DNA from: Candidatus Melainabacteria bacterium RIFCSPHIGHO2_02_FULL_34_12
GTDB lineage: Bacteria; Cyanobacteriota; Vampirovibrionia; 2-02-FULL-35-15
DNA length: 64,000 nucleotides
NCBI GenBank assembly: GCA_001784555.1
Contig: MFRM01000020.1
Span: forward strand, 24,000-87,999
Reading direction: 5' to 3'
A program made the translations under genes and the position numbers. The notes beneath the pieces were generated by a model. That model was not told where the DNA came from. It made no database searches and worked only from the letters and a program-made list of their open reading frames with translations. Each line of letters opens with the position of its first letter. Positions within the stretch are counted from its first letter, which is position 1. Shown here one piece after another: positions 1-64,000 of the stretch.

Positions 1-1088
1 GGTGAAAGTATTTGTGAAAAAGGAATAAGACTTATGAAAAAGAGCCCAGTGCTTAAAAATAATGAATAACTGATTTTCTTCTTTAGGAATAAATAAGCAG
101 GAATTAAAATCCATAACATTAAAAATAAGAAACAAAATATAGGATAACCATCAAATAAAGAATTCCCAAGCTTTACAAAAGCTGTTTGGTCAATTGAAAG
201 ATTAATAGGGAATAAGGCTAATTTTAAATAATGTACAAAAATCTGAGGTGATAGCCAAAGAATTCTTTCCAGGGCTGAGATTAAAGGATTAAAATCTGCA
301 GACTGAAAGAATTTATAACCTGAGAATAAATAATAAATTAAATATAAAAGAAGCCCTGTTAAATAGGGTAAAGTAACATTAAATGTATTCTTAATTGCAG
401 CTTTAAATGTTTTTTCTTTTAAATTTTCAGCAAGAGAATAAAACATTAAAATCACAGGTAATGCAATTATATATTCATTTAGAAGCATAGGTATTAAAAA
501 AATGAAAGGTAAAATTATTTTTCTTTTAATTGAAGTGTTTTTGTCTTTATTTTTTATGAAGTCATGCAATAATATAAAGAAAACTAAATAACTTAAAGTA
601 GCACCAACATTAGTAGATAAGACAACTGACTCAATATGAGCAGGATGTAAAGCCCATAAAAGGGTAAAAAGAGTTCTTATAAAAGAAAATAGTATCTCAT
701 TCTTGTTTAAAATTTTCCGTAAAATGAGATAAACAATAACAGTGTTACAGAGATGAAAGAATAAATTTAAACAATGAAAAAAAACAGGATTATGATTAAA
801 TAATAAACCCAGTACAAGCAAGAGAGGTATTCCAAGAAGATTAGACCTATTTACAGAATTAGAAGAATAAAGGTAGTTTATAGAGCTGAAATTATTATTT
901 ATTCCAAAGGATTTAATTATTTCAATTAATTCATTGAATGAGGCTGGTATTGGGGCAAATAATTCTTCATATAAAGCTCTTTCATCATAAAAGATCCAGG
1001 ATCTATTTAAAGTAAGAAAGTAAAATGAAAAAACTATCATTAAGATTATAGTTAACTCTAAAAAGAAAGATTTTTTACTGGCTGGCAT
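1..1088 (-). CDS. TMTC/PMT-like GT-C membrane protein, 3' end cut by window edge
   Basis: Open frame from an ATG at 1088 to the window edge (about 362 residues); the C-terminal part lies outside. It starts MPASKKSFFLELTI and has a first hydrophobic segment, then the acidic loop WIFYDERALYEE that all seven array members share after TM1. Further on it has the family motif LSIDQT and it ends in the PFSQILS motif that precedes the conserved ERYLY segment in its paralogues. Acidic residues in the first extracytoplasmic loop are typical of GT-C glycosyltransferases using polyprenyl-phosphate sugars; function here is inference from that and from the TMTC-like layout. The start overlaps the end of the upstream gene by 14 nt, so it belongs to the same minus-strand operon and is its seventh visible member. 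Confidence 0.8.
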   Translation of the reverse strand, partial: MPASKKSFFLELTIILMIVFSFYFLTLNRSWIFYDERALYEELFAPIPASFNELIEIIKSFGINNNFSSINYLYSSNSVNRSNLLGIPLLLVLGLLFNHNPVFFHCLNLFFHLCNTVIVYLILRKILNKNEILFSFIRTLFTLLWALHPAHIESVVLSTNVGATLSYLVFFILLHDFIKNKDKNTSIKRKIILPFIFLIPMLLNEYIIALPVILMFYSLAENLKEKTFKAAIKNTFNVTLPYLTGLLLYLIYYLFSGYKFFQSADFNPLISALERILWLSPQIFVHYLKLALFPINLSIDQTAFVKLGNSLFDGYPIFCFLFLMLWILIPAYLFLKKKISYSLFLSTGLFFISLIPFSQILS

Positions 1089-3414
1089 TTTTATTAACCC
1101 TTGATAATCCTAATGATTTAAAAAACAATTCAGCTTTTTTTAATGATTCCTGGTCACTGCCGGCAAAAAGCGTTATTTCTTGACTCAATGAAATTGCTCT
1201 CTCCTTATCTCCTAGGTATACGAATAGCTTTGCAAGTGTAAGAGTAATATCAAACCTAAGTATGTCTGTGGTGTTTATTTCTTTGGAAATCGAATAGGCT
1301 TTTATGAGTAGGTCAAGTGCTTTTTGATATTCCTTTATTTTATAATAATACTTACTGATAAAAAACAGTGATTCTGGATCGTTAGGATCTATTTTTAAAA
1401 GTTTATCAATAATATTTTTAGCTTCCTTAAAATTATTAAAATCAAGATTCAATGAAAGAGCCTGCCAGTAAGCAGCTTTTGAATGTGTTCGAAGTCCGTA
1501 TAAATAGGCATATTTTGCAGTATTAATAGCGTCATTTTCTCTTTGATAATGAGTAAGAATTTTTAAAAGTATTCCTGAATCATAAGGATGAACCTTAAAA
1601 GAATCCAGCAGATACTTTATGGCTGTTTCAGGTTTATTTTCATACTTTGTTAAGTAATCAAATAACATATTTGTAATAAATGGAATATTGGGATAATGAG
1701 AGTTCGCACTTAACAATAATTCCTTTGCTTTATTATAATTTTTATCCTGTATTAGAAGATGAATATATAATTCAAGAACTCTTGGATCTGTTTCTTTAAC
1801 TTCTTTTATGTGAGGTTCAAGAATTCTAAGTCCGATTTTACTGTCTTCTTTTAACTCAAGGCAACGTGAAGATGCTTCAAGAAATGCAGTCTTAGCAAGA
1901 AGAGAATTATAATCTAATCCATATGATTTAAATATTGCAGGGAGATTGCCTTGATATTTTCCCTTATCTTCTTCAAGCGTTTTTTTTGCTTTTTCAAGTA
2001 GTATTAAAGATTTGTTGAAGTAATTCTGGATATCTTCTGTTCTTGACGGCTCAAGAATAGCAAGCGTTTTCCCAAGCATTCCTATTCTCATTGCTTTAAA
2101 TAAATAGTTAGTGCTTGATTTATAGGTGGAATTTATGAATGAAAAATTATCTTTCCAGTCTAAAGTCCGGTAATAAGAGCGTGTAAAACAAATAATGCTG
2201 ATAAAGCTTAAAAATACGACAATAGCTAATTGCTTCCTTGAAGCACCTAAAATCATTCCAATGCTAAAAATGAGCATTGCAAGCGGTGCATATAAATAAC
2301 GTTCACAGGCAAGTGTATATGAGGGCATTAATATATGCAGGAAAGGAAGAAGCGAAAAGAAAAATGTCCAAGTTAAAAAGAAAATACTGCTTAATCTTTT
2401 CTTGCTAAGAAAAATGTATAAAGGTATAAACAGCCACATCATGAGAGAAACAAAACAAAAAACCGAATAAGGCTCAAAGATGGTTTTGCCTAATTCTACA
2501 AATAAAGTCTGATCAATGGAGAGCAGTCTTGGAAAGAAAACAAGTTTTATAAAATGAAAAAATATTTGAGGAGAAAGCCAGAAAACCCTTTCAAGCAGGA
2601 TTATTATTTCATTTTCTGCTTTAGGATGATTAATTTGATATTTGGACACAAATAAAAAGTACATAGTATAAAACAAGAAGCCTGTAAAATACGGTATTGT
2701 TTCAACGAATGAAGTTTTCAAAGCTTTCTTAAATGAATTATTTTGATAAGAAAAATAAAATGAAACTATAAATAGTACAAATGGAAGAGTTACTATGTAT
2801 TCATTAGTAAGCATTGGTACTAAAAATAAAATCGGTATCAGAATTCTACGTTTTACAGAAGTGTTATTTGTTCTATTAATCAAAAAATCAAGCAGAAAAG
2901 AAAAGAAAAACATATAACTAACACCTGCTCCAAAGTTTGTAGCCAGTAAAATTGGCTCTACCATTACTGGATGTATTCCCCAGATTATTGTTAAAAGAGG
3001 GATTAGAAAAGATTTGCCAGATTGTTTTTTGATAAAAACTTTTAATATGAAATAAACAAGTAAGGTATTTATTAAATGAGTAGATAAACTAAATAAATGA
3101 TATAAAAAAGAACTTTTTTTAAAAAAGAAAGCTAAAAGCATTCCTAGAACTTCTCCCAATGGGCAGGTTCTAGTAATGTAATTTGAGCTATATATTGGAT
3201 TTGATGAAAGAGTATTAAATCCAAGTCCAAATTTGCTTATGATTTCAAAAGTTTCACTAAATGTAAGTGGAGTGGGGAAATAAATACCTTCTGATATTAT
3301 TCTTTCATCGTAAATTAACCATGATCTGGAAAGGCTTGGAATAAAAAGCAAAGAAACTACAAAAAGACAAACTAACAGATCCCAATTAATTTTTATATTT
3401 TTCTTCTTTAACAT
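1075..3414 (-). CDS. TMTC/PMT-like GT-C membrane protein with TPR tail
   Basis: 779 aa. The N-terminal half (about residues 10-430) is a chain of hydrophobic helices; the acidic loop WLIYDERIISEG follows TM1. Then come YHLFSLSTHLINT, the signature block ERVFWLSPQIFFHFIKL followed by LSIDQT, and the ACERYLYAPL motif before the last membrane segments. Residues about 450-770 are soluble and helical with TPR-like repeats (for example LLKIDPNDPESLFFISKYYY). This arrangement matches TMTC-type protein O-mannosyltransferases and bacterial GT-C/TPR proteins; donor and acceptor are unknown. It is the sixth gene of the operon, 8 nt after its upstream neighbour. It could also be a polymer ligase or have lost activity; only the fold class and paralogy are well supported. 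Confidence 0.75.
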   Translation of the reverse strand: MLKKKNIKINWDLLVCLFVVSLLFIPSLSRSWLIYDERIISEGIYFPTPLTFSETFEIISKFGLGFNTLSSNPIYSSNYITRTCPLGEVLGMLLAFFFKKSSFLYHLFSLSTHLINTLLVYFILKVFIKKQSGKSFLIPLLTIIWGIHPVMVEPILLATNFGAGVSYMFFFSFLLDFLINRTNNTSVKRRILIPILFLVPMLTNEYIVTLPFVLFIVSFYFSYQNNSFKKALKTSFVETIPYFTGFLFYTMYFLFVSKYQINHPKAENEIIILLERVFWLSPQIFFHFIKLVFFPRLLSIDQTLFVELGKTIFEPYSVFCFVSLMMWLFIPLYIFLSKKRLSSIFFLTWTFFFSLLPFLHILMPSYTLACERYLYAPLAMLIFSIGMILGASRKQLAIVVFLSFISIICFTRSYYRTLDWKDNFSFINSTYKSSTNYLFKAMRIGMLGKTLAILEPSRTEDIQNYFNKSLILLEKAKKTLEEDKGKYQGNLPAIFKSYGLDYNSLLAKTAFLEASSRCLELKEDSKIGLRILEPHIKEVKETDPRVLELYIHLLIQDKNYNKAKELLLSANSHYPNIPFITNMLFDYLTKYENKPETAIKYLLDSFKVHPYDSGILLKILTHYQRENDAINTAKYAYLYGLRTHSKAAYWQALSLNLDFNNFKEAKNIIDKLLKIDPNDPESLFFISKYYYKIKEYQKALDLLIKAYSISKEINTTDILRFDITLTLAKLFVYLGDKERAISLSQEITLFAGSDQESLKKAELFFKSLGLSRVNKNASQ

Positions 3415-3422
3415 AAACTAAA

Positions 3423-5504
3423 TTATTTTTCTCTTTGTAGCAATTTTAAATTTTCAAGTGCTTTATTTGCCATTCTTTTGTCTTCCAGATGATTATAAAC
3501 AATATAGGAATCATTCAAGCTTTCTGCTGAATGTGTCCTGAGTCCATGTAAATATGAAAACAGTGCAAATTCTTTTATGTTTTTTGTATACATATAAAAC
3601 ATTTTAAGATAATAAAGGGTTTGTCTGTCATATGGGAAATACTCAAAAGATTTTTTTAAATAATATTCTGATTTTTCGATATCATCATATTTAAGCTTAT
3701 ATAATTCAGAAAGAGCAATCAGTACTGTAGGACTTAATCTACGTTTCAAGGCATGTTTTAGTATTTTTTCTGCTTTATCTAATTCATTTTTTCTAAATAA
3801 TAAACTAAGATACAGATCTAATATCTGTGTATCCAGAATAGAATAATCTCTCATATAAGGTTCAAGCAGATTATATGCACCGTCAGGATCATTAAATAAA
3901 CTCATTCTTGTAAATGAGAGTAAATAAGCAGCCTTTGCCTGTAGAGTGGTTGGATCCAGTCCATAGCTTACTAATATATTTGGCAAAGTATCTTCGTATG
4001 TTTCTTTTTCAACTTCAAGAGTATTCATATAATTTTGGAGAATGGTTATTGAATCATTTATATATTTAAGAGAACTGTTTTTTGATGTTAAATCTTTAGC
4101 AGTTTCACTTAGAATTGTGCCAAGAAATTGAAACCTAAGAGCTTTAAATAAATCATTTTTAGTTTCTTTTATGGAAGAACTAAAAAGAGAAATACTATCT
4201 TTCCAATCCTGGGTTCTTAAGTATGCTCGGGTACTTAAAGTTAATGCAATTATGGCTAATATACTTACTAACAGGCGCCTGGAAAAAATTAAGTTTAGAG
4301 ATGAAAGTAAATAAAAAAACAAATGTGCTAATCCGAATATAAGCATGAGCAGAGGAAAATATAGATATCTTTCACTTGCAATGCAATAAGCAGGAGATAT
4401 TATATGCAAAAATGGAAATAAAGCTATAAGAAAATATGAAAAAGAAGTAAATAAAAAGTAAAACAAAGTTCTTTTAATATTAACTAACGATAGAAAGAGA
4501 ATAAGAATTAAAGAATACATAAATAAACTACAGAAAGCAGCATAGTAACCAAATAAAGTTTTTGAAAATCTGACCATAATGGTTTGATCCACTGAAAGAT
4601 GCAGTGGAAAAAAAATAAGCTTTATGTAATGGAAAAATATCTGAGGTGAGAGCCAGAATATTCTTTGAAGATTTAATGTTAAAGATGCAGATGTAGTGCT
4701 AATGATGTTTTCTTTGGTGGGTGAAAATAGAAAGTGAAGCACAAACAATATAAAACCAAGAAATAAAGGCGCAGTTTTCTTAATGGCTAAAAACAAACTT
4801 TCCCGGAAAGTTGAAGAAGGTGTTTTAAATCTGTGATTTGCATATGTATAAAAGAAAAGTATCGCAGGCAATGTTATTGAATATTCAGAATTAAATAATG
4901 GAATTAGAAACAATAAAAAAGTAAAAATAAAATAAAACAAATAATTTTTTGATTCATAACAAGTAAAATAATAGATAAGAAAAGTACATAAACAATAAGT
5001 AAGTACAGCAGCCCAGTTCGCTGTAAATAAAACAGATTCAATGTTTAAAGGGTTTAAAGACCAAATTAATGTAAGAACAGAAACCAGTATCAGACGTAAA
5101 TATTTTGATGAGTTTTTTATATAATCAGAGGATATTTTATTTAATATTAAAAATAATAATATGGAGCTGAAAATATGAAGCAATAAAGAGAGTAAATGAT
5201 AATAAAACGCATCCTTTTTTAAAAAGAAATAAACAAACAGAGTAATTAGTGTGTTAATAGGATCAGATCTTAAATTTGAAATTTCTGAATAAAATGGATT
5301 TGATGCTTCAAAATGATTATTTAGTCCAAAATATGAAATATAATCTGCTATTTGAGAGAATGAAACAGCTATAGGATAAACTATTTCTCCGTATATGATA
5401 TGTTCGTCAAAATGTTTCCACGGATAATTTAAAGTATGGGAAAAAAATAAAAAAATAATTATAGCGGTAACAAAACAAAACGAGAATTCAGGTTTAATTT
5501 TCAT
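3423..5504 (-). CDS. TMTC/PMT-like GT-C membrane protein with TPR tail
   Basis: 693 aa, a shorter array member with about ten hydrophobic segments and a reduced TPR tail (about residues 430-690). The first-loop acidic motif is WKHFDEHIIYGE. The central signature is QRIFWLSPQIFFHYIKL followed by LSVDQT, then the ASERYLYFPLL motif. The linker RTQDWKDSISLFSSS and a YGLDPTTLQAKAAYL block mark the beginning of the soluble part, as in the paralogues. The gene starts 2 nt before the end of spacing from the preceding gene, so translation is probably coupled. Function is inferred as a glycosyl transfer enzyme at the outer face of the inner membrane. Confidence 0.75.
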   Translation of the reverse strand: MKIKPEFSFCFVTAIIIFLFFSHTLNYPWKHFDEHIIYGEIVYPIAVSFSQIADYISYFGLNNHFEASNPFYSEISNLRSDPINTLITLFVYFFLKKDAFYYHLLSLLLHIFSSILLFLILNKISSDYIKNSSKYLRLILVSVLTLIWSLNPLNIESVLFTANWAAVLTYCLCTFLIYYFTCYESKNYLFYFIFTFLLFLIPLFNSEYSITLPAILFFYTYANHRFKTPSSTFRESLFLAIKKTAPLFLGFILFVLHFLFSPTKENIISTTSASLTLNLQRIFWLSPQIFFHYIKLIFFPLHLSVDQTIMVRFSKTLFGYYAAFCSLFMYSLILILFLSLVNIKRTLFYFLFTSFSYFLIALFPFLHIISPAYCIASERYLYFPLLMLIFGLAHLFFYLLSSLNLIFSRRLLVSILAIIALTLSTRAYLRTQDWKDSISLFSSSIKETKNDLFKALRFQFLGTILSETAKDLTSKNSSLKYINDSITILQNYMNTLEVEKETYEDTLPNILVSYGLDPTTLQAKAAYLLSFTRMSLFNDPDGAYNLLEPYMRDYSILDTQILDLYLSLLFRKNELDKAEKILKHALKRRLSPTVLIALSELYKLKYDDIEKSEYYLKKSFEYFPYDRQTLYYLKMFYMYTKNIKEFALFSYLHGLRTHSAESLNDSYIVYNHLEDKRMANKALENLKLLQREK

Positions 5505-5506
5505 TT

Positions 5507-7642
5507 CTATAATTTTCCTAAATATTCCTTATATTGTCTTAGAATTGTAAGCTTATTTTGGTCAGGTGCGTATTCGTTAATAAGTTTCTCGGTTATTTTT
5601 ATTGCTTTCTTCTTGTCCTTTAATGCAATGTATATCTTTAATGCTTGCTCAAGGCTTTGAGCATCATGATTTCTTAGCCCAAGTAAATAAGAATAAAATG
5701 CAAACTCTTTTGCATTATTAGTTAACTGAAAAAATCTTTTTAAACCATAGAGCGTCAGAGAATCATAAGGAAAATATGTATGTGACAAATTAAGATATTT
5801 AAAAGAGGTAAGCAGGTCCTTATGTTTATATTCATAAATGTCAGAAAGTGCAAGAAATAATACAGGACTTATTCTGTTTACGGTTACATTTTTTTTAAGA
5901 GCCTTTTCTGCTTCATCAAAGTTCTTTGTCGTAAAGAGAATTCGATAATAAAAATTTAAAATATTTGTGTCAAATGAATTTAAATCATCAGCATAAGGTT
6001 TAAATATTTTAAGTGCAATTTCTGGATTACCGGTAGTTTCATATTTACAAAAGGCTAGTAAAAAAGCGCTTTTTGCGGCAAGAGTTTTTGGATCCAATCC
6101 ATAAAACTTTAAAATTAAAGGGATATTTTTTTGTTCTGCTTTTTTATTGTTAAATTCATTTAATGCCTTATTTAAAGATTTAATTGCCAAGGCATTGTAC
6201 TTATTTATATTTCCCGGGGTGTTTTGATCTTTAAAAACTTTATAAGAAGTTGATATCATTTGTTGCCTTAAACCTTTGAAAAGATTGTTAGGTGCTGTAT
6301 CAACAGCAGAACTTAACAAAGTAAAGCTGTTTTCCCAGTCCAAAGTTCTTATATAAGCTCTTATTCCATAGGATACAGTACAAAGTAATAAAAAAATAAT
6401 TAGATAAAATGAACCAGCTTTTCTGTTTGTAATTTTTGATAAGCAGTGAAAAACAGTTACTGAAATTCCTAGGGTTAAAACAAAAACCGGAAAATATAAA
6501 TATCTTTCGCTAGAGAGATTATAAATAGGAGTAAAAATATGCAGGAATGGACTAAGAGCAAGCATGACCGGAACAATGATTATAAAAAATAAGCAAAATA
6601 TTTTTCTTTTTAGATTACAAAATGATATTAATGAAAAAATCATAAGAGAAAAACTTAATATGCATGTCGATAGTGCATAAGAATCCATAATGTGGCTTGA
6701 GATTTTAACAAGTGAACTTTGGTCAATGGATAATTTTACAGGATAAAAAATAAGTTTCAGATTATGTAAAAATATTTGCGGCAATAACCAAAATGCTCTT
6801 TCAATACTTATAATAAAATCGTTCTCATGAGAGAGTTGTATCGATTTAAATGAAAAGAAATAAATTGTAAAAATAAAAAGTGCTGATAAGAAAGGGGAAA
6901 TAATTTTTAAGCAATGAATAAAAGCATTTTTATAAGTCATTTTATTTCTGTATATAAATAAAGCAAACAAGTAAGAGAAAATAATAAACGGAAGAGTTAC
7001 TGCATATTCATTTAAAAACAGCGAGAAAAGATATAACATAAACAAAAAAATCCATTTCTTTAAAGACAGTTTTATGGTGTTTGTTTTGTATGAGCTGCTT
7101 AGGCAAAATAATATAACCAGGCATAAAAAATAAGTTATTAGTGCACCGTAATTTGTTGCGAATAACACAGATTCGACATTTGCTGGATGTAGGGAGAAAA
7201 ATAATGTAAGTATAGATACTGTTAGAAGTTTAATGATATTGTTTATATCAAATAACAGCGAAATTCTATTTAGCAAAATAAAAAAAATAAAGGTAATACC
7301 AATATGTACAGAAAGAGAAAAAAGATGATAGTTAAATGCAGATTTTTGAAACATCCAGTAAAAAAACAAATTAAATATTACATCTACTGGCGTGCCACGA
7401 ATGTTTGATATTTCTGTGTAAAAAGTATTTGATGCTTCAAAATGATTATTTATTCCAAGTGTGCTTATAAATTCAAAAATCTCAGAGAAAGTTTTTGGAA
7501 CAGGTAATATTGCCTCCCCATATATAATTCCTTCATCAAAAAATCTCCAGTCATAAACTAAAGTATGAGCATAAAATATGAAGACAAATAATAAAGTAAA
7601 TAAACAAAATAATATTGCTTCAATGTTAAATTCTTTTTTCAT
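5507..7642 (-). CDS. TMTC/PMT-like GT-C membrane protein with TPR tail
   Basis: 711 aa. The acidic loop is WRFFDEGIIYGE; the signature block is ERAFWLLPQIFLHNLKL followed by LSIDQSSLV; the ERYLYFPVF motif precedes the last membrane segments. The soluble tail begins after RTLDWENSFTLLSSA and carries TPR-like helices, including the YGLDPKTLAAKSAFL block. It shares closest wording with the flanking 693-aa members (for example the EASNTFYTEISNIRG segment), which suggests recent local duplication. It overlaps its upstream neighbour by 4 nt (ATGA type), supporting a single transcript with coupled translation. Confidence 0.75.
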   Translation of the reverse strand: MKKEFNIEAILFCLFTLLFVFIFYAHTLVYDWRFFDEGIIYGEAILPVPKTFSEIFEFISTLGINNHFEASNTFYTEISNIRGTPVDVIFNLFFYWMFQKSAFNYHLFSLSVHIGITFIFFILLNRISLLFDINNIIKLLTVSILTLFFSLHPANVESVLFATNYGALITYFLCLVILFCLSSSYKTNTIKLSLKKWIFLFMLYLFSLFLNEYAVTLPFIIFSYLFALFIYRNKMTYKNAFIHCLKIISPFLSALFIFTIYFFSFKSIQLSHENDFIISIERAFWLLPQIFLHNLKLIFYPVKLSIDQSSLVKISSHIMDSYALSTCILSFSLMIFSLISFCNLKRKIFCLFFIIIVPVMLALSPFLHIFTPIYNLSSERYLYFPVFVLTLGISVTVFHCLSKITNRKAGSFYLIIFLLLCTVSYGIRAYIRTLDWENSFTLLSSAVDTAPNNLFKGLRQQMISTSYKVFKDQNTPGNINKYNALAIKSLNKALNEFNNKKAEQKNIPLILKFYGLDPKTLAAKSAFLLAFCKYETTGNPEIALKIFKPYADDLNSFDTNILNFYYRILFTTKNFDEAEKALKKNVTVNRISPVLFLALSDIYEYKHKDLLTSFKYLNLSHTYFPYDSLTLYGLKRFFQLTNNAKEFAFYSYLLGLRNHDAQSLEQALKIYIALKDKKKAIKITEKLINEYAPDQNKLTILRQYKEYLGKL

Positions 7643-9720
7643 ATGTTTTTAAAAATCTTACTAAGTTCTGAAATTCTTTTATCTGCTTTTTGAACCATTT
7701 TATTGTTATTTAACATTAAAAATATTTTTTTTGCATTTTCAAGATCTTTTATTGAATGATGTCTTAACCCGAAAATATATTCAAATTTTGCATAATTAAC
7801 AGGATCTTTCTTTAGTTCATATATTTTAGTCAATATTAGTAATGTATAAGTATCATATGGAAAATATTTAAATGCTTTAAGAGTTAACTCTTCCATCTTT
7901 TGCAGGTCGCCGTATTTAACTTGAATTAAGTCACAAAGAGGAAATATTATGCGAGTGGAATAAGGATATTTATTATGAGCAAGAAGTAAAACAGCCTCAG
8001 ACTCATCTATTAAATTATTAAAATAAAGAAGTGATGCATAGTATGAAAGCCTGGCGCTGTCCAGAAGAGAAAGATTCTTTGTAAATGGTTTTATAAGTTC
8101 ATATGCTCTTTTTATATCATTGTTAATTGCAAAATCCACTTGTGATAATGTGTACCCTGCTTTTGTATATAAGGTTTCAGGATCCAGTCCATAATATTTT
8201 ATTATTTCAGGAGTGTTTAACTGATATTTTTCCATTTGATTTTCAAACACTTTAAGAGCATGTTCAAGATTAGCCAAAGCTTCCTTCTTATATTTAATGT
8301 CGACTTCACTTTCAGGGTATCGCGTGAAGATATATTTCTGGGGTGTAAGTCCCTTTATTCTAAAGGCTTTGAAGAGAGGGTTATCGGTTGCATTTGCAGC
8401 AGAAGAATAAAGTGTGAAGCTATCTTTCCAGTCAAGAGTTCTAATGTAAGCTCTTGTTCCAAATCCTGTAAGTATGATTAGAAATAAAATCACAAAGCTG
8501 ATCTTTACTTTGTTCTTACTTGTGTTATTATTCGCATTAAAAAAATAGAATAAATAATGGGATAATCCAAAAATTAATATGAATGTAGGCTCGTAAAGAT
8601 ATCTTTCGCTGGCGAGATTATACAGTGGAGCAATTACTTGTGAGAACGGAAGTATGGATAAAAGATAAAGTGAAATAATTAAAAAAACAAACTTTTTATT
8701 TGATTTAAATAATGAATATAGAGCAGAAATTAAAAGTAAAGAGATAAATATTATGCAAAAGATAGCATATGGATCAAATAACGATTTGCCAAGATTAACT
8801 AAAAATGTCTGATCAATGGAAAGTTTTATCGGAAGAAATATTAATTTTGTAAAATGAAAAATAATTTGAGGAGAAAGCCAGAACACTCTTTCCAGAACTA
8901 ATTTAACAGAAAACTGATTAGTTATGTTTATGGCAGTATTTGAAAATATAAACAGTAAAAAGAAAATTAAATCTGCTATTAGAAGTAAAGAAACCGATTT
9001 TACCGAAATATTAAAGCCTTCTTTTAACGTAGAGCCTTTATTTAGTTCAAAAATCGTAGTATAGGTAATTAAAATTAAGGGCAATAAAAAATGGAATTCT
9101 GCTGTAAACAAAGCAATTAAAAAAGTAGCAAACATCATGATGTTTTTAAGTAATATATTGGTGTTGTTTAAGTTCAAATAAATAAATAAAGTAACAAATG
9201 CAAAAGTATAACTTAAAATAATGTTTGCATTTGTAAGTAAAAGAACTGATTCAATATTAACCGGATGTAATGCCCATGTAAGTGTAAGAATTAAAATCAA
9301 AAATAATCTTAAATTACTTTTGTCTTTTGCAGTAAATTGTAATGAAATCTTATTTATCAATAAAAATAAAATCACAGTATTTATCAAATGTAAAATTAAG
9401 CTGTATAGATGATAATTAAACGGATTTTTCTTAAATAGGAGCTGAATAAACATCTGGAGAAAATTGCCAAAAGGATTACATCTTAAAGAGACAATATTTG
9501 AATAAAGAGTATTAGTAGCTTCAAATTGTTGCCTTAACCCAAGTATTGAAATAAGCTCAAGCATTTCAGAAAAAGAAAAACAGGTGGGCAGAAAAGTCTC
9601 TTTAAAAGGAATAACCTCATCATACATTTTCACGCCAAAAAATAAAGTAGGGTAAAAAAAACAAAAAACCACAAATATCGTTAAACATAAAAATAAAATA
9701 GTGTTTATTTCTTTTTTCAT
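7639..9720 (-). CDS. TMTC/PMT-like GT-C membrane protein with TPR tail
   Basis: 693 aa. The first-loop motif is the most divergent of the set (GVKMYDEVIPFKE) but keeps the Asp-Glu pair. The central block is ERVFWLSPQIIFHFTKL followed by LSIDQT; the ASERYLYEP motif is kept. The tail (about residues 430-690) is helical with weak TPR-like repeats. The gene overlaps both neighbours by 4 nt, in the pattern of a tightly coupled operon. Glycosyltransferase activity is inferred from the GT-C-like layout only. Confidence 0.75.
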   Translation of the reverse strand: MKKEINTILFLCLTIFVVFCFFYPTLFFGVKMYDEVIPFKETFLPTCFSFSEMLELISILGLRQQFEATNTLYSNIVSLRCNPFGNFLQMFIQLLFKKNPFNYHLYSLILHLINTVILFLLINKISLQFTAKDKSNLRLFLILILTLTWALHPVNIESVLLLTNANIILSYTFAFVTLFIYLNLNNTNILLKNIMMFATFLIALFTAEFHFLLPLILITYTTIFELNKGSTLKEGFNISVKSVSLLLIADLIFFLLFIFSNTAINITNQFSVKLVLERVFWLSPQIIFHFTKLIFLPIKLSIDQTFLVNLGKSLFDPYAIFCIIFISLLLISALYSLFKSNKKFVFLIISLYLLSILPFSQVIAPLYNLASERYLYEPTFILIFGLSHYLFYFFNANNNTSKNKVKISFVILFLIILTGFGTRAYIRTLDWKDSFTLYSSAANATDNPLFKAFRIKGLTPQKYIFTRYPESEVDIKYKKEALANLEHALKVFENQMEKYQLNTPEIIKYYGLDPETLYTKAGYTLSQVDFAINNDIKRAYELIKPFTKNLSLLDSARLSYYASLLYFNNLIDESEAVLLLAHNKYPYSTRIIFPLCDLIQVKYGDLQKMEELTLKAFKYFPYDTYTLLILTKIYELKKDPVNYAKFEYIFGLRHHSIKDLENAKKIFLMLNNNKMVQKADKRISELSKIFKNI

Positions 9721-12035
9721 TCGAGATTTAATTTCTTTTTTAAATTTTCCAATGAAGCCTTTTCCTCGGGTAAAAGCTTTGGATATTTTTCCAGCTCACC
9801 AATGTATTTTTTTACTTCTACCGGATTGCCATAAGCAACATTAAAGCTTATCAGACTTAAAATAACGCTTTTGTATACAACTGGACTGATTCTGTCTCCT
9901 TGAGATTTTGAAGCAAAATATGCCTGGTTTAATGCACTTAAAGATTCATTGTAATTCTTCCTGAGATTATGATATTTACTAAGTAAAAGATAAGTCACTG
10001 GATCGTGCTTATCAACTGACAATAATTTATTTAATATTGGTTTAGCCTTGTCTGTTTTATTGATTGAAAGATATAGTTGTGCAGCTTTTTGATAAGAAGC
10101 TAAACTGTGTGTTCTTAATCCAAGTAAGTATGTGAATTTAGCTTGATTTTCAGGTTCATTTTTTAATTCATAAAGCTTAATTGCTCGTAGAATTATATTG
10201 TTATAAGAAGGGAAATATGCAATACCTTCTTTTATAATTTGTTCAGCTGATAAAACATCATTTCTTGAAAGATATAATTTGCTTAGAGAGTTTATTATGA
10301 TTGGGCTTAAAGGATATTTTTCTCTGGCAAACTCCAGAACTTTTAAAGCTTTCTCTGGCTGTTTGGTTTTTATAAGAAGCTTTGCATATAAATTAAGCTG
10401 TGAATTGCCCGCAAAATCAAGATTATTTTCAATTATAGGTTCATAAAAAGCCAGCACTTCTTTTGCATTTTCATTTAAATATTCAAGCCTTGAAGTAGCA
10501 AGTGCAAATGCAGCAGTTACAAGTTCTGACTTTAAATCTTTGCCGTATATTTTTGAGGTCTTAATAATGTCAGATTTTTCTTTTATTTTTAAACTTAATT
10601 CTTTAACAGACCTTCTTAAAAACCCATCGCTTAGTTCTATGTATCTTTGCTTAAGCTCATTATTTTCAATTACATTAAAGTAATATCCCAGAACAGAATA
10701 AATTTCTCCTTTATAGAGATTGTTGCCGTTACATTTTGCTGCCGATAGATAAAAAGAATATGAATTCTTCCAGTCATTGATTCTGTTTATTGAGGCTGAG
10801 GCAAAGGCAAGGATTAAAAATAAAAGTGGAATTATAAAAATTACAGGAGAAATCGTTTTGTTGTATCTTGGAGGTAAGGAAGCGGCAATAAAAAATAAAA
10901 ACAAAAACAAAGGGAAATAACAATATCTCTCTGCAATTAAACAGTAGGTGGGTGAAATAATATGTAAAAATGGGAAAAGAGAAAATAAAAAAGAATAGAC
11001 CAGAAATAAAATCCAGGAATTCTTCTTAAGAACAATAACACAGGCTGGCAAAATCAAAAAAGCTAAAAATATAAAAAAGCAAATTACTGCATAGGGGTGA
11101 AACAAAGAATCTGTGAGAGTTAAAAGATTGGTTTGATAAACGGAGAGCTCTTTAGGATAAAAAAACAACTTAAAGAAATAAATGAATATTTGTGGACTAA
11201 GCCAGAATAATCTTTCAGGTGAAAAGTTGAACAAATTAAAAACATGATTTGTGGATGTAAGAAGTGATCTTATAAAAAGAGTAAAAGCATAAATAAATAT
11301 TCCAAAAAGATATGGAAGAGAAACATTAAAAGCATTGAATAAGGAATTTCTAAATGCCAATACCGTGAAAAATAAAATGAGCGGGATTGTATAGCCATAT
11401 TCGCTTATAGAAAGAGAAAGAAAAGTCAAAACAGGAATAAAAAACATTTCAGTCTTTGAATATTTAAATTTATTATTTTGAATTTTTTCTAAAGTATAGA
11501 GAATAAATATAAAACAAAAGCTATAGGTTAATAAACTAGTCCAGTTAGTTCCAAGTAACACTGCTTCGATATTTGTTGGGTGGAGGGACCATATTAATGT
11601 AATCAGAGTTGTTAAGAGAAGTGTTGTTTTACCTTTTGAGCCTTGAATGTGGAAAAGCTTGTTTATTGAAAACCAAACTATTCCAGTATTGAGAATGTGA
11701 ATACTGATTTCAAGCAAATGATAGTAAAAGGCATTTTTTTTAAATAAAAAAGAAAATAATATCTGTAAAATTGCACCCAGTGAATTTGAGCGAACAGTAA
11801 CTATATTTGAAAAAAAAGCATTTTGTGAATCCAGATGGTAATTAAAAGCATAAGTTTTTATAATTTCAATTAATTCAGAGAAAGTTTGTGGTCTTGGGAA
11901 AATTGCTTCATTATATATGCCCCGCTCATCAAAGAATTGCCATTCCCTGTTCAGGGAAAATGAATAAATCCCAAATACAATGCCTAATGTAATAACAAGA
12001 AAAAATAAATCAATAAAATTTTTATTTTTGTCCAT
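9717..12035 (-). CDS. TMTC/PMT-like GT-C membrane protein with TPR tail
   Basis: 772 aa. It belongs to a subgroup with the neighbour at 12044: the usual LSIDQT is LSVYQTNLL here and ERYLY is replaced by ERYCYFPLF. The acidic loop is WQFFDERGIYNE and the block ERLFWLSPQIFIYFFKL is present. The long tail (about residues 440-770) has clear TPR wording such as AAQLYLSINKTDKAKPIL. The Asp to Tyr change in the otherwise constant central loop may separate donor or acceptor specificities within the array; this is inference. Confidence 0.75.
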   Translation of the reverse strand: MDKNKNFIDLFFLVITLGIVFGIYSFSLNREWQFFDERGIYNEAIFPRPQTFSELIEIIKTYAFNYHLDSQNAFFSNIVTVRSNSLGAILQILFSFLFKKNAFYYHLLEISIHILNTGIVWFSINKLFHIQGSKGKTTLLLTTLITLIWSLHPTNIEAVLLGTNWTSLLTYSFCFIFILYTLEKIQNNKFKYSKTEMFFIPVLTFLSLSISEYGYTIPLILFFTVLAFRNSLFNAFNVSLPYLFGIFIYAFTLFIRSLLTSTNHVFNLFNFSPERLFWLSPQIFIYFFKLFFYPKELSVYQTNLLTLTDSLFHPYAVICFFIFLAFLILPACVIVLKKNSWILFLVYSFLFSLFPFLHIISPTYCLIAERYCYFPLFLFLFFIAASLPPRYNKTISPVIFIIPLLFLILAFASASINRINDWKNSYSFYLSAAKCNGNNLYKGEIYSVLGYYFNVIENNELKQRYIELSDGFLRRSVKELSLKIKEKSDIIKTSKIYGKDLKSELVTAAFALATSRLEYLNENAKEVLAFYEPIIENNLDFAGNSQLNLYAKLLIKTKQPEKALKVLEFAREKYPLSPIIINSLSKLYLSRNDVLSAEQIIKEGIAYFPSYNNIILRAIKLYELKNEPENQAKFTYLLGLRTHSLASYQKAAQLYLSINKTDKAKPILNKLLSVDKHDPVTYLLLSKYHNLRKNYNESLSALNQAYFASKSQGDRISPVVYKSVILSLISFNVAYGNPVEVKKYIGELEKYPKLLPEEKASLENLKKKLNLE

Positions 12036-12043
12036 AGCAATTC

Positions 12044-14464
12044 TTAATTAACAAGAGCACTTTTAACCCTGTTTAATTGTATTTTGTCTTCTTCGCTAAG
12101 ATTTTTAATATTTTCAAATTCATTTATGTATTTTTTTGCATCGTCATGATTTCCAAGATGGACATAAATATTTATAAGGCTGAGCAAAATACTTTTAGTT
12201 ACATTAATGTTTTCTGAGCTGCCCTGGGATTTACTTAAAGCATAAGCAGTTTTTAAAATCCCTTCAATTTGCTCCCTTTTGCCTATTAAATCCAAGTATC
12301 TACTTGTTAAAAGCAAGGTTATTGGGTCGTTGCTTTTAATTGCTGCTAGTTTACGCAAGCTCTTGTGAGCTTCTGCTAATTTATTTAAATCCAGATAAAT
12401 TTGTACAGCTCTCTGATAACTTTCAGCTGAATGATTCCTTAGTCCAAGCAAATATGCAAATTTTGCCTGGTTCTCAAGATCATTCTTTACTTCGTAATAC
12501 CTCAAAAGCTTATATAAAATGACGCTGTCATTTGGAAAATATTTATAGGCAACCTTAAGGTATTTATATGCTTCATCAGGATCTTTTTTAACGGACATAT
12601 ATATTTCTGCAAGTGAGCTAATTATTGAAGATGAATACGGGTACATTTTAAGTCCATAATTTAAGACATTCACTGTATTTTCTGCTTGTCCGGACTTTAA
12701 AAGAAGATTTGCATAAAATGTAATCTGATTTATCCCCCCAAGATATACCCTTCCTTTTATATAAGGTTCAAAAAAGCTAAGTACACTTTTTGCTTCCTCC
12801 TGATAGTTGTCCAGCCTAATAGTGGCAGTGGCATATGCTGATTTTAAAATCAGGGATTTATAATCCAATCCATAAATTTTTAAGGTAATAGGCTGGTTTG
12901 AGTTTTTCTTTTTAGCTTGTTTCAATTCTTTTCTTGCTTTTTTAAGTACTTTTAAACTCTCCTGCAAAGAGTCTTCCATTTCTTTTTGTTTTCCCTGAGC
13001 TCCTACATAGTCAGCAAAAACAATTAACTTTTGTCCCTTATATAATGGATTTTTCTCTATTTTTAGGGCTGACTTATATAAAGAATACGAATCATGCCAC
13101 TCCTGAATCCTTATTAAAGTTCTAACAGATAGTACTAGTAAGAGACAAGAAAGCACTGAAATCAAAATTTTAGAATTCACAGATTTAGAATTATTCAAAA
13201 TTAATAAAAGAATATTTAATAAAATCAAGAGCAAAAAAATCAATGGGAAATAACAATATCTGTCTGCACTTAAGCAATAAGTAGGTAAAAGTATGTGCAG
13301 AAAAGGAAATAATGAAAAAAAGAAAGCATATATAAAGAAAGAGAGATATTTCATGTCATTCTTTTTTGAAATAAAAAATAGAATAATAGGCAAAATTAGA
13401 AATGTTGCATAAGCTAAAAAGCAAAGCATTGAATTTGTATCAAAAAGTGTTTCAGAAAGATTGATAAGGTTTGATTGATAGGTGGATAATGTTTTTGGAA
13501 AGAACAAAAGCTTTATAAATTGAACAAATATCTGAGGTACAAGCCATAAGTTTCTTTCCAGGAATATGTAAATAGGTGATATGTTTTTAAGTGCTGGAGA
13601 CTGAAAGTGATGACTGGTGAATAAATTTGTAATAGAAGAATCCGGATTAGCCAAAGAAAAGAGAATATATAAAACTAATCCCCAAAAATAAGGTTTTGAC
13701 CTATAAAAGGAATGTTTAGCTGCTTCTTTAAGATTCCCCTTAAGCTTATAGCTAAATGCAAGAACAATAAAAAATACTATTAAAGGAAGAGTATATGAAT
13801 ATTCAGTAAAAAACATTAAAGTACAAAATAAGATTGCAATAATAATAGGTTTTGTCTTTTTCTTTAAATCTGACAATGAAGAAACTTCATAATAAATAAA
13901 TCCAAGACAAAATGAATAAGTAAGAATGGTGTCCCAATTTGTAACCAGTAATGTAGCTTCAGTATTAGCACTATGAACTGCCCATATACATGTAATAAGT
14001 GAAACTAATATGAGCTTTAATTTGTCCTCATTCCCTTTTTTAAGTATCAACTCAGATGTTTTATTAAATATTAGCCATACTAGGAAAGTGTTTGAAAGAT
14101 GGATAATTATTTGTAAAAGATGATAAAGGAATGCACTCTTCTTAAACAGATACGAAACAAATACAATAACTATTGAAGCAAGTTGATTTGAACGAATAGT
14201 CATGAAATTTGAAAAAAAAGTGTTCATTGACTCAATATGATAGTTGTATACAAAAGTTTTAATAACTTCAAAGACCTCACTAAAGTTTGTAGGTATTGGG
14301 AATAAAGTTTCGTTATAAAAAACTCTTTCATCAAATGTTTGCCATTCTCTAAACAAGGAAAAAAAGTAAATAAAAAAAACAAATCCAATGCTTGAAAAAA
14401 CATAGAGCCATGGAAATTTATTCTCAGACAACTTTTTTTTTGTTTTTGTTGGTGTCTTTGACAT
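12044..14464 (-). CDS. TMTC/PMT-like GT-C membrane protein with TPR tail, first gene of the array
   Basis: 806 aa, the longest member and the first one transcribed. A Lys-rich cytoplasmic N-terminus (MSKTPTKTKKKLSENK) precedes TM1, then the acidic loop WQTFDERVFYNE. The central block reads ERNLWLVPQIFVQFIKL followed by LSTYQSNLI, and RYCYFPLI replaces the ERYLY motif, as in the adjacent 772-aa paralogue. The TPR-like tail spans about residues 480-800 (for example SSLAEIYMSVKKDPDEAYKYL is typical TPR wording). There is no strong Shine-Dalgarno before the ATG at 14464. The operon promoter must lie in the divergent 14465-14955 region. Confidence 0.75.
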   Translation of the reverse strand: MSKTPTKTKKKLSENKFPWLYVFSSIGFVFFIYFFSLFREWQTFDERVFYNETLFPIPTNFSEVFEVIKTFVYNYHIESMNTFFSNFMTIRSNQLASIVIVFVSYLFKKSAFLYHLLQIIIHLSNTFLVWLIFNKTSELILKKGNEDKLKLILVSLITCIWAVHSANTEATLLVTNWDTILTYSFCLGFIYYEVSSLSDLKKKTKPIIIAILFCTLMFFTEYSYTLPLIVFFIVLAFSYKLKGNLKEAAKHSFYRSKPYFWGLVLYILFSLANPDSSITNLFTSHHFQSPALKNISPIYIFLERNLWLVPQIFVQFIKLLFFPKTLSTYQSNLINLSETLFDTNSMLCFLAYATFLILPIILFFISKKNDMKYLSFFIYAFFFSLFPFLHILLPTYCLSADRYCYFPLIFLLLILLNILLLILNNSKSVNSKILISVLSCLLLVLSVRTLIRIQEWHDSYSLYKSALKIEKNPLYKGQKLIVFADYVGAQGKQKEMEDSLQESLKVLKKARKELKQAKKKNSNQPITLKIYGLDYKSLILKSAYATATIRLDNYQEEAKSVLSFFEPYIKGRVYLGGINQITFYANLLLKSGQAENTVNVLNYGLKMYPYSSSIISSLAEIYMSVKKDPDEAYKYLKVAYKYFPNDSVILYKLLRYYEVKNDLENQAKFAYLLGLRNHSAESYQRAVQIYLDLNKLAEAHKSLRKLAAIKSNDPITLLLTSRYLDLIGKREQIEGILKTAYALSKSQGSSENINVTKSILLSLINIYVHLGNHDDAKKYINEFENIKNLSEEDKIQLNRVKSALVN

Positions 14465-14955
14465 TTAATAAATAATAGACTCTTTAAGATACGATTTTTT
14501 ACTATACGCTAGGTTCTAATTGAATTATTTAAAACACTCGACCTAAACGATTATCTGTAAATATTTCACAAATTGTTTTATATTTTTTTCATTTTCATTA
14601 GGAATATGTCTTTTATTTAGTTAGGAATCTTCCTAAAAGTTGTTCAAATAATACAGAATTGGTAATTAGGATAATTTCAGTATTGGGATTCAAACAGTTA
14701 CTTTTAAGCGATAGAAGCCTCTTGTGAACATGTGATACTTTTTCCCCATAACGCTAGTTGATGTTAACAGGAACTTTATAATCCTGTTGAAGTTCAAACA
14801 AACTGGTGTATTCTTGACTTTGGCGTGTTAGGAAAAAGTTATTTTGAGGTTTTTAATCGAAATTTCAAAACCAGTTTTGGCCTAAACACAAGAAGTTATA
14901 TTAAGTTAGCTAAAAATTAACAGAGAAAAAATTAAATAAGAAGGAGTAGAAATTA
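14465..14955. other. Divergent intergenic region between GT-C array and surface-protein genes
   Basis: 491 nt without a convincing gene on either strand. It should carry the promoters of both the minus-strand array and the plus-strand 1361-aa surface protein. A small inverted repeat AACAGGA/TCCTGTT lies at 14766-14772 and 14782-14788, just upstream of a possible plus-strand promoter. A leader of about 110 nt separates that promoter from the ATG at 14956, which has a good AAGGAG at 14941-14946. Confidence 0.6.
14814..14842 (+). promoter_or_regulatory. Candidate sigma-70-type promoter for the surface-protein gene
   Basis: TTGACT at 14814-14819 resembles a -35 box; 17 nt later AGTTAT is a weak -10 match. 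It is placed correctly for the large surface-protein gene, but the -10 is poor and this is a visual call. Confidence 0.3.
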
Positions 14956-17900
14956 ATGAAATTGATTTCATCGAAAAAGACTAAGCGTCAAATTGCGCTC
15001 ATGTTTGTTTTCGCATTCATGCTTTCTAATCTCTTATCTCTGGTTGGGCCAAGTGCTCAAGCAGCGGTAACGATTACAGCACCATCAGCAGGTACATGTT
15101 TTCAACATACAGGTACAACTGCAACAGGTGCATTGGTCACGGTTTATAACCTTGGTACAGTTCAAATATCATTAACAGCAGCTGAAATTGTCCCAGGAAA
15201 AGACGCACTAGCAGCAGCAGCTGCAAATTCAGCAGTTGCAAGAGCAACACTTCTTGGTGATATTTCAGTAGCAGCAAATGTTATTGGTAACGTATTTTCA
15301 TTTGTACCTCCAACAGGTACAAACTTTGTTGTAGTTCCAGGTTTTCAAGATACTGGAGCTACTTTGTCAAACCATATTTTGCCAGCTAATGCAAGCATTT
15401 CAAATGCAGTATCCTCAGAAGCTACAACAGGTAATGCTAATGACAGTAACCTTGCAATCAGCGTAGGTATTGTAACTACAGGTACTGCAGGAATAGGCAG
15501 AGCAATTGTTGCAATTGCAAAAGACGCAGACACTGCAGGTGGTACTACAGCAGGTGCAGAAACATATCCAAAATCAAACACAGGAACAAACACAGTAACA
15601 ATTTCAATTACCGGTTTAGGTATTGCAATTCCACCATCCGGAGATGGTGCAGTTAGCGGTACATTACAAGCCACAATTGAAGCCAATCCACCATCTGGAA
15701 TTGGTACAATTTCAACTGGTGATGGAAACGTTGCAGCAGCAGCAGCAATCCCTGGAATCAGCGGAACAATTAACCTATGTACGGTAACTTCACCGGCTGG
15801 TCAATTAGAAGCAGTTTCAGATGCTGACGATGATGCTACAGATTTATATGATAAACACGCAGCAGCAGCAAACTTACTTGCATTGGGACAAATCTCAACA
15901 GCAACCACTGTAAACGTATTTGATACGAGTACAAATACAGCTGCAGCTGGTCCGGCAGTTGACTTAGAACCAATCCTCATTAGAGGTAAAGCAGGTACTA
16001 GCTCAAATACTAGAGACCAGGTATTTGCAACGGGTGAATTAACCAGTGATATTGATTCAGCAGCAGAAGCTCCAGCAGCTAGTGCTCTTGATTTAACTAC
16101 TACATTTGGTAATTCAGTTATAACACCAATTACAATTACATTCTCAGATGATAATGCAACTGCTACTACTACATTAAGTGCAGTAGACATTATTATTAAC
16201 AGTTCAACCGCAGGTGCAGCACCAGCAGCAGCAGGTCTTGCAGGAGGTCAAACCTCAAGACATGGTGCACTCGGTGCATTAAGAGCAGCCACACTAGATT
16301 TTGGTGGTAACTCAGCTACCACTGCAGCTTTTGCAGCAGGTACATCCTGGGGTTATGCATCAGTAACTGGTGGGCCATTACTCCTTAATTCGCAAGAATC
16401 AGTAACAGCAGCTGGAAGTAACCAAATTGCAGCTCTTTTAGGACTGATTACTGCAAATAATGGTGGTGGTGCAGCAGGTGTAGTTGCAAATGAACCGTTT
16501 AACGACACATTTGTAGACTTGAAAATCCAATGCGGAACTAGCACAAACCCAGTTGCTGGATGGTTTGCAATTGCAAGCAGTACAGCAGTTGATTTTGGTA
16601 CAACATCAACTAGTGATCAGCTTATTGCAGCTTCACAAGCAGGTACTAAGTTCAATGTAAGCAGCCTTGGTAATATCTATACTCAAGCACTGACTAACAT
16701 TACTGGTACTACATATGGAGCAGCCACTACAAACACTATGTTTAAAGCTGGTGGTACTGGAGCAGCACTTGACTCTATTAATACAAGTAATGCAATTTTA
16801 TATGCCTCATGTACAAACAATACATTGACACTGTTCCCAATACAAAACGGTGTTGATATTACACGAGACATTATTGCAGTTACACCAAAGTTGGTAGTAT
16901 CAAGCGTAAGCAATACTTTCGCAACAAACGTCCAATTGATTGCCCAGATAACTGGTAATCACTTAACAGGTACAACTACCTTAAATCTTGCAAAATTGGT
17001 AGGAGCAGCCACAGGCACAACTACCAGTAGTCTTGCAGGTGCAGTAGGTGTTTCAGTATCTGAAACCAGTCAGCTTGGAGTTGATTGCTCAAGCGGCGGT
17101 CAGTCCAGTGTTGTTCTTAGCTCTGTAAACAGCGGAACAGTTGATTCAGCAGTAACAGCAGCATGTACTGGCGGTGTAATTGCACCAGCATCTACATTCT
17201 TTGTAGGCGGTGCACCTAACACAGTTTCAGGAAACACTGTTATTGATGGTTCACCTTCAGTTCAGGGTGAAGCAAGAGGTATTTTAATCTCTGAGCTTTC
17301 AGCTACTGGATTCAGTGAACTAGTACAACAAGTTGGTGGTGGAACTCAGGCAACAACCTTTGAAGTTCAATTACCTTCAATCTGTGATGTTATTGATGAT
17401 CAAGATGATAACAATACAGCTACATCATCATCATCAACAGCAGGTTCACTTGGTGGAAACGACGTTTCAAGAATCGATCTGCTTGTTACTGCAGGCGTTG
17501 CTGCAAGTTCAGCAAATGGAGTTGGAACAGGCGATGCAGCACTTACCAATGCAAACGTATTAGTACCTGCACAAGGAACAACAGCAGCCAAATTCCACTT
17601 CAACATCACTTCAGCTCCTGGAACTGGAACTGATGCTGCAACTACAGATGCAATCTTAGTAAGACTTGATGCACAAGACTTGTTCTGTCCATCAACAGCT
17701 TCTGGAGTGCTTTCTGCTACAGTACTTGCACAAAATAAAGTATCCAGTCCAACAATCACAACTAGTTTGGGAACTGCAAACCTAGGAACAGCTGTACAAG
17801 CACTTAGTTTTGCATTTGCTGATGATGTATCCACATCAACTAAAGGTGAAGTATCTACCAATACAATGATTGGTGCTACACCAAGATTGATTGGCGGAGC

Positions 17901-19041
17901 AGTCACAACAGCAAGCCCATTCAAGATTACTGAGTTGGATGCAAGAGCAATTCCAATTGGTGGAAGAGTATCTCCACGTAACTTGGATCCAGGTAATACA
18001 TTGCTATCAACTCCACTAACAAGGGGTCAAATCTGGTTAATTCCAGCATCTGGCACAGCCTTTAGTGCAGCACCGGTAGCAGCAGACCTTACATTCTCAG
18101 ACGCTTCACTTGTAGCTGATGGAGATCCAATTTTGGTAACAAGCGCAACGGCTAACCCTAGCGCACCAATTGGTTCAATTATCATTGGCATCAAGCAAGG
18201 CTCACTTGATCCTATGGCAAATACCACAACCATCACTGTAAAGAATGCCAAACTGACTGCAGCAGCAAGTACTACAACAGACTTGATTGCATCAGCTGAA
18301 TTCTTTGCACAGGATGTCGGTGTAGTTGTAAACACACCAGGTGCAGCATCTGCAAATAATGCTTCAACACCTACAGTGTTTACACCATATGTTCAAGCTT
18401 CAACTAAAGCACTTACACAGCTTGAATCAGCTGGCGTACAAGTTGGTACTGGTTCATTAGCAAATCAATTGCTAACATCCAGACTTACAACATTAGGCAC
18501 ACCGCAAATTAATCCATTTGCAACAGCCATAACTTCTGCAAAGAATGCAGATGCAACTAAGATTACAGTCTCAAGTGCAGCTGCAGTAGTAACCAGCAGT
18601 TCAGGTGGAACAACAACTGACAATACCATCACCGTAACAGGTGCTGCAGGTGCAGTTGATGCAGGTGCTCAAGTTGTAGTAACAACTGGCGGAACAACCA
18701 CATATGACTCAGTAACAGTAGCGGCATCAACTGATGGTTCCTTTACTGCTAAAGTCAGAGGTGATTGTGCAACAGCAGCAAGCGTAAGTGTTAGCGTAAC
18801 TGAACAAGTTAGTGGCACTAAGACAACATCCGTTACTAAGACTGCACTTTGTACAGAGGGTGGCGGAGAAACCGAAGACAGCGTATTTACAGAAATCGCT
18901 GGCGACGATGGTCAAGCCACACTGTCAGAAGTGACATCTTACATCACAGCACAAGGTGGTCTATCAGCTATAGTTACAGCAGGCGGTGGAAAACTCGCAG
19001 GCTTAATTAAAGCTGCCAAGGCTGCACTCGGTCTTAGCTAA
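14956..19041 (+). CDS. Large Ala/Thr/Ser-rich secreted surface protein (S-layer-like)
   Basis: 1361 aa. The N-terminus is a signal peptide (basic start, hydrophobic core, likely cleavage after PSAQA near residue 37). The mature chain is extremely rich in Ala, Thr, Ser, Gly and Val, poor in Lys and Trp, acidic overall, and contains ten widely spaced Cys. Near residues 1200-1300 there is an Ig-like module of the bacterial Big type (NTITVTGAAGAVDAG ... TDGSFTAKV). The last 55 residues hold a degenerate EF-hand/dockerin-like stretch (GDDGQATLSE) and an amphipathic Ala/Leu/Lys tail. AAGGAG sits 9 nt upstream of the ATG and a strong terminator follows the stop. The composition and position suggest an abundant exported cell-surface protein; its many Ser/Thr would suit O-glycosylation by the divergent array. 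I do not recognise a named family. Confidence 0.8.
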   Translation: MKLISSKKTKRQIALMFVFAFMLSNLLSLVGPSAQAAVTITAPSAGTCFQHTGTTATGALVTVYNLGTVQISLTAAEIVPGKDALAAAAANSAVARATLLGDISVAANVIGNVFSFVPPTGTNFVVVPGFQDTGATLSNHILPANASISNAVSSEATTGNANDSNLAISVGIVTTGTAGIGRAIVAIAKDADTAGGTTAGAETYPKSNTGTNTVTISITGLGIAIPPSGDGAVSGTLQATIEANPPSGIGTISTGDGNVAAAAAIPGISGTINLCTVTSPAGQLEAVSDADDDATDLYDKHAAAANLLALGQISTATTVNVFDTSTNTAAAGPAVDLEPILIRGKAGTSSNTRDQVFATGELTSDIDSAAEAPAASALDLTTTFGNSVITPITITFSDDNATATTTLSAVDIIINSSTAGAAPAAAGLAGGQTSRHGALGALRAATLDFGGNSATTAAFAAGTSWGYASVTGGPLLLNSQESVTAAGSNQIAALLGLITANNGGGAAGVVANEPFNDTFVDLKIQCGTSTNPVAGWFAIASSTAVDFGTTSTSDQLIAASQAGTKFNVSSLGNIYTQALTNITGTTYGAATTNTMFKAGGTGAALDSINTSNAILYASCTNNTLTLFPIQNGVDITRDIIAVTPKLVVSSVSNTFATNVQLIAQITGNHLTGTTTLNLAKLVGAATGTTTSSLAGAVGVSVSETSQLGVDCSSGGQSSVVLSSVNSGTVDSAVTAACTGGVIAPASTFFVGGAPNTVSGNTVIDGSPSVQGEARGILISELSATGFSELVQQVGGGTQATTFEVQLPSICDVIDDQDDNNTATSSSSTAGSLGGNDVSRIDLLVTAGVAASSANGVGTGDAALTNANVLVPAQGTTAAKFHFNITSAPGTGTDAATTDAILVRLDAQDLFCPSTASGVLSATVLAQNKVSSPTITTSLGTANLGTAVQALSFAFADDVSTSTKGEVSTNTMIGATPRLIGGAVTTASPFKITELDARAIPIGGRVSPRNLDPGNTLLSTPLTRGQIWLIPASGTAFSAAPVAADLTFSDASLVADGDPILVTSATANPSAPIGSIIIGIKQGSLDPMANTTTITVKNAKLTAAASTTTDLIASAEFFAQDVGVVVNTPGAASANNASTPTVFTPYVQASTKALTQLESAGVQVGTGSLANQLLTSRLTTLGTPQINPFATAITSAKNADATKITVSSAAAVVTSSSGGTTTDNTITVTGAAGAVDAGAQVVVTTGGTTTYDSVTVAASTDGSFTAKVRGDCATAASVSVSVTEQVSGTKTTSVTKTALCTEGGGETEDSVFTEIAGDDGQATLSEVTSYITAQGGLSAIVTAGGGKLAGLIKAAKAALGLS

Positions 19042-19057
19042 GCTAAGAAGCAAATCA

Positions 19058-19087
19058 AGAGGCCCTCTATAAAGAGGGCCTCTTTTT
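19058..19087 (+). terminator. Rho-independent terminator after the large surface-protein gene
   Basis: A perfect 11-bp stem (AGAGGCCCTCT at 19058-19068 with AGAGGGCCTCT at 19073-19083), a 4-nt ATAA loop and a run of T. It lies 17 nt after the stop codon and separates this gene from the next secreted protein. Confidence 0.9.
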
Positions 19088-19204
19088 CAAATAAGTAGAA
19101 CTATTTTTGGGCTTTAAGTCTAATTAAAAAACAAAATAAAAATCAAAAGTCTTATCAGGTAATTAAAAAGTTTAATAGGTTTGGAAAGGGTGGAGGAAAA
19201 TAAA

Positions 19205-20611
19205 ATGGTAAAAAGAGCAACTTTAAGTGTGTTAGTTATGTTGCTTTTGTTCGGTCTATTTGTAACCAATTTGACAGAAGCAAAAGCACAGACAGCATCA
19301 CCGTCTCAAGCAGTTATAACAGTTAGCGGAGTACCTACTGGTACCCAGGGACTTGCTGTAGAAGTAACTGTTGATACAGCCGTTGTAACGTTAAGTTCAG
19401 CAACATCTGATGTAAGCGGCGCATTAGTAGTAACTGGCAGTATGTCGGAAGGTGTTGGAATTATAAATGCAAGCGGTGATTTACCCGCAAGTTTTACAAT
19501 TACAGTTCCGTTGACTGGAGCAGCAGCAGGTACTTCTGCACTTTCAGTTGGAATGGTTCTTGATATGTTAGGTGGAACCGAAATTGTTGGTGCTTCAGCA
19601 TCTGTGGATGTCAGCTCAGTAACAGTTGCATCATCAAGTTCCACATCATCATCCAGCACATCGTCATCTACTGGCGGACCTGGAGGGACACTAAGCGCAG
19701 ATACAATTACTGTAACTGTTAATGGTGATTCAGTAAATTCAACAAATGCATTGAATGTAACACTTTCATTTAGCGATTCTACAGTTGCAACATTGGATAC
19801 AGGAGTTACCTTTATGGGTACAGGTGCTGCACAACTTCTTACTGATGTTAATACTCAAACCAATGTTTTAACAGCAGTTTGGGATGGCACAATTACTGAC
19901 GGAGCAGCAGTTCTTACAGCAATGTTAAAGCCTGGTACTATGGCAGGTACAACAACTATTGCAGTAACAAAAGTAGAAGCAGCTGGAGGTCTTGATATTA
20001 CAGAAAGCGTTGCATCAACGGTCAGCCCAAGCAGCGTAACAAATTCATCACCAGGTGGCTCAACTGATTTAGGTACATTTACATTTGTTGGACCTTCAGC
20101 AGTTACTGGACCAGGTAAAGCTGCAATATCATTCTCAGCAACAGGAGCACCAAGCAACTTAACAGCCACATTAAATGGTTCAAAAGTTGATTTTGTTGGT
20201 GATAAATCTGTAGGTATTGCAATTATTGATGTAACATCCAGTGATGTAGCACTTTCATTAGTTGTAAAATCAGGCAGTGACTCAGCTACTGTAGATCTTG
20301 GTACCTTGAGTGTTACTGCAGGCAGCGGTAAAGCACCTAAAGTAACTTCTGCAAGTGCAAAGAATAAGAGCACCGGCACAACACTTTCAATAAAGGGTAA
20401 AAAGTTCAACAAAACCAGCACAACAGTTGAAATTGTCCCAACGGACAAATCTAGTTCAGCTGTTAAAGTTAGTGGTAGAGCTGTTAAAGCAACCTATGGC
20501 TCTTCAGACTGTATCCCAAGTGGCAGTTATGTTAACGTAACTACGCCAGGCGGAGTCAGTTCAAAGAAGATCAAAGTCAAGGGTAGCTGTAGTAATCCCT
20601 TAGTTGAATAA
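19205..20611 (+). CDS. Secreted protein with cohesin-like modules and a C-terminal IPT/TIG-like domain
   Basis: 468 aa from the ATG at 19205, chosen because GGAGG at 19192-19196 is 8 nt upstream; an in-frame TTG at 19181 would add only eight residues. A signal peptide ends near AKAQ. Residues about 30-140 form a beta-rich module beginning ITVSGVPTGTQGLAVEV with a later GVGIINASGDLPASF segment, a cohesin-like pattern shared with the next gene. A Ser-rich linker follows, then a second module (about 165-285), a third beta region, and about 380-460 an IPT/TIG-like domain with two Cys. Ser/Thr content is high. Probably an exported surface or matrix protein; cohesin assignment is by pattern, not by search. 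Confidence 0.75.
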   Translation: MVKRATLSVLVMLLLFGLFVTNLTEAKAQTASPSQAVITVSGVPTGTQGLAVEVTVDTAVVTLSSATSDVSGALVVTGSMSEGVGIINASGDLPASFTITVPLTGAAAGTSALSVGMVLDMLGGTEIVGASASVDVSSVTVASSSSTSSSSTSSSTGGPGGTLSADTITVTVNGDSVNSTNALNVTLSFSDSTVATLDTGVTFMGTGAAQLLTDVNTQTNVLTAVWDGTITDGAAVLTAMLKPGTMAGTTTIAVTKVEAAGGLDITESVASTVSPSSVTNSSPGGSTDLGTFTFVGPSAVTGPGKAAISFSATGAPSNLTATLNGSKVDFVGDKSVGIAIIDVTSSDVALSLVVKSGSDSATVDLGTLSVTAGSGKAPKVTSASAKNKSTGTTLSIKGKKFNKTSTTVEIVPTDKSSSAVKVSGRAVKATYGSSDCIPSGSYVNVTTPGGVSSKKIKVKGSCSNPLVE

Positions 20612-20650
20612 TCGTTAATAAAGCATATTGCTTTATACATTACAAATTAA

Positions 20651-20677
20651 AGAGGCATACCATGTATGCCTCTTTTT
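20651..20677 (+). terminator. Rho-independent terminator
   Basis: Stem AGAGGCATAC (20651-20660) with GTATGCCTCT (20664-20673), a 3-nt loop and a T run. It lies about 40 nt after the secreted-protein stop. Because the following frame opens inside this region, the terminator also argues for the later start of the next gene. Confidence 0.85.
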
Positions 20678-20777
20678 GTTTATTAATAGTCCTAATTTTA
20701 CTTTGTTTAAATGGATAAATATCACATATTTTAATTTGCTAAAATATGGAAGAAAATCAATGTTGGAGATAAATCTA

Positions 20778-21668
20778 ATGAAAAAAGTAAAGTATTTAAT
20801 ATTAGCTTCTTTAATAACAATCTTAGGTCTTCATGCATTTGCTGAAGATAAGCCTACTAAGCCTAAAACCGAAATTACTCTTTCAAAGTATTCAATAGAT
20901 GTCAAAATTACAAATATTCCTCCAGGTCAGCAAACCTTATTTATCCCGGTAATGATAGATACCATGGTTTTAGATTTTGATAAGGTGGCACTTGAAGGTC
21001 TGTCTACCCAGAACATTCTTGCAGTTGCATCGAGTTCTAAAGATAAAGTAGGACCTGGAATTGGACTTATTAAAATTGATGATAAAGGGTTACCTAATAC
21101 ATTAGATTTAAAAGTTTTATTAAAAAAGACCGGAGAAGGACAAACTTCAGTTTCTCTCCAAAAAGTAGCAGAAGGACAAGTACTTCCCTCAAGAGGAACA
21201 ATTTTGAGTGAGGGTGTATCTGTAAACTTAGCATCAGAAAATGAAATTGAGGTTACAGAAAATCAGCAAAACAATAAGAAAAAGTTAGCTCTTAACCACA
21301 ATAAAGTAACAGTTGAAGTTCACAGAAATTCTCAAAAAGAAGAATCTATATTTGTACCTTTAATTTTTGATAATACTGTATTTGATATTGATGAAACATT
21401 TGGACATGCAATTATTGCTCCTGGTATTGCAGCTAAATCCTTTGGTTCTGGTTCTTTAGGAGAAGAAGGCAATGGTGGACCAGGTGTTGAAATCTTATTA
21501 ACTGATGTAGCAGATAAAGACTTTAGTATTGATGTGGACTTAGTCCCAAGAAAGCCTGGAAAAGCCAAACTAATTGCAGCTTTTCCTCAAAAAGGACATG
21601 CTGCATTGGTAAGTGGACCAGTTGTAGAAATTAATCCAACAGCTATTTCTGTAGGATTAGAGGAATAG
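20778..21668 (+). CDS. Secreted protein with two cohesin-like modules
   Basis: 296 aa from the ATG at 20778, preceded by GGAG at 20764-20767. The frame is open back to 20628, but that would run through the terminator and lose the signal peptide. Signal peptide MKKVKYLILASLITILG... with cleavage after AFA. Two modules follow: about residues 30-150 (IDVKITNIPPGQQTLFIPV, then GPGIGLIKIDDKGLPNT) and about 170-290. The first aligns well by eye with the first module of the preceding gene (P-G-Q-x-L, V/IDTxV, GxGxI, LP, G-TS-SV). Thus the two genes encode related surface proteins. This one lacks the Ser/Thr bias and is more charged. The role is unknown; cohesin-type modules usually mediate protein-protein contacts. 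Confidence 0.75.
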   Translation: MKKVKYLILASLITILGLHAFAEDKPTKPKTEITLSKYSIDVKITNIPPGQQTLFIPVMIDTMVLDFDKVALEGLSTQNILAVASSSKDKVGPGIGLIKIDDKGLPNTLDLKVLLKKTGEGQTSVSLQKVAEGQVLPSRGTILSEGVSVNLASENEIEVTENQQNNKKKLALNHNKVTVEVHRNSQKEESIFVPLIFDNTVFDIDETFGHAIIAPGIAAKSFGSGSLGEEGNGGPGVEILLTDVADKDFSIDVDLVPRKPGKAKLIAAFPQKGHAALVSGPVVEINPTAISVGLEE

Positions 21669-21682
21669 TTTAGGAGGTACTT

Positions 21683-21775
21683 ATGAAAATTAAACAACAA
21701 AAAGGAATGAAAAGATCAAAGAAAGTATTAAAAAGGAAAAGAAGCAAATTAGCTAAATCCAAATCTAGCAAATGA
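21683..21775 (+). CDS. 30-aa very basic peptide
   Basis: A 30-residue frame, half of it Lys or Arg (starts MKIKQQKGMKRSKKVLKRKR and ends KSKSSK). A near-perfect AGGAGGT lies 6 nt before the ATG. Its TGA overlaps the ATG of the DegT aminotransferase (ATGA, 21772-21775), so it could couple translation of that gene. The strong ribosome binding site and overlap support real translation. I do not recognise a family; the composition suggests nucleic acid or ribosome binding. It could instead be a short leader peptide. Confidence 0.6.
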   Translation: MKIKQQKGMKRSKKVLKRKRSKLAKSKSSK

Positions 21776-22908
21776 CCGGACCAATAACCATACAAAATCG
21801 TAAAATTTCTATAGTTGATTTAGGAAGCCATTATCAAACTATAAAAGATGAAGTTGAAAAGGTTGTTTTAGAAGTACTTGCTTCAGGACATTATGTCCTT
21901 GGTAAAAATGTTCTTGAGTTTGAAAATGAGCTGGCAAACTACCTTAAGTGTAAGCATGTTATTTCTTGTGCAAATGGGACAGATGCCATTTCTTTGGCAT
22001 TAATGGCTCTGGATATAAAACCTGATGATGAGATAATAACTGTTTCACATAGTTTTTTTGCTACTAGTGAAGCTATAGCTTTAGTAGGTGCTAAACCTGT
22101 TTTTGTAGATATAAGAGAAGATGACTTTAATATCGATCCATCTAAAATCGAGTCATTAATAAATAAAAAAACAAAAGCTATCCTGCCTGTTCATTTATAT
22201 GGTCAGGGATGTGAAATAAGCTCTGTGATTGAGATTGCAAAAAGACATGGACTTTATGTAATTGAAGATACTGCTCAAGCACTTGGTGCACAATTTCAAG
22301 GGAAATATCTTGGCACATTTGGTGACATTGGAACCATAAGCTTTTTCCCTACAAAAAATCTTGGGGCATTTGGTGATGGAGGTGCCATTTGTACAAACAA
22401 TGATGTTTTTGCTGAAAAACTAAAGCAGTTAAGAGTACACGGATCATCAAAAAGATATATCCATGAATATATAGGCTTAAACAGCAGACTCGATGAAATT
22501 CAAGCAGCTATTTTAAGAGTCGGTCTTAAATATCTGGATAAATGGAATTCCCAAAGAGAAGCCGCCGCAAAATATTATAATGAACTTTTAAAAGATATTG
22601 AACTAATAATTCTGCCTGCCGTTAAACCCAATTGCAGACATGTTTTTCATCAATATACTATCAGAACAAAACGAAGAGATTATCTGTATGAAAAACTTAG
22701 AGAAAAAGGAATTGAGACTATTATTTACTATCCTGTTCCAATACATCTACAAAAAGCATTTAAGTATTTGAAATATAAAGAAGGTTCATTACCAATAACT
22801 GAAAAGCTATGTAATGAAATACTTTCCTTACCTATGTATCCAGAAATAAAAAAAGAAATTCAGGAATACATTGCTGAAAATATCAAATTAATTTTTAAAA
22901 AACAATGA
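21772..22908 (+). CDS. DegT/DnrJ/EryC1-family sugar aminotransferase
   Basis: 378 aa, full length for this PLP fold-type I family. Cofactor-binding features are present: the SCANGTDAIS phosphate-binding segment (65-74), Asp166 in IEDTAQA, and the Schiff-base Lys195 in FFPTKNLGAFGDGG. The family transfers an amino group, usually from glutamate, to a keto-sugar nucleotide such as UDP-4-keto-6-deoxy-GlcNAc. The convergent neighbour encodes a CapD/PglF-type dehydratase that could make that substrate, so the pair probably supplies a UDP-4-amino sugar for surface glycans. The start is set by the 4-nt overlap with the small basic gene. The exact sugar cannot be told from sequence alone. Confidence 0.88.
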   Translation: MTGPITIQNRKISIVDLGSHYQTIKDEVEKVVLEVLASGHYVLGKNVLEFENELANYLKCKHVISCANGTDAISLALMALDIKPDDEIITVSHSFFATSEAIALVGAKPVFVDIREDDFNIDPSKIESLINKKTKAILPVHLYGQGCEISSVIEIAKRHGLYVIEDTAQALGAQFQGKYLGTFGDIGTISFFPTKNLGAFGDGGAICTNNDVFAEKLKQLRVHGSSKRYIHEYIGLNSRLDEIQAAILRVGLKYLDKWNSQREAAAKYYNELLKDIELIILPAVKPNCRHVFHQYTIRTKRRDYLYEKLREKGIETIIYYPVPIHLQKAFKYLKYKEGSLPITEKLCNEILSLPMYPEIKKEIQEYIAENIKLIFKKQ

Positions 22909-22916
22909 AATGTTGT

Positions 22917-24851
22917 TTATCTAACACTTACCGATGCTTCATGCTGTGCTGTTGGCTTGATTTCTGGTCCATTTAATTTTTTAGTGCACTCAAGCATCTT
23001 GATTTTAAATTCTTCAGACTTCATTTTATGAACATTGCTAACAAGCTCTTCAATAGTAGATTTCAGGATATCAGCCGGTGAGTCACTTGATTCAATTACC
23101 AATATTTTTTTATGTTTTGTTTTATTTGCTCCTTCGTAATAACCGATAAGTTCTTCTTTTAGCTTTTCTCCTGGTCTAAGTCCTGTAAAAATTAACTTGA
23201 CTTGTTCTGAGTCATAACCAGATAATCTAATAAAGTCAGTTGCTAGCTTATAAATGTTTATTTCATCTCCCATGTCAAGTACCATGATCTCTCCCTGGTT
23301 CCCTATGGCACCAGCCTTGATAACCAGCTGAGCTGATTCAGACAAGGTCATAAAAAATCTGTATGCATCTTTAGCTGTAACAGAAATTGGGAGGTTGTTT
23401 TTTAACTGAAATTCCCAAATAGGAATTACACTGCCCCGGCTTCCTATTACATTGCCGAATCTTACTGAAACATATTTAGTCTTTGGGAACTCAGCAGCAT
23501 AAGAATTAACTGTTAGCTCAGCCAGTCTTTTTGTACAACCAAGAACGTTTATAGGGTTAACTGCTTTATCTGTAGATATATTTACGAAGGTTTTAACTCC
23601 TAGAATTCCGGAGATCTTTACGATGTTCCTCGTGCCAATAACGTTATTTTCAAAAGCTTCAGACGGATGATCTTCCATTAAGGGTACGTGTTTATGTGCT
23701 GCAGCGTGGAAAACTACATCTGGAGCAGCTTTTAAAAGTTGACTGTAGAGCATATCATAATTTCTAATGTCACAAATTATCGGCGTAGCTTCAATAGTAG
23801 TCATTATTTTTAATTCTTGTAAAAGCTGGAATATGCTGTTCTCGCCTCTGCCAAGAATATATACTTTTTTTGGTGAAAAGTTTTTAAGGAGCTGTTTTGT
23901 CAGCTCACTTCCAATAGATCCGCCAGCTCCGGTAATTAAAATAGTTTTGTCATTTATGAAATTTGCAACTTCAGGAATGGATAAATCTACAGGTTCTCTT
24001 CCTAATAAATCTTCAAGGCTTACTTTTCGTATTTGTTCAATGGTTACTTTGCCGCCTGCTAATTGGTCAACGCCAGGTATAATTTTAATTTCAAGTTTTG
24101 TAGACTGACAAAGCTCAACCAATTTTCTGATTTGACTTGGGGGTAAAGATGGAATTGCAATTATAATCTGATGAATATTATATTTTTTAACTGTTTCATT
24201 TAATGAAGCAATTTGTCCTATCACTTTAATGTCATTTATAATTTTTATATTTTGTTTTTTATAGTCGTCATCTAAAGCACATATGATTTCAATATCCAGC
24301 TCTGGATGTTGTGCGATCTTTCTGGCAAGCTCTTGTGCTGCTTGTCCTGCCCCAATCATCAAGGTTCTTTTAATTTTGTTGTTTGGATGAAATTTCTGTC
24401 TTTTTTTAACTGCTCTGTTTGAAATTTGCCATTTCCTTAAAATTCTTGCAAAAGAGAGAAAAATTAAACTAAGAGCTGAGTCTATAACAATAACGCTGAC
24501 TGGTACTGCAAAAATGGATTTAGTAGGCAGGTAACCAATAATTCTAGGGATTGCAATAATAAATGATGATAATGCTATTGGTTTTGTAAGTTCTAGTATT
24601 TCATTTATTTCTGTATATCGCCACATTCTGCTGTAGATTTGGAAAGAATATAAAAACAACATTCTCAAACCAACTACAAAAGGAATAATCACTGGGAGCT
24701 GTATATTCCAGTACCAGTGCTGAATAGAAGATGAAAGATGAACTTCAGTCCTTAGTTTGTAAGAAATAACCAGTGACAATGCAAATAAAAATACATCAAT
24801 CAGTACCTTGTAAACTCTTTTCAAGGAATAAACCCATTCTTTTAATGTCAC
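22917..24851 (-). CDS. CapD/PglF/WbpM-type nucleotide-sugar 4,6-dehydratase/epimerase, membrane anchored
   Basis: 644 aa, normal for the long membrane form. Residues about 15-140 contain four membrane segments. A first Rossmann-like domain (TLMIGAGQAAQELA, about 163-176) is followed by the catalytic short-chain dehydrogenase domain with TGAGGSIGSEL (307-317), FHAAAHKHVPLME (381-393), STDKAVNP (426-433) and GCTKRLAE with Lys441. The usual Tyr of the YxxxK pair is replaced (Leu437), as in UDP-GlcNAc 4,6-dehydratases where Met occupies that place. The start is GTG, supported by AGGAG about 9 nt upstream. It is downstream of rpmG with a short gap. It likely acts before the DegT enzyme in UDP-amino-sugar synthesis. 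Confidence 0.88.
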   Translation of the reverse strand: MTLKEWVYSLKRVYKVLIDVFLFALSLVISYKLRTEVHLSSSIQHWYWNIQLPVIIPFVVGLRMLFLYSFQIYSRMWRYTEINEILELTKPIALSSFIIAIPRIIGYLPTKSIFAVPVSVIVIDSALSLIFLSFARILRKWQISNRAVKKRQKFHPNNKIKRTLMIGAGQAAQELARKIAQHPELDIEIICALDDDYKKQNIKIINDIKVIGQIASLNETVKKYNIHQIIIAIPSLPPSQIRKLVELCQSTKLEIKIIPGVDQLAGGKVTIEQIRKVSLEDLLGREPVDLSIPEVANFINDKTILITGAGGSIGSELTKQLLKNFSPKKVYILGRGENSIFQLLQELKIMTTIEATPIICDIRNYDMLYSQLLKAAPDVVFHAAAHKHVPLMEDHPSEAFENNVIGTRNIVKISGILGVKTFVNISTDKAVNPINVLGCTKRLAELTVNSYAAEFPKTKYVSVRFGNVIGSRGSVIPIWEFQLKNNLPISVTAKDAYRFFMTLSESAQLVIKAGAIGNQGEIMVLDMGDEINIYKLATDFIRLSGYDSEQVKLIFTGLRPGEKLKEELIGYYEGANKTKHKKILVIESSDSPADILKSTIEELVSNVHKMKSEEFKIKMLECTKKLNGPEIKPTAQHEASVSVR

Positions 24852-24866
24852 CGTTAACTACTCCTG

Positions 24867-25046
24867 TTACTTAATTTCTTTATGGAGTGTATGCCTTTTA
24901 AGGTAAGAATTATATTTCTTTAGCTCTAATCTTTCTGTTTGTTTTCTTTTGTTTTTTGTAGTGGTATAACGTGAAGGTGGTTTACCTTCTTTTCTTGCTT
25001 CAGTACATTCCAGAGTAACAATTACTCTGTCTTTTTTCTTTGCCAT
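24867..25046 (-). CDS. rpmG: 50S ribosomal protein L33
   Basis: 59 aa, normal length. The typical sequence wording is visible: [21 protein letters not shown] and [21 protein letters not shown]. Only one of the four zinc-binding Cys of the C+ form remains (in LECTEA); the second pair is replaced by N and L in [11 protein letters not shown], so this is a zinc-free C- type L33. It is the first gene before the GTG-started dehydratase, with the dehydratase ribosome binding site next to the rpmG stop. Confidence 0.93.
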
Positions 25047-25102
25047 GTTGTTTTTCCTTTATTTAAGCCCTCCTATTATATAAAAAATATTGAGACTTTG
25101 CA

Positions 25103-25134
25103 AAAGCCCTGTAAAAACTGTATTTCAGGGCTTT
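25103..25134 (-). terminator. Possible terminator for the 74-aa gene
   Basis: Inverted repeat AAAGCCCTG (25103-25111) and CAGGGCTTT (25126-25134) just past the stop of the minus-strand gene at 25140. The U tract is short (TTTT), so termination may be weak. Confidence 0.6.
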
Positions 25135-25139
25135 GTAAG

Positions 25140-25364
25140 CTAACTTTGTTCTCTATCTATACAACACTCTTTGCTTTGAGATTCATTAAGCTTTAGGATA
25201 ACATTTGCCAAATCTTCTTTTGAAAGATTATTTTCTTTAATTAGTTTTTTGATTATCTGACTGTCAGATGACCAGCCGATTTTTAATAAATGTTGAAGAT
25301 GTTCAATAGCACCGTAAGATTTATTTCGTGTAATACTTTCTGCGTCCAGATTTAATTCAGCCAT
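25140..25364 (-). CDS. Conserved-looking 74-aa protein of unknown function
   Basis: 74 aa from the ATG at 25364, which follows the upstream stop by one base (TAA A ATG). A TTG 30 nt further upstream is in frame but would overlap the phosphatase gene. The sequence is soluble and helical (GAIEHLQHLLKIGWSSDSQ, IIKKLIKENNLSKEDLANVI), with a C-terminal CC pair. No domain is recognised. Translational coupling to the phosphatase suggests co-expression. Confidence 0.6.
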   Translation of the reverse strand: MAELNLDAESITRNKSYGAIEHLQHLLKIGWSSDSQIIKKLIKENNLSKEDLANVILKLNESQSKECCIDREQS

Positions 25365-25365
25365 T

Positions 25366-25998
25366 TTAAAGTTCTCTTTGTGTGGTAAGTCCAATTACAG
25401 TTTTATTATAATAAACCAGCTTTCCTGTTTCATATGTTTTGCTAGGATTAAATTTAATCAATGTAATACTGCAGTTTAAATTTGTAAATTCAGTTAATCC
25501 TTCTCCGTCAAGCTTCCTAAAATAACCTATTTGTGTCTTAATGCTTCCTCCGTGAGTAAATACTGCCACTTTATCATTTAACTGGTGAGCATTTAAGATT
25601 TTTTCTAATGCTTTTTTTACTCTTTTATAATGTGACTCAAAACTTTCAAACCAGGAAGGTCTTATGTAATAATTTTTATGCCACTTGTTATATTCATCTG
25701 AATATTTGTTTTTTACTTCTTCATAGGTAAGTCCTTCCCAAATACCAAAATCTGCTTCACGCAGATCAATATCTTTTTTAATTTCAAGATTTAATTTTTT
25801 TGCAGTAGGTTCTGCTGTTTCTACAGCTCTTCCAAGATCACTTGAGTATATTGCATTTAAATCACCGCTATTAAAATATTCAGTTAGATTTAAAGCTTGT
25901 GATTTGCCAAGCTCTGACAGTCCTTCATCTGTTTGACCCTGAACAGTATTTGTTTCATTCCCCTTGCTTTGTGCATGCCTGATTAATAATATGTCCAT
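25366..25998 (-). CDS. Histidine phosphatase superfamily protein (phosphoglycerate-mutase-like)
   Basis: 210 aa. Catalytic features of the branch-1 family are complete: Arg7-His8 in LIRHAQS, YSSDLGRAVETA (51-62), Glu81 in LREADFGIWEG and His149 in FTHGG. Such enzymes form a phosphohistidine on the first His and hydrolyse phosphate esters; substrates range from phosphoglycerate to alpha-ribazole phosphate and cannot be read from sequence here. It heads a two-gene minus-strand unit. Confidence 0.88.
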   Translation of the reverse strand: MDILLIRHAQSKGNETNTVQGQTDEGLSELGKSQALNLTEYFNSGDLNAIYSSDLGRAVETAEPTAKKLNLEIKKDIDLREADFGIWEGLTYEEVKNKYSDEYNKWHKNYYIRPSWFESFESHYKRVKKALEKILNAHQLNDKVAVFTHGGSIKTQIGYFRKLDGEGLTEFTNLNCSITLIKFNPSKTYETGKLVYYNKTVIGLTTQREL

Positions 25999-26261
25999 AA
26001 CTATTGAGTATTTCTTCAGTTATTTTTTTACCGCCTTCCTAGCTCATTCTTTGCTTGTCAGGCTTTGTAAAATGCACTTGTAGTGGCTTTTCATCACACC
26101 ATTCAGATTTTACCGAATGAATCGGATAAAATCTTATCTTGTAAGCTTTATTTAGAAATACTACTTAGCCAAATAGTAAATTTCTTTAGCTAATATAATA
26201 TATTAGAATACTTTTAAACTTCAGACAATATGAAGCTTGTCTTGAGTCATAAATAGAACAA

Positions 26262-27734
26262 ATGACAGACATAATAAAAAAATCAGCAAAAGAAATAAAT
26301 CAGCTTTTTCTTAAAAAAGAAGTTTCTGCAAAGGAAATAGTAGATTCTTTCTATAAACAAATTGAAAAAGTAGAACCTAAGATAGATGCTTTAACATCGA
26401 TTACAAAAGATCTGGCTTATAAACAAGCTGAAAATTTAGATAAAAAAATTGCAGGTAATGAAAAACTTAGTTCAATTGCTGGAGTACCGATAATTATTAA
26501 AGAAGTAATATGTGTACAAGGCTATCCTGCTACCTGTTCTTCTAAAATACTTGAGAATTTTATTGCACCATATGAATCTACAGTTACAGCTAAACTTTGG
26601 GAAGCTGGAGCAATTTGCCTTGGCAAATCAAATATGGATGAATTTGCAATGGGCAGCTCTACTGAAAATTCGGCATTTAAAAAGACAAAGAATCCATGGA
26701 ATTTAAAAGCTGTTCCTGGAGGCAGTTCAGGGGGTTCGGCTGCAAGTGTCAGTGCTTTTGAAGCACCTGTAAGTCTTGGTTCAGACACTGGTGGATCTGT
26801 TCGTCAGCCTGCTAGTTTTTGTGGAGTGGTAGGACTAAAACCTACTTACGGCAGAGTGTCCAGATTTGGATTAATTGCATTTGCAAGCAGTCTGGATCAA
26901 ATTGGACCTTTTGCAAGAAATGTATATGATACTGCTCTTGTGCTTCAGCATATAAGCGGGTATGAGCCAAGAGATAGCACATCATTAAAAGTAGATGTGC
27001 CTGATTATATTAATAAACTTAATTTAAATGCAATTAAAGGTAAAATCATTGGTCTTATAAAAGAGCTGATGACTGAAGGATTGGACAGTGAAGTAAAAGC
27101 ACAAATTGAAAAATCAGTTAAAATTTTTAAAGATCTTGGTGCTGAAGTAATTGAAATTTCTCTTCCTAACGTGAAATATGCTGTTCCTGTTTATTATATT
27201 ATTGCAACTGCAGAAGCCAGTGCTAATCTTGCCAGGTATGACGGTGTTAAATATGGGTATCGTGCTGGTGATACAAAAGAAATTCTTTCAATGTATACTA
27301 AAACAAGAAAAGAAGGTTTTGGGGCTGAAGTAAAACGAAGAATTATGCTTGGTACTTATGCTTTAAGTTCAGGTTATTATGATGCTTATTATAAAAAGGC
27401 ACAACAGGTCAGAAAGTTGGTTACTCAGGATTTCCTTAATTCATTTGAAGAAGTTGATCTTTTAATTTCACCAACCTGTCCAACCACTGCATTTGAAATA
27501 GGTTCAAAGGTTGATGATCCTCTAGCGATGTATTTAAACGATATTGCAACTATTCCGGCAAGCCTGGCTGGCTTGCCGGGAATTTCATTGCCATGTGGTT
27601 TTGATAAAGGTGGATTGCCAATAGGTTTACAAATCATTGCACCAGCATTAGGTGAAGAATTATTGTTAGATGCTGCATATGCTTTTGAAAAAGTATATGC
27701 AATAGGAGATAAGGTTCCACAAGGAGTAATTTAG
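26262..27734 (+). CDS. gatA: Asp/Glu-tRNA(Asn/Gln) amidotransferase subunit A
   Basis: 490 aa, usual length. It is the amidase subunit of GatCAB, which releases ammonia from glutamine and helps convert Glu-tRNA(Gln) and/or Asp-tRNA(Asn). The amidase-signature triad is visible: Lys80 in GVPIIIKEV, Ser155 in PGGSSGGSAAS and Ser179 in GSDTGGSVRQP. gatB and gatC are not adjacent. The next gene starts on the last base of its stop codon. Confidence 0.95.
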   Translation: MTDIIKKSAKEINQLFLKKEVSAKEIVDSFYKQIEKVEPKIDALTSITKDLAYKQAENLDKKIAGNEKLSSIAGVPIIIKEVICVQGYPATCSSKILENFIAPYESTVTAKLWEAGAICLGKSNMDEFAMGSSTENSAFKKTKNPWNLKAVPGGSSGGSAASVSAFEAPVSLGSDTGGSVRQPASFCGVVGLKPTYGRVSRFGLIAFASSLDQIGPFARNVYDTALVLQHISGYEPRDSTSLKVDVPDYINKLNLNAIKGKIIGLIKELMTEGLDSEVKAQIEKSVKIFKDLGAEVIEISLPNVKYAVPVYYIIATAEASANLARYDGVKYGYRAGDTKEILSMYTKTRKEGFGAEVKRRIMLGTYALSSGYYDAYYKKAQQVRKLVTQDFLNSFEEVDLLISPTCPTTAFEIGSKVDDPLAMYLNDIATIPASLAGLPGISLPCGFDKGGLPIGLQIIAPALGEELLLDAAYAFEKVYAIGDKVPQGVI

Positions 27735-28072
27735 TGAGGAACAGTGTTTTCTTAATTTTTCTTTTTTTATTTTTCTTTTTGCCAAATCAATCTCATGCGG
27801 GCATTTTTACTATGAGTGATGCTTCTCCTACCCCTCAAACAAATGAAATTCCTATAGATGACAAACTTGATAAGGTTATTCAAAAAAGACAAAAAGAAGC
27901 CAGAAAGCTGATACTTGAGGGCAGAAAATTAATTAAAAAAGGTGAAAAGAAAAAAAATGAGGATCTTATAATAAAAGGTCAGATAAAAAAACAAATTGGA
28001 GAAAAGCAGCTTGAAGCTTTAAAAGAGCAAGAGGAAAATAAAAAGAGAGAAAGAGAAAATGACATCTGGTAA
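27734..28072 (+). CDS. Small exported charged protein
   Basis: 112 aa. GTG start overlapping the gatA TAG by one base, with AAGGAG 7 nt upstream inside gatA. A strong signal peptide (LIFLFLFFFLPNQSHAG, likely cleaved after SHA) precedes a short Pro/Thr-rich segment. After it comes a very charged Lys/Glu helix predicted by eye to be coiled coil (about residues 45-112). No family recognised. It overlaps the isochorismatase-like gene by 14 nt, so it is in the gatA transcription unit. Confidence 0.7.
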   Translation: MRNSVFLIFLFLFFFLPNQSHAGIFTMSDASPTPQTNEIPIDDKLDKVIQKRQKEARKLILEGRKLIKKGEKKKNEDLIIKGQIKKQIGEKQLEALKEQEENKKRERENDIW

Positions 28073-28628
28073 AAACAGACATCCGAATCTTTTTAAGAAA
28101 GAAAATGCAGCTGTGCTGCTGATTGACTATCAGGAGCGATTTGTACCTGTACTGTTTAATAATGAGGAGACAAAAAAATACATAAAACTCCTTCTTGCAG
28201 GAGCTAATATTTATAAAGTACCAATATTTGTCTCTGAGCAGGTCCCTGAAAAACTCGGGAAAACAATAAATGATTTTATGGAATATCTAAGTAGTGCAAA
28301 GTTCTTTTCAAAAAAATCCATGAGCTGTTGTGGACAGAAAGAATTCATTGAAGATTTAAAAAATAAAAATATTGAGACAATTGCAGTATGTGGAGTAGAA
28401 GCTCATGTGTGTGTGTTACAAACAGCACTTGATTTAATTAATAATGGTTTTAAAGTACATCTTATTGCTGATGCTATTACGACCAGAATTCCTTATAATA
28501 AAGATATAGCTATAGAGAAAATTAAACAAGCCGGAGGCATTATAAGCTCTGTTGAGACAATTTTATTTGAAATGGCTTATGAAGCAGGAACAGATGAGTT
28601 TAAAAAATTGCAACAATTGTTTAAATAA
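28059..28628 (+). CDS. Isochorismatase-family cysteine hydrolase
   Basis: 189 aa. The Asp-Lys-Cys triad of the family is visible: Asp23 in VLLIDYQ, Lys85 or Lys86 in FFSKKSMS, and Cys118 in GVEAHVCVLQTA. The family includes nicotinamidases, isochorismatases and YcaC-like hydrolases; the short YcaC-like form here gives no firm substrate. It overlaps the upstream gene, in an apparent operon with gatA. Confidence 0.85.
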   Translation: MTSGKNRHPNLFKKENAAVLLIDYQERFVPVLFNNEETKKYIKLLLAGANIYKVPIFVSEQVPEKLGKTINDFMEYLSSAKFFSKKSMSCCGQKEFIEDLKNKNIETIAVCGVEAHVCVLQTALDLINNGFKVHLIADAITTRIPYNKDIAIEKIKQAGGIISSVETILFEMAYEAGTDEFKKLQQLFK

Positions 28629-28659
28629 AATTAGCAGTATTTTTAATGTAATGCAGGAG

Positions 28660-28685
28660 TAGGGGCGCATTGCAATGCACCCTAT
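28660..28685. repeat. Short palindrome, GTAGGGGC family
   Basis: Imperfect palindrome centred on TTGCAA between GGGGCGCA and TGCACCC, before cysK. It belongs to the same general type as the palindromes at 50602, 54106 and 57377. Confidence 0.65.
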
Positions 28686-28748
28686 AACGTTATCCCCAAA
28701 TGCCAATGATTAATATATAATTAAACCGCTAGTAAGGAGATATATCGT

Positions 28749-29717
28749 ATGAACATTGCAAATGATATTACAGAACTTATAGGAAATACCCCTCTTGTCA
28801 GATTAAACAAATTAAATAAAGAACATGGCCTTGATCCTTCTACTGTAATTGCCTGTAAACTTGAAAGCCAAAATCCTCTTGGCTCAGTAAAAGACAGAAT
28901 TGGCGTAAGTATGATTCAGGAAGCTGAAAAAGCTGGAAAAATCAAACCTAGTCAGACAGTACTGGTTGAACCAACGAGCGGAAATACTGGAATTGCACTT
29001 GCATTTGTAGCAGCAGCTAAAGATTATAAACTGATCTTGACTATGCCAGATACCATGAGCATGGAAAGAAGAACTCTTCTTAAAGCATTTGGAGCACAAC
29101 TTGTTTTAACACCTGGTGCATTAGGAATGAAAGGGGCAGTTGCTAAAGCAGAAGAAATATTAAAAGAAACTCCAAATGCATATATGCTTCAGCAGTTTAA
29201 AAACCCTGCAAATCCGTTAATTCATAAAATGACAACAGCTGAAGAAATTTGGAAAGATACTGACGGGAAAGTAGATATTATTATCAGTGGAGTTGGTACT
29301 GGCGGTACTATTACTGGTTGTGGTCAGGTATTAAAATCCAGAAAATCTTCTTTAAAAATAATTGCACTTGAGCCTAAAGAATCTCCTGTTCTTGCCGGCG
29401 GTCAGCCTGGTCCTCATAAGATCCAGGGAATAGGAGCTGGTTTTGTGCCTGATATTTTAGACAAATCTGTAATAGATGAAGTGTTCCATGTAACTAGTGA
29501 TAAAGCGCTTGAATATGGCAGAAAACTTGCTAAGCAGGAAGGTATTCTTGCTGGTATAAGTTCAGGTGCTGCAGTTTTTGCAGCTTTAGAGATAGGTAAA
29601 AGACCTGAAAATAAGGGTAAATTAATAGTAACCATACTGCCAAGTACTGGTGAAAGATATCTTTCCACTGCGCTGTTTGCAGAGCTTGCAGAGCCAGTAA
29701 TGGTAACGGCAAAGTGA
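28749..29717 (+). CDS. cysK: Cysteine synthase (O-acetylserine sulfhydrylase)
   Basis: 322 aa. PLP Lys48 lies in [11 protein letters not shown], the substrate loop TSGNTG at 76-81, and the phosphate-binding glycines in GVGTGGT are present, as is the [15 protein letters not shown] segment of CysK. The enzyme joins O-acetylserine and sulfide to make cysteine. The next gene is cysE, which supplies O-acetylserine. A palindromic repeat lies between the two genes. Confidence 0.94.
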
Positions 29718-29719
29718 AG

Positions 29720-29783
29720 TGTCATTCCCGCGGAAGCGGGAATCCAGAAAGTAACTGGATTCCCAATCAAGTTGGGAATGACA
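29720..29783. repeat. Palindromic repeat, TGTCATTCCC family
   Basis: About 64 nt between cysK and cysE. Ends TGTCATTCCC and GGGAATGACA; a left hairpin (CCCGC-GGAA-GCGGG) and a right part (ATTCCCAATCAAGTTGGGAAT), joined by CCAG/CTGG. This type of MITE-like hairpin is widespread in bacteria. It could act as an attenuator between the genes. Confidence 0.8.
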
Positions 29784-29798
29784 TGATAAGGAATAAAG

Positions 29799-30572
29799 AT
29801 GTTACTTTGGTTACATGATGAAATAAAAAATATTCAGAAAAAGGATCCTGCAAGTGGACTATGGATTGAAATTTTGCTTTGTTATCCTGGTTTGCATGCT
29901 CTAATTTTTCATAAGTTTGCTCATCTGCTTTATAAAACAAAACTACCTATAATTCCCAGACTTATATCTCATTTTTCGAGGTGGTTAACAGGAATTGAGA
30001 TTCACCCCGGTGCAAAGTTTGGGAAGAGAGTTTTTATTGATCATGGAAAAGGTGTGGTTATTGGTGAAACTACTATTATTGGTAATGATGTAGTAATTTA
30101 TCAAGGAGTAACTCTTGGCGGTACGAGTACAAAAAAAGTAAAAAGACATCCTACTCTTGGAAATAATATAGTTGTAGGGTGTGGAGCAAAAATACTTGGA
30201 AACATAACTATAGGAGATAATTGTCAAATCGGGGCAAACTCAGTAGTAATAAAAGATGTTCCTTCTAATTCTACTGTTATTGGAATTCCTGCAAGAATAG
30301 TACTTCATCAAGGCAGAAAAGTACATGAACGTGATCCTTTAAATCACAATCTCATGCCTGATCCTGAAGCAGATGCAATCAGATGTCTTGTAACTAAAAT
30401 TAAAGAGCTTGAAAGTGCTATTAAAGTGCTTGCAAAAGAAACAGGCTCAAAAGAAGTTGAAAAGATTCTTGATCAGCAGCCCTTACCTAAATTCCTAGAA
30501 GATAACGGAGCTGATCCTAAAAAAGACACTATGCAGAATATAGATGATTATATTCACGGGTTGGGGATTTAG
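29799..30572 (+). CDS. cysE: Serine O-acetyltransferase
   Basis: 257 aa. A helical N-terminal region precedes the left-handed beta-helix with hexapeptide repeats ([32 protein letters not shown]). The active-site His-Gly of FIDHGKG and the PARIV end of the helix are present. A C-terminal extension of about 80 residues carries [16 protein letters not shown], seen in some CysE/EpsC-like enzymes. It makes O-acetylserine for the adjacent CysK, and the C-terminal tail may be the part that docks to CysK. Confidence 0.93.
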
Positions 30573-30578
30573 AATTCT

Positions 30579-30711
30579 GTCATTGCGAGGAGTCCGCCTG
30601 AGGCGGACGACGAAGCAATCTTACAATATAAATAACAGTAATGATGAATCTCATGAAACGTAATCTCAGCTGTGAGATTGCTTCGCCTCACTGTGTTCGG
30701 CTCGCAATGAC
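30579..30711. repeat. MITE-like palindromic element, GTCATTGCGAG family (full copy)
   Basis: About 133 nt. Terminal inverted repeats GTCATTGCGAG (30579-30589) and CTCGCAATGAC (30701-30711), inner pair CGAAGCAATCT/AGATTGCTTCG, an extra hairpin GTCCGCC-TGA-GGCGGAC on the left, and a central palindrome around CAGCTG. It lies between convergent cysE and the HD gene. Related shorter copies lie inside mnmG and thiL. Confidence 0.85.
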
Positions 30712-30718
30712 AATTTTG

Positions 30719-32368
30719 TTAAATCTCTATCTCCGGCGGAAGGATTAACATATATCTTTCAAATTCATTATCTAATAAAAGTTCTCCCAGCTCATTTTTT
30801 GTTTGTTTTATATATTCTGAAAGTTTGATTATTTTTTTCTCATTAGTGTAAATAATTACTTCGTCTTTATTTGTATGATATGGTTTTGAGGTGGTTTCTT
30901 CAAAAGTAAAATAATACTCAGTAATCAATTCTTTTGAATACATAGTAATGTCAGTATTAAATTCATTGTTTATTTTGTCTTTAATATGTTCAATTAATTC
31001 TTTTGGTGGTTTTGAAGGCTTGCCGTTCTTTTCACAGGAATAAGCACAAAAGAAATTATGTGCTGTAAATCTCAAGGTTAAATCTTTAAGAATAGGGTCA
31101 TTAGTGTGTTTACTCCATTTGCGAATTTGATTAAAAACAAGCTGATCGTCCATTTCTACAAATTCAGCTTCAGTATGATTACCAAATAACCATGTTTGTA
31201 CCAGAAGATCGGTTTTTCCTAAAGCACCGATCTCGTTATTTCTTACTAAGTATTGAGCACGAAGAAGAATTTTTTCGAGCAGATTATTTGCTGATTCGCG
31301 GCGATAATGCTTAAGCAAGTAGTATCTTATTAGGTGCCTGTCCAGAAGATAATGTATAACCGGCGTAGCTGCATCTTCGTGAATTCCCATATAGGGCTTA
31401 CACTTATTATTATGTTCATCTTTATCTAAAACAATAAAACTATTCATTATTCTTTTTATGTTTTCTACTACTTCATTTGTGGAACTGAGCAATTTAACTA
31501 TTTTATTTGTACTTGTGTCTTCTTCTTCTTCAAGAACGCCATCTACTACAATTCTGTCTCCAAGATAATTTGAAAGCCTGTCAAGGTCAATCTGACTGGA
31601 TAAGAGCTGTGAAAGAATATTATTCTCGTCTTTAGAAAGTATCTGTGTTGCAGAAGAGAATACCTCAAGATTAAACTTTTCCTCTTTGCTTAAGGATTTA
31701 TGCATATAAGGATTTCCGTCAATATCAAATAACTGGTCTTTAAGCTCACTAAGTAATATTTTTGTCCAGTGTTCATGGTCATATTCACGCGGGATTTTGC
31801 CGCCTCTGCCTCTTGGTCTTTTAAAAGCTCTTTCAGTCAGGTGGCTAAATGGTCCATGTCCCAGATCATGAATTAAAAAACAAAGCTTTGCAGCCTCAAG
31901 CTCTGTGTTTGAAAAATTTAATTGTGGCTTAAGTTTACTTATTATATGTTCACCAAACACATAAGTTAGGCATGAATGCGTGTATCTGGTGTACCAGGGA
32001 ACCTGCTTAAAAGCAAAAGGCAAAAGCTCAACCTGGCTTATTCCTTTTAATCTCCGGAATATTTCAGTTCCAGTAATAATTTCTTTTGTAAGGTTAGAAG
32101 TTTGGTTTAAACTTATTCCAATTTTTTCAAGGTGAGGTAAAAAGCTTTCAAGGATTACGCTGAGTTCTCGGATATCTGCCTGTAGAAAATTCCAGGCCCC
32201 GTGAAGCATAAAACGAGGATAATGCCCTTCTACATTGGTTGGCTTTATATTTGGGATGACAGACTCATTGTTATCTGTCTTTCCGTTTTTTTTAACTATG
32301 CTAATACCACTTAGAGAAACTTTGTCTTTATGGCTTTTCTTTTCTAGTTGTTCAGTTTTCTTTTCCAT
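30719..32368 (-). CDS. HD-domain phosphohydrolase (dGTPase/SAMHD1-like)
   Basis: 549 aa. The HD metal-binding residues are clear: His131 in TRYTHSCLTYVFGE, His167-Asp168 in LIHDLGHGPFSHLTE, and an Asp in QIDLDRLSNYLGDR later. This wording is typical of the YdhJ/SAMHD1-like subgroup that hydrolyses dNTPs or related nucleotides. The first 50 residues are Lys-rich and probably disordered. It is divergent from mnmG and its stop codon abuts a palindromic repeat. Substrate not determinable. Confidence 0.82.
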   Translation of the reverse strand: MEKKTEQLEKKSHKDKVSLSGISIVKKNGKTDNNESVIPNIKPTNVEGHYPRFMLHGAWNFLQADIRELSVILESFLPHLEKIGISLNQTSNLTKEIITGTEIFRRLKGISQVELLPFAFKQVPWYTRYTHSCLTYVFGEHIISKLKPQLNFSNTELEAAKLCFLIHDLGHGPFSHLTERAFKRPRGRGGKIPREYDHEHWTKILLSELKDQLFDIDGNPYMHKSLSKEEKFNLEVFSSATQILSKDENNILSQLLSSQIDLDRLSNYLGDRIVVDGVLEEEEDTSTNKIVKLLSSTNEVVENIKRIMNSFIVLDKDEHNNKCKPYMGIHEDAATPVIHYLLDRHLIRYYLLKHYRRESANNLLEKILLRAQYLVRNNEIGALGKTDLLVQTWLFGNHTEAEFVEMDDQLVFNQIRKWSKHTNDPILKDLTLRFTAHNFFCAYSCEKNGKPSKPPKELIEHIKDKINNEFNTDITMYSKELITEYYFTFEETTSKPYHTNKDEVIIYTNEKKIIKLSEYIKQTKNELGELLLDNEFERYMLILPPEIEI

Positions 32369-32465
32369 CTTTTTCTAATTTAGTGTTTGATTGGTTTTGT
32401 CAGCTTTATTTTACCTTTATAATTTCCAATTATTGAGCCAATATCGTAAAATAAATTTAGAACTT

Positions 32466-34391
32466 ATGAACAGATATTACGAAACTGTAATTGTAGGTGC
32501 AGGACATTCAGGCTGTGAAGCAGCATATGCAAGTGCCAGGCTTGGAGCTAAAACATTATTGCTTGCTTTAAATTTAGATACCATTGCACTCATGCCTTGT
32601 AATCCTGCTGTTGGCGGTCCTGCAAAATCTCATCTTGTTAAAGAGATTGATGCTATGGGCGGGCTTATGGGAATTGCTGCTGATGCTACTTACCTGCAGC
32701 TTAAAACACTTAACAGCAGTAAGGGCCCAGCTGTAAGATCGCTTAGAGCACAATCCGATAAAAAAGAATACTCTAAATGGGTAAAGAACTACTTAGAAAA
32801 TATACCCAATCTCGATATATACCAAGCAATGGTAACTAAAGTTATTGTTGAAGAAACCTCACAGAAAAGAAAAGTAACTGGCATTGAAACATCTCTGGGA
32901 GAAATTATCTTTGCTAAATCAGTAATTATAACAACAGGTACATTTTTAGCGGGTAAAGTCCATGTTGGCTTGAAATCAAATTCTGCAGGCCGGGCTGGTG
33001 AGTTTGCGGCATTTGGTTTAACAGAGTCTCTTATGTCTCTTGGATTTAAATCAAAGAGATTAAAAACAGGAACTCCTCCCAGACTAGATGGAAGGACAAT
33101 TAATTTTTCATCTCTTGAAGAGCATTGGGGAGATAAAGAGCCCTCATTTTTTTCTTTCCTGCCAAACAGATCAATAAGAGATCAAATCCCATGTCACCTG
33201 ACCAGAACTACTTCTAAAACTCACGAAATTATCCTGGCTAATCTAGATAAGTCACCTATTTATGCAGGTGTTATTGAATGTGTAGGTCCCAGGTACTGTC
33301 CGTCCATCGAGGATAAAGTAGTTAGATTTAAAGACAAGCCATCTCATCATTTATTTCTTGAACCTGAAGGAAAAGATACAAATGAAATTTATTTACAAGG
33401 ATGCTCTACCAGTTTACCTATAGAGATTCAGTGGGAAATTGTTCAGTCATTACCAGGTCTTGAAAATGCACTAATTATAAGACCTGCTTATGCAGTTGAA
33501 TATGATTATTTCCCCGGTACACAGTTTAATCATGGACTTATGTCAAAAGAAGTAGATGGTTTATTTATTGCAGGACAAGTTCTTGGAACCAGTGGTTATG
33601 AAGAAGCTGCAGCACAGGGTCTTGTAGCTGGAATAAATTCTATACGATATATAAAGAATGAAGAACCTTTAATTTTTGAACGTAATTCCAGCTACATAGG
33701 TACGCTAATAGATGATCTGGTAACTAAAGAAATGGATGAACCTTACAGAATGCTTACTTCACGCTCTGAATACAGACTGCTCTTACGTCAGGACAATGCT
33801 GACCAGAGACTTACACCGCTTGCTTGGGAATTAGGGCTGGTAGATGATTTCAGATGGAAAGTTTTTAATGAAAAGATGGAGAAAATGAAAATTGAAAAAG
33901 AAAGGCTTTCAAAAACAAAAGTTCATCCTACTGAAGAAAACATAAAAATACTTGCCAGATATAAACAAACCATTGATGGACCAATAACACTGGCTGATCT
34001 TTTGAAGAGGCCGGGTGTTACGTATGAGTGTGTTAGAGAACTTTCGCAGAATGTCGTTGCTTCGCCGGAGCCTGCACTGAGCGGAGCGAATGTGGCTCGC
34101 AATGACATTACATGTCAATTCGAAATAGAAACTGAAATAAAATATGAAGGTTATATAAACAGACAGTTATTACAAATCTCTCAGCAGGAAAAATTTGAAA
34201 AAATTAAAATTCCAAAAGATTTTAACTTTAAAGATTTAATTCATCTTTCTACAGAATCACGGGAAAAGTTAGATAAAATCAGACCCATTACTATAGGTCA
34301 GGCAGCAAGAATCGGTGGAGTGTCGCCGGCAGATATTACTGTGCTCCTTACTAATTTAAAAGAAAAGCAAAAGCAAAATTCTTTAGTTTAA
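32466..34391 (+). CDS. mnmG: tRNA uridine-5-carboxymethylaminomethyl modification enzyme MnmG (GidA)
   Basis: 641 aa from the ATG at 32466 (the frame is open to 32391, but family proteins start just before YYETVIVGAGHSGCEAA). FAD-binding GAGHSG motif, CNPAVGGPAKSHLVKEIDA, KRLKTGTPPRLDGRTI, and the C-terminal KYEGYINRQ are all typical. With MnmE it installs the cmnm5 modification at U34. A 60-nt palindromic repeat (34050-34109) adds exactly 20 codons in frame in the C-terminal helical region, shortly before KYEGYI; removing it would give 621 aa, near the usual length. The reading frame is intact, so the protein is probably functional. Confidence 0.94.
   Translation: MNRYYETVIVGAGHSGCEAAYASARLGAKTLLLALNLDTIALMPCNPAVGGPAKSHLVKEIDAMGGLMGIAADATYLQLKTLNSSKGPAVRSLRAQSDKKEYSKWVKNYLENIPNLDIYQAMVTKVIVEETSQKRKVTGIETSLGEIIFAKSVIITTGTFLAGKVHVGLKSNSAGRAGEFAAFGLTESLMSLGFKSKRLKTGTPPRLDGRTINFSSLEEHWGDKEPSFFSFLPNRSIRDQIPCHLTRTTSKTHEIILANLDKSPIYAGVIECVGPRYCPSIEDKVVRFKDKPSHHLFLEPEGKDTNEIYLQGCSTSLPIEIQWEIVQSLPGLENALIIRPAYAVEYDYFPGTQFNHGLMSKEVDGLFIAGQVLGTSGYEEAAAQGLVAGINSIRYIKNEEPLIFERNSSYIGTLIDDLVTKEMDEPYRMLTSRSEYRLLLRQDNADQRLTPLAWELGLVDDFRWKVFNEKMEKMKIEKERLSKTKVHPTEENIKILARYKQTIDGPITLADLLKRPGVTYECVRELSQNVVASPEPALSGANVARNDITCQFEIETEIKYEGYINRQLLQISQQEKFEKIKIPKDFNFKDLIHLSTESREKLDKIRPITIGQAARIGGVSPADITVLLTNLKEKQKQNSLV
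34050..34109. repeat. Palindromic element in frame inside mnmG (GTCATTGCGAG family)
   Basis: 60 nt with ends AATGTCGTTGC (34050-34060) and GCAATGACATT (34099-34109), one mismatch apart, and GTTGCTTCG / GGCTCGCAATGAC wording shared with the intergenic copy at 30579. It codes for 20 residues (NVVASPEPALSGANVARNDI) in MnmG. Length is a multiple of three and no stop is introduced. Confidence 0.82.
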
Positions 34392-34588
34392 TTTTTTTTA
34401 AGTACAAATGTAGCTCCTGGTCTTGGAATAAGAGGTATTGCAACCCTGTCTTCATCTGGAATATCAGAGAAAGAAAAACCTTTGATTCCAGAGAGACCTC
34501 TGTCAATCTTTGGACCTCTTTCTAAGTGAGCTTTAAACCTAGCAATTTGCCTATCTGATACTTCACCAATCCTTGTAACACTTTTCAT
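34388..34588 (-). CDS. Hypothetical 66-aa protein
   Basis: 66 aa, basic N-terminal half (VSDRQIARFKAHLERGPKIDRG) and Pro-rich C-terminal half. It converges on mnmG and overlaps its stop by 4 nt. No clear ribosome binding site. No family recognised; coding is plausible but unproven. Confidence 0.45.
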   Translation of the reverse strand: MKSVTRIGEVSDRQIARFKAHLERGPKIDRGLSGIKGFSFSDIPDEDRVAIPLIPRPGATFVLKKN

Positions 34589-34611
34589 GGTTTTTATTAT
34601 AACAAGTTAAT

Positions 34612-34920
34612 TTAAGCTGCACATCCTATAGCCACAGGGCTTATTTGATCTAATGCATTTTCAATTTCAGTAGCAAATAGTGAAATTCGTGGATTAGCAC
34701 AATAAACATATCCAGCAATCACTTGTCCGTCAGGAAATTTAAGTGCTTCTACATAACCTGCCAAACCAGTATTTTGCTCTGGTACAACAAATCCATCGCT
34801 ATTTATTGGTAGTCCTATGCTAGATGTTCCTTCTGTTGGAGCAGGTGTTGCTGCTACCAGTCTGCTAATAGTTTCAAAATTTGCTTGTGTCCTTCCTGTT
34901 GGAAGTATAGTCATTGTCAT
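34612..34920 (-). CDS. Hypothetical 102-aa protein
   Basis: 102 aa. A strong AAAGGAGG lies about 6 nt before the ATG at 34920, supporting translation. The sequence is soluble and neutral (EALKFPDGQVIAGYVYCANP, ATEIENALDQISPVAIGCAA), with two Cys and no signal peptide. No family recognised. It may be co-transcribed with the 66-aa gene 23 nt downstream. Confidence 0.6.
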   Translation of the reverse strand: MTMTILPTGRTQANFETISRLVAATPAPTEGTSSIGLPINSDGFVVPEQNTGLAGYVEALKFPDGQVIAGYVYCANPRISLFATEIENALDQISPVAIGCAA

Positions 34921-35124
34921 AAGATTCCTCCTTTAGTTAAAAACCCTTTTCAGTAGATTGGATAAATAATAATTTAAGTTGGCAAAAAATGTAATCAGGT
35001 AAAGTCTCTGATTTAATTAAGGGCAGTTAACTTAATCCTTTAAATTCAGCTAAAAAATCAAATTTTTAAAGATGTTTTATCTTAACCTTGAATATTAGTT
35101 AGCCATGCTTTATTTATTAGGGAT

Positions 35125-35409
35125 ATGGCCAATTACATTAAAAGACTATCTGGTGAAAGCAATAATCAGATATCTGTTTTTGGAAATCATTTAAGGCCGC
35201 AAGAATTAAAATCAACATCTCTTCCTTTAAATAAAGATTCTGAATGTTACAAATTAAATCCGCATGCTTTTAATTTCAGGCAAATTACTGATCCCAGATT
35301 AAGATTACTGAGAGCAGAAAAACTTCATCCCAGAGAAAGAGCATCTGTACAAAGAGGTGTTTTAGAAGAGTTTCTTTATAAGGCAGAACTTTTGCATATT
35401 AGTGCATGA
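35125..35409 (+). CDS. Hypothetical 94-aa protein
   Basis: 94 aa, basic, with an Arg-rich C-terminal half (TDPRLRLLRAEKLHPRERAS). No signal peptide or membrane segment. It sits just upstream of yajQ in the same direction (24-nt gap). No family recognised. Confidence 0.55.
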   Translation: MANYIKRLSGESNNQISVFGNHLRPQELKSTSLPLNKDSECYKLNPHAFNFRQITDPRLRLLRAEKLHPRERASVQRGVLEEFLYKAELLHISA

Positions 35410-35433
35410 GTCCTGATGTATTAAAATAAAACC

Positions 35434-35931
35434 ATGGTACAGGATTTTTCATTTGACATTGTCAGCAAAGTGGATATCCAGAATCTGGATAATGCTATTA
35501 ATAATGCTATGAAAGAAATTAAAAACCGATATGATTTAAAAAATACCAGTTGTTCAATTGAACTTGATAAGGGTGCTCAGACCATTACTATGATTGGTGA
35601 TGCTGATTTCCAGATGGATCAAATAACTGAAGTTTTATATCAAAAAATGATTAAATGTGGCATTGATATTAAGGCAATAAAATCAAAAGGAAGAGAAAAA
35701 GCTGGCGGTGATAAGGTACGCGAAGTTTTTACCCCGATAAACGGAATAGAACAAGAAATTACAAAAAAGATTGTAAAAGACATAAAGGATCTTAAAATAA
35801 AAGTCCAGGCTTCGATTCAGGGCGATCAATTAAGAGTCTCCAGTAAAAACAAAGATGATCTTCAAACAATAATCACAAATATGAGAACAAAAAGCTATGG
35901 AATTGCGCTTCAGTTTGTTAATTACCGTTAG
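35434..35931 (+). CDS. yajQ: YajQ-family nucleotide-binding protein
   Basis: 165 aa, the usual length. Opening MVQDFSFDIVSKVD, NRYDLKNTSCSIELD and the C-terminal KSYGIALQFVNYR are hallmark YajQ segments. The family has two ferredoxin-like halves; some members bind cyclic di-GMP and act as regulators, others bind RNA or nucleotides. The last 14 nt overlap the convergent DedA-like gene. Confidence 0.93.
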   Translation: MVQDFSFDIVSKVDIQNLDNAINNAMKEIKNRYDLKNTSCSIELDKGAQTITMIGDADFQMDQITEVLYQKMIKCGIDIKAIKSKGREKAGGDKVREVFTPINGIEQEITKKIVKDIKDLKIKVQASIQGDQLRVSSKNKDDLQTIITNMRTKSYGIALQFVNYR

Positions 35932-36493
35932 TTGAATTTAAAAATCTGTTTTTAACCTGGATTCCAATACCAACAATTAATAAAATTAAAATTACAACAA
36001 GCAAAAAAGTCCTTTCAAATTCAACTCTAAACTGATCGCCTAAAAAAACAGCAGTATTAGCCACAAGAATATATCTTAGGCTTCTTACGGGAAAACTTAC
36101 CAGTGCAAAAACCACCGGATTAAATTTCATTAAACCACTTCCAAGTGTAAGTGCTTTGTAAGGAATGGGAGTAAAGGCATCAATTACTATTGCCCAGACT
36201 CCATATTTTCTAAATAAAACTTCTGCTTTTTCTACCCAAAAATGATTTGGAAATATTTTATCTACCAGCTTTCTGCCTCCAAATCTTCCTATGCAATAAC
36301 CAATACAGCCACCTATTACAGATCCAAGACTGCATATCATTGCAAGAACTGTAGGATTAGCAATTTTTTCTATTGCAAGAGTAGATAATAAAAAATCCGG
36401 AGGTAAAGGTAAACAAAATCCGTCAAAAAAAGCATTTAAAAATAAACCAATGCTACCATATTGATTAAAGAACTCTTTGATGTTTTCAAGCAT
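35918..36493 (-). CDS. DedA/SNARE-associated (YqaA-like) membrane protein
   Basis: 191 aa with about four to five membrane segments. Typical family wording: GFCLPLPPDFLLSTLA, GSVIGGCIGYCIGRFGG, and FTPIPYKALTLGSG, including the conserved Pro and Arg (FPVRSLRYILVA). Members help move phospholipids or undecaprenyl phosphate across the inner membrane. It starts only 8 nt from divergent hisC, so promoters must lie inside coding sequence or one start is mis-set. Confidence 0.85.
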   Translation of the reverse strand: MLENIKEFFNQYGSIGLFLNAFFDGFCLPLPPDFLLSTLAIEKIANPTVLAMICSLGSVIGGCIGYCIGRFGGRKLVDKIFPNHFWVEKAEVLFRKYGVWAIVIDAFTPIPYKALTLGSGLMKFNPVVFALVSFPVRSLRYILVANTAVFLGDQFRVEFERTFLLVVILILLIVGIGIQVKNRFLNSTNGN

Positions 36494-36501
36494 ATAAAAA
36501 A

Positions 36502-37617
36502 ATGCGCAAGAAATTTAACGTAACTAAAAATTTAAGAAAAATTATTTTCAACCTGAACCAGTATACAGCAGGAAGGTCTATTGAAGAAATATCAGATAAA
36601 TATAATTTGGATCCTTCAAGAATTTTAAAGCTGGGCAGCAATGAAAATGTTTTAGGTACTTCTTTAAAGGCAAAAAAAGCAGCTAGTGAAGCGCTTAAAA
36701 AAGTAAACATATATCCCGAAGTTACCTCTGATAAATTAGCTTCAAAAATAAGCAAAATATATAAATTAAAAAATGTTGGTGTAGTAGTAGGTAACGGTAT
36801 GGACCATATTTTTGAAATGCTTGCCCGCATTTTTTTAGATAATGGAGATGAAACCATTATTTCTGTCCCTACATTTTCATGCTATGAACTATGTACTATT
36901 TGGGCAGGTGCAAAACCCAGGTTTATTCCTTTGATAAAAGATTCTTATCAGTTAAATGTAAAAAAAATCCTTAGTCTTATAAGTAAAAAAACAAAAATTA
37001 TTTTTATTTGTTCCCCAAACAATCCTACGGGAAATCTTATGAAAGCAGAAGATATAAAAACTATACTTGAATCTACCAATAAGATTGTTTTTTTAGATGA
37101 GGCATATATTGAATTTGGTGGAAAAACTCTTGTAAGCTGGATTGAAAAATATCCGAATCTAATAATAGGGAGAACATTCTCGAAAATATATGGGCTTGCA
37201 GGATATAGAGTGGGATATGCTTTTATTCATAAATCTTTGCAGTCTTATTACTTAAACTCCATTACACCATTTGTAGTTTCAAGACCAGCTCAGGCAGCTG
37301 CATTTGCAGCTCTTGATGATAATGACTTTGTAAAGAAAAGCATAAAGATGGCTAAAGAGGGAAGAGAATTCTATCGTAGAGAATTTTCTAAAGCAGGAAT
37401 TAAGTTTCTTCATTCAGATGCAAATTTCATTACAATTGATACATTACCTTTAAAAGCAAAAGTAGTTGCAATAAGACTTCTTGAAAGAGGAATTATTGCT
37501 AGAGATTGTTCTACGTTTGGTTTTGGAGGAGATAAACTTTTAAGAATAACCATTGGCACAAAAGAACAAAACAAAAAAGTTCTTCAGGCATTATTAATAT
37601 GCTTGAATTCTGGTTGA
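36502..37617 (+). CDS. hisC: Histidinol-phosphate aminotransferase-type PLP enzyme
   Basis: 371 aa. KLGSNENVLGTS near the start, SPNNPTGN (171-178), FLDEAYIEF with Asp199, and GRTFSKIYGLAGYRVGY with PLP Lys228 are HisC-like. The reaction is glutamate plus imidazole acetol phosphate; related enzymes act on aromatic amino acids, and no other his genes are nearby, so the substrate is probable rather than certain. Its end overlaps the convergent transferase gene by 24 nt. Confidence 0.85.
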   Translation: MRKKFNVTKNLRKIIFNLNQYTAGRSIEEISDKYNLDPSRILKLGSNENVLGTSLKAKKAASEALKKVNIYPEVTSDKLASKISKIYKLKNVGVVVGNGMDHIFEMLARIFLDNGDETIISVPTFSCYELCTIWAGAKPRFIPLIKDSYQLNVKKILSLISKKTKIIFICSPNNPTGNLMKAEDIKTILESTNKIVFLDEAYIEFGGKTLVSWIEKYPNLIIGRTFSKIYGLAGYRVGYAFIHKSLQSYYLNSITPFVVSRPAQAAAFAALDDNDFVKKSIKMAKEGREFYRREFSKAGIKFLHSDANFITIDTLPLKAKVVAIRLLERGIIARDCSTFGFGGDKLLRITIGTKEQNKKVLQALLICLNSG

Positions 37618-38898
37618 GTAATCGCGGATAATCCGGACTGCTTCTTTTTCAGCCATATAATTTTTGGCAAGCTTGCTTAAGTTATTTACATGATTTAAAA
37701 ATGACGGTTCATTAAGCATGTATTGGACCATAGAATACATAGTATCTGTTTTTAAATCTTTATAAGATAGCCGTGAAGCTATTCCTAACTCACAAAGTCT
37801 TCGGGCATTTGATTCTTGTTCTACTTGACCGCAATCGGGTATAACGAGCATTGGCAGTCCTAGAGTAATAAGTTCCATGGCAGTACTGTGACCAGCCTGG
37901 GTTATTACTAAATCAGCATTTAAATAAAACTCTGCAGGATTATTTACAAATCCTACTTTATATAAATTCGGGAGATTAAGGTCTGATTTAAAATCACTTA
38001 AAATTATGAATAAAACATCTGGCATTATTTTTGCAAGCAGTAAAACAGTATCAAAAAGCGGCTTTCTGTACCTGTGCCCACCCAGTGTGCAAACAATTTT
38101 CTTTTTAAATCCATGATATTCCGGCGGGAGAAAATTTTTATCGTGATTTTGTACTATGCTTTTCCAGCTCCATGGAAGAAGTGGTCCGATAAATCTTTGT
38201 TTTTTCTTTACAAAGTTTTCATTGCATAAAAGCGGCAGACAAATGGAATTTGGCGGAGGTAATTCAGGAATGAAAATTTCATCTGCTGCTTTTAACCAGT
38301 CTTGTACTACTTTCAGGACAAATGGTTCAGCAGCATTTGTTAAAACTGCTTTAGTTCCTGTTCTCAGCCAGTCTTTAAAAGATTTTTCTATCAAACTATC
38401 TTCAAGGTCATTAATTTCAACATCAAAAAACGGAGCAAAGGTAGTTTGATTTGTCAGTAATATGCATGGCAATCCAAGTTTACTTGCTGCAAATATAGGA
38501 GCAGTTCTGGAATCTGAAACCACACAGGTGATCCCGTAATTTTGTATTATTTTCCTTTCTTCATTTATTATCTGATTTATTGCTACAGGCCATGAACTAT
38601 TTTTTAATATGGTTAAACCAATATCAAAACTTCCGTCTTTTCCAACAAAACTAACCTCAGGAGTAATTTCAATGGTAGGCAATCCTGTACTTTCAAGTCT
38701 TTTTAAGGAATACCCATAACTACCTAATAGAACTTCTTCAGGGTGTAATTGTTTTGCAATAGCTAATGCTCTGCTTGAATGACCGTAACCCTCGCCATTT
38801 ATAGAAAAATAAATCTTATGTTTTATTTCCCCACCTCTTATATTTAATGAGGGGGTAAGCGGTCTTTCATGTACAGTTTTTAATATCTGTTCTTTCAT
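37594..38898 (-). CDS. MurG-like (GT28-type) glycosyltransferase
   Basis: 434 aa, two Rossmann domains of GT-B type. The N-domain starts KIYFSINGEGYGHSSRAL (a glycine-rich acceptor loop). The C-domain carries VCTLGGHRYRKPL and ITQAGHSTAMELITLGLP with IPDCGQVEQESNA, matching the nucleotide-sugar site of UDP-GlcNAc/galactose transferases. About 27 residues precede the conserved fold; part of this extension (PLTPSLNIRGGE) is encoded by a small GC-rich imperfect palindrome at 38829-38855. Acceptor unknown. Confidence 0.78.
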   Translation of the reverse strand: MKEQILKTVHERPLTPSLNIRGGEIKHKIYFSINGEGYGHSSRALAIAKQLHPEEVLLGSYGYSLKRLESTGLPTIEITPEVSFVGKDGSFDIGLTILKNSSWPVAINQIINEERKIIQNYGITCVVSDSRTAPIFAASKLGLPCILLTNQTTFAPFFDVEINDLEDSLIEKSFKDWLRTGTKAVLTNAAEPFVLKVVQDWLKAADEIFIPELPPPNSICLPLLCNENFVKKKQRFIGPLLPWSWKSIVQNHDKNFLPPEYHGFKKKIVCTLGGHRYRKPLFDTVLLLAKIMPDVLFIILSDFKSDLNLPNLYKVGFVNNPAEFYLNADLVITQAGHSTAMELITLGLPMLVIPDCGQVEQESNARRLCELGIASRLSYKDLKTDTMYSMVQYMLNEPSFLNHVNNLSKLAKNYMAEKEAVRIIRDYSTRIQAY

Positions 38899-38970
38899 GC
38901 TGATACCATTAAAATTCTATTACAGTTAAATTATAGCTCCTATTAATTTTTATAACCTTTTAACAATTTG

Positions 38971-38999
38971 GTAGAGACGTGACAATGGCACCTCTCTAC
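38971..38999. repeat. Short palindrome, GTAGAGACG family
   Basis: GTAGAGACGTG (38971-38981) and CACCTCTCTAC (38989-38999), 11-bp arms with one mismatch, between the divergent transferase and pstB. GTAGAGACG palindromes are familiar from cyanobacterial genomes. Confidence 0.7.
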
Positions 39000-39083
39000 T
39001 TAGGTCTTGCATTATTTGAAAATGCAAAATGATAATGTGTTAAAATCCTTTGTGTTTAAGTCTAAATTTAACTCTAAATCACC

Positions 39084-39872
39084 ATGCCCACGGAAACATT
39101 AAAAGAAACAATAATTAAACTAAAAAATGTTAATTGCTATTACAATAAATTCCTTGCAGTTAAAGATGTAAATATCGAAATTGAAGCAAATAAAATAACT
39201 GCACTTATAGGACCCTCAGGCTGTGGTAAATCAACAATACTTAGAACCTTGAACAGAATGAATGACACCGTGCAGGGAGCTAAAGTTACCGGATCAATTC
39301 TTATTCATAATGAAGATATATATAAAAACGAAGTAGATTTAATAGAGCTAAGAAGAAAAGTTGGAATGGTCTTCCAAAGACCGTATCCTTTTCCAATGAG
39401 CATTTATGACAATGTAGCCTATGGTCCAAGAATGCATGGAATTACAAAAAAACAAATACTGGACGAAGTAATAGAAAACAGTTTAAAACAAGCAGCTCTC
39501 TGGCAGGAAGTAAACGATAAATTACACCAACATGCATATGAACTTTCAGGAGGACAGCAACAAAGACTTTGCATTGCAAGAGCCCTGGCAGTAGAGCCTG
39601 AAATATTGCTCTTGGATGAACCTTGTTCTGCTCTTGATCCGATAGCCACGCTAAAAATTGAAGATCTTTTAAATGAATTTAAACAAGATTTGACCATTGT
39701 AATAGTTACCCATAACATGCAACAAGCAAGTAGAATATCAGACAATACTGCATTTTTTTGGACTACTGAAGAGAGGACTGGATTTCTTGTAGAATATAAT
39801 GCTACTGCAAAGATTTTCAGTAGCCCTAAAGATAAGCGAACAGAGGACTATATTACAGGAAGATTTGGATGA
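39084..39872 (+). CDS. pstB: Phosphate ABC transporter ATP-binding protein
   Basis: 262 aa. Walker [10 protein letters not shown] (43-51), signature [16 protein letters not shown], Walker [14 protein letters not shown] and the switch His in [10 protein letters not shown] are intact. [25 protein letters not shown] and [15 protein letters not shown] are specific to PstB. It powers high-affinity phosphate uptake. pstS, pstC and pstA are not adjacent, which is unusual for this operon. Confidence 0.92.
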
Positions 39873-39880
39873 GGAAGAAC

Positions 39881-39957
39881 GAACCGGCGGTGGGGCGAAG
39901 GGGCGATAGGGCGATAAAAAAAATCGCCGGTACGCCGGTTCGCCGATTTGCCGGTTC
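39881..39957. repeat. GC-rich palindromic island
   Basis: Nested inverted repeats between pstB and the rfaE2-like gene: outer GAACCGGC (39881-39888) with GCCGGTTC (39950-39957), inner GGGCGAT/ATCGCC around an A run, and tandem GGGGCGA-like units on the left. Base composition is far more GC than its surroundings. Confidence 0.75.
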
Positions 39958-39969
39958 GGGTTCTTAAAC

Positions 39970-40446
39970 ATGGCAGAAATAATAGAGATAAATCAGCTGG
40001 GTTATAAAATAGATTTTCTTCGCAAAAGAAATAAAGATTTAAAAATAGTAGCCACAAACGGTTGTTTTGATATATTACATGTGGGGCATGTGAGGTCCCT
40101 TCAAAAAGCAAAATCATTAGGAGATCTTTTAGTGGTTGGTATAAATAGTGATGCTTCAGTAAAGCAAATAAAAGGAAATAATAGACCCATTACTTCTGAA
40201 AAAGACAGGGCTGAAGTACTTGCAGCTCTTGAGTGTGTGAGTATAGTAAGTATTTTTAATGAGGAAACTGCAGAAAAATTTCTTGAAATTGTTAAGCCGG
40301 ATATATATGTTAAGGGAGAAGAATATGATATAGATAATCTTCCTGAAGCAAAAACAATGAAAAAGCTCGGCGGAAAAATAATTCAGATACCAATGATTCC
40401 AGGTTCATCCACCACAGACATAATAGAGAAAATTAAAAAAAATTAA
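39970..40446 (+). CDS. rfaE2: RfaE2-type heptose-1-phosphate adenylyltransferase
   Basis: 158 aa, a single nucleotidyltransferase domain. TNGCFDILHVGHV holds the HxGH motif; KGEEYDIDNLPE and PGSSTTDIIEKI fit RfaE domain II. It makes ADP-heptose for the lipopolysaccharide core from heptose-1-phosphate, which implies an outer membrane. The kinase domain is not fused here. It is separated from pstB by the GC-rich palindrome. Confidence 0.88.
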   Translation: MAEIIEINQLGYKIDFLRKRNKDLKIVATNGCFDILHVGHVRSLQKAKSLGDLLVVGINSDASVKQIKGNNRPITSEKDRAEVLAALECVSIVSIFNEETAEKFLEIVKPDIYVKGEEYDIDNLPEAKTMKKLGGKIIQIPMIPGSSTTDIIEKIKKN

Positions 40447-40553
40447 TATTCCTCCTCTATCTTTTTTAAAAACGTTTTTGCTAGTATTAAATTAAGACAA
40501 CATTAAGGAACTTATTTCAGTATTTTATAGACTTATTCTAGGAGTTAAATAAC

Positions 40554-40787
40554 ATGTCAAATAATCAAAAAAAAGGATATATGCCTCATGTAGTTAACTG
40601 GCAGATTGCCTATGCAGCCAGAGAACTAAGACATAATAAATCTGTTACTTTAAGCTGTCAGGACTGTGAAAAAGACTCAGTTTTTGAGCAGTTAAGCTCA
40701 TTTAGTAATTCCAGTCACATAGTAATGAAAACAGTTAATAAACCTAATTCTAGTGAAGTGTTTGTAGAGTTTATCGAAACCTTTTAA
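40554..40787 (+). CDS. Hypothetical 77-aa protein
   Basis: 77 aa, AGGAG about 9 nt before the ATG. It carries a single CxxC (TLSCQDCEKDS) and no signal peptide. No family recognised. It converges with a small minus-strand gene, overlapping by 4 nt. Confidence 0.6.
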   Translation: MSNNQKKGYMPHVVNWQIAYAARELRHNKSVTLSCQDCEKDSVFEQLSSFSNSSHIVMKTVNKPNSSEVFVEFIETF

Positions 40788-40984
40788 AGATCACTTCCTG
40801 CAACTTCTTGATCTTCTTCATCTGAAAGTTTTTCTTCAAGATTATCTGCAAATTCAAGTATAAGACCTAATTTTCTTAACCTATCTTCTTTAAAAATTAT
40901 ATCCTTAGCAATATCTTTTCTTTGCTGATAAAGCTCGCTAAGTCCTTTTGCAAGTACTCTAAATTCTTCTGTTACTGTTGCCAT
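40784..40984 (-). CDS. Small helical protein, 66 aa
   Basis: 66 aa from the ATG at 40984, preceded by AAAGGA with normal spacing; an ATG at 41086 would add 34 residues without a better ribosome binding site. The chain is a charged amphipathic helix (LAKGLSELYQQRKDIAKDI, DRLRKLGLILEFADNL) ending in an acidic tail, likely coiled coil. No family recognised. Confidence 0.55.
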   Translation of the reverse strand: MATVTEEFRVLAKGLSELYQQRKDIAKDIIFKEDRLRKLGLILEFADNLEEKLSDEEDQEVAGSDL

Positions 40985-41121
40985 AGTATTAAGTCCTTTA
41001 GTAACTACTAAAATTAAGTTCGGCAAATAAAAAGTATTCAAAAGCCTTAAAGAGGGATAACCTTTAGAGATATTCAGATTAAACATTTTTTAATCAGCTT
41101 GATTCTATAGTAGGGATAGCA

Positions 41122-42795
41122 CTAGGCACTTGGTTGTGCACTGCCTGAAAAGGCTTCTGCAGCTCTGTTATACAGTTCATGACCGTATCCGCGTGCTGTG
41201 GATAAAAGTGATTGAAAGTTTGCAAAGGCTCCCCATATCCCTTTTTTGATAGGGATTTCACCGAATAATTTCTTTATGTTGGCTGAGTTTGAAACAATGT
41301 CAAATATACTTAACAGCTCTTCCCTGAACGTTGCTACGAGATCAAAGAATGCATCATTGAGAATCGGGTTAATATCCCTGATTACACCTAAAGTTTTTCC
41401 TATAAATCCTTTTTCTCCTACAATTGCAGTGAGAATTGGCATTAACAAATATTGTACTGAATAAACACGCCCAAACCAATTTGTTGCTGAATTTATTTTA
41501 TCGACATGGGATTGATCCAGAGAATTTATAACCGAAACCATCTTAGGTACTGTATATGCTACGACCCTTTCTTCTTTTCTGTCAAAAGCTGGTGCCGGCT
41601 CAGGACTTCCTTCAGCTTTAGATTCTGCTGAAGTGCTTATTCTTCTGAGATATTGATACAAATTTTTCACAAAAGAATTATTTTTAAGTGTAATTCCTGC
41701 AAGTTTTTGAAAATTACCCATTCCTGAAACCTTGAGTAAAAGCCATGCAACTAATGATGATAAATTATTTCCCCTGCCAACTAACCTCTGGAATCCATCA
41801 TGTACTTGTTCAAGTACGCTTTTCAAGCCATATTCATCTGAATTAAAATTAGATAATTCAATTGAATCATAATTATCTTTTGGTTCTGCTTTTGTATTAT
41901 CGTTAGAATTATTATTTGATTTAGATAGAGAATCTAAATCATCTTTTATATTTAAAGTCTCTGATTTATAGATTCCCATATGAGAAAATGCAAATTCATC
42001 CAGCCAAGGATTTAATCCTCTTACAAATGAAAGTATATTTTTTACTGTTCCTTCTTTAAACCATCTAAGCATAAAAGGAATAGCTATATTTTGTATACAA
42101 AATGCTAGCGGTAAGCCATTAATTGCCCATCGTGGTAAAAAATCTGCTAATCCAGATACTTTTCTTACAAGCTTTGCAATATTTTGTTTTTGACTGGAAT
42201 CTGTTTCATTTTCAAAAGCCTTTTGAAGATAAGTTTGAGCTTCTGTTTTTTTACCACTTTTAACAAGTTTTAAATACGCACTAAACTTCTGTGTAAATTC
42301 AGGACTTTTAAGTATGGTGTCAAACGGGTCATATCCTCTTTCATCAAAACCTAAATACTGGCTCAAGATAAAGGACATGAATGATGTAGTTCTTCCTGAA
42401 GCCCTTCTTAGAATGTCATTTACTGACTGAACAGCGTTGTAAATTTGTTGTTCTTCCTGGGTAAAGCCATTAATAATACCGGTAGGCTCTACTATATAAT
42501 CCATATCTCTAACAGTCTGTTGTGAACCTTCATTTTTACCAGTAACAATTTGTTCGATTACTTGAAATTCCTCCGGTTTTAAATAAAGAATTTTTTCTTT
42601 TGAGCCGTCAGCTTTTTCTTCTTCAGAAACTGTATAGGATCTGTTTGTGTCAGCTTTTATATTTCGAATTTCACCAGCTTCTATTGCAGTTCTGTAAGCA
42701 TCTAATCTGGAATCAGCTAATAAATGTTGTCTTATTGCATCTGATTTATTTTCAAGTGCAACAATTCTATGTATTTGTCTAAGGGCTTCAACCAT
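41122..42795 (-). CDS. 557-aa protein of unknown function with an internal duplication
   Basis: 557 aa, no signal peptide. The N-terminal third is soluble and charged (IHRIVALENKSDAIRQHLL). Two helical segments near residues 220-280 and 435-500 match each other by eye: Q-x5-P-x-L/M, then VRGLNPWLDEFAF against IRDINPILNDAFF, each followed by acidic residues. A middle segment (FQRLVGRGNNLSSLVAWLLL) may be a third, weaker unit. The general amphipathic style resembles the three tandem paralogues at 47293-50587. No known domain recognised. Confidence 0.65.
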   Translation of the reverse strand: MVEALRQIHRIVALENKSDAIRQHLLADSRLDAYRTAIEAGEIRNIKADTNRSYTVSEEEKADGSKEKILYLKPEEFQVIEQIVTGKNEGSQQTVRDMDYIVEPTGIINGFTQEEQQIYNAVQSVNDILRRASGRTTSFMSFILSQYLGFDERGYDPFDTILKSPEFTQKFSAYLKLVKSGKKTEAQTYLQKAFENETDSSQKQNIAKLVRKVSGLADFLPRWAINGLPLAFCIQNIAIPFMLRWFKEGTVKNILSFVRGLNPWLDEFAFSHMGIYKSETLNIKDDLDSLSKSNNNSNDNTKAEPKDNYDSIELSNFNSDEYGLKSVLEQVHDGFQRLVGRGNNLSSLVAWLLLKVSGMGNFQKLAGITLKNNSFVKNLYQYLRRISTSAESKAEGSPEPAPAFDRKEERVVAYTVPKMVSVINSLDQSHVDKINSATNWFGRVYSVQYLLMPILTAIVGEKGFIGKTLGVIRDINPILNDAFFDLVATFREELLSIFDIVSNSANIKKLFGEIPIKKGIWGAFANFQSLLSTARGYGHELYNRAAEAFSGSAQPSA

Positions 42796-43258
42796 AAGTT
42801 AATACCAAGCACGGCCAATAAAACATTGCTCTGAACAAAATAATTTATTGATTAGGTGCTTAAATACGATTTTTTTATTTTTCAAAAAAAGCCAGATTTA
42901 TAAAGAATCCAGCCTTTAAGCCGATTTTATCAATTCTTAACTTTAAAAAGGAATGCTTTCTTAACCTTGGATTTATTATAAAAAGATTATTTTTTTCAGC
43001 AACACAATTTTCTAATAAAATTGTGTTGCTTTGCATAGTGCGTCTAATAGGCTAATCTTGATATTTTCCAGGTTTTGCCCAATAAATGGGACAAAACCTT
43101 ACTTTCTTAAACATTCTAATAAATTTGCTTCTTAATAGTTTTTAAAGCGAGACACTAAAAATCTAATTCAAAAGGTTTAAGAGTTTTAACAATTGCCGGG
43201 GTATATAGCTCACTAGAAGAAAAACTTATTAATAACTAAAAAGGAGCATTTTATCATC
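42796..43258. other. 463-nt intergenic region with two hairpins
   Basis: No convincing gene. It holds a perfect 14-bp inverted repeat, AGCAACACAATTTT at 42998-43011 with AAAATTGTGTTGCT at 43017-43030 (5-nt loop, T run before rather than after it), and a second hairpin near 43070-43097 built from GGTTTTG-CCCA/TGGG-CAAAACC. Both lie upstream of the dehydrogenase-like gene and downstream of divergent starts, so they could be regulatory. AAGGAG for the next gene is at about 43241-43246. Confidence 0.55.
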
Positions 43259-44488
43259 ATGAGCAAAGTTGTAGTTATTGGCGGTGCGGGCCGTTTAGGA
43301 TTAAGACTTTCACTAACAGCAAGTAATAATGGACACCATGTAGTTGGCATTGATATTGATGATGAAAGATTAAATGAAATAAGACAAGGTAATTTACCGT
43401 TTGTTGAACAAGGTGCTGAAATTTATCTGGAAGAAGCTCTCAAAAAAAAGACTTTAAAATTAACTACTGAATATGAACCTGTAAAAGATGCTGATATTAT
43501 TGTAATTACTATTGGAACTCCTGTGGATTCAAACCTAAATCCAGGGCTTGAACCTGTTGCAGGAGTAATATTTGATATAGCTGAATATCTTAAAGAAAGT
43601 CAGCTTATAGTTTTCAGGAACACACTGTCACCTGCAATTCTGGGGAGGATTAAAACCATAATTGAAGATAAAACTGGTCTTAAAGTAGGAAAAGAAATCT
43701 TTATTGCTTTTGCTCCTGAAATGAATAATGAAAACAATAATATAAATGAACTTAAAAATGCAAATCAGCCTATTGGAGCTTTTGATGAGAGAAGCTACAA
43801 GAAAGCAGAAGAATTTTTTAAGACAATAACGTCTGGAAAAATAAATCAACTTTCTCCTGAAGAAGCTATGCTGGCAAAACTAATGGATAACATGTTCACC
43901 TATATACAGACTGCATGTGCAAATGAATTTTATTTAATTGCTGAAAGTTTTAATGCAAATATATATAAGATTCTTGAAGCTACAAACAATATCCCAAATC
44001 CAAATCCTAACAGTGCAGGTCCTGGTATGCATAAAGAAGGCTGGTTCCTGGTGGATAGAATACCTTTCCCTGAGCTTGTTACTACGGCATTTAAAATAAA
44101 TGAATCAATTCCTGCACAGATAGTTCAAAAACTTGAAAAGCAGAATATAAGAAAAGTCGCAATTCTTGGAATGACAAATAAAGCGAATTCTGATGATGCA
44201 CGTTCATCACTAAGCTACAAGCTTAGAAAAGCTTTGTACTACAGGGATTATGCAGTGGCCTGCTATGATCCTTATTTACCGGAATTTTCAGACTCATCTG
44301 TACTTTTGAATTCAGATTCAGTAATACTTATGACGCCCCATAAACAGTTCAGTGATCTAGGACATATATTAAATCTAGTTAATAATCCTAATTGCCTAAT
44401 AGTTGATTTAAATGGTTTTTGGGAAGAGACAAAAAAACACACAAATAACGGTATTTTTTCATCAAAATCCAGAGTTGTAAAAACATAG
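43259..44488 (+). CDS. UDP-glucose/GDP-mannose dehydrogenase-family protein lacking the usual catalytic Cys
   Basis: 409 aa. The Rossmann start VVVIGGAGRLGLRLS, IGTPVDSNLNPGLEPV, FRNTLSPAILGRIK and the helical EAMLAKLMDNMFTYIQTACANE dimer region match WecC/VpsB-like nucleotide-sugar dehydrogenases. In the family the loop reads GPGVGGHC followed by an Asp-containing stretch and WFL; here it is GPGMHKEGWFLVD, so the nucleophilic Cys and about three residues are missing. The NAD-binding and C-terminal domains look complete. It may be a non-oxidising or regulatory relative, or use a different chemistry. The rest of its frame is undisturbed. Confidence 0.82.
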   Translation: MSKVVVIGGAGRLGLRLSLTASNNGHHVVGIDIDDERLNEIRQGNLPFVEQGAEIYLEEALKKKTLKLTTEYEPVKDADIIVITIGTPVDSNLNPGLEPVAGVIFDIAEYLKESQLIVFRNTLSPAILGRIKTIIEDKTGLKVGKEIFIAFAPEMNNENNNINELKNANQPIGAFDERSYKKAEEFFKTITSGKINQLSPEEAMLAKLMDNMFTYIQTACANEFYLIAESFNANIYKILEATNNIPNPNPNSAGPGMHKEGWFLVDRIPFPELVTTAFKINESIPAQIVQKLEKQNIRKVAILGMTNKANSDDARSSLSYKLRKALYYRDYAVACYDPYLPEFSDSSVLLNSDSVILMTPHKQFSDLGHILNLVNNPNCLIVDLNGFWEETKKHTNNGIFSSKSRVVKT

Positions 44489-44619
44489 TTAAGAAAATTG
44501 AGTAAAAATCATACTTCAAAATAACTAGTTATCGGGTATTATTTTAGGGCATATATTTATTAGCTGAATCTTAAGACTCGTTGTTTAAAATAAAAGCTTG
44601 TTTAATTAAGGAGATTACT

Positions 44620-44850
44620 ATGAGAACCAATTTATTTTTGGCTGTTGCAGTAAGTATGTTATTAAGTGCCATTTCATTGACATCATTACCATCACTTGCA
44701 GTGGAAGATAAATGCAATACTTGCTATAACTTCTGCACAACAGTACAAATCACAAAGGCAAATTGCGAAATTTGTTGCAACAAATTATGTGATAATTATT
44801 GTTCACCGACAGTAATTCAAGCATGTTTGTCAAAATGCCCTACTAAGTAG
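44620..44850 (+). CDS. Cys-rich secreted small protein
   Basis: 76 aa from the ATG at 44620, chosen for AAGGAG at 44608-44613 and the signal peptide that starts there; an in-frame upstream start adds 13 residues. Signal peptide MRTNLFLAVAVSMLLSAIS..., likely cleaved near SLAVE. The mature part of about 50 residues has ten Cys (CNTC, FC, NCEICC, LC, YC, AC, KC), enough for five disulfides. No known family; possibilities include an envelope peptide, metal binder or toxin-like peptide. A strong terminator follows. Confidence 0.75.
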   Translation: MRTNLFLAVAVSMLLSAISLTSLPSLAVEDKCNTCYNFCTTVQITKANCEICCNKLCDNYCSPTVIQACLSKCPTK

Positions 44851-44890
44851 AAAAGTAAAAAAGTAAATTAACTAATAACAATTTTTTATT

Positions 44891-44931
44891 ATTGTGAGTG
44901 CTCTAGGTTAACACTCACAATTTTATTTTTT
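44891..44931. terminator. Bidirectional terminator
   Basis: Stem ATTGTGAGTG (44891-44900) with CACTCACAAT (44912-44921), followed by TTTATTTTTT and preceded by an A/T run. It serves the Cys-rich gene and, on the other strand, the gene ending at 44937. Confidence 0.85.
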
Positions 44932-44936
44932 ACTTA

Positions 44937-45257
44937 TTAAAAAATTCTTTTCCTGCATACTGCACAAAAAACCTTCAGGTTATCTTTTTTATAAAATCTA
45001 AAATCAGAATAGTTTCTGTGCCTTGCGGAATGAAGCTTTCCATCGGCTAAACCACGAACAAAAATATGTACTTTATCCTTGTGACAAAAATCTAAATCTT
45101 CGGGTAATTGAAAATCTCCTATCTTTTCTCTCTGAAAAAAAGATGTTCTTGTTCTGCCTGAAAGGGATATTCTGCGAAAGACTGCTTTTATGCGACCTAT
45201 GATTTTTATTAGAGTTTCATTAGGCATATTATCAGTAAAGCATAACAATAATTTCAT
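44937..45257 (-). CDS. Hypothetical 106-aa basic protein
   Basis: 106 aa, strongly basic (RIKAVFRRISLSGRTRTSFF), with a C-terminal CxxC (VFCAVCRKRIF) and two other Cys. No signal peptide. It is divergent from ilvB. It may be a small nucleic-acid or metal-binding protein; no family recognised. Confidence 0.55.
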   Translation of the reverse strand: MKLLLCFTDNMPNETLIKIIGRIKAVFRRISLSGRTRTSFFQREKIGDFQLPEDLDFCHKDKVHIFVRGLADGKLHSARHRNYSDFRFYKKDNLKVFCAVCRKRIF

Positions 45258-45270
45258 TCTCTTTTAATAT

Positions 45271-45306
45271 TTGACAATACACATGTTTGGGTATGTTTAG
45301 TATGAT
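45271..45306 (+). promoter_or_regulatory. Candidate promoter for ilvB
   Basis: A perfect TTGACA at 45271-45276. Possible -10 boxes are TATGTT (45292-45297, 15-nt spacer) or TATGAT (45301-45306, long spacer). It lies between the divergent small gene and ilvB. Confidence 0.4.
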
Positions 45307-45326
45307 ATTTAGTACACGAGATAAAA

Positions 45327-47126
45327 ATGTCAGAAGATAAAATAAATAAACCAGGCTCAAAGCAAAAAGGCTCAGAAGCACTTTTAAATTGTCTGGTAAA
45401 AGAAGGCGTAAAAACTATATTTGGTTATCCTGGCGGTGCAGTGCTGGGTTTATATGATGAACTTTATAAAAGGGATGACATAAATCATATTCTTGTTCGC
45501 CACGAACAGTCTGCAGCATTTATGGCTGACGGTTATGCAAGAATTACTGGAAGACCTGGAGTAGTGCTGGCTACAAGCGGTCCTGGCGCTACGAATATAG
45601 TTACAGGGCTTTGCAGCTCACACATGGATTCAATACCCGTAATTGCTCTTACAGGGCAGGTTCCTACCTCTGCTATTGGAAAAGATTTTTTCCAGGAAGC
45701 AGATATTACTGGAATAACCATGCCAATAGTTAAACACAGTTATTTAGTTCTCACAGCAAATCAAATTCCAAAAACAGTAAAAAAAGCATTTTTAATTTCA
45801 TCCACTGGAAGACCTGGACCTACTTTAATTGATTTACCAAAAGATGTTTTAGGTTCTACTTTTGAATACCATGAGGGAATGGAAAACAAATTTACACTGC
45901 CTGGATACAAACCCACTACTAAAGGCAACTCCAGACAAATACATGCTGCTGGTAAAGCTATTCTTGAAGCTAAAAAACCTATGTTATATATCGGTGGAGG
46001 AATTATATCCAGCAATGCTTCAGAAGAAATAAAAGCGCTTGCTGAAAATTGTTCTATTCCAGTTACTTATACAGTTATGGGGAAGGGTGGATTTCCTGAC
46101 AGTCACTTTTTAAATTATGGAATGCTTGGAATGCATGGAACTGCTTATGCAAACTTTGCTATTTATAACTGTGATCTTTTAATTGCAGTGGGTGTACGGT
46201 TTGATGATAGGGTTACAGGAAAGCTTGAAACATTTGCACCAAATGCAAAAGTTATTCACATAGATATTGATCCTGCTGAAATCGGGAAAAACAGAAAAAT
46301 GAGAGATGTAATTGATATACCCATAGTAGGTGATGCAAAAAGTGTTCTTATTGAACTGAATGAAAAACTTGCAGGAAAAAAATGTGACACTGCTGAGTGG
46401 ATTGCACAGATAGAGGATTGGAAAAAACAATATCCACTGGACATTCCAAAAGACAAAAACCAAATATCGCCCCAACAGATTCTTTTAGCACTTAATAAAT
46501 ATTGCAAAGACGCCATCTACACAGTAGATGTAGGTCAGCATCAGATGTGGGCAGCACAATACATCCAGCTGGATAAACCCAGGAGATGGTGCAGCTCAAG
46601 TGGTCTAGGAGCCATGGGATATGGCTTTCCGGCAGCACTTGGAGCCAAGGCTGCAGCAAAGGATATAGGACTGGATATTCCTGTAGTAGCCATAACTGGT
46701 GATGGTGGTTTCCAGATGAACCTTCAGGAGCTGGGTACCATGGTGGCTCATGATCTTCCTGTAATAATTGTCTTATTTAATAATAATAATCTGGGCATGG
46801 TTCGCCAATGGCAGGAGCTTTTTTATAATAAACATTACAGTTATATTGACTGGGGTCTTGGAAACCCTGACTACGTAAAGCTTGCAGAGGCATATGGAAT
46901 GAGGGGAATTAAGATTGAAGATCCAAGTAAAGTAGAAAGTGCAATAGAAGAAGCAGTCAGATTAAAAAAACCAATCTTACTTGAGTTTGTACTAAGTTAT
47001 GAAGCAAATGTCTGGCCCATAGTACCGCCTGGCGGAAGTAATCATGAAATGATGGGAATAAGTTCAAATACTCTTCCACAAAAACCAGCTACAAAATCAG
47101 AACTTGAAAAGTATATTAAGAGGTAG
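45327..47126 (+). CDS. ilvB: Acetolactate synthase large subunit
   Basis: 599 aa. ThDP-activating Glu60 in LVRHEQSAAFMADGYAR, SGPGATNIVTGL, and the C-terminal ThDP/Mg motif GDGGFQMNLQELGT ... NNNNLGMVRQWQ are complete, along with SSSGLGAMGYGFPAALGAK. It condenses pyruvate (or 2-oxobutyrate) in branched-chain amino acid synthesis. The usual partner ilvN does not follow; the next genes are unknown paralogues. Confidence 0.94.
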   Translation: MSEDKINKPGSKQKGSEALLNCLVKEGVKTIFGYPGGAVLGLYDELYKRDDINHILVRHEQSAAFMADGYARITGRPGVVLATSGPGATNIVTGLCSSHMDSIPVIALTGQVPTSAIGKDFFQEADITGITMPIVKHSYLVLTANQIPKTVKKAFLISSTGRPGPTLIDLPKDVLGSTFEYHEGMENKFTLPGYKPTTKGNSRQIHAAGKAILEAKKPMLYIGGGIISSNASEEIKALAENCSIPVTYTVMGKGGFPDSHFLNYGMLGMHGTAYANFAIYNCDLLIAVGVRFDDRVTGKLETFAPNAKVIHIDIDPAEIGKNRKMRDVIDIPIVGDAKSVLIELNEKLAGKKCDTAEWIAQIEDWKKQYPLDIPKDKNQISPQQILLALNKYCKDAIYTVDVGQHQMWAAQYIQLDKPRRWCSSSGLGAMGYGFPAALGAKAAAKDIGLDIPVVAITGDGGFQMNLQELGTMVAHDLPVIIVLFNNNNLGMVRQWQELFYNKHYSYIDWGLGNPDYVKLAEAYGMRGIKIEDPSKVESAIEEAVRLKKPILLEFVLSYEANVWPIVPPGGSNHEMMGISSNTLPQKPATKSELEKYIKR

Positions 47127-47292
47127 AAGGTTAAGAACCTGTCCTTAACATAATCTTTTTGTTAATTAAACACTTAAATTTTTAATATTAATTTATAAAT
47201 ATCTAGGCATAATTCTGTATAATTAAGAGAAATTAATTTAAGCAGATTATATACTCAGACAATTAGAAATTTAAGAGGAAATCATTTAAGTA

Positions 47293-48366
47293 ATGTCAGG
47301 AACTCTTTCGCCACCACAAATAGGAGCTGCTTCGTCAGGAGCACATGTTCGCCAGAGGGAGACTGGTTCAAGGCAGGGTCCTGATGATTTGGATAGCGCT
47401 GCATTTGCAGGTTTTTCAGATCCTAATGAAGCAATTAATTTAAAAAAACTTTTAAATTACATTACAAATGGCGGGGCTGCAGCATTAAATCTCCTTCATT
47501 TCATAAATAGTAACTGGACATTTTCTAATTTCTTAAAAGAGAAATTGGAATTTGCAAGCAGTTTAATGACAAGATGTGCTGTAATTTCTCAAGGCACTCT
47601 TCTTGCTAATGAAATGTGGAAAACTAGGAATTTACTTCCATTTATTGGTACTGTATGTGATATTCCCATTGGACTTTTTAGCTCTGACAATAATATCTGG
47701 TTTAATCGGGGCTGGTCGCAGGGACTCTCACAATTTTATACAATGATTGGAAAGCGCCTAAAAAAAGCAAATGGAAAGGTTGAATGTGATGCCAAGGGTA
47801 ATCCTGTTTTTATGAGTGCTGATTTTAATAATGGTGAAAAAGGGTTGGTGAATTTGATTAAAGATTTTTGTGAAAGTGTCAGAGTCACTGCTATAGAAAT
47901 TGGGGGGATTATTTCTGAATTGGTTCATGAGCCAAGAAGTTTTTTCGCTAATTATTCGCATCCGATGCTTATAGCCTCTGTAGGTCAGATTACAGGTACA
48001 ATACTTGGTACCTTCGGATTAGGTATTGGTGCATTTATTAGAGATATTTTTGGTACAGTGGTTGATTTTGCACTGACCAGGGAAAATGAATTCCAAGAAC
48101 AAAACAAAAAGAACGAAGTTCATACCACTGAATCTTCGAAGCCAAAATTAGAGTTCTTTAATTTAGACTTTGCTTCTACATCTGTCTGGGCTGGCTTAAC
48201 ATGGGTATTAGCTGCAGTGGCAGATGCTTATAAACGAATTCCTCTTTTATCTTCTGGAATATCAGCTCTTACAAATCTATCTCTTACCTCAGACCGATTT
48301 GCCTCCATGCTTTACACTCAGGCAAACTTAACAATGCAACAGAAAAAGTATGAAAAAGAGATTTAA
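47293..48366 (+). CDS. Tandem paralogue 1 of a lineage-specific family
   Basis: 357 aa. An N-terminal polar, disordered-looking stretch (about 50 residues) precedes alternating amphipathic and hydrophobic helices. A charged segment with a GNPVF turn divides two halves. The C-terminal motif VWAGLTWVLAAVADAYKRI, then LSSGISALTNL and DRFASMLY, is shared with the next two genes. A TATAAT at 47218-47223 suits its promoter. No named family recognised; probably membrane-associated. The shared C-terminal motif and adjacent position show gene duplication. Confidence 0.7.
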   Translation: MSGTLSPPQIGAASSGAHVRQRETGSRQGPDDLDSAAFAGFSDPNEAINLKKLLNYITNGGAAALNLLHFINSNWTFSNFLKEKLEFASSLMTRCAVISQGTLLANEMWKTRNLLPFIGTVCDIPIGLFSSDNNIWFNRGWSQGLSQFYTMIGKRLKKANGKVECDAKGNPVFMSADFNNGEKGLVNLIKDFCESVRVTAIEIGGIISELVHEPRSFFANYSHPMLIASVGQITGTILGTFGLGIGAFIRDIFGTVVDFALTRENEFQEQNKKNEVHTTESSKPKLEFFNLDFASTSVWAGLTWVLAAVADAYKRIPLLSSGISALTNLSLTSDRFASMLYTQANLTMQQKKYEKEI

Positions 48367-48471
48367 ATGATGATAGAACCGGGTGGAGGTAATTCATTAT
48401 GAGGTACAGTTCCACAGTAATTAATTATTTAACAAAAATTATAAAACAATAATAATTTAAGGATAAATATA

Positions 48472-49428
48472 ATGAGTGCAGGTTCAATGGTAATAGAGGC
48501 AGGTGTAGTACGACCTACAGGTGTTGCTCTTGGCTTAGGTCCTACTCATGCTAGAGAATCCTGGCTCAACGACGATGTAAAAAGAAAAATAAACATTGGA
48601 TTTAATGGTGTAGCAGCAGCATCTAATTTCATAACAATGGTTAATGGAAACTTTTCTTTAATTCAGTCTATTCAGGAATCTCTTGAAAATATAAGTGCAT
48701 TTCTTTCTAAATCTGCAACTGCTGTTCAGGGTCTTTTAAATGCTCAGATTGCATTTGATAAGAAAAATATCATTGCAATGATAGGAGGTTTGCTGGAGCT
48801 TCCAATCGCAGGATTTATTAAAGGATTTAATTTATTCCTTGCACGTGGTATATCGGCTGGTTTAAATCATTTTGACGGTATAATTTCAAGAACTCAGAAA
48901 ATACTAAATGGACTTCCTGTCTTGGATGTTAAGGGAAATCGACAATATTATGACGACTTCAAAAAAGAAGGTTGGATTGAAGGTTTCAAAATAATTTGTC
49001 GTCATGTGCCTATACTTACTAAAGAACTTTATACTGAGCCATTTAAAGGATATTTATTTCCTAGATGGTTTTTCCTTTGTTCTTCATTTATGATTTTAGG
49101 TTCACTTACAGCATTTCTTGGACTTAAAAAAACAGGTGCTGGTATAAGACATGTTTTTGGTGGTCTTGCAGGGATTGCACTAGCAACTGATATGAAAACA
49201 AATACAAATGTTAAACAAACCTCAGAAAAAGCAACAGAAAGACCAAAAGGATTTTCAAACTATGCTATTTCTGGTTTCGTTTGGGTCTTAGCAGCTATTC
49301 CAGATTTTCTTAAGCATTTTGATTTCTTTTCAAGCAGGGTTAAAAATTCAACTGAATTAGCACTATTTTTAGACAGGGTGGCTGGTTTATTTTTTATATT
49401 TGGTAATCAAAGACAAGGCGAGAAATAA
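48472..49428 (+). CDS. Tandem paralogue 2 of a lineage-specific family
   Basis: 318 aa. It has the same plan as its neighbours: KRKINIGFNGVAAASNF near the start, an IAMIGGLLELPIAGF hydrophobic segment, FKKEGWIEGFKIICRHVP, GLKKTGAGIRHVFGGLAG and the C-terminal FVWVLAAIPDFLKHFDFF followed by LDRVAGLFF. The N-terminal disordered part is shorter. AAGGA precedes the ATG. No function recognised. Confidence 0.7.
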   Translation: MSAGSMVIEAGVVRPTGVALGLGPTHARESWLNDDVKRKINIGFNGVAAASNFITMVNGNFSLIQSIQESLENISAFLSKSATAVQGLLNAQIAFDKKNIIAMIGGLLELPIAGFIKGFNLFLARGISAGLNHFDGIISRTQKILNGLPVLDVKGNRQYYDDFKKEGWIEGFKIICRHVPILTKELYTEPFKGYLFPRWFFLCSSFMILGSLTAFLGLKKTGAGIRHVFGGLAGIALATDMKTNTNVKQTSEKATERPKGFSNYAISGFVWVLAAIPDFLKHFDFFSSRVKNSTELALFLDRVAGLFFIFGNQRQGEK

Positions 49429-49431
49429 AGC

Positions 49432-49460
49432 TTGTATTTCTTTTTTTAGTTTCCTATAAT
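49432..49460 (+). promoter_or_regulatory. Candidate promoter for tandem paralogue 3
   Basis: TTGTAT at 49432-49437 and TATAAT at 49455-49460 with a 17-nt spacer, just after the stop of the preceding paralogue. This suggests the third copy can be transcribed on its own. Confidence 0.45.
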
Positions 49461-49522
49461 TAGTAATATTCAAAGACGAATATATAGAATCTTATTTCTA
49501 TAAACATAAAAAAGTTTTTTAA

Positions 49523-50587
49523 ATGAATCGATCAAGTGCTGTAACTGCGGCCTTTCCATCATCAAATGTCGGTGTTTTATCTCGTTCACCTGGTCAAAGA
49601 AGAGACGAGAGAAGTTTTACTGATGAGCCCTTATTATCAACTCTACAATCAACGCCTGGTTTTGCTGCCCAAGCACAAAACTTTTTAACAACTCACAAAC
49701 GAAAAATTAATCTATGGACTAATTATTCCAGTGCTGTTGTCTGTGGTTTAAGTTTTATTTTAGCTAATACCGGTGCACCTGAAGTTTTAAAGAAAGCTGC
49801 CAGGTATCTGGGTTTTGGACTTACAAGTTTTGCTACAGCATCAAGTGGAGCAGTAAATGCTCACAGTGCTATTCAGGGTAAAAATATTTTAGCTGCTATT
49901 GGTGCAGGAGCTGAAGTTCCTACAAGCATTGCAGCTGTTGGAAAAAATTTATGGTTGTTTAGAGGAATCCCTCTTTTTGGGCAAAACCAACAATTAATAT
50001 TTTCTAATTTAGATGCAAGAGATGAAAATAATGAACGTACTCCTGGAATTAAGATGGATACTTTATTTAAAAATCTTCCTGGCTGGAAAGGATACTTTGA
50101 AGGACTGAAAATAATGCTATCTGAAATGCCACATATTTTTTGGGACTTTATAAGAAATCCTCAAAAAGCATTTACCAGCTCTTCCCATGTAGTTTTTCTT
50201 TCTACTACCAGTCAGTTAATCGGAGCAGTTCTGGCACTTTTTGGATATGAAAGAACAGGAGCTGGATTTAGAAATGTTGGAGCAGTTGGAGTAGATGTAG
50301 GATGCGGACTTCACGGATTAAATAACCAGACCGAATCCGATGATTCAGTTTCTTCTCATGCACCAAAATCACTAATGGACAAATTAAAAAATTCCAGTGA
50401 TTATTGTTGGGCAGGATTAGTCTGGGGAGTTGCAGCGTTTATTGATTTCTTTAAACGGTTTGATTTTATATCGAGTAGAATACAAGGCTTAAGTGAATTA
50501 GAGTATGTTTTTGACAGGGCAGCCACGGCATTTTTTAATTCAGGTAATGATAAAGCTGCTAATGCTGATTTAGTACCTGAGACATAA
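49523..50587 (+). CDS. Tandem paralogue 3 of a lineage-specific family
   Basis: 354 aa. The plan matches the two preceding genes: HKRKINLWTNYSSAVVCG, KNILAAIGAGAEVPTSIA, GWKGYFEGLKIMLSEMP, GYERTGAGFRNVGAVGVD and the closing LVWGVAAFIDFFKRFDFISS with FDRAATAFF. The GAGxRxxxG segment and the W-x-x-AAxxDxxKxxxxxSS motif are the best family signatures. A 30-bp palindrome follows the stop. Function unknown. Confidence 0.7.
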   Translation: MNRSSAVTAAFPSSNVGVLSRSPGQRRDERSFTDEPLLSTLQSTPGFAAQAQNFLTTHKRKINLWTNYSSAVVCGLSFILANTGAPEVLKKAARYLGFGLTSFATASSGAVNAHSAIQGKNILAAIGAGAEVPTSIAAVGKNLWLFRGIPLFGQNQQLIFSNLDARDENNERTPGIKMDTLFKNLPGWKGYFEGLKIMLSEMPHIFWDFIRNPQKAFTSSSHVVFLSTTSQLIGAVLALFGYERTGAGFRNVGAVGVDVGCGLHGLNNQTESDDSVSSHAPKSLMDKLKNSSDYCWAGLVWGVAAFIDFFKRFDFISSRIQGLSELEYVFDRAATAFFNSGNDKAANADLVPET

Positions 50588-50601
50588 ATGCAATTTTTAA
50601 T

Positions 50602-50631
50602 CGTAGGGACATGCCGCGGCATGTCCCTACG
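50602..50631. repeat. Perfect 30-bp palindrome, GTAGGGAC family
   Basis: Two 15-bp arms centred on CCGCGG (left arm reads CGTAGGGACATGCCG) between paralogue 3 and polA. No T run follows, so it is a repeat rather than a standard terminator. Confidence 0.85.
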
Positions 50632-50648
50632 GTGTAAAATAAACCTGC

Positions 50649-53504
50649 ATGTCCGAGCAAAACAACACCATAATTTTAATTGATGCTCCAAACCTTGCAT
50701 TTAGAATGTTTTTTGCAATGGAGCGGACAAATATGCGAACACTTGGCGGTATTCCTACCTGGGCTACATATGGATTTTTAAAAGCACTTTTTGATCTGCT
50801 TGACAGAACTAAACCAAAAGCAATTGCAGCAGCATATGACTGTAAAGAACCGACATTCAGACATAAAGCATATGAAGAATATAAAGCAAATCGTCCGGAA
50901 GAAATGCCTGAAGAACTCTCAGTCCAATGGCCTTATATAAGAGAAGGACTTGAAAGTTTTGAAATTCCTATTTATGAGCTGCCCGGATATGAAGCGGATG
51001 ATGTAATCGGCACTCTGGCAAAAAAAGCAGAAAAAAACGGACAAAATGTTTTAATTCTTACCGGAGATAGAGATGCGTTTCAGCTTGTGAACGATAAAGT
51101 AAAAGTTCTTGTACCCTCAAAAGGCGAACTTAAAGAATATGGCAGAGATGAAGTGTATGAGTACTGGGGAATATGGCCTGAGCAGGTAGTTGATTTTAAA
51201 AGTCTTTCTGGAGATGCCTCGGATAATATCCCGGGAATTAAAGGTATAGGAGAAAAAACAGCTGCAAAACTTTTAAACGAATATGGAACGCTTGAAAATA
51301 TTTATAAAAATGTAAAAAACATATCCAAAAAAGGTCTTCAGGAAAAAATAATTAATGGTGAAAAGAGTGCTTTGCTCTCGAAAAAGCTTGCTGCAATTCA
51401 TACCGATGTCCCTATAAACATTAATTTTAAAGATTCACATTTAAATATGCCTGAAATGAATAAGCTAGTTGGTTTTCTTCAGAAGTTTGAGTTTAACAGC
51501 TTTATTAAACGACTTCCAAAAGTTCTTGCTTCATTTAATGAAGGTAAAGAAGTAGATATAAAGAATACTGAAAAATTTATTGTAAAAAGAACAGAGCAAA
51601 TGAAACTGGATATTGGTGATAACGGTAAAGATCCACATCATGAAGATCCTCTTGAACATTTAAAATCTCCTGATCTTGAAGTAGTTGTAATTGATACAGA
51701 AAAAGAGCTTGAAGATCTTACAGATGAGCTTAAGAAGAAAAAAATTATATGCATTGATCTTGAGACTACTTCTATTGATACCATGTCCTGTCAAATCGTA
51801 GGTATAGGACTCTCATGGTTTACAGGTGTAAAAGATGGAAAAGATGCAAAAGATGAAAAAATAAAAGCTTGTTATATTCCTATAGGTCATAATTCAGGTA
51901 AACAGCTAAAAGAAGAAACTGTAATTAAAAAACTAAAACCAATTTTAGAAAATCCAGAAGTTGAAAAAATTGCACAAAATTGTAAATTTGAATATAAAAT
52001 CTTAAAAAGGTACGGAATAAGTATTGGTGAAAATGTTTATGACACCATGTTGGCTAGTTATGTCTCAAACCCTGATGAGAAGCACGGTCTGAAAGATCAA
52101 ACAGCAAAGATTCTCGGTGTCAGAATGACAAAAATAGATGAACTCATAGGCTCAGGTAAAAAACAAATATCCATGGCTGAAGTTGATATAGAAAAAGCAG
52201 CTCCTTATTCAGTAAGTGATACTACTTATACGCTTGAGCTGGCAAAACACTATAAAAAAAATCTTGATAAATCGCTATCTAAAGTTCTTGAGGAAATAGA
52301 GAATCCACTTGTGCCTGTTTTGTCTGAAATGGAATTAAATGGTGTAAGAATCGATGTTAAAGTTTTAAAAGACCTTTCCCGGGAAATTACAAAAAAAGTT
52401 CGTGAACTTGAAAAATATATTTTTGAAGTAGCAAAGGAACCGTTTAATATTAATTCCCCTCAGCAGCTTGGAAAAGTACTTTTTGAAAAACTTGAAATTG
52501 AACATGAAGGGAAAGTAACAAAATCTGGTCAGTATTCTACAGATGTGCGAACGCTGGAAGCCCTCTCTCAGCATGATAAGACAGGGATAATTACTGCTAT
52601 CATTGAATACAGACAGCTAAGCAAACTTATTTCTACATATACAGACTCACTTCCTGAGCAGATAAATAAAAAAACAGGAAATATTCACTGTGATTTTAAT
52701 CAAACTATTACTACTACAGGAAGACTAAGCTCAAGTAACCCTAACTTACAAAACATTCCTATAAGATCTGAACTGGGTAAAAAAATCAGAAAAGCATTTA
52801 CAAGCAGTTTTGATGATGGAATGTTGCTTAGTGCAGATTATTCACAAATAGAGCTTAGAATTCTGGCTCATATGTCTGGTGATCCGGTATTAGTAAAAGC
52901 TTTTAAAGCCGGTGAAGATATTCATAAAAGAACTGCAATGGAAATTTATGGTGTACCTGAAAATAAAGTTACATCTGAAATGCGCTCTCATGGTAAGACA
53001 TTAAATTTCGCACTAATTTACCAGCAGGGAGCATTTGCTACAGCCCGACAGCTTGATATCAGCCAGAAAGAAGCACAAGAATTTATAGATAAATATTTTG
53101 AATCATTTAAAAAAGTAAAACCTTTTTTTGAAAATATCCTGGATGAAGCCAGAAAAAAGAATTATGTAGAAACTATTTATGGCAGAAGAAGATATTTTAA
53201 AAATCTGCATATAAGAAATAAAGCGCTGCAAAGAGAAGATGAAAGAGCAGCATGTAATGCCCCGCTTCAAGGAACTGCTGCAGACATAATGAAACTGGCA
53301 ATGATTAAGGTTTACAATGAACTAAAAAATTACAAATCAAAACTTATTTTACAGGTGCACGATGAGCTGATTTTAGATGTATATCCTAATGAGAACAACA
53401 AAGTTGAAAAAATGTTAAAAGAGGCAATGGAATTAGAGCAACCTCTTGAAGTGCCTCTGGTAGTAAATCTAAGCTGGGGTAAGAACTGGTATGAATGTGG
53501 TTGA
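50649..53504 (+). CDS. polA: DNA polymerase I
   Basis: 951 aa, full three-domain enzyme. The 5'-3' nuclease occupies about residues 1-310 (LIDAPNLAFRMFF, GDRDAFQLV, SGDASDNIPGIKGIGEKTA). The 3'-5' exonuclease domain (about 340-560) has ICIDLETTSID with the D-x-E pair and VSDTTYTLEL, but the second motif reads CKFEYKIL where E. coli has an Asp before the corresponding segment. Polymerase motifs: A SADYSQIELRILAHMSGD, B GKTLNFALIYQQGAFA (Gly-to-Ala and Tyr-Gly-to-Tyr-Gln relative to E. coli), C QVHDELIL. It fills gaps and removes primers. Confidence 0.96.
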   Translation: MSEQNNTIILIDAPNLAFRMFFAMERTNMRTLGGIPTWATYGFLKALFDLLDRTKPKAIAAAYDCKEPTFRHKAYEEYKANRPEEMPEELSVQWPYIREGLESFEIPIYELPGYEADDVIGTLAKKAEKNGQNVLILTGDRDAFQLVNDKVKVLVPSKGELKEYGRDEVYEYWGIWPEQVVDFKSLSGDASDNIPGIKGIGEKTAAKLLNEYGTLENIYKNVKNISKKGLQEKIINGEKSALLSKKLAAIHTDVPININFKDSHLNMPEMNKLVGFLQKFEFNSFIKRLPKVLASFNEGKEVDIKNTEKFIVKRTEQMKLDIGDNGKDPHHEDPLEHLKSPDLEVVVIDTEKELEDLTDELKKKKIICIDLETTSIDTMSCQIVGIGLSWFTGVKDGKDAKDEKIKACYIPIGHNSGKQLKEETVIKKLKPILENPEVEKIAQNCKFEYKILKRYGISIGENVYDTMLASYVSNPDEKHGLKDQTAKILGVRMTKIDELIGSGKKQISMAEVDIEKAAPYSVSDTTYTLELAKHYKKNLDKSLSKVLEEIENPLVPVLSEMELNGVRIDVKVLKDLSREITKKVRELEKYIFEVAKEPFNINSPQQLGKVLFEKLEIEHEGKVTKSGQYSTDVRTLEALSQHDKTGIITAIIEYRQLSKLISTYTDSLPEQINKKTGNIHCDFNQTITTTGRLSSSNPNLQNIPIRSELGKKIRKAFTSSFDDGMLLSADYSQIELRILAHMSGDPVLVKAFKAGEDIHKRTAMEIYGVPENKVTSEMRSHGKTLNFALIYQQGAFATARQLDISQKEAQEFIDKYFESFKKVKPFFENILDEARKKNYVETIYGRRRYFKNLHIRNKALQREDERAACNAPLQGTAADIMKLAMIKVYNELKNYKSKLILQVHDELILDVYPNENNKVEKMLKEAMELEQPLEVPLVVNLSWGKNWYECG

Positions 53505-53566
53505 GGACGAACTGATAATGGGGTGATACAGTGAATCAAGTATATTTTCAGATAAATTATTCTGCG

Positions 53567-53670
53567 TTTTTCCACTGTGGGTCCTGTCGCCTGCAGGTAC
53601 CCTCCAGACTTTCGTCACAGAGTTCCTCAGTCTGGACGCCTCCCTTTCGGCGTCACCCACAGTGGAAAAA
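53567..53670 (-). repeat. Structured multi-hairpin element, copy A
   Basis: 104 nt between polA and thiL, read on the minus strand. Outer stem TTTTTCCACTGTGGGT with ACCCACAGTGGAAAAA (16 bp, perfect). Inside: hairpin GACGCC...GGCGTC, hairpin CAGACT...AGTCTG with a purine-rich loop starting GAGGAAC, and a right part GAGGGTACCTGCAGG...ACAGG. Copy B at 59474 has the same plan with compensating stem changes. No coding frame is evident. Confidence 0.88.
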
Positions 53671-53711
53671 ACTAAATTAAAAAACTTAGTTGATTAAATA
53701 CTAAAATAAAA

Positions 53712-54680
53712 ATGCCAACTGAACAAGAAATATTAAATCTTATTCGAAAAATTACTCCAGATTCGAAGAAATATCTTCATGACGACGCAGCCATTATTGA
53801 AAATAATTTAGTTCTTACTACTGATACTCTTGTTGAAAACACACACTTTACACTAAAGACGTATACGCCAGAAGAAATTGGGTGGAAGGCACTGGCTGTG
53901 AATCTAAGTGATATAGCTGCTATGGGAGGAAAACCACTCTATGCATTGGTTTCACTGTCTCTTCCCGGAAAGATTAGTTTGCAGTGGATTAAAAATCTTT
54001 ATAAAGGAATAAACTCCTGTGCAAAAAAATATAAGACAAAAATTATTGGTGGTAACCTTGCCAGATCTATAGAAATCAATATAACGATAATGGTGATAGG
54101 CAAAGTAAGGGCAGGTCTTGCACCTGCTCTTAGATCAAATGCTAAACCAGGAGATCTGGTTTTTGCGACTGGTACATTTGGGGATAGTGCTCTTGGTTTT
54201 AATGTCATTGCGAGGAGGCTCAAAGAGCTGACGAAGCAATCTCGACCGGGCTTGCATAAAATGATCGGGATTGCTTCGTCGGGCAAAGCCCTTCTCGCAA
54301 TGACACATAAAAAACCTATACCTCAAATTGAAAAAGGAGTAAAAATTGCAAAAAGCTGTAAACGAGTTGCATTAATGGATACCAGTGATGGACTTGCTAA
54401 TTGTCTGATACAAATTGCAAATGAAAGCAAGGTAAAAATAATTTTAGATGAAGAAAAAATACCGCTTTCAAAAAATGTAACAGTAAATTTAGCTTTGTAC
54501 GGCGGTGAAGATTATCAGTTAATAGGTACAGCATCAATTAATGAAATAAAAAAAATTAAGAAAATTAAAGGAATTCACATTATAGGCAAAGTATTAAAAG
54601 GTAAAGGTGCATTTTTAAAACAAAGAAATAGCAAGCTTGTTAAACTTGATCTGAAAAAATCCTATGAACACTTCAAATGA
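53712..54680 (+). CDS. thiL: Thiamine-monophosphate kinase
   Basis: 322 aa. The family segments are present: HDDAAII near the N-terminus, TTDTLVENTHFT, KALAVNLSDIAAMGGKP, AKPGDLVFATGTFGDSALGF and ALMDTSDGLANCL. It phosphorylates thiamine monophosphate to thiamine diphosphate. Two palindromic repeats are embedded in frame: 54106-54132 (nine codons, VRAGLAPAL region) and 54203-54305 (about 34 codons right after GDSALGF). The second occupies a loop between the GDSALG and TSDGL motifs, which is about 15 residues longer than in E. coli ThiL. The frame is intact. The next gene overlaps by 17 nt. Confidence 0.92.
   Translation: MPTEQEILNLIRKITPDSKKYLHDDAAIIENNLVLTTDTLVENTHFTLKTYTPEEIGWKALAVNLSDIAAMGGKPLYALVSLSLPGKISLQWIKNLYKGINSCAKKYKTKIIGGNLARSIEINITIMVIGKVRAGLAPALRSNAKPGDLVFATGTFGDSALGFNVIARRLKELTKQSRPGLHKMIGIASSGKALLAMTHKKPIPQIEKGVKIAKSCKRVALMDTSDGLANCLIQIANESKVKIILDEEKIPLSKNVTVNLALYGGEDYQLIGTASINEIKKIKKIKGIHIIGKVLKGKGAFLKQRNSKLVKLDLKKSYEHFK
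54106..54132. repeat. 27-nt palindrome inside thiL, GTAGGGGC-like family
   Basis: TAAGGGCAGGT (54106-54116) and ACCTGCTCTTA (54122-54132), 11-bp arms with one G-T pair and a 5-nt loop. Length is 27 nt, nine codons, read through in the thiL frame. Confidence 0.72.
54203..54305. repeat. Palindromic element in frame inside thiL (GTCATTGCGAG family)
   Basis: Ends TGTCATTGCGAG (54203-54214) and CTCGCAATGACA (54294-54305), inner pair GACGAAGCAATC/GATTGCTTCGTC. It matches the family of the intergenic copy at 30579 and the copy inside mnmG. It encodes a segment including ARRLKELTKQSRPG and GIASSGKALLAMT without stops. Confidence 0.88.
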
Positions 54681-56289
54681 AAACATAGCTGCAATAGATA
54701 TTGGATCTAATTCTTTTCATATTATTGTTGTTCAGATTAATCCAGAAACACAGTCATTTAAGGTTTTAGACAGGCTTAGAGAAACTGTTAGGCTTGGTAC
54801 CTTTCATGAACCAAAAATAAAAAAAGAATTAAGCCAGGAAGACATGAAACGTGGTTTTGAAACACTGAAGAGATTTAAAAAATTAGCAGAAGGACATCAT
54901 GTAACAGAAATATTTGCATCAGCTACCAGTGCAGTTAGGGAAGCATCAAACGGAAGAGAATGGCTTTTAAAAATAAGGAGTGAACTGGGCATAGATGCAC
55001 ATGTAATTTCCGGTGTGGAAGAAGCCAGATTAATTTATCTTGGGGTGCTTTCTGCAACTGAACTCCAGGGAAGAAAAATTGGCATTGTGGATATTGGCGG
55101 AGGCAGCACAGAAATTATAATAGGAGACGAGCAGTTTATTTATCACCTATCCAGTACAAAAGTTGGAGCAGTAAGACTTACAGAAAAAGATTTAAAAGAT
55201 GAGACTGATTTACCTCAGAAAATTGAATTTATGGAGAATCATATAGAAGGTCTCCTGTCCACCAAAATCCAGCAGATTAAAGAAATCGGAGGTTTTGATT
55301 TTCTGGTAGGCACATCAGGGACTATTCAAACCATAGCAAACATTGATTATAGAATGCATAATTTTACTGACTCTGATAATTCTCCTACCTTAAATCAGTA
55401 CAGAATTACCTATGATTCTGTATGTTCAATAATTGACAAAATGATGACAACTCCAAAAGAAAAAAGGGCTGATAGTTTTGATATTAGTAAAAACCGTGCA
55501 GAAATTATACTTGCAGGTGCCATCACATTAAAAGTTGTAATGAAAAACTTAAATACTACTGAAATATTTTACTGTGACAGGGCACTTAGAGAAGGACTAA
55601 TAATTGATAAGTTGCTTCAAAAAGGAATAATCAAGGATAGATTGCAATATCAACAAACAATAAGACAAAGAAGTGTAATTGAACTTGCAAGCAAATACCA
55701 TTTCTTAAAAGATCATGCTTTGCATGTTAAAAAATTAAGCTCAAGAATTTTTGATCAAACTAAAGGTTTGTTGCATTCTTATGGTGATAAAGAAAAAGAA
55801 CTTATGGAAGCAGCTGCAATACTGCATGACATTGGTTCACTTGTTACACATAATGATCATCATAAACACTCTTATTATTTGATAAGACATAGTGGTCTTT
55901 TGGGATTTAATGATGAAGAGGTAGAATTAATTGCAAATATTGCTAGGTATCACAGGCAGAGTAATCCAAAAGACAATCACCCGAATTTCCAGAATTTGCC
56001 AAGAGAACATAAAAAAATGGTTAAAGAACTTAGCTCATTCCTGCGAATAGCAGAAGGTTTGGACAAAGGACATAAATGTGCTATAAATGATATTGAAATT
56101 ATAGTTAATTTAAACCAGAAGAAATTAAGATGTAAGCTAAAAAGTAATTTTGAAAATTATGACTGTGCATTAGAAAAATGGTCAGCAACAGGAAAAAGTA
56201 AAGAGTTTAAAAAGGAGTTCGGAGTAGATATTGATTTCATGCTTGACAAAAAGAAAAAGTCGCCAGCTAATTTACATGTTTGCCAATAA
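54664..56289 (+). CDS. ppx: Exopolyphosphatase/guanosine pentaphosphate phosphohydrolase (Ppx/GppA)
   Basis: 541 aa. The ASKHA fold is shown by IAAIDIGSNSFHIIVVQ near the start, the SATSAVREASNG segment, VDIGGGSTEIIIGD, and VGTSGTIQTIANI. A C-terminal HD-like domain (AAILHDIGSLVTH, NIARYHRQ) matches the long Ppx form. It degrades polyphosphate or pppGpp from the end; which one is not distinguishable here. The start lies 17 nt inside thiL, so translation is probably coupled. Confidence 0.9.
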   Translation: MNTSNENIAAIDIGSNSFHIIVVQINPETQSFKVLDRLRETVRLGTFHEPKIKKELSQEDMKRGFETLKRFKKLAEGHHVTEIFASATSAVREASNGREWLLKIRSELGIDAHVISGVEEARLIYLGVLSATELQGRKIGIVDIGGGSTEIIIGDEQFIYHLSSTKVGAVRLTEKDLKDETDLPQKIEFMENHIEGLLSTKIQQIKEIGGFDFLVGTSGTIQTIANIDYRMHNFTDSDNSPTLNQYRITYDSVCSIIDKMMTTPKEKRADSFDISKNRAEIILAGAITLKVVMKNLNTTEIFYCDRALREGLIIDKLLQKGIIKDRLQYQQTIRQRSVIELASKYHFLKDHALHVKKLSSRIFDQTKGLLHSYGDKEKELMEAAAILHDIGSLVTHNDHHKHSYYLIRHSGLLGFNDEEVELIANIARYHRQSNPKDNHPNFQNLPREHKKMVKELSSFLRIAEGLDKGHKCAINDIEIIVNLNQKKLRCKLKSNFENYDCALEKWSATGKSKEFKKEFGVDIDFMLDKKKKSPANLHVCQ

Positions 56290-56381
56290 AGTTTTAAGAA
56301 AATTAAAATATTAAATTAATGATGATAGGTCTACAATTTCTATCATTAATAACAAAGAGCTTCGAGCTCCAAATTTGCTTT

Positions 56382-56465
56382 GCCGAAGTGGTGAAATTGG
56401 CAAACACACTACGTTCAGGGCGTAGCGGGCGCAAGCCCTTGCGGGTTCAACTCCCGCCTTTGGCA
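56382..56465 (+). tRNA. tRNA-Leu (anticodon CAG)
   Basis: 84 nt class II tRNA. Acceptor GCCGAAG pairs with CTTTGGC, the anticodon arm is CTACG-TTCAGGG-CGTAG with CAG in the loop, a long variable arm follows (GCGGGCGCAAGCCCTT region), and the T arm GCGGG-TTCAACT-CCCGC is perfect. The CCA end is not encoded, consistent with a CCA-adding enzyme gene in this window. Confidence 0.95.
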
Positions 56466-56520
56466 ATTCTAGAGGATCAGAGCATCAGAGATCAGGGGAT
56501 TAGAAAGAAAGGAGAAAATT

Positions 56521-57084
56521 TTGGTTAGATTTGAACGATTTGAAAGGAAGCCCTATAGGGAGATTCCAAATATAAATGAGAGGATTCGTGCCAGGGAAGT
56601 CAGATTAATTTCTGAGACAGGCGAGATGTTAGGTGTTATGCCTACCATGCAGGCAGTGAAGATTGCAAAAGAAAAAGGCTATGACCTTGTAGTAGTAAGC
56701 AGTGGAGAACAACAAACTCCTGTAGCAAAAATTATGGACTACGGGAAATTTAAATTTGAAACTGAAAAGAAAGCCCGTGGAGCCAGAAAAAAACAACGTG
56801 TGATTGATGTAAAAGAAATTAAAATGGGTTATAAAATTGACAAGCATGACTATTTAGTACATGTAAAAAAGGCTGAAAAGTTTTTAAGTCAGGATGGAGA
56901 CAAAGTTAAAGTAACTGTTGTGCTCAGAGGAAGAGAAATGGAACATAAGTATCTTGCAATAGAACTTATTAAACGTTTTGTCGATGATACTGCACAGTGG
57001 GGACTACCTGAAAAACTACCTAAAATGGAAGGTAAAATGGCACTGGTAATATTAAATCCTCTGCCGCATCCGAATAAAAAATAA
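56521..57084 (+). CDS. infC: Translation initiation factor IF-3
   Basis: 187 aa. NERIRAREVRLISETGEMLGVM, KIMDYGKFKFE, KHDYLVHVKKAEKFL and VVLRGREMEHKYLA are typical IF-3 segments. No ATG is present at the start. TTG at 56521 follows AAAGGAG by 6 nt and is preferred; the ATT directly before it (56518) is in frame and would mimic the AUU start of E. coli infC, which makes IF-3 autoregulate its own translation. Rare starts are a feature of this gene family. It heads infC-rpmI-rplT, which controls ribosome subunit joining and two large-subunit proteins. Confidence 0.95.
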   Translation: MVRFERFERKPYREIPNINERIRAREVRLISETGEMLGVMPTMQAVKIAKEKGYDLVVVSSGEQQTPVAKIMDYGKFKFETEKKARGARKKQRVIDVKEIKMGYKIDKHDYLVHVKKAEKFLSQDGDKVKVTVVLRGREMEHKYLAIELIKRFVDDTAQWGLPEKLPKMEGKMALVILNPLPHPNKK

Positions 57085-57091
57085 AATTTCT

Positions 57092-57119
57092 GTAAGGACG
57101 CAATTAATTGCGTCTCTAC
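57092..57119. repeat. Short palindrome, GTAGAGACG family, between infC and rpmI
   Basis: GTAAGGACGCAATT pairs with AATTGCGTCTCTAC (57092-57119) with one mismatch and one wobble pair. It sits 7 nt after infC and 33 nt before rpmI, inside the ribosomal-protein operon. Confidence 0.75.
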
Positions 57120-57152
57120 GATTAATGTATTGTATAATAAATTTTCTTCAAT

Positions 57153-57365
57153 ATGCCGAAATTACATACAAATCATGCTGCAAAAAAACGCTTTAAGATT
57201 ACAAAGAGCGGAAAAGTATTGGCCAAAGGTGGCGGTAAACAACACATAAATGAACATATGTCTTCAAGAAAAAAAAGACATATAAGAACCCCTAAATTTC
57301 AGGTGCCTGAGCAGTTGGTTGAGCATATAAAAAATCAATTACCCTATATAAAATACGCCAGATAA
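57153..57365 (+). CDS. rpmI: 50S ribosomal protein L35
   Basis: 70 aa, normal length and very basic. MPKLHTNHAAKKRFKIT, GGKQHINEHMSSRKKRHIR and the C-terminal IKNQLPYIKYAR are typical. It lies in the conserved infC-rpmI-rplT order and is flanked on both sides by palindromic repeats. Confidence 0.95.
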   Translation: MPKLHTNHAAKKRFKITKSGKVLAKGGGKQHINEHMSSRKKRHIRTPKFQVPEQLVEHIKNQLPYIKYAR

Positions 57366-57376
57366 GGAAAAATATG

Positions 57377-57402
57377 TAGGGGCTTGCTGCAGCAAGCCCT
57401 TA
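57377..57402. repeat. Short palindrome, GTAGGGGC family, between rpmI and rplT
   Basis: TAGGGGCTTGCTG pairs with CAGCAAGCCCTTA (57377-57402), 13 bp centred on CTGCAG with one wobble pair. It lies between rpmI and rplT. Confidence 0.8.
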
Positions 57403-57446
57403 AACGAAAATAAACCATCCGATCAACAAACAGGAGATAACGATAA

Positions 57447-57794
57447 ATGAGAGTAAAACGCGGAAGAGCCACACGGAAAAGACATAAAAAAGTTTTAAAA
57501 GCAGCTAAAGGTTTTGTCGGCTCAAAGAGTAAACTCTTTAAATCAGCAAACCAAGCTGTAATGAAAGCCTGGAAATATGCATACAGACACAGAAGACAAA
57601 AGAAGAGAGATTTCAGGGCACTTTGGATAACTAGAATTAATGCAGCGTGCAGAGAATTAGGACTGACTTACAGTAAGTTTATTAATGCGCTAAATAAATC
57701 AAATATAAAATTAAATAGAAAAATTCTGGCAGATCTTGCAGTAACTGATAAAGATGCATTTAAACAATTAGTCTCACAGGTAAAAGCTGCCTAA
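57447..57794 (+). CDS. rplT: 50S ribosomal protein L20
   Basis: 115 aa, normal length. [40 protein letters not shown] and [17 protein letters not shown] are hallmark L20 segments. It binds 23S rRNA early in assembly and in some bacteria represses the rpmI-rplT mRNA. A good GGAG precedes the ATG. It is the last gene of the operon and converges on a small membrane-protein gene. Confidence 0.97.
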
Positions 57795-57803
57795 GTTACT
57801 TTT

Positions 57804-57938
57804 TTACTTAGCTTTCTTATCTCTTTTTTCAAATCTTTGTGGACCCCACATTAGAATAAAAGCAACTGGAACCAATAAAGCAGTAATCATTATTACAGCA
57901 AATAATATAAATTCTGGAGTTTCATTAATTTCAGACAT
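57804..57938 (-). CDS. 44-aa single-span membrane protein
   Basis: 44 aa, ATG at 57938 with AAAAGGAG 8 nt upstream, overlapping the end of the preceding gene's region. An acidic N-terminus (MSEINETPEF) precedes one hydrophobic helix (ILFAVIMITALLVPVAFIL), then MWGPQRFEKRDKK. Topology suggests N-out/C-in. The size and layout recall small subunits of membrane complexes, but no family is recognised. Confidence 0.7.
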   Translation of the reverse strand: MSEINETPEFILFAVIMITALLVPVAFILMWGPQRFEKRDKKAK

Positions 57939-57942
57939 TAGT

Positions 57943-58182
57943 TTATCTCCTTTTGTACAATATATCACGCCCTGCTTCAATTAAATAAAGACCACATATA
58001 AAAGAGATTAAACAAGAAATGAAATATATAGAACCCCAAATTAACATAAACTTAGTAAAGATATAAATTGGATCCATAAAAATATGTCCTAAAGGCGTCA
58101 TCAAAGCAAAGCCACTAATATTAAACGTCCATGCTCTGTAATCTCTTTCTTTTTCAAGATTATTGAAATGTTCATTTTGCAT
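57943..58182 (-). CDS. 79-aa two-span membrane protein
   Basis: 79 aa from the ATG at 58182; an in-frame TTG at 58191 adds three residues. A polar N-terminus (NLEKERDYRAWTF) precedes two hydrophobic stretches (about residues 25-48 and 49-68), ending in RDILYKRR. The stop lies 4 nt before the 44-aa gene, whose ribosome binding site is inside this gene, so both are co-translated and may form one complex. No family recognised. Confidence 0.65.
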   Translation of the reverse strand: MQNEHFNNLEKERDYRAWTFNISGFALMTPLGHIFMDPIYIFTKFMLIWGSIYFISCLISFICGLYLIEAGRDILYKRR

Positions 58183-58294
58183 AAAAAGCAATTTATCATA
58201 AAGGTAATAAAAAATCTGTAACCGACGGTTACATTTAAAATTTTTAACAAGACTTTATTCTCTTGATACTTTAGGTTACATATTAATGCAACTG

Positions 58295-59399
58295 TTATAA
58301 AGAGTGCTTTAAATACTCATAAATAAAATCATCCAGATCGCCATCCAGTACTCTTTGGGGATCTCTGGTTTCATGTTTTGTTCTGGCATCTTTTACACGT
58401 CCTTCATCCAGAACATAGGATCTAATTGCATTTCCAAATGTAGCCTGAACAATATCACCTTTTAATTTTTGTAATTTTGCTTCATGTTCTTCCTGCATTT
58501 TTGAGAAAAGTTTACTGCGAAGAATTTCCATGGCTTTTTCTTTATTTTGAAGCTGGCTTCTTTCCTGATCGCATCTGACTACAATTCCGCTTGGAATATG
58601 TCTTATTCTTACTGCAGTTTCTACTTTGTTTACGTTTTGTCCGCCAGCACCGCCTGATCTCATTGTGTCTATTTCCAGCTCTTCTGGTTTTATTTCAACT
58701 TTTTTTTCAAGCTCTGGTATAACTGGTGTCACTTCTAATCCTGCAAAACTTGTCTGCCTGCTGTCTTTGCCTGATTTATATGGTGACTTGCGTACGAGGC
58801 GGTGAACTCCTTTTTCAGCTCTAAGATATCCAAAAGCATAAGGACCAGTTATCTTAAATGTAGCACTTTTAATTCCTGCAACTTCTCCGTCAGATCTTTC
58901 AAGTACTTCAAACTTAAAGTTATGAAACATCTCAGCCCATCTCTCGTACATTCGTAAAATCATTTCTGCCCAGTCCTGGGCATCGGTCCCGCCGGCTCCG
59001 GCATTAATGGAGACGATGGCATCACAGCTGTCATATTCTCCATTTAAGAGCTGTTCCGTTTTACTTATATTAAGTTCTTTTTCTAGTTTTGTAATTTCAA
59101 TATCAATTTCAGAGAGAATATTTTCTTCTTCTTCTCTTATAGCCAGGTTAAATAGGTCATTTAATTCAGAAACTTTGTTTGACCAGTTTAAAAATTTTTC
59201 TTTTTTGTTTTTTAGTAAACTAAACTCACTGCTTTTTTTTGCTGCTTCTTGCGGGTTATTCCATGTATCAGGCTTAGCAAGTTCTTCTTCAAGATTTTTT
59301 ATTTCTAAATCAATCTTATTTAAATCAAAGCAACCCCCTTATGGATTGCCAGGTGTTGTTTAAGCTATTAAGTTTAATTTGTAATTCTTGTGTGTCCAT
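58295..59399 (-). CDS. prfB: Peptide chain release factor 2, made by programmed +1 frameshift
   Basis: 367 aa after frameshifting. Frame 0 runs from the ATG at 59399 for 24 codons to an in-frame TGA (59325-59327); the +1 frame continues with [20 protein letters not shown] to the stop at 58295. The E. coli-like site is present (see regulatory entry). The catalytic [16 protein letters not shown] and the C-terminal [17 protein letters not shown]-like end ([16 protein letters not shown]) are typical. The stop-codon-recognition tripeptide that is SPF in RF2 reads SPY here (VRKSPYKSG). It reads UAA and UGA; the UGA at the shift site makes expression self-regulating. Confidence 0.95.
59325..59339 (-). 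promoter_or_regulatory. prfB: prfB programmed +1 frameshift site
   Basis: On the minus strand: AGGGGG (internal Shine-Dalgarno), a 3-nt spacer TTG, then CTT TGA. Spacing and slippery CUU-UGA are the same as in E. coli prfB. Slow reading of UGA when RF2 is scarce shifts the ribosome to continue RF2. Confidence 0.95.
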
Positions 59400-59473
59400 A
59401 AATTAGCTGTTAACTTTTAGCAGAACAAAATAAATATATCATATTAATATTCTGTCAGGTAGTTTACTCAGTA

Positions 59474-59578
59474 CTCATTCATTGTGGGTGGCACCGAAAA
59501 GGGAGGCGTCCAGCCCGAGGAACCCTATGACGAAGGGCTGGAGGGTACCTGCAGGTGACAGGACCCACAGTGAATGAG
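59474..59578 (+). repeat. Structured multi-hairpin element, copy B
   Basis: 105 nt between the prfB start and the acylase stop, opposite in orientation to copy A. Outer stem CTCATTCATTGTGGGT with ACCCACAGTGAATGAG (16 bp, one G-T). Inside: GGCACC...GGCGTC, CAGCCC...GGGCTG with a loop starting GAGGAAC and ending GACGAA, and GAGGGTACCTGCAGG...ACAGG. Stem sequences differ from copy A by paired changes while loops are conserved. Confidence 0.88.
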
Positions 59579-59590
59579 ATACGTAAATCA

Positions 59591-62071
59591 TCATTCCGGT
59601 AATAAAATTAATGTATCTTTCGAATTTTGAGTAATAAGACCTTCATCATAAACAAACGGAATATCATTATTTTCAAGCCAGCCTTTGGTTTGATCCCTGT
59701 AATATTTACTTCCAAGCTGGGCTGAAGTGCCAAGAGGGATCTGGACATGAGCATTATTTAAATCGTTTAAATCAATAACTACTCTGGCTGATGGTCCCCA
59801 TACCACTTTTAAATTATTATTTGTACCAAAAGCACTTATAGTATCTCTGTCTCCGCCTACTTTCATGGGGCCTGCATTTGTAAGTGAGCCAATGAATGAA
59901 AAAGCTTTGCTGAAGGGGTGTTGAATAGTTAAAGTATGATAAGTTCCCCATTGCCATTTAGAAGGATCCTCAGTTTTTGTGATTTGTTTTATTTCTTTAA
60001 CTGCATCTGAAAGAGAAAGCAAAAGCAGAGAGTCATAATTTTTTATTCCTTCTGGCAGCCAGAATTTATCCTCAGTTATTAAAATTCTTATTAATGCCAA
60101 ACTATTAGCTCTCCATTCTTTTAAATAATCTTTTGAAAGATTTATGCCAAGCTTGTTTGACAGAATCTTAGTAAGCAGATTTTCATAAGTTTTTTCAAAA
60201 ATTAAAGCCTCAGGACTGTCAGCAGTTAATTTAAAATCCCATTTATTTAACAGCTGAATTACAGGCAGTAAATCTTTATTTGACATCTTTGAGTTATAGT
60301 ATGCTTCCAGAATCTGAACAGTCAGGTAATTTGCTACCCAGCTGTAAAGATCTTTTTGCATTTCTTTAGTTTCATCTATATCTATGCTTTTAGCATGGGA
60401 AAGAAGGGTGCTTACTCTTCCAGCACGAAATGGAGAAAGAAAATTATTTCCAAGATCGTATTTATAATCAGGGCTTACGACTTTATTATTTGCACTGACC
60501 AGATATCCAGTCTGTGGATTATAAGCATGCGGCAATTCATCAAATGGAATATTACCAACCCAGTACTTATCGCATGTAAATCCTGCTACAGGAAGATTTC
60601 CTGAAATACCCACTCTATGTGGAATAAATCCAACAGCCTGATAACCGATATTTCCTTCTTTATCTACATAATGAAAACTAAGAGTTGATCCGTTGTAAGT
60701 TCTTAAATCATTTCTAAATTCTTCCCAGTTACTCACCATGTTTAAGTTCCATATTGAATTTACTGAGTCACTGTTTTTTACATCAGTGATGCTCCACTTA
60801 AGTGCAAGTGCTGACTTACCGTTGTGATCTAAGATTGGTCCACATTTTGTAACAATGGTCTTATGAAGATAAGGTTTTTTTTGATTTTTGACTTTTATTT
60901 CTGATTTTATTATTTTTGCTTTTTCCCAGCCATTTTCTACTTTGCAATAAGGGGATTTGTCTTTTTTAATTTCACCTATAAATAAATCCTGTACATCAGC
61001 AGATAAGCTTGTAATTCCCCATGCGACTTTGCTGTTATGTCCGATAAGAATGCCAGGTATTCCTGGAATACTTAGCCCAAGAAAATTTATATTATTTGTT
61101 TTGTCTACCAAATGTATTGGATACCAGAAACTTGGATTTGCTAGTTCCATATGGGGATCATTTGCAAGTATAGGATTATTATTTTTATTTTGCCCCACTA
61201 CCCAGCAATTCGAACCCCAGTTAAAGCCTTCCCATCTGTCAGAACCGTTTCTTAAAAAGTCTGCAGCTTCTATTATTGTTTTTTTAATTTTAAAATAAGG
61301 AGAAGCAATTAATTTCTTGAATGCAACATCTTGTCTTATGTTTTTCCATCTTTGCAGAAGATTTGGTTTCTTTAAAATATACTCGTCAAATACAAGATAT
61401 TTTTTTGCATCGTAATTTATTATAGGATTGCCGGGAAAATCTTGCTCAAAAAGTTCTTCTGCTCTTTCAATTGGTATTTTACTGAATATTTTCTGCCTTA
61501 TCAGATCAAGTTGCCAGCTTGTATCTGTTACTTCTGCAATTTGTTTAAATATCAAGATTGAATCAATTGGCTCCCATGGCTTAGGCCTGTAATTTAATAC
61601 TTTAAATTCAAGGGGTAAATTATGTTTGTGTTTCTCAATGTATGCAGTAACTCCTTCACTGTAGTACTTAAGTAGTTCGAGGCTTTCTTTGCTTGAATTG
61701 TTCAGTTCGTTTTTTGCACTTTCAATTAAACCGATGTCGCGGCTGAATTTGTCTCTAATCAGTCCTTTTTTACCTAGAATCTCTGCAAGCTCTCCTTTAG
61801 CTGCGCGTCTTGTAATATCCAGCTGGAACAATCTGTCCTGTGCTGTTAAATAACCTTGTGTAAAAACAAGATCATGCAGGTTATTAGCGTATACATGAGG
61901 TCTGCCGTGATTATCAAAATAAATAGAAACCTTATCTTTTAAATTATGTAATTCAAGCTTGCCATTTCGATTTGGTTGACTGATAAATATGTAGCAGGAT
62001 GTAATTATTACAAATAATGAAAAGCCTGTTACAAGGCCCGTAATTATAAGTAAATTTAAATGTTTTTTCAT
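59591..62071 (-). CDS. Penicillin acylase-family Ntn hydrolase (exported)
   Basis: 826 aa. An N-terminal signal or anchor (about residues 7-30) is followed by the alpha part (VSIYFDNHGRPHVYANN, QGYLTAQDRLFQLDITRRAAKGELAEI). The new N-terminus of the beta chain would be Ser287 in WGSNCWVVG, the nucleophile after self-cleavage. Downstream NPILANDPHMELANPSFWYP and the Asn-containing RVVIDLNDLNNAH segment fit the family. Members split amides such as acyl-homoserine lactones, penicillins or lipopeptides; the natural substrate here is unknown. Confidence 0.9.
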   Translation of the reverse strand: MKKHLNLLIITGLVTGFSLFVIITSCYIFISQPNRNGKLELHNLKDKVSIYFDNHGRPHVYANNLHDLVFTQGYLTAQDRLFQLDITRRAAKGELAEILGKKGLIRDKFSRDIGLIESAKNELNNSSKESLELLKYYSEGVTAYIEKHKHNLPLEFKVLNYRPKPWEPIDSILIFKQIAEVTDTSWQLDLIRQKIFSKIPIERAEELFEQDFPGNPIINYDAKKYLVFDEYILKKPNLLQRWKNIRQDVAFKKLIASPYFKIKKTIIEAADFLRNGSDRWEGFNWGSNCWVVGQNKNNNPILANDPHMELANPSFWYPIHLVDKTNNINFLGLSIPGIPGILIGHNSKVAWGITSLSADVQDLFIGEIKKDKSPYCKVENGWEKAKIIKSEIKVKNQKKPYLHKTIVTKCGPILDHNGKSALALKWSITDVKNSDSVNSIWNLNMVSNWEEFRNDLRTYNGSTLSFHYVDKEGNIGYQAVGFIPHRVGISGNLPVAGFTCDKYWVGNIPFDELPHAYNPQTGYLVSANNKVVSPDYKYDLGNNFLSPFRAGRVSTLLSHAKSIDIDETKEMQKDLYSWVANYLTVQILEAYYNSKMSNKDLLPVIQLLNKWDFKLTADSPEALIFEKTYENLLTKILSNKLGINLSKDYLKEWRANSLALIRILITEDKFWLPEGIKNYDSLLLLSLSDAVKEIKQITKTEDPSKWQWGTYHTLTIQHPFSKAFSFIGSLTNAGPMKVGGDRDTISAFGTNNNLKVVWGPSARVVIDLNDLNNAHVQIPLGTSAQLGSKYYRDQTKGWLENNDIPFVYDEGLITQNSKDTLILLPE

Positions 62072-62116
62072 TTTTTTCTGTGGTTTGATTTAAGATATTC
62101 AGAGGAAGATTGATAA

Positions 62117-63619
62117 ATGGTTAATAAGCAAATAAGACTATCTGAATTTAATTTACCCAGTTTATATAAACTTGATTTACCCCAAAAGGTTAAAGAACTG
62201 ATTAATAAATTGGCTCTAAGTCAATCTGAGACTTACCTTATCGGAGGCTTTGTCAGAGATATGGTTCTTGGGCGTAATTCTACCGATTTAGATTTTATTA
62301 TTATAGATAAGAGTGCTGTTGAGCTTGCAACAGAATTAGCTTTAGAATTTGACGGGAATTTTTTTGTTCTTGATGAGTTAACTGAAACTACAAGATTAGT
62401 GTTAAAAAATGAATCAAGCAAACAATATACATTTGATTTTACACCGGTTAAAAAACAGGAGCTTGAAAAAGATTTTGCAAGAAGAGATTTTACAATAAAT
62501 GCACTGGCAATAAACATTAAAGAGCCGGATATTTTAATTGATAAATTTTCCGGACTGGAAGATTTAAAACAAAAAGTAATTAAAGCTGTTAAATTACAAA
62601 ACCTTCTGGATGATCCACTGAGATTCTTAAGGGCTTTTAGATTTGCCTGTCTTATTAATGGAGAGATAGACAATGAAACATTATCTTATATTATTGAAAA
62701 CATAAATTCTTTTGATGATTCCGTATCACGTGAAAGAATATCTGTTGAATTATGGAAAATTTTAGATTGTAATAATTCATTTTCTTATTTAAGAAAGCTT
62801 GCAGATTCTTCTTTGCTTGAAAAAATATTTCCGGAATTAATTCCGATGAGAAAGGTAACCCCAAATGATTTTCATCATTTATGGCTTTTTGATCATTCCG
62901 TGGAATTAATAAAAACTTTTGAAGAGAACTTTCATAAAATCCCTGACTGGGCAAACGAAGAACTAAACAGTCCGTTTGGTTTGCTTGAATCACCTAAAAA
63001 GAAAGCAGTTGTAAAACTTGGTTGTTTGTTTCATGACGTTGGAAAACCTGCAACCTGGGAAATAAAAAAAATAGACAATACTGAAAAACATACTTTTTAT
63101 GGGCATGACAAACTAGGGGCAGATATTTTTAAAGAAACAGGCGAGAGACTGAAATTCAGTAATTCAATTATCCAGACAATTTCAAATCTTATTTTGTATC
63201 ATTTAAGGCCCTTTCAGTTAAGTCAGGGAGATGCTTCCATTAGTGACAGAGCTTTGTATAGATTTTTCAGAGATGTCGGTGAAGATATGCCACTTTTACT
63301 AATGCTTGCTGTGGCTGATTTATATGCCACGATAGGACCGAAGGTTACAAAAAGTGATTTAGAAAAAGGAGAACAACTTCTTCTATTTCTATATGAGAAG
63401 TATAGAAAACATAAAGAAAGAGAGAATGAAAAAGCTAAAAAAACAAAACTAATGGATGGGAATGAAATAATGGAATTAACCGGACTTAAGCCTGGTAGAT
63501 ATCTTGGAGATATTATTAAGGAACTTGATGAGGCTATTGCTGTGGGTGAAATAAAGACCAAAAATGAGGCACAAAGCTGGGTATTAAGAGCAATACAAAA
63601 AATCAATAAACCTTCTTAA
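62117..63619 (+). CDS. CCA tRNA nucleotidyltransferase/poly(A) polymerase family with HD domain
   Basis: 500 aa. The class II nucleotidyltransferase head has YLIGGFVRDMVLGRNSTDLDF (GG and DxD at 57-59) and RRDFTINALA. DDPLRFLRAFRFA and SRERISVELWKIL follow. An HD domain lies near residue 306 (GCLFHDVGKPATW). It could add CCA to tRNAs, as is required by the tRNA-Leu gene here that lacks CCA; poly(A) polymerase or A-adding forms cannot be excluded without a relative. Confidence 0.9.
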   Translation: MVNKQIRLSEFNLPSLYKLDLPQKVKELINKLALSQSETYLIGGFVRDMVLGRNSTDLDFIIIDKSAVELATELALEFDGNFFVLDELTETTRLVLKNESSKQYTFDFTPVKKQELEKDFARRDFTINALAINIKEPDILIDKFSGLEDLKQKVIKAVKLQNLLDDPLRFLRAFRFACLINGEIDNETLSYIIENINSFDDSVSRERISVELWKILDCNNSFSYLRKLADSSLLEKIFPELIPMRKVTPNDFHHLWLFDHSVELIKTFEENFHKIPDWANEELNSPFGLLESPKKKAVVKLGCLFHDVGKPATWEIKKIDNTEKHTFYGHDKLGADIFKETGERLKFSNSIIQTISNLILYHLRPFQLSQGDASISDRALYRFFRDVGEDMPLLLMLAVADLYATIGPKVTKSDLEKGEQLLLFLYEKYRKHKERENEKAKKTKLMDGNEIMELTGLKPGRYLGDIIKELDEAIAVGEIKTKNEAQSWVLRAIQKINKPS

Positions 63620-63621
63620 CT

Positions 63622-64000
63622 TTACAAAGATGCTTTTGCTTTTTCAGCAGTCTTGATTTTTTGCTCGTGATTGTTATTTGCAACTTTTATCATTTCTTTT
63701 AAAGTTTCAATTCCTTTAACAAGTTGAAGATCTTTTCCATCATCTGGCTTTCTTTTTGAGGGAAGATTATTAGGATCACTAAACCATGGGCCTTTGCTGG
63801 CTTTGTAGTCATCAATGGTAAGTTTTACTTCAATATCTGGTTTAATACCAAGCTGATTTATATCTACTTTTGCAGGGGTAAGATATTTAGCAATAGTAAT
63901 ATTTACTCCAGAACCGTCATCAAGCTTATTAATTCCCTGAACCAGACCTTTTCCGAAAGTTTTACTGCCTACAATTTTTGCTCTTTGATTGTCTTTTAAT
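63622..64000 (-). CDS. C-terminal processing peptidase (S41, CtpA-type), 5' part outside window
   Basis: About 125 C-terminal residues. RAKIVGSKTFGKGLVQGINKL contains the Lys of the Ser/Lys dyad in the TFGKG motif; GSGVNITIAKYLTP and LGIKPDIEVKL are typical of the family end. The Ser and PDZ domain lie outside. It converges on the CCA-adding-type gene with a 2-nt gap. Confidence 0.88.
   Translation of the reverse strand, partial: LKDNQRAKIVGSKTFGKGLVQGINKLDDGSGVNITIAKYLTPAKVDINQLGIKPDIEVKLTIDDYKASKGPWFSDPNNLPSKRKPDDGKDLQLVKGIETLKEMIKVANNNHEQKIKTAEKAKASL

Follow-up and report, generated by a model that had tools for sequence, protein, structure and literature searches.

Position and fold of the element

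The window, that is, the whole stretch of 64,000 nucleotides analysed here, contains a compact palindromic element (copy A) at 53567-53670, flanked on one side by polA and on the other side by a gene with an AIR-synthase-related N-terminal domain (PF00586), which is probably thiL. A related element (copy B) is located in opposite orientation at 59474-59578 between an unnamed open reading frame and a penicillin-amidase-like gene. The following features were assigned:

53536-53565, minus strand: decayed opposite end of the family-1 MITE of copy A (flank comparison)
53567-53578, unstranded: one side of the outer arm of copy A, pairing with 53659-53670 (sequence, folding)
53579-53658, minus (conserved) strand: core of copy A (GGGTGACGCC...GGCGACAGGACCC), 80 nt (sequence; hits of models R1 and R2 at 53575-53662, minus strand)
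53590-53601, minus strand: GGTACCTGCAGG, 3' side of an internal loop in the core (exact search; alignment A1)
53659-53670, unstranded: other side of the outer arm of copy A (sequence, folding)
53671-53705, minus strand: decayed terminal inverted repeat (TIR) of a family-1 MITE (TAGTATTTAATCAACTAAG...), outside copy A (oriented flanks compared with intact copies L006-L010)
59445-59473, plus strand: decayed left end of a family-1 MITE, outside copy B (flanks compared with L009)
59474-59485, unstranded: left outer arm of copy B (sequence)
59486-59566, plus strand: core of copy B, 81 nt (sequence; hits of models R1 and R2 at 59482-59570, plus strand)
59567-59578, unstranded: right outer arm of copy B, pairing with 59474-59485 (sequence)

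An earlier note had described copy A as a 104-nt element with a perfect 16-bp outer stem, and this description is exact: 53567-53582 pairs with 53655-53670. Folding of 53557-53680 yielded -48.5 kcal/mol for the plus strand (z = -6.7) and -56.1 kcal/mol for the minus strand (z = -7.2), and none of 200 shuffled sequences folded equally well. Instead of hairpins placed side by side, the better fold is a single long hairpin of the minus strand with conserved purine-rich internal loops. The segment GGTACCTGCAGG, noted as invariant, has exactly two matches in the window, one in each copy, at 53590-53601 (minus strand) and 59544-59555 (plus strand). Copy B shares the fold of copy A, as had been claimed; the outer stems differ in sequence and retain their pairing, and the middle stem reads CAGACT/AGTCTG in copy A and CAGCCC/GGGCTG in copy B, which confirms compensating double changes at two base pairs.

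A comparison with Rfam for a known riboswitch or other RNA class, suggested in the earlier note, gave no match. The only Rfam match in the window is a tRNA gene at 56382-56465; nothing credible was found at copy A up to E = 10, and at eight other loci weak matches were obtained, all of them below gathering scores and rejected as chance. The core family is absent from Rfam. Furthermore, a 24-nt inverted repeat without a loop (GTAGGGACATGCCG/CGGCATGTCCCTAC) is located at 50593-50640 of the window, directly upstream of polA; it starts with GTAG, resembling a GTAG-type REP.

Copies in the Melainabacteria genome

The two copies had been regarded as a pair, and this view did not hold. A sequence search of the 2.1-Mb Melainabacteria assembly (G000) revealed 24 well-aligned copies and several fragments, about 25-30 in total. 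Oriented and aligned, these copies have a common core consisting of GGGTGRCGCC GGAAGGGAGGNGTCC, a hairpin and GGAGGGTNACCTGNAGGCGRCAGGACCC. In young copies the core is central in inverted-repeat MITEs, most of which are elements of about 169 bp with the TIR CTAGTACANNGTCAA and of uniform length. A second type of end, GGGTGTGTAAAG, is accompanied by 9-bp direct repeats, e.g., TTGATGGTT at L011 and TCTATTTAG at L012; these 9-bp target-site duplications were detected at L011, L012, and L015 and for MITE carriers only. The families in this genome have the TIRs and target-site duplications of MITEs; core-only copies within genes do not. Judged by their flanks, copies A and B can be assigned to the first (169-bp) kind, with decayed ends.

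In four copies of this genome (L017, L018, L028, L029) and in one of G006 (L032), the core is interrupted by other small palindromes (TCCGCCAAAGGACGG...TCTGGCGGA and others), several of them placed at the core's palindrome CCTG-CAGG. Some are found at contig ends, which suggests that the interrupting palindromes are high-copy repeats. The apical loop of the copy at L013 (1501-1607) contains a 7-bp tandem duplication (CTCTGTG).

Structure of the core and covariation

The conserved unit is the core GGGUGRCRCC...GGYGRCAGGACCC of about 80-90 nt, which in copy A is read from the minus strand; the outer arms on both sides of it vary between sites. All lineages follow the same plan: arms ending in GGGU/ACCC (end of P1), an asymmetric loop GR/RCAGG, the 4-bp stem CRCC/GGYG, usually GNA/GNA, and a variable hairpin. 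In most lineages the variable hairpin carries a second motif, SCGSAR...GAGSAC, which is nearly invariant and lies outside the search pattern. The S-S pair of this motif covaries, being C-G in 10 and G-C in 6 of 16 cross-phylum sequences.

Covariation had been named as a check, and it exceeded every one of 500 shuffles and every slid control both in the own family and across phyla. Among the 16 cross-phylum sequences 96.9% of cells were paired, whereas shuffles gave 84.7% and slid controls about 34-51%; in the own family the values were 91.5% and 84.3%, with 34 double-changed cells as compared to 12, all these counts including related copies that are not phylogenetically independent. The purines flanking P2 exchange jointly, as a non-canonical pair (GA 97, AG 55, GG 4, AA 1, related copies included), and the A.G/G.A exchange was also observed between otherwise near-identical copies within G392. 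Templated (template-switch) palindrome repair gives Watson-Crick pairs and therefore does not account for this exchange. At a variable pair of P2, G-U occurred 31 times and A-C never; this fits folding of the GGGUG strand, with about four lineages behind it. A reading of the GR/RCAGG loop as a kink-turn was rejected on inspection, since it would make the second tandem pair G.G and leave the purine exchange unexplained.

The outer arms are palindromic and locus-specific, and longer than expected by chance, with at least five consecutive pairs at 36 of 135 distinct sites as compared to 3.8 when right arms were exchanged. The earlier note had concluded that a folded single strand is under selection. 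This conclusion is sustained by covariation over many independent copies; pairing of the outer stem alone is weaker evidence, because here the stem belongs to the inverted repeats of MITEs and elsewhere the arms are locus-specific. Orthologous copies with flanks 92-96% alike mostly show changes on one side, so that long-term constraint on each copy is unsupported; an alignment of L098 gave an orthologous pair whose arms changed yet stayed paired.

Distribution across bacteria

A pattern search through one genome per species matched at least 110 stretches, nearly all of which represent the core; the reversed pattern gave no match. The pattern fixes most bases of P1 and P2, and constancy of distant matches at these positions is therefore by construction. 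Lineages among the matches listed include Melainabacteria, Omnitrophota, Acidimicrobiia, Saccharibacteria, Daviesbacteria, Kerfeldbacteria, Deltaproteobacteria, Dormibacterota, Myxococcales, and others. Within the class, carriers among 382 genomes were limited to members of the same family. In many genomes the core is repeated; a deltaproteobacterium has at least 45 copies, and a genome of Acidimicrobiia has 22.

The covariance model R2 contains no Melainabacteria, its 16 sequences having been taken from other phyla. It recovered copy A at E = 1.3e-9 and copy B at E = 2.7e-7, and among 285 Omnitrophota genomes it matched 48. Three pattern matches, L108 (Cellulomonas), L111 (Phycisphaerales), and L146 (Pseudonocardiales), have no outer stem and were discarded as chance; R2 did not match L108 or L146 and scored L111 at E = 0.29 only. 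Viral contigs did not match the core pattern, plasmids did not match copy A, and a literature search with the core sequence returned chance primer matches only.

Ends and nesting

Two further types of end surround the core, CTGTTCACCT in G005 and TTCAGTCTTGGG in the deltaproteobacterium with at least 45 copies. The inverted repeats around the core are thus of at least four unrelated types, and the core also occurs without such ends. Conversely, the GGGTGTGTAAAG ends hold the core in G000, G001, G005, and G006, and in G010 they hold a different palindrome, GTCATTGCGAG...CTCGCAATGAC (L222, L226, L233, L236, L239, L245, L247). By its CGTC-type start (for the type see PMC3733652) the latter may be read as a CGTC-REP; a literature search with the GTCATTGCGAG repeat yielded no relevant paper. 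The possibility raised in the earlier note that the element is the end of a known IS was answered by the same observations: the core is central, sits between different transposon ends, and is not the terminal sequence of one IS. At L199 (5549-5631) a core is nested within the hairpin of another core; from this and from the foreign palindromes interrupting cores in the Melainabacteria genome it follows that palindromes nest at each other's centres, be it through insertion at these points or through arms growing around them.

Copies within genes

Several conserved genes contain the core and still have an open reading frame, namely, rsmA, uvrD (two sites), the genes for a 2-oxoacid acyltransferase and for an HI0933-like flavoprotein, and furthermore polA, a pseudouridine synthase gene, and a methyltransferase gene; this list favours open frames and thus does not give the rate of frame breakage. 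At the site of the 13-residue linker present in four relatives, the rsmA gene of L099 has 90 additional nt, corresponding to the 88-nt core plus 2 nt, and the arms lie within sequence of native length. For uvrD, L106 is without the insert. In the HI0933-type flavoprotein gene the insert comprises 105 nt, i.e., the core and about 17 nt of arms, and relatives without the insert exist. Copies within genes are present in both orientations.

Rickettsia palindromic elements (RPEs) and other protein-coding palindromes, hairpin repeats of about 100-150 bp, likewise occur in spacers and, without closing the frame, in conserved genes, among them genes for repair and for rRNA/tRNA modification (PMC10969869, PMC3733652). 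By description, the core resembles them in its presence in spacers and in conserved genes where the frame stays open and orthologues are free of the insert. However, RPEs were described from Rickettsia, whereas the core is spread over many phyla and has a defined two-module fold.

Origin of the core

Copies A and B probably are old and belong to a family of palindromic, non-autonomous mobile elements that extends across phyla. We infer that mobility caused the dispersal and that the strand is selected during the mobile cycle. On this view the GGGUG strand, folded as a single strand, would spread or be recognised while spreading, and new copies would settle in spacers, in the middle of other palindromes and MITEs and, where this is tolerated, within open reading frames. 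In the Melainabacteria genome the core may additionally be a passive passenger of inverted-repeat MITEs moved by other transposases. A further-reaching version, which we put forward tentatively, is that the core itself is mobile, a folded single strand that is recognised by undescribed machinery, spreads between phyla without TIR transposases or RAYTs, inserts preferentially at palindrome centres, and is copied into protein sequences.

The core is best read as a new variety of dispersed palindromic repeat, like REPs and RPEs and without REP tags or a need for RAYTs. It would then join the GTAG and CGTC REPs as another superfamily of bacterial palindromic repeats that spans phyla. The conserved internal loops of the core offer a handle on what binds or moves such elements, a question standing since RPEs were described, and cores within genes would add peptides to essential proteins of phyla that have been little studied. 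The covariance model can now be used to annotate core copies.

Alternatively, the core might be a functional RNA, i.e., a cis-regulatory, terminator-like, or processing element, kept for its action in transcripts and spread only secondarily. The strong fold, the G-U bias at the variable P2 pair, and the state of the window copies, which have decayed MITE ends yet perfectly paired stems and a conserved core, agree with this idea. However, orientation relative to neighbouring genes shows no clear preference (same 16, opposite 27, convergent 18, divergent 10), transcription in the polA-thiL direction at copy A would give the complementary strand, and the core is neither linked to a single gene class nor represented in Rfam. 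We regard such a function as improbable. Since neighbour direction is not clearly preferred and copies within genes run both ways, selection on the strand during spreading is favoured over a role in local transcripts.

It is slightly less probable still that the hairpin is the inner inverted repeat of an ordinary MITE, with the pairing as a by-product of TIR symmetry or template-switch repair. Young copies in the Melainabacteria genome do resemble MITEs, most of them being 169-bp TIR elements of uniform length and one family having 9-bp target-site duplications; in addition, the arms are palindromic and locus-specific, and those in rsmA lie within native-length sequence. Unlike an ordinary MITE, however, the core is common to MITEs with unrelated ends and is found outside MITEs as well, its purine-purine exchange is incompatible with templated repair, and its asymmetric internal loops and second motif are conserved across phyla.

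Integron attC sites are also folded single strands, with short conserved stems, spacers, and a variable tip, and in these respects they are similar to the core. The core differs in its ends, GGGTGR and RCAGGACCC as compared to RYYYAAC/GTTRRRY of attC, and in its dispersed copies, whereas attC sites stand in cassette arrays.

REP superfamilies (GTAG, CGTC) are 20-40 bp palindromes with an unpaired tag that occur across phyla in genes and spacers (Di Nocera 2013, PMC3733652). The core shares with REPs the palindromic, dispersed, intergenic and intragenic occurrence, the G-T-paired strand, and the wide phylum range (PMC3733652), and the CGTC-type palindromes of G010 occupy the same GGGTGTGTAAAG MITE ends. 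Unlike REPs, it measures 60-100 nt and has conserved purine-rich internal loops. It is very unlikely to be a REP/REPIN of the RAYT-mobilised kind: neither the copies of G000 nor those from other phyla bear GTAG, CGTC, or another constant tag at one foot or the other, and Y1 transposases (PF01797) are absent from seven host genomes, some with 13-25 copies (G000, G005, G382, G390, G391, G399, G402; draft assemblies), so that RAYT dependence was rejected as far as these drafts go.

In G386 (L251, L255, L258, L260), variants of the core were observed that have the same ends and contain one more internal hairpin, about 50 nt long, between them. In Saccharibacteria, L122 contains two copies in the same direction (993-1066 and 1497-1570), 500 bp apart, each followed by a TATAAT-like sequence.
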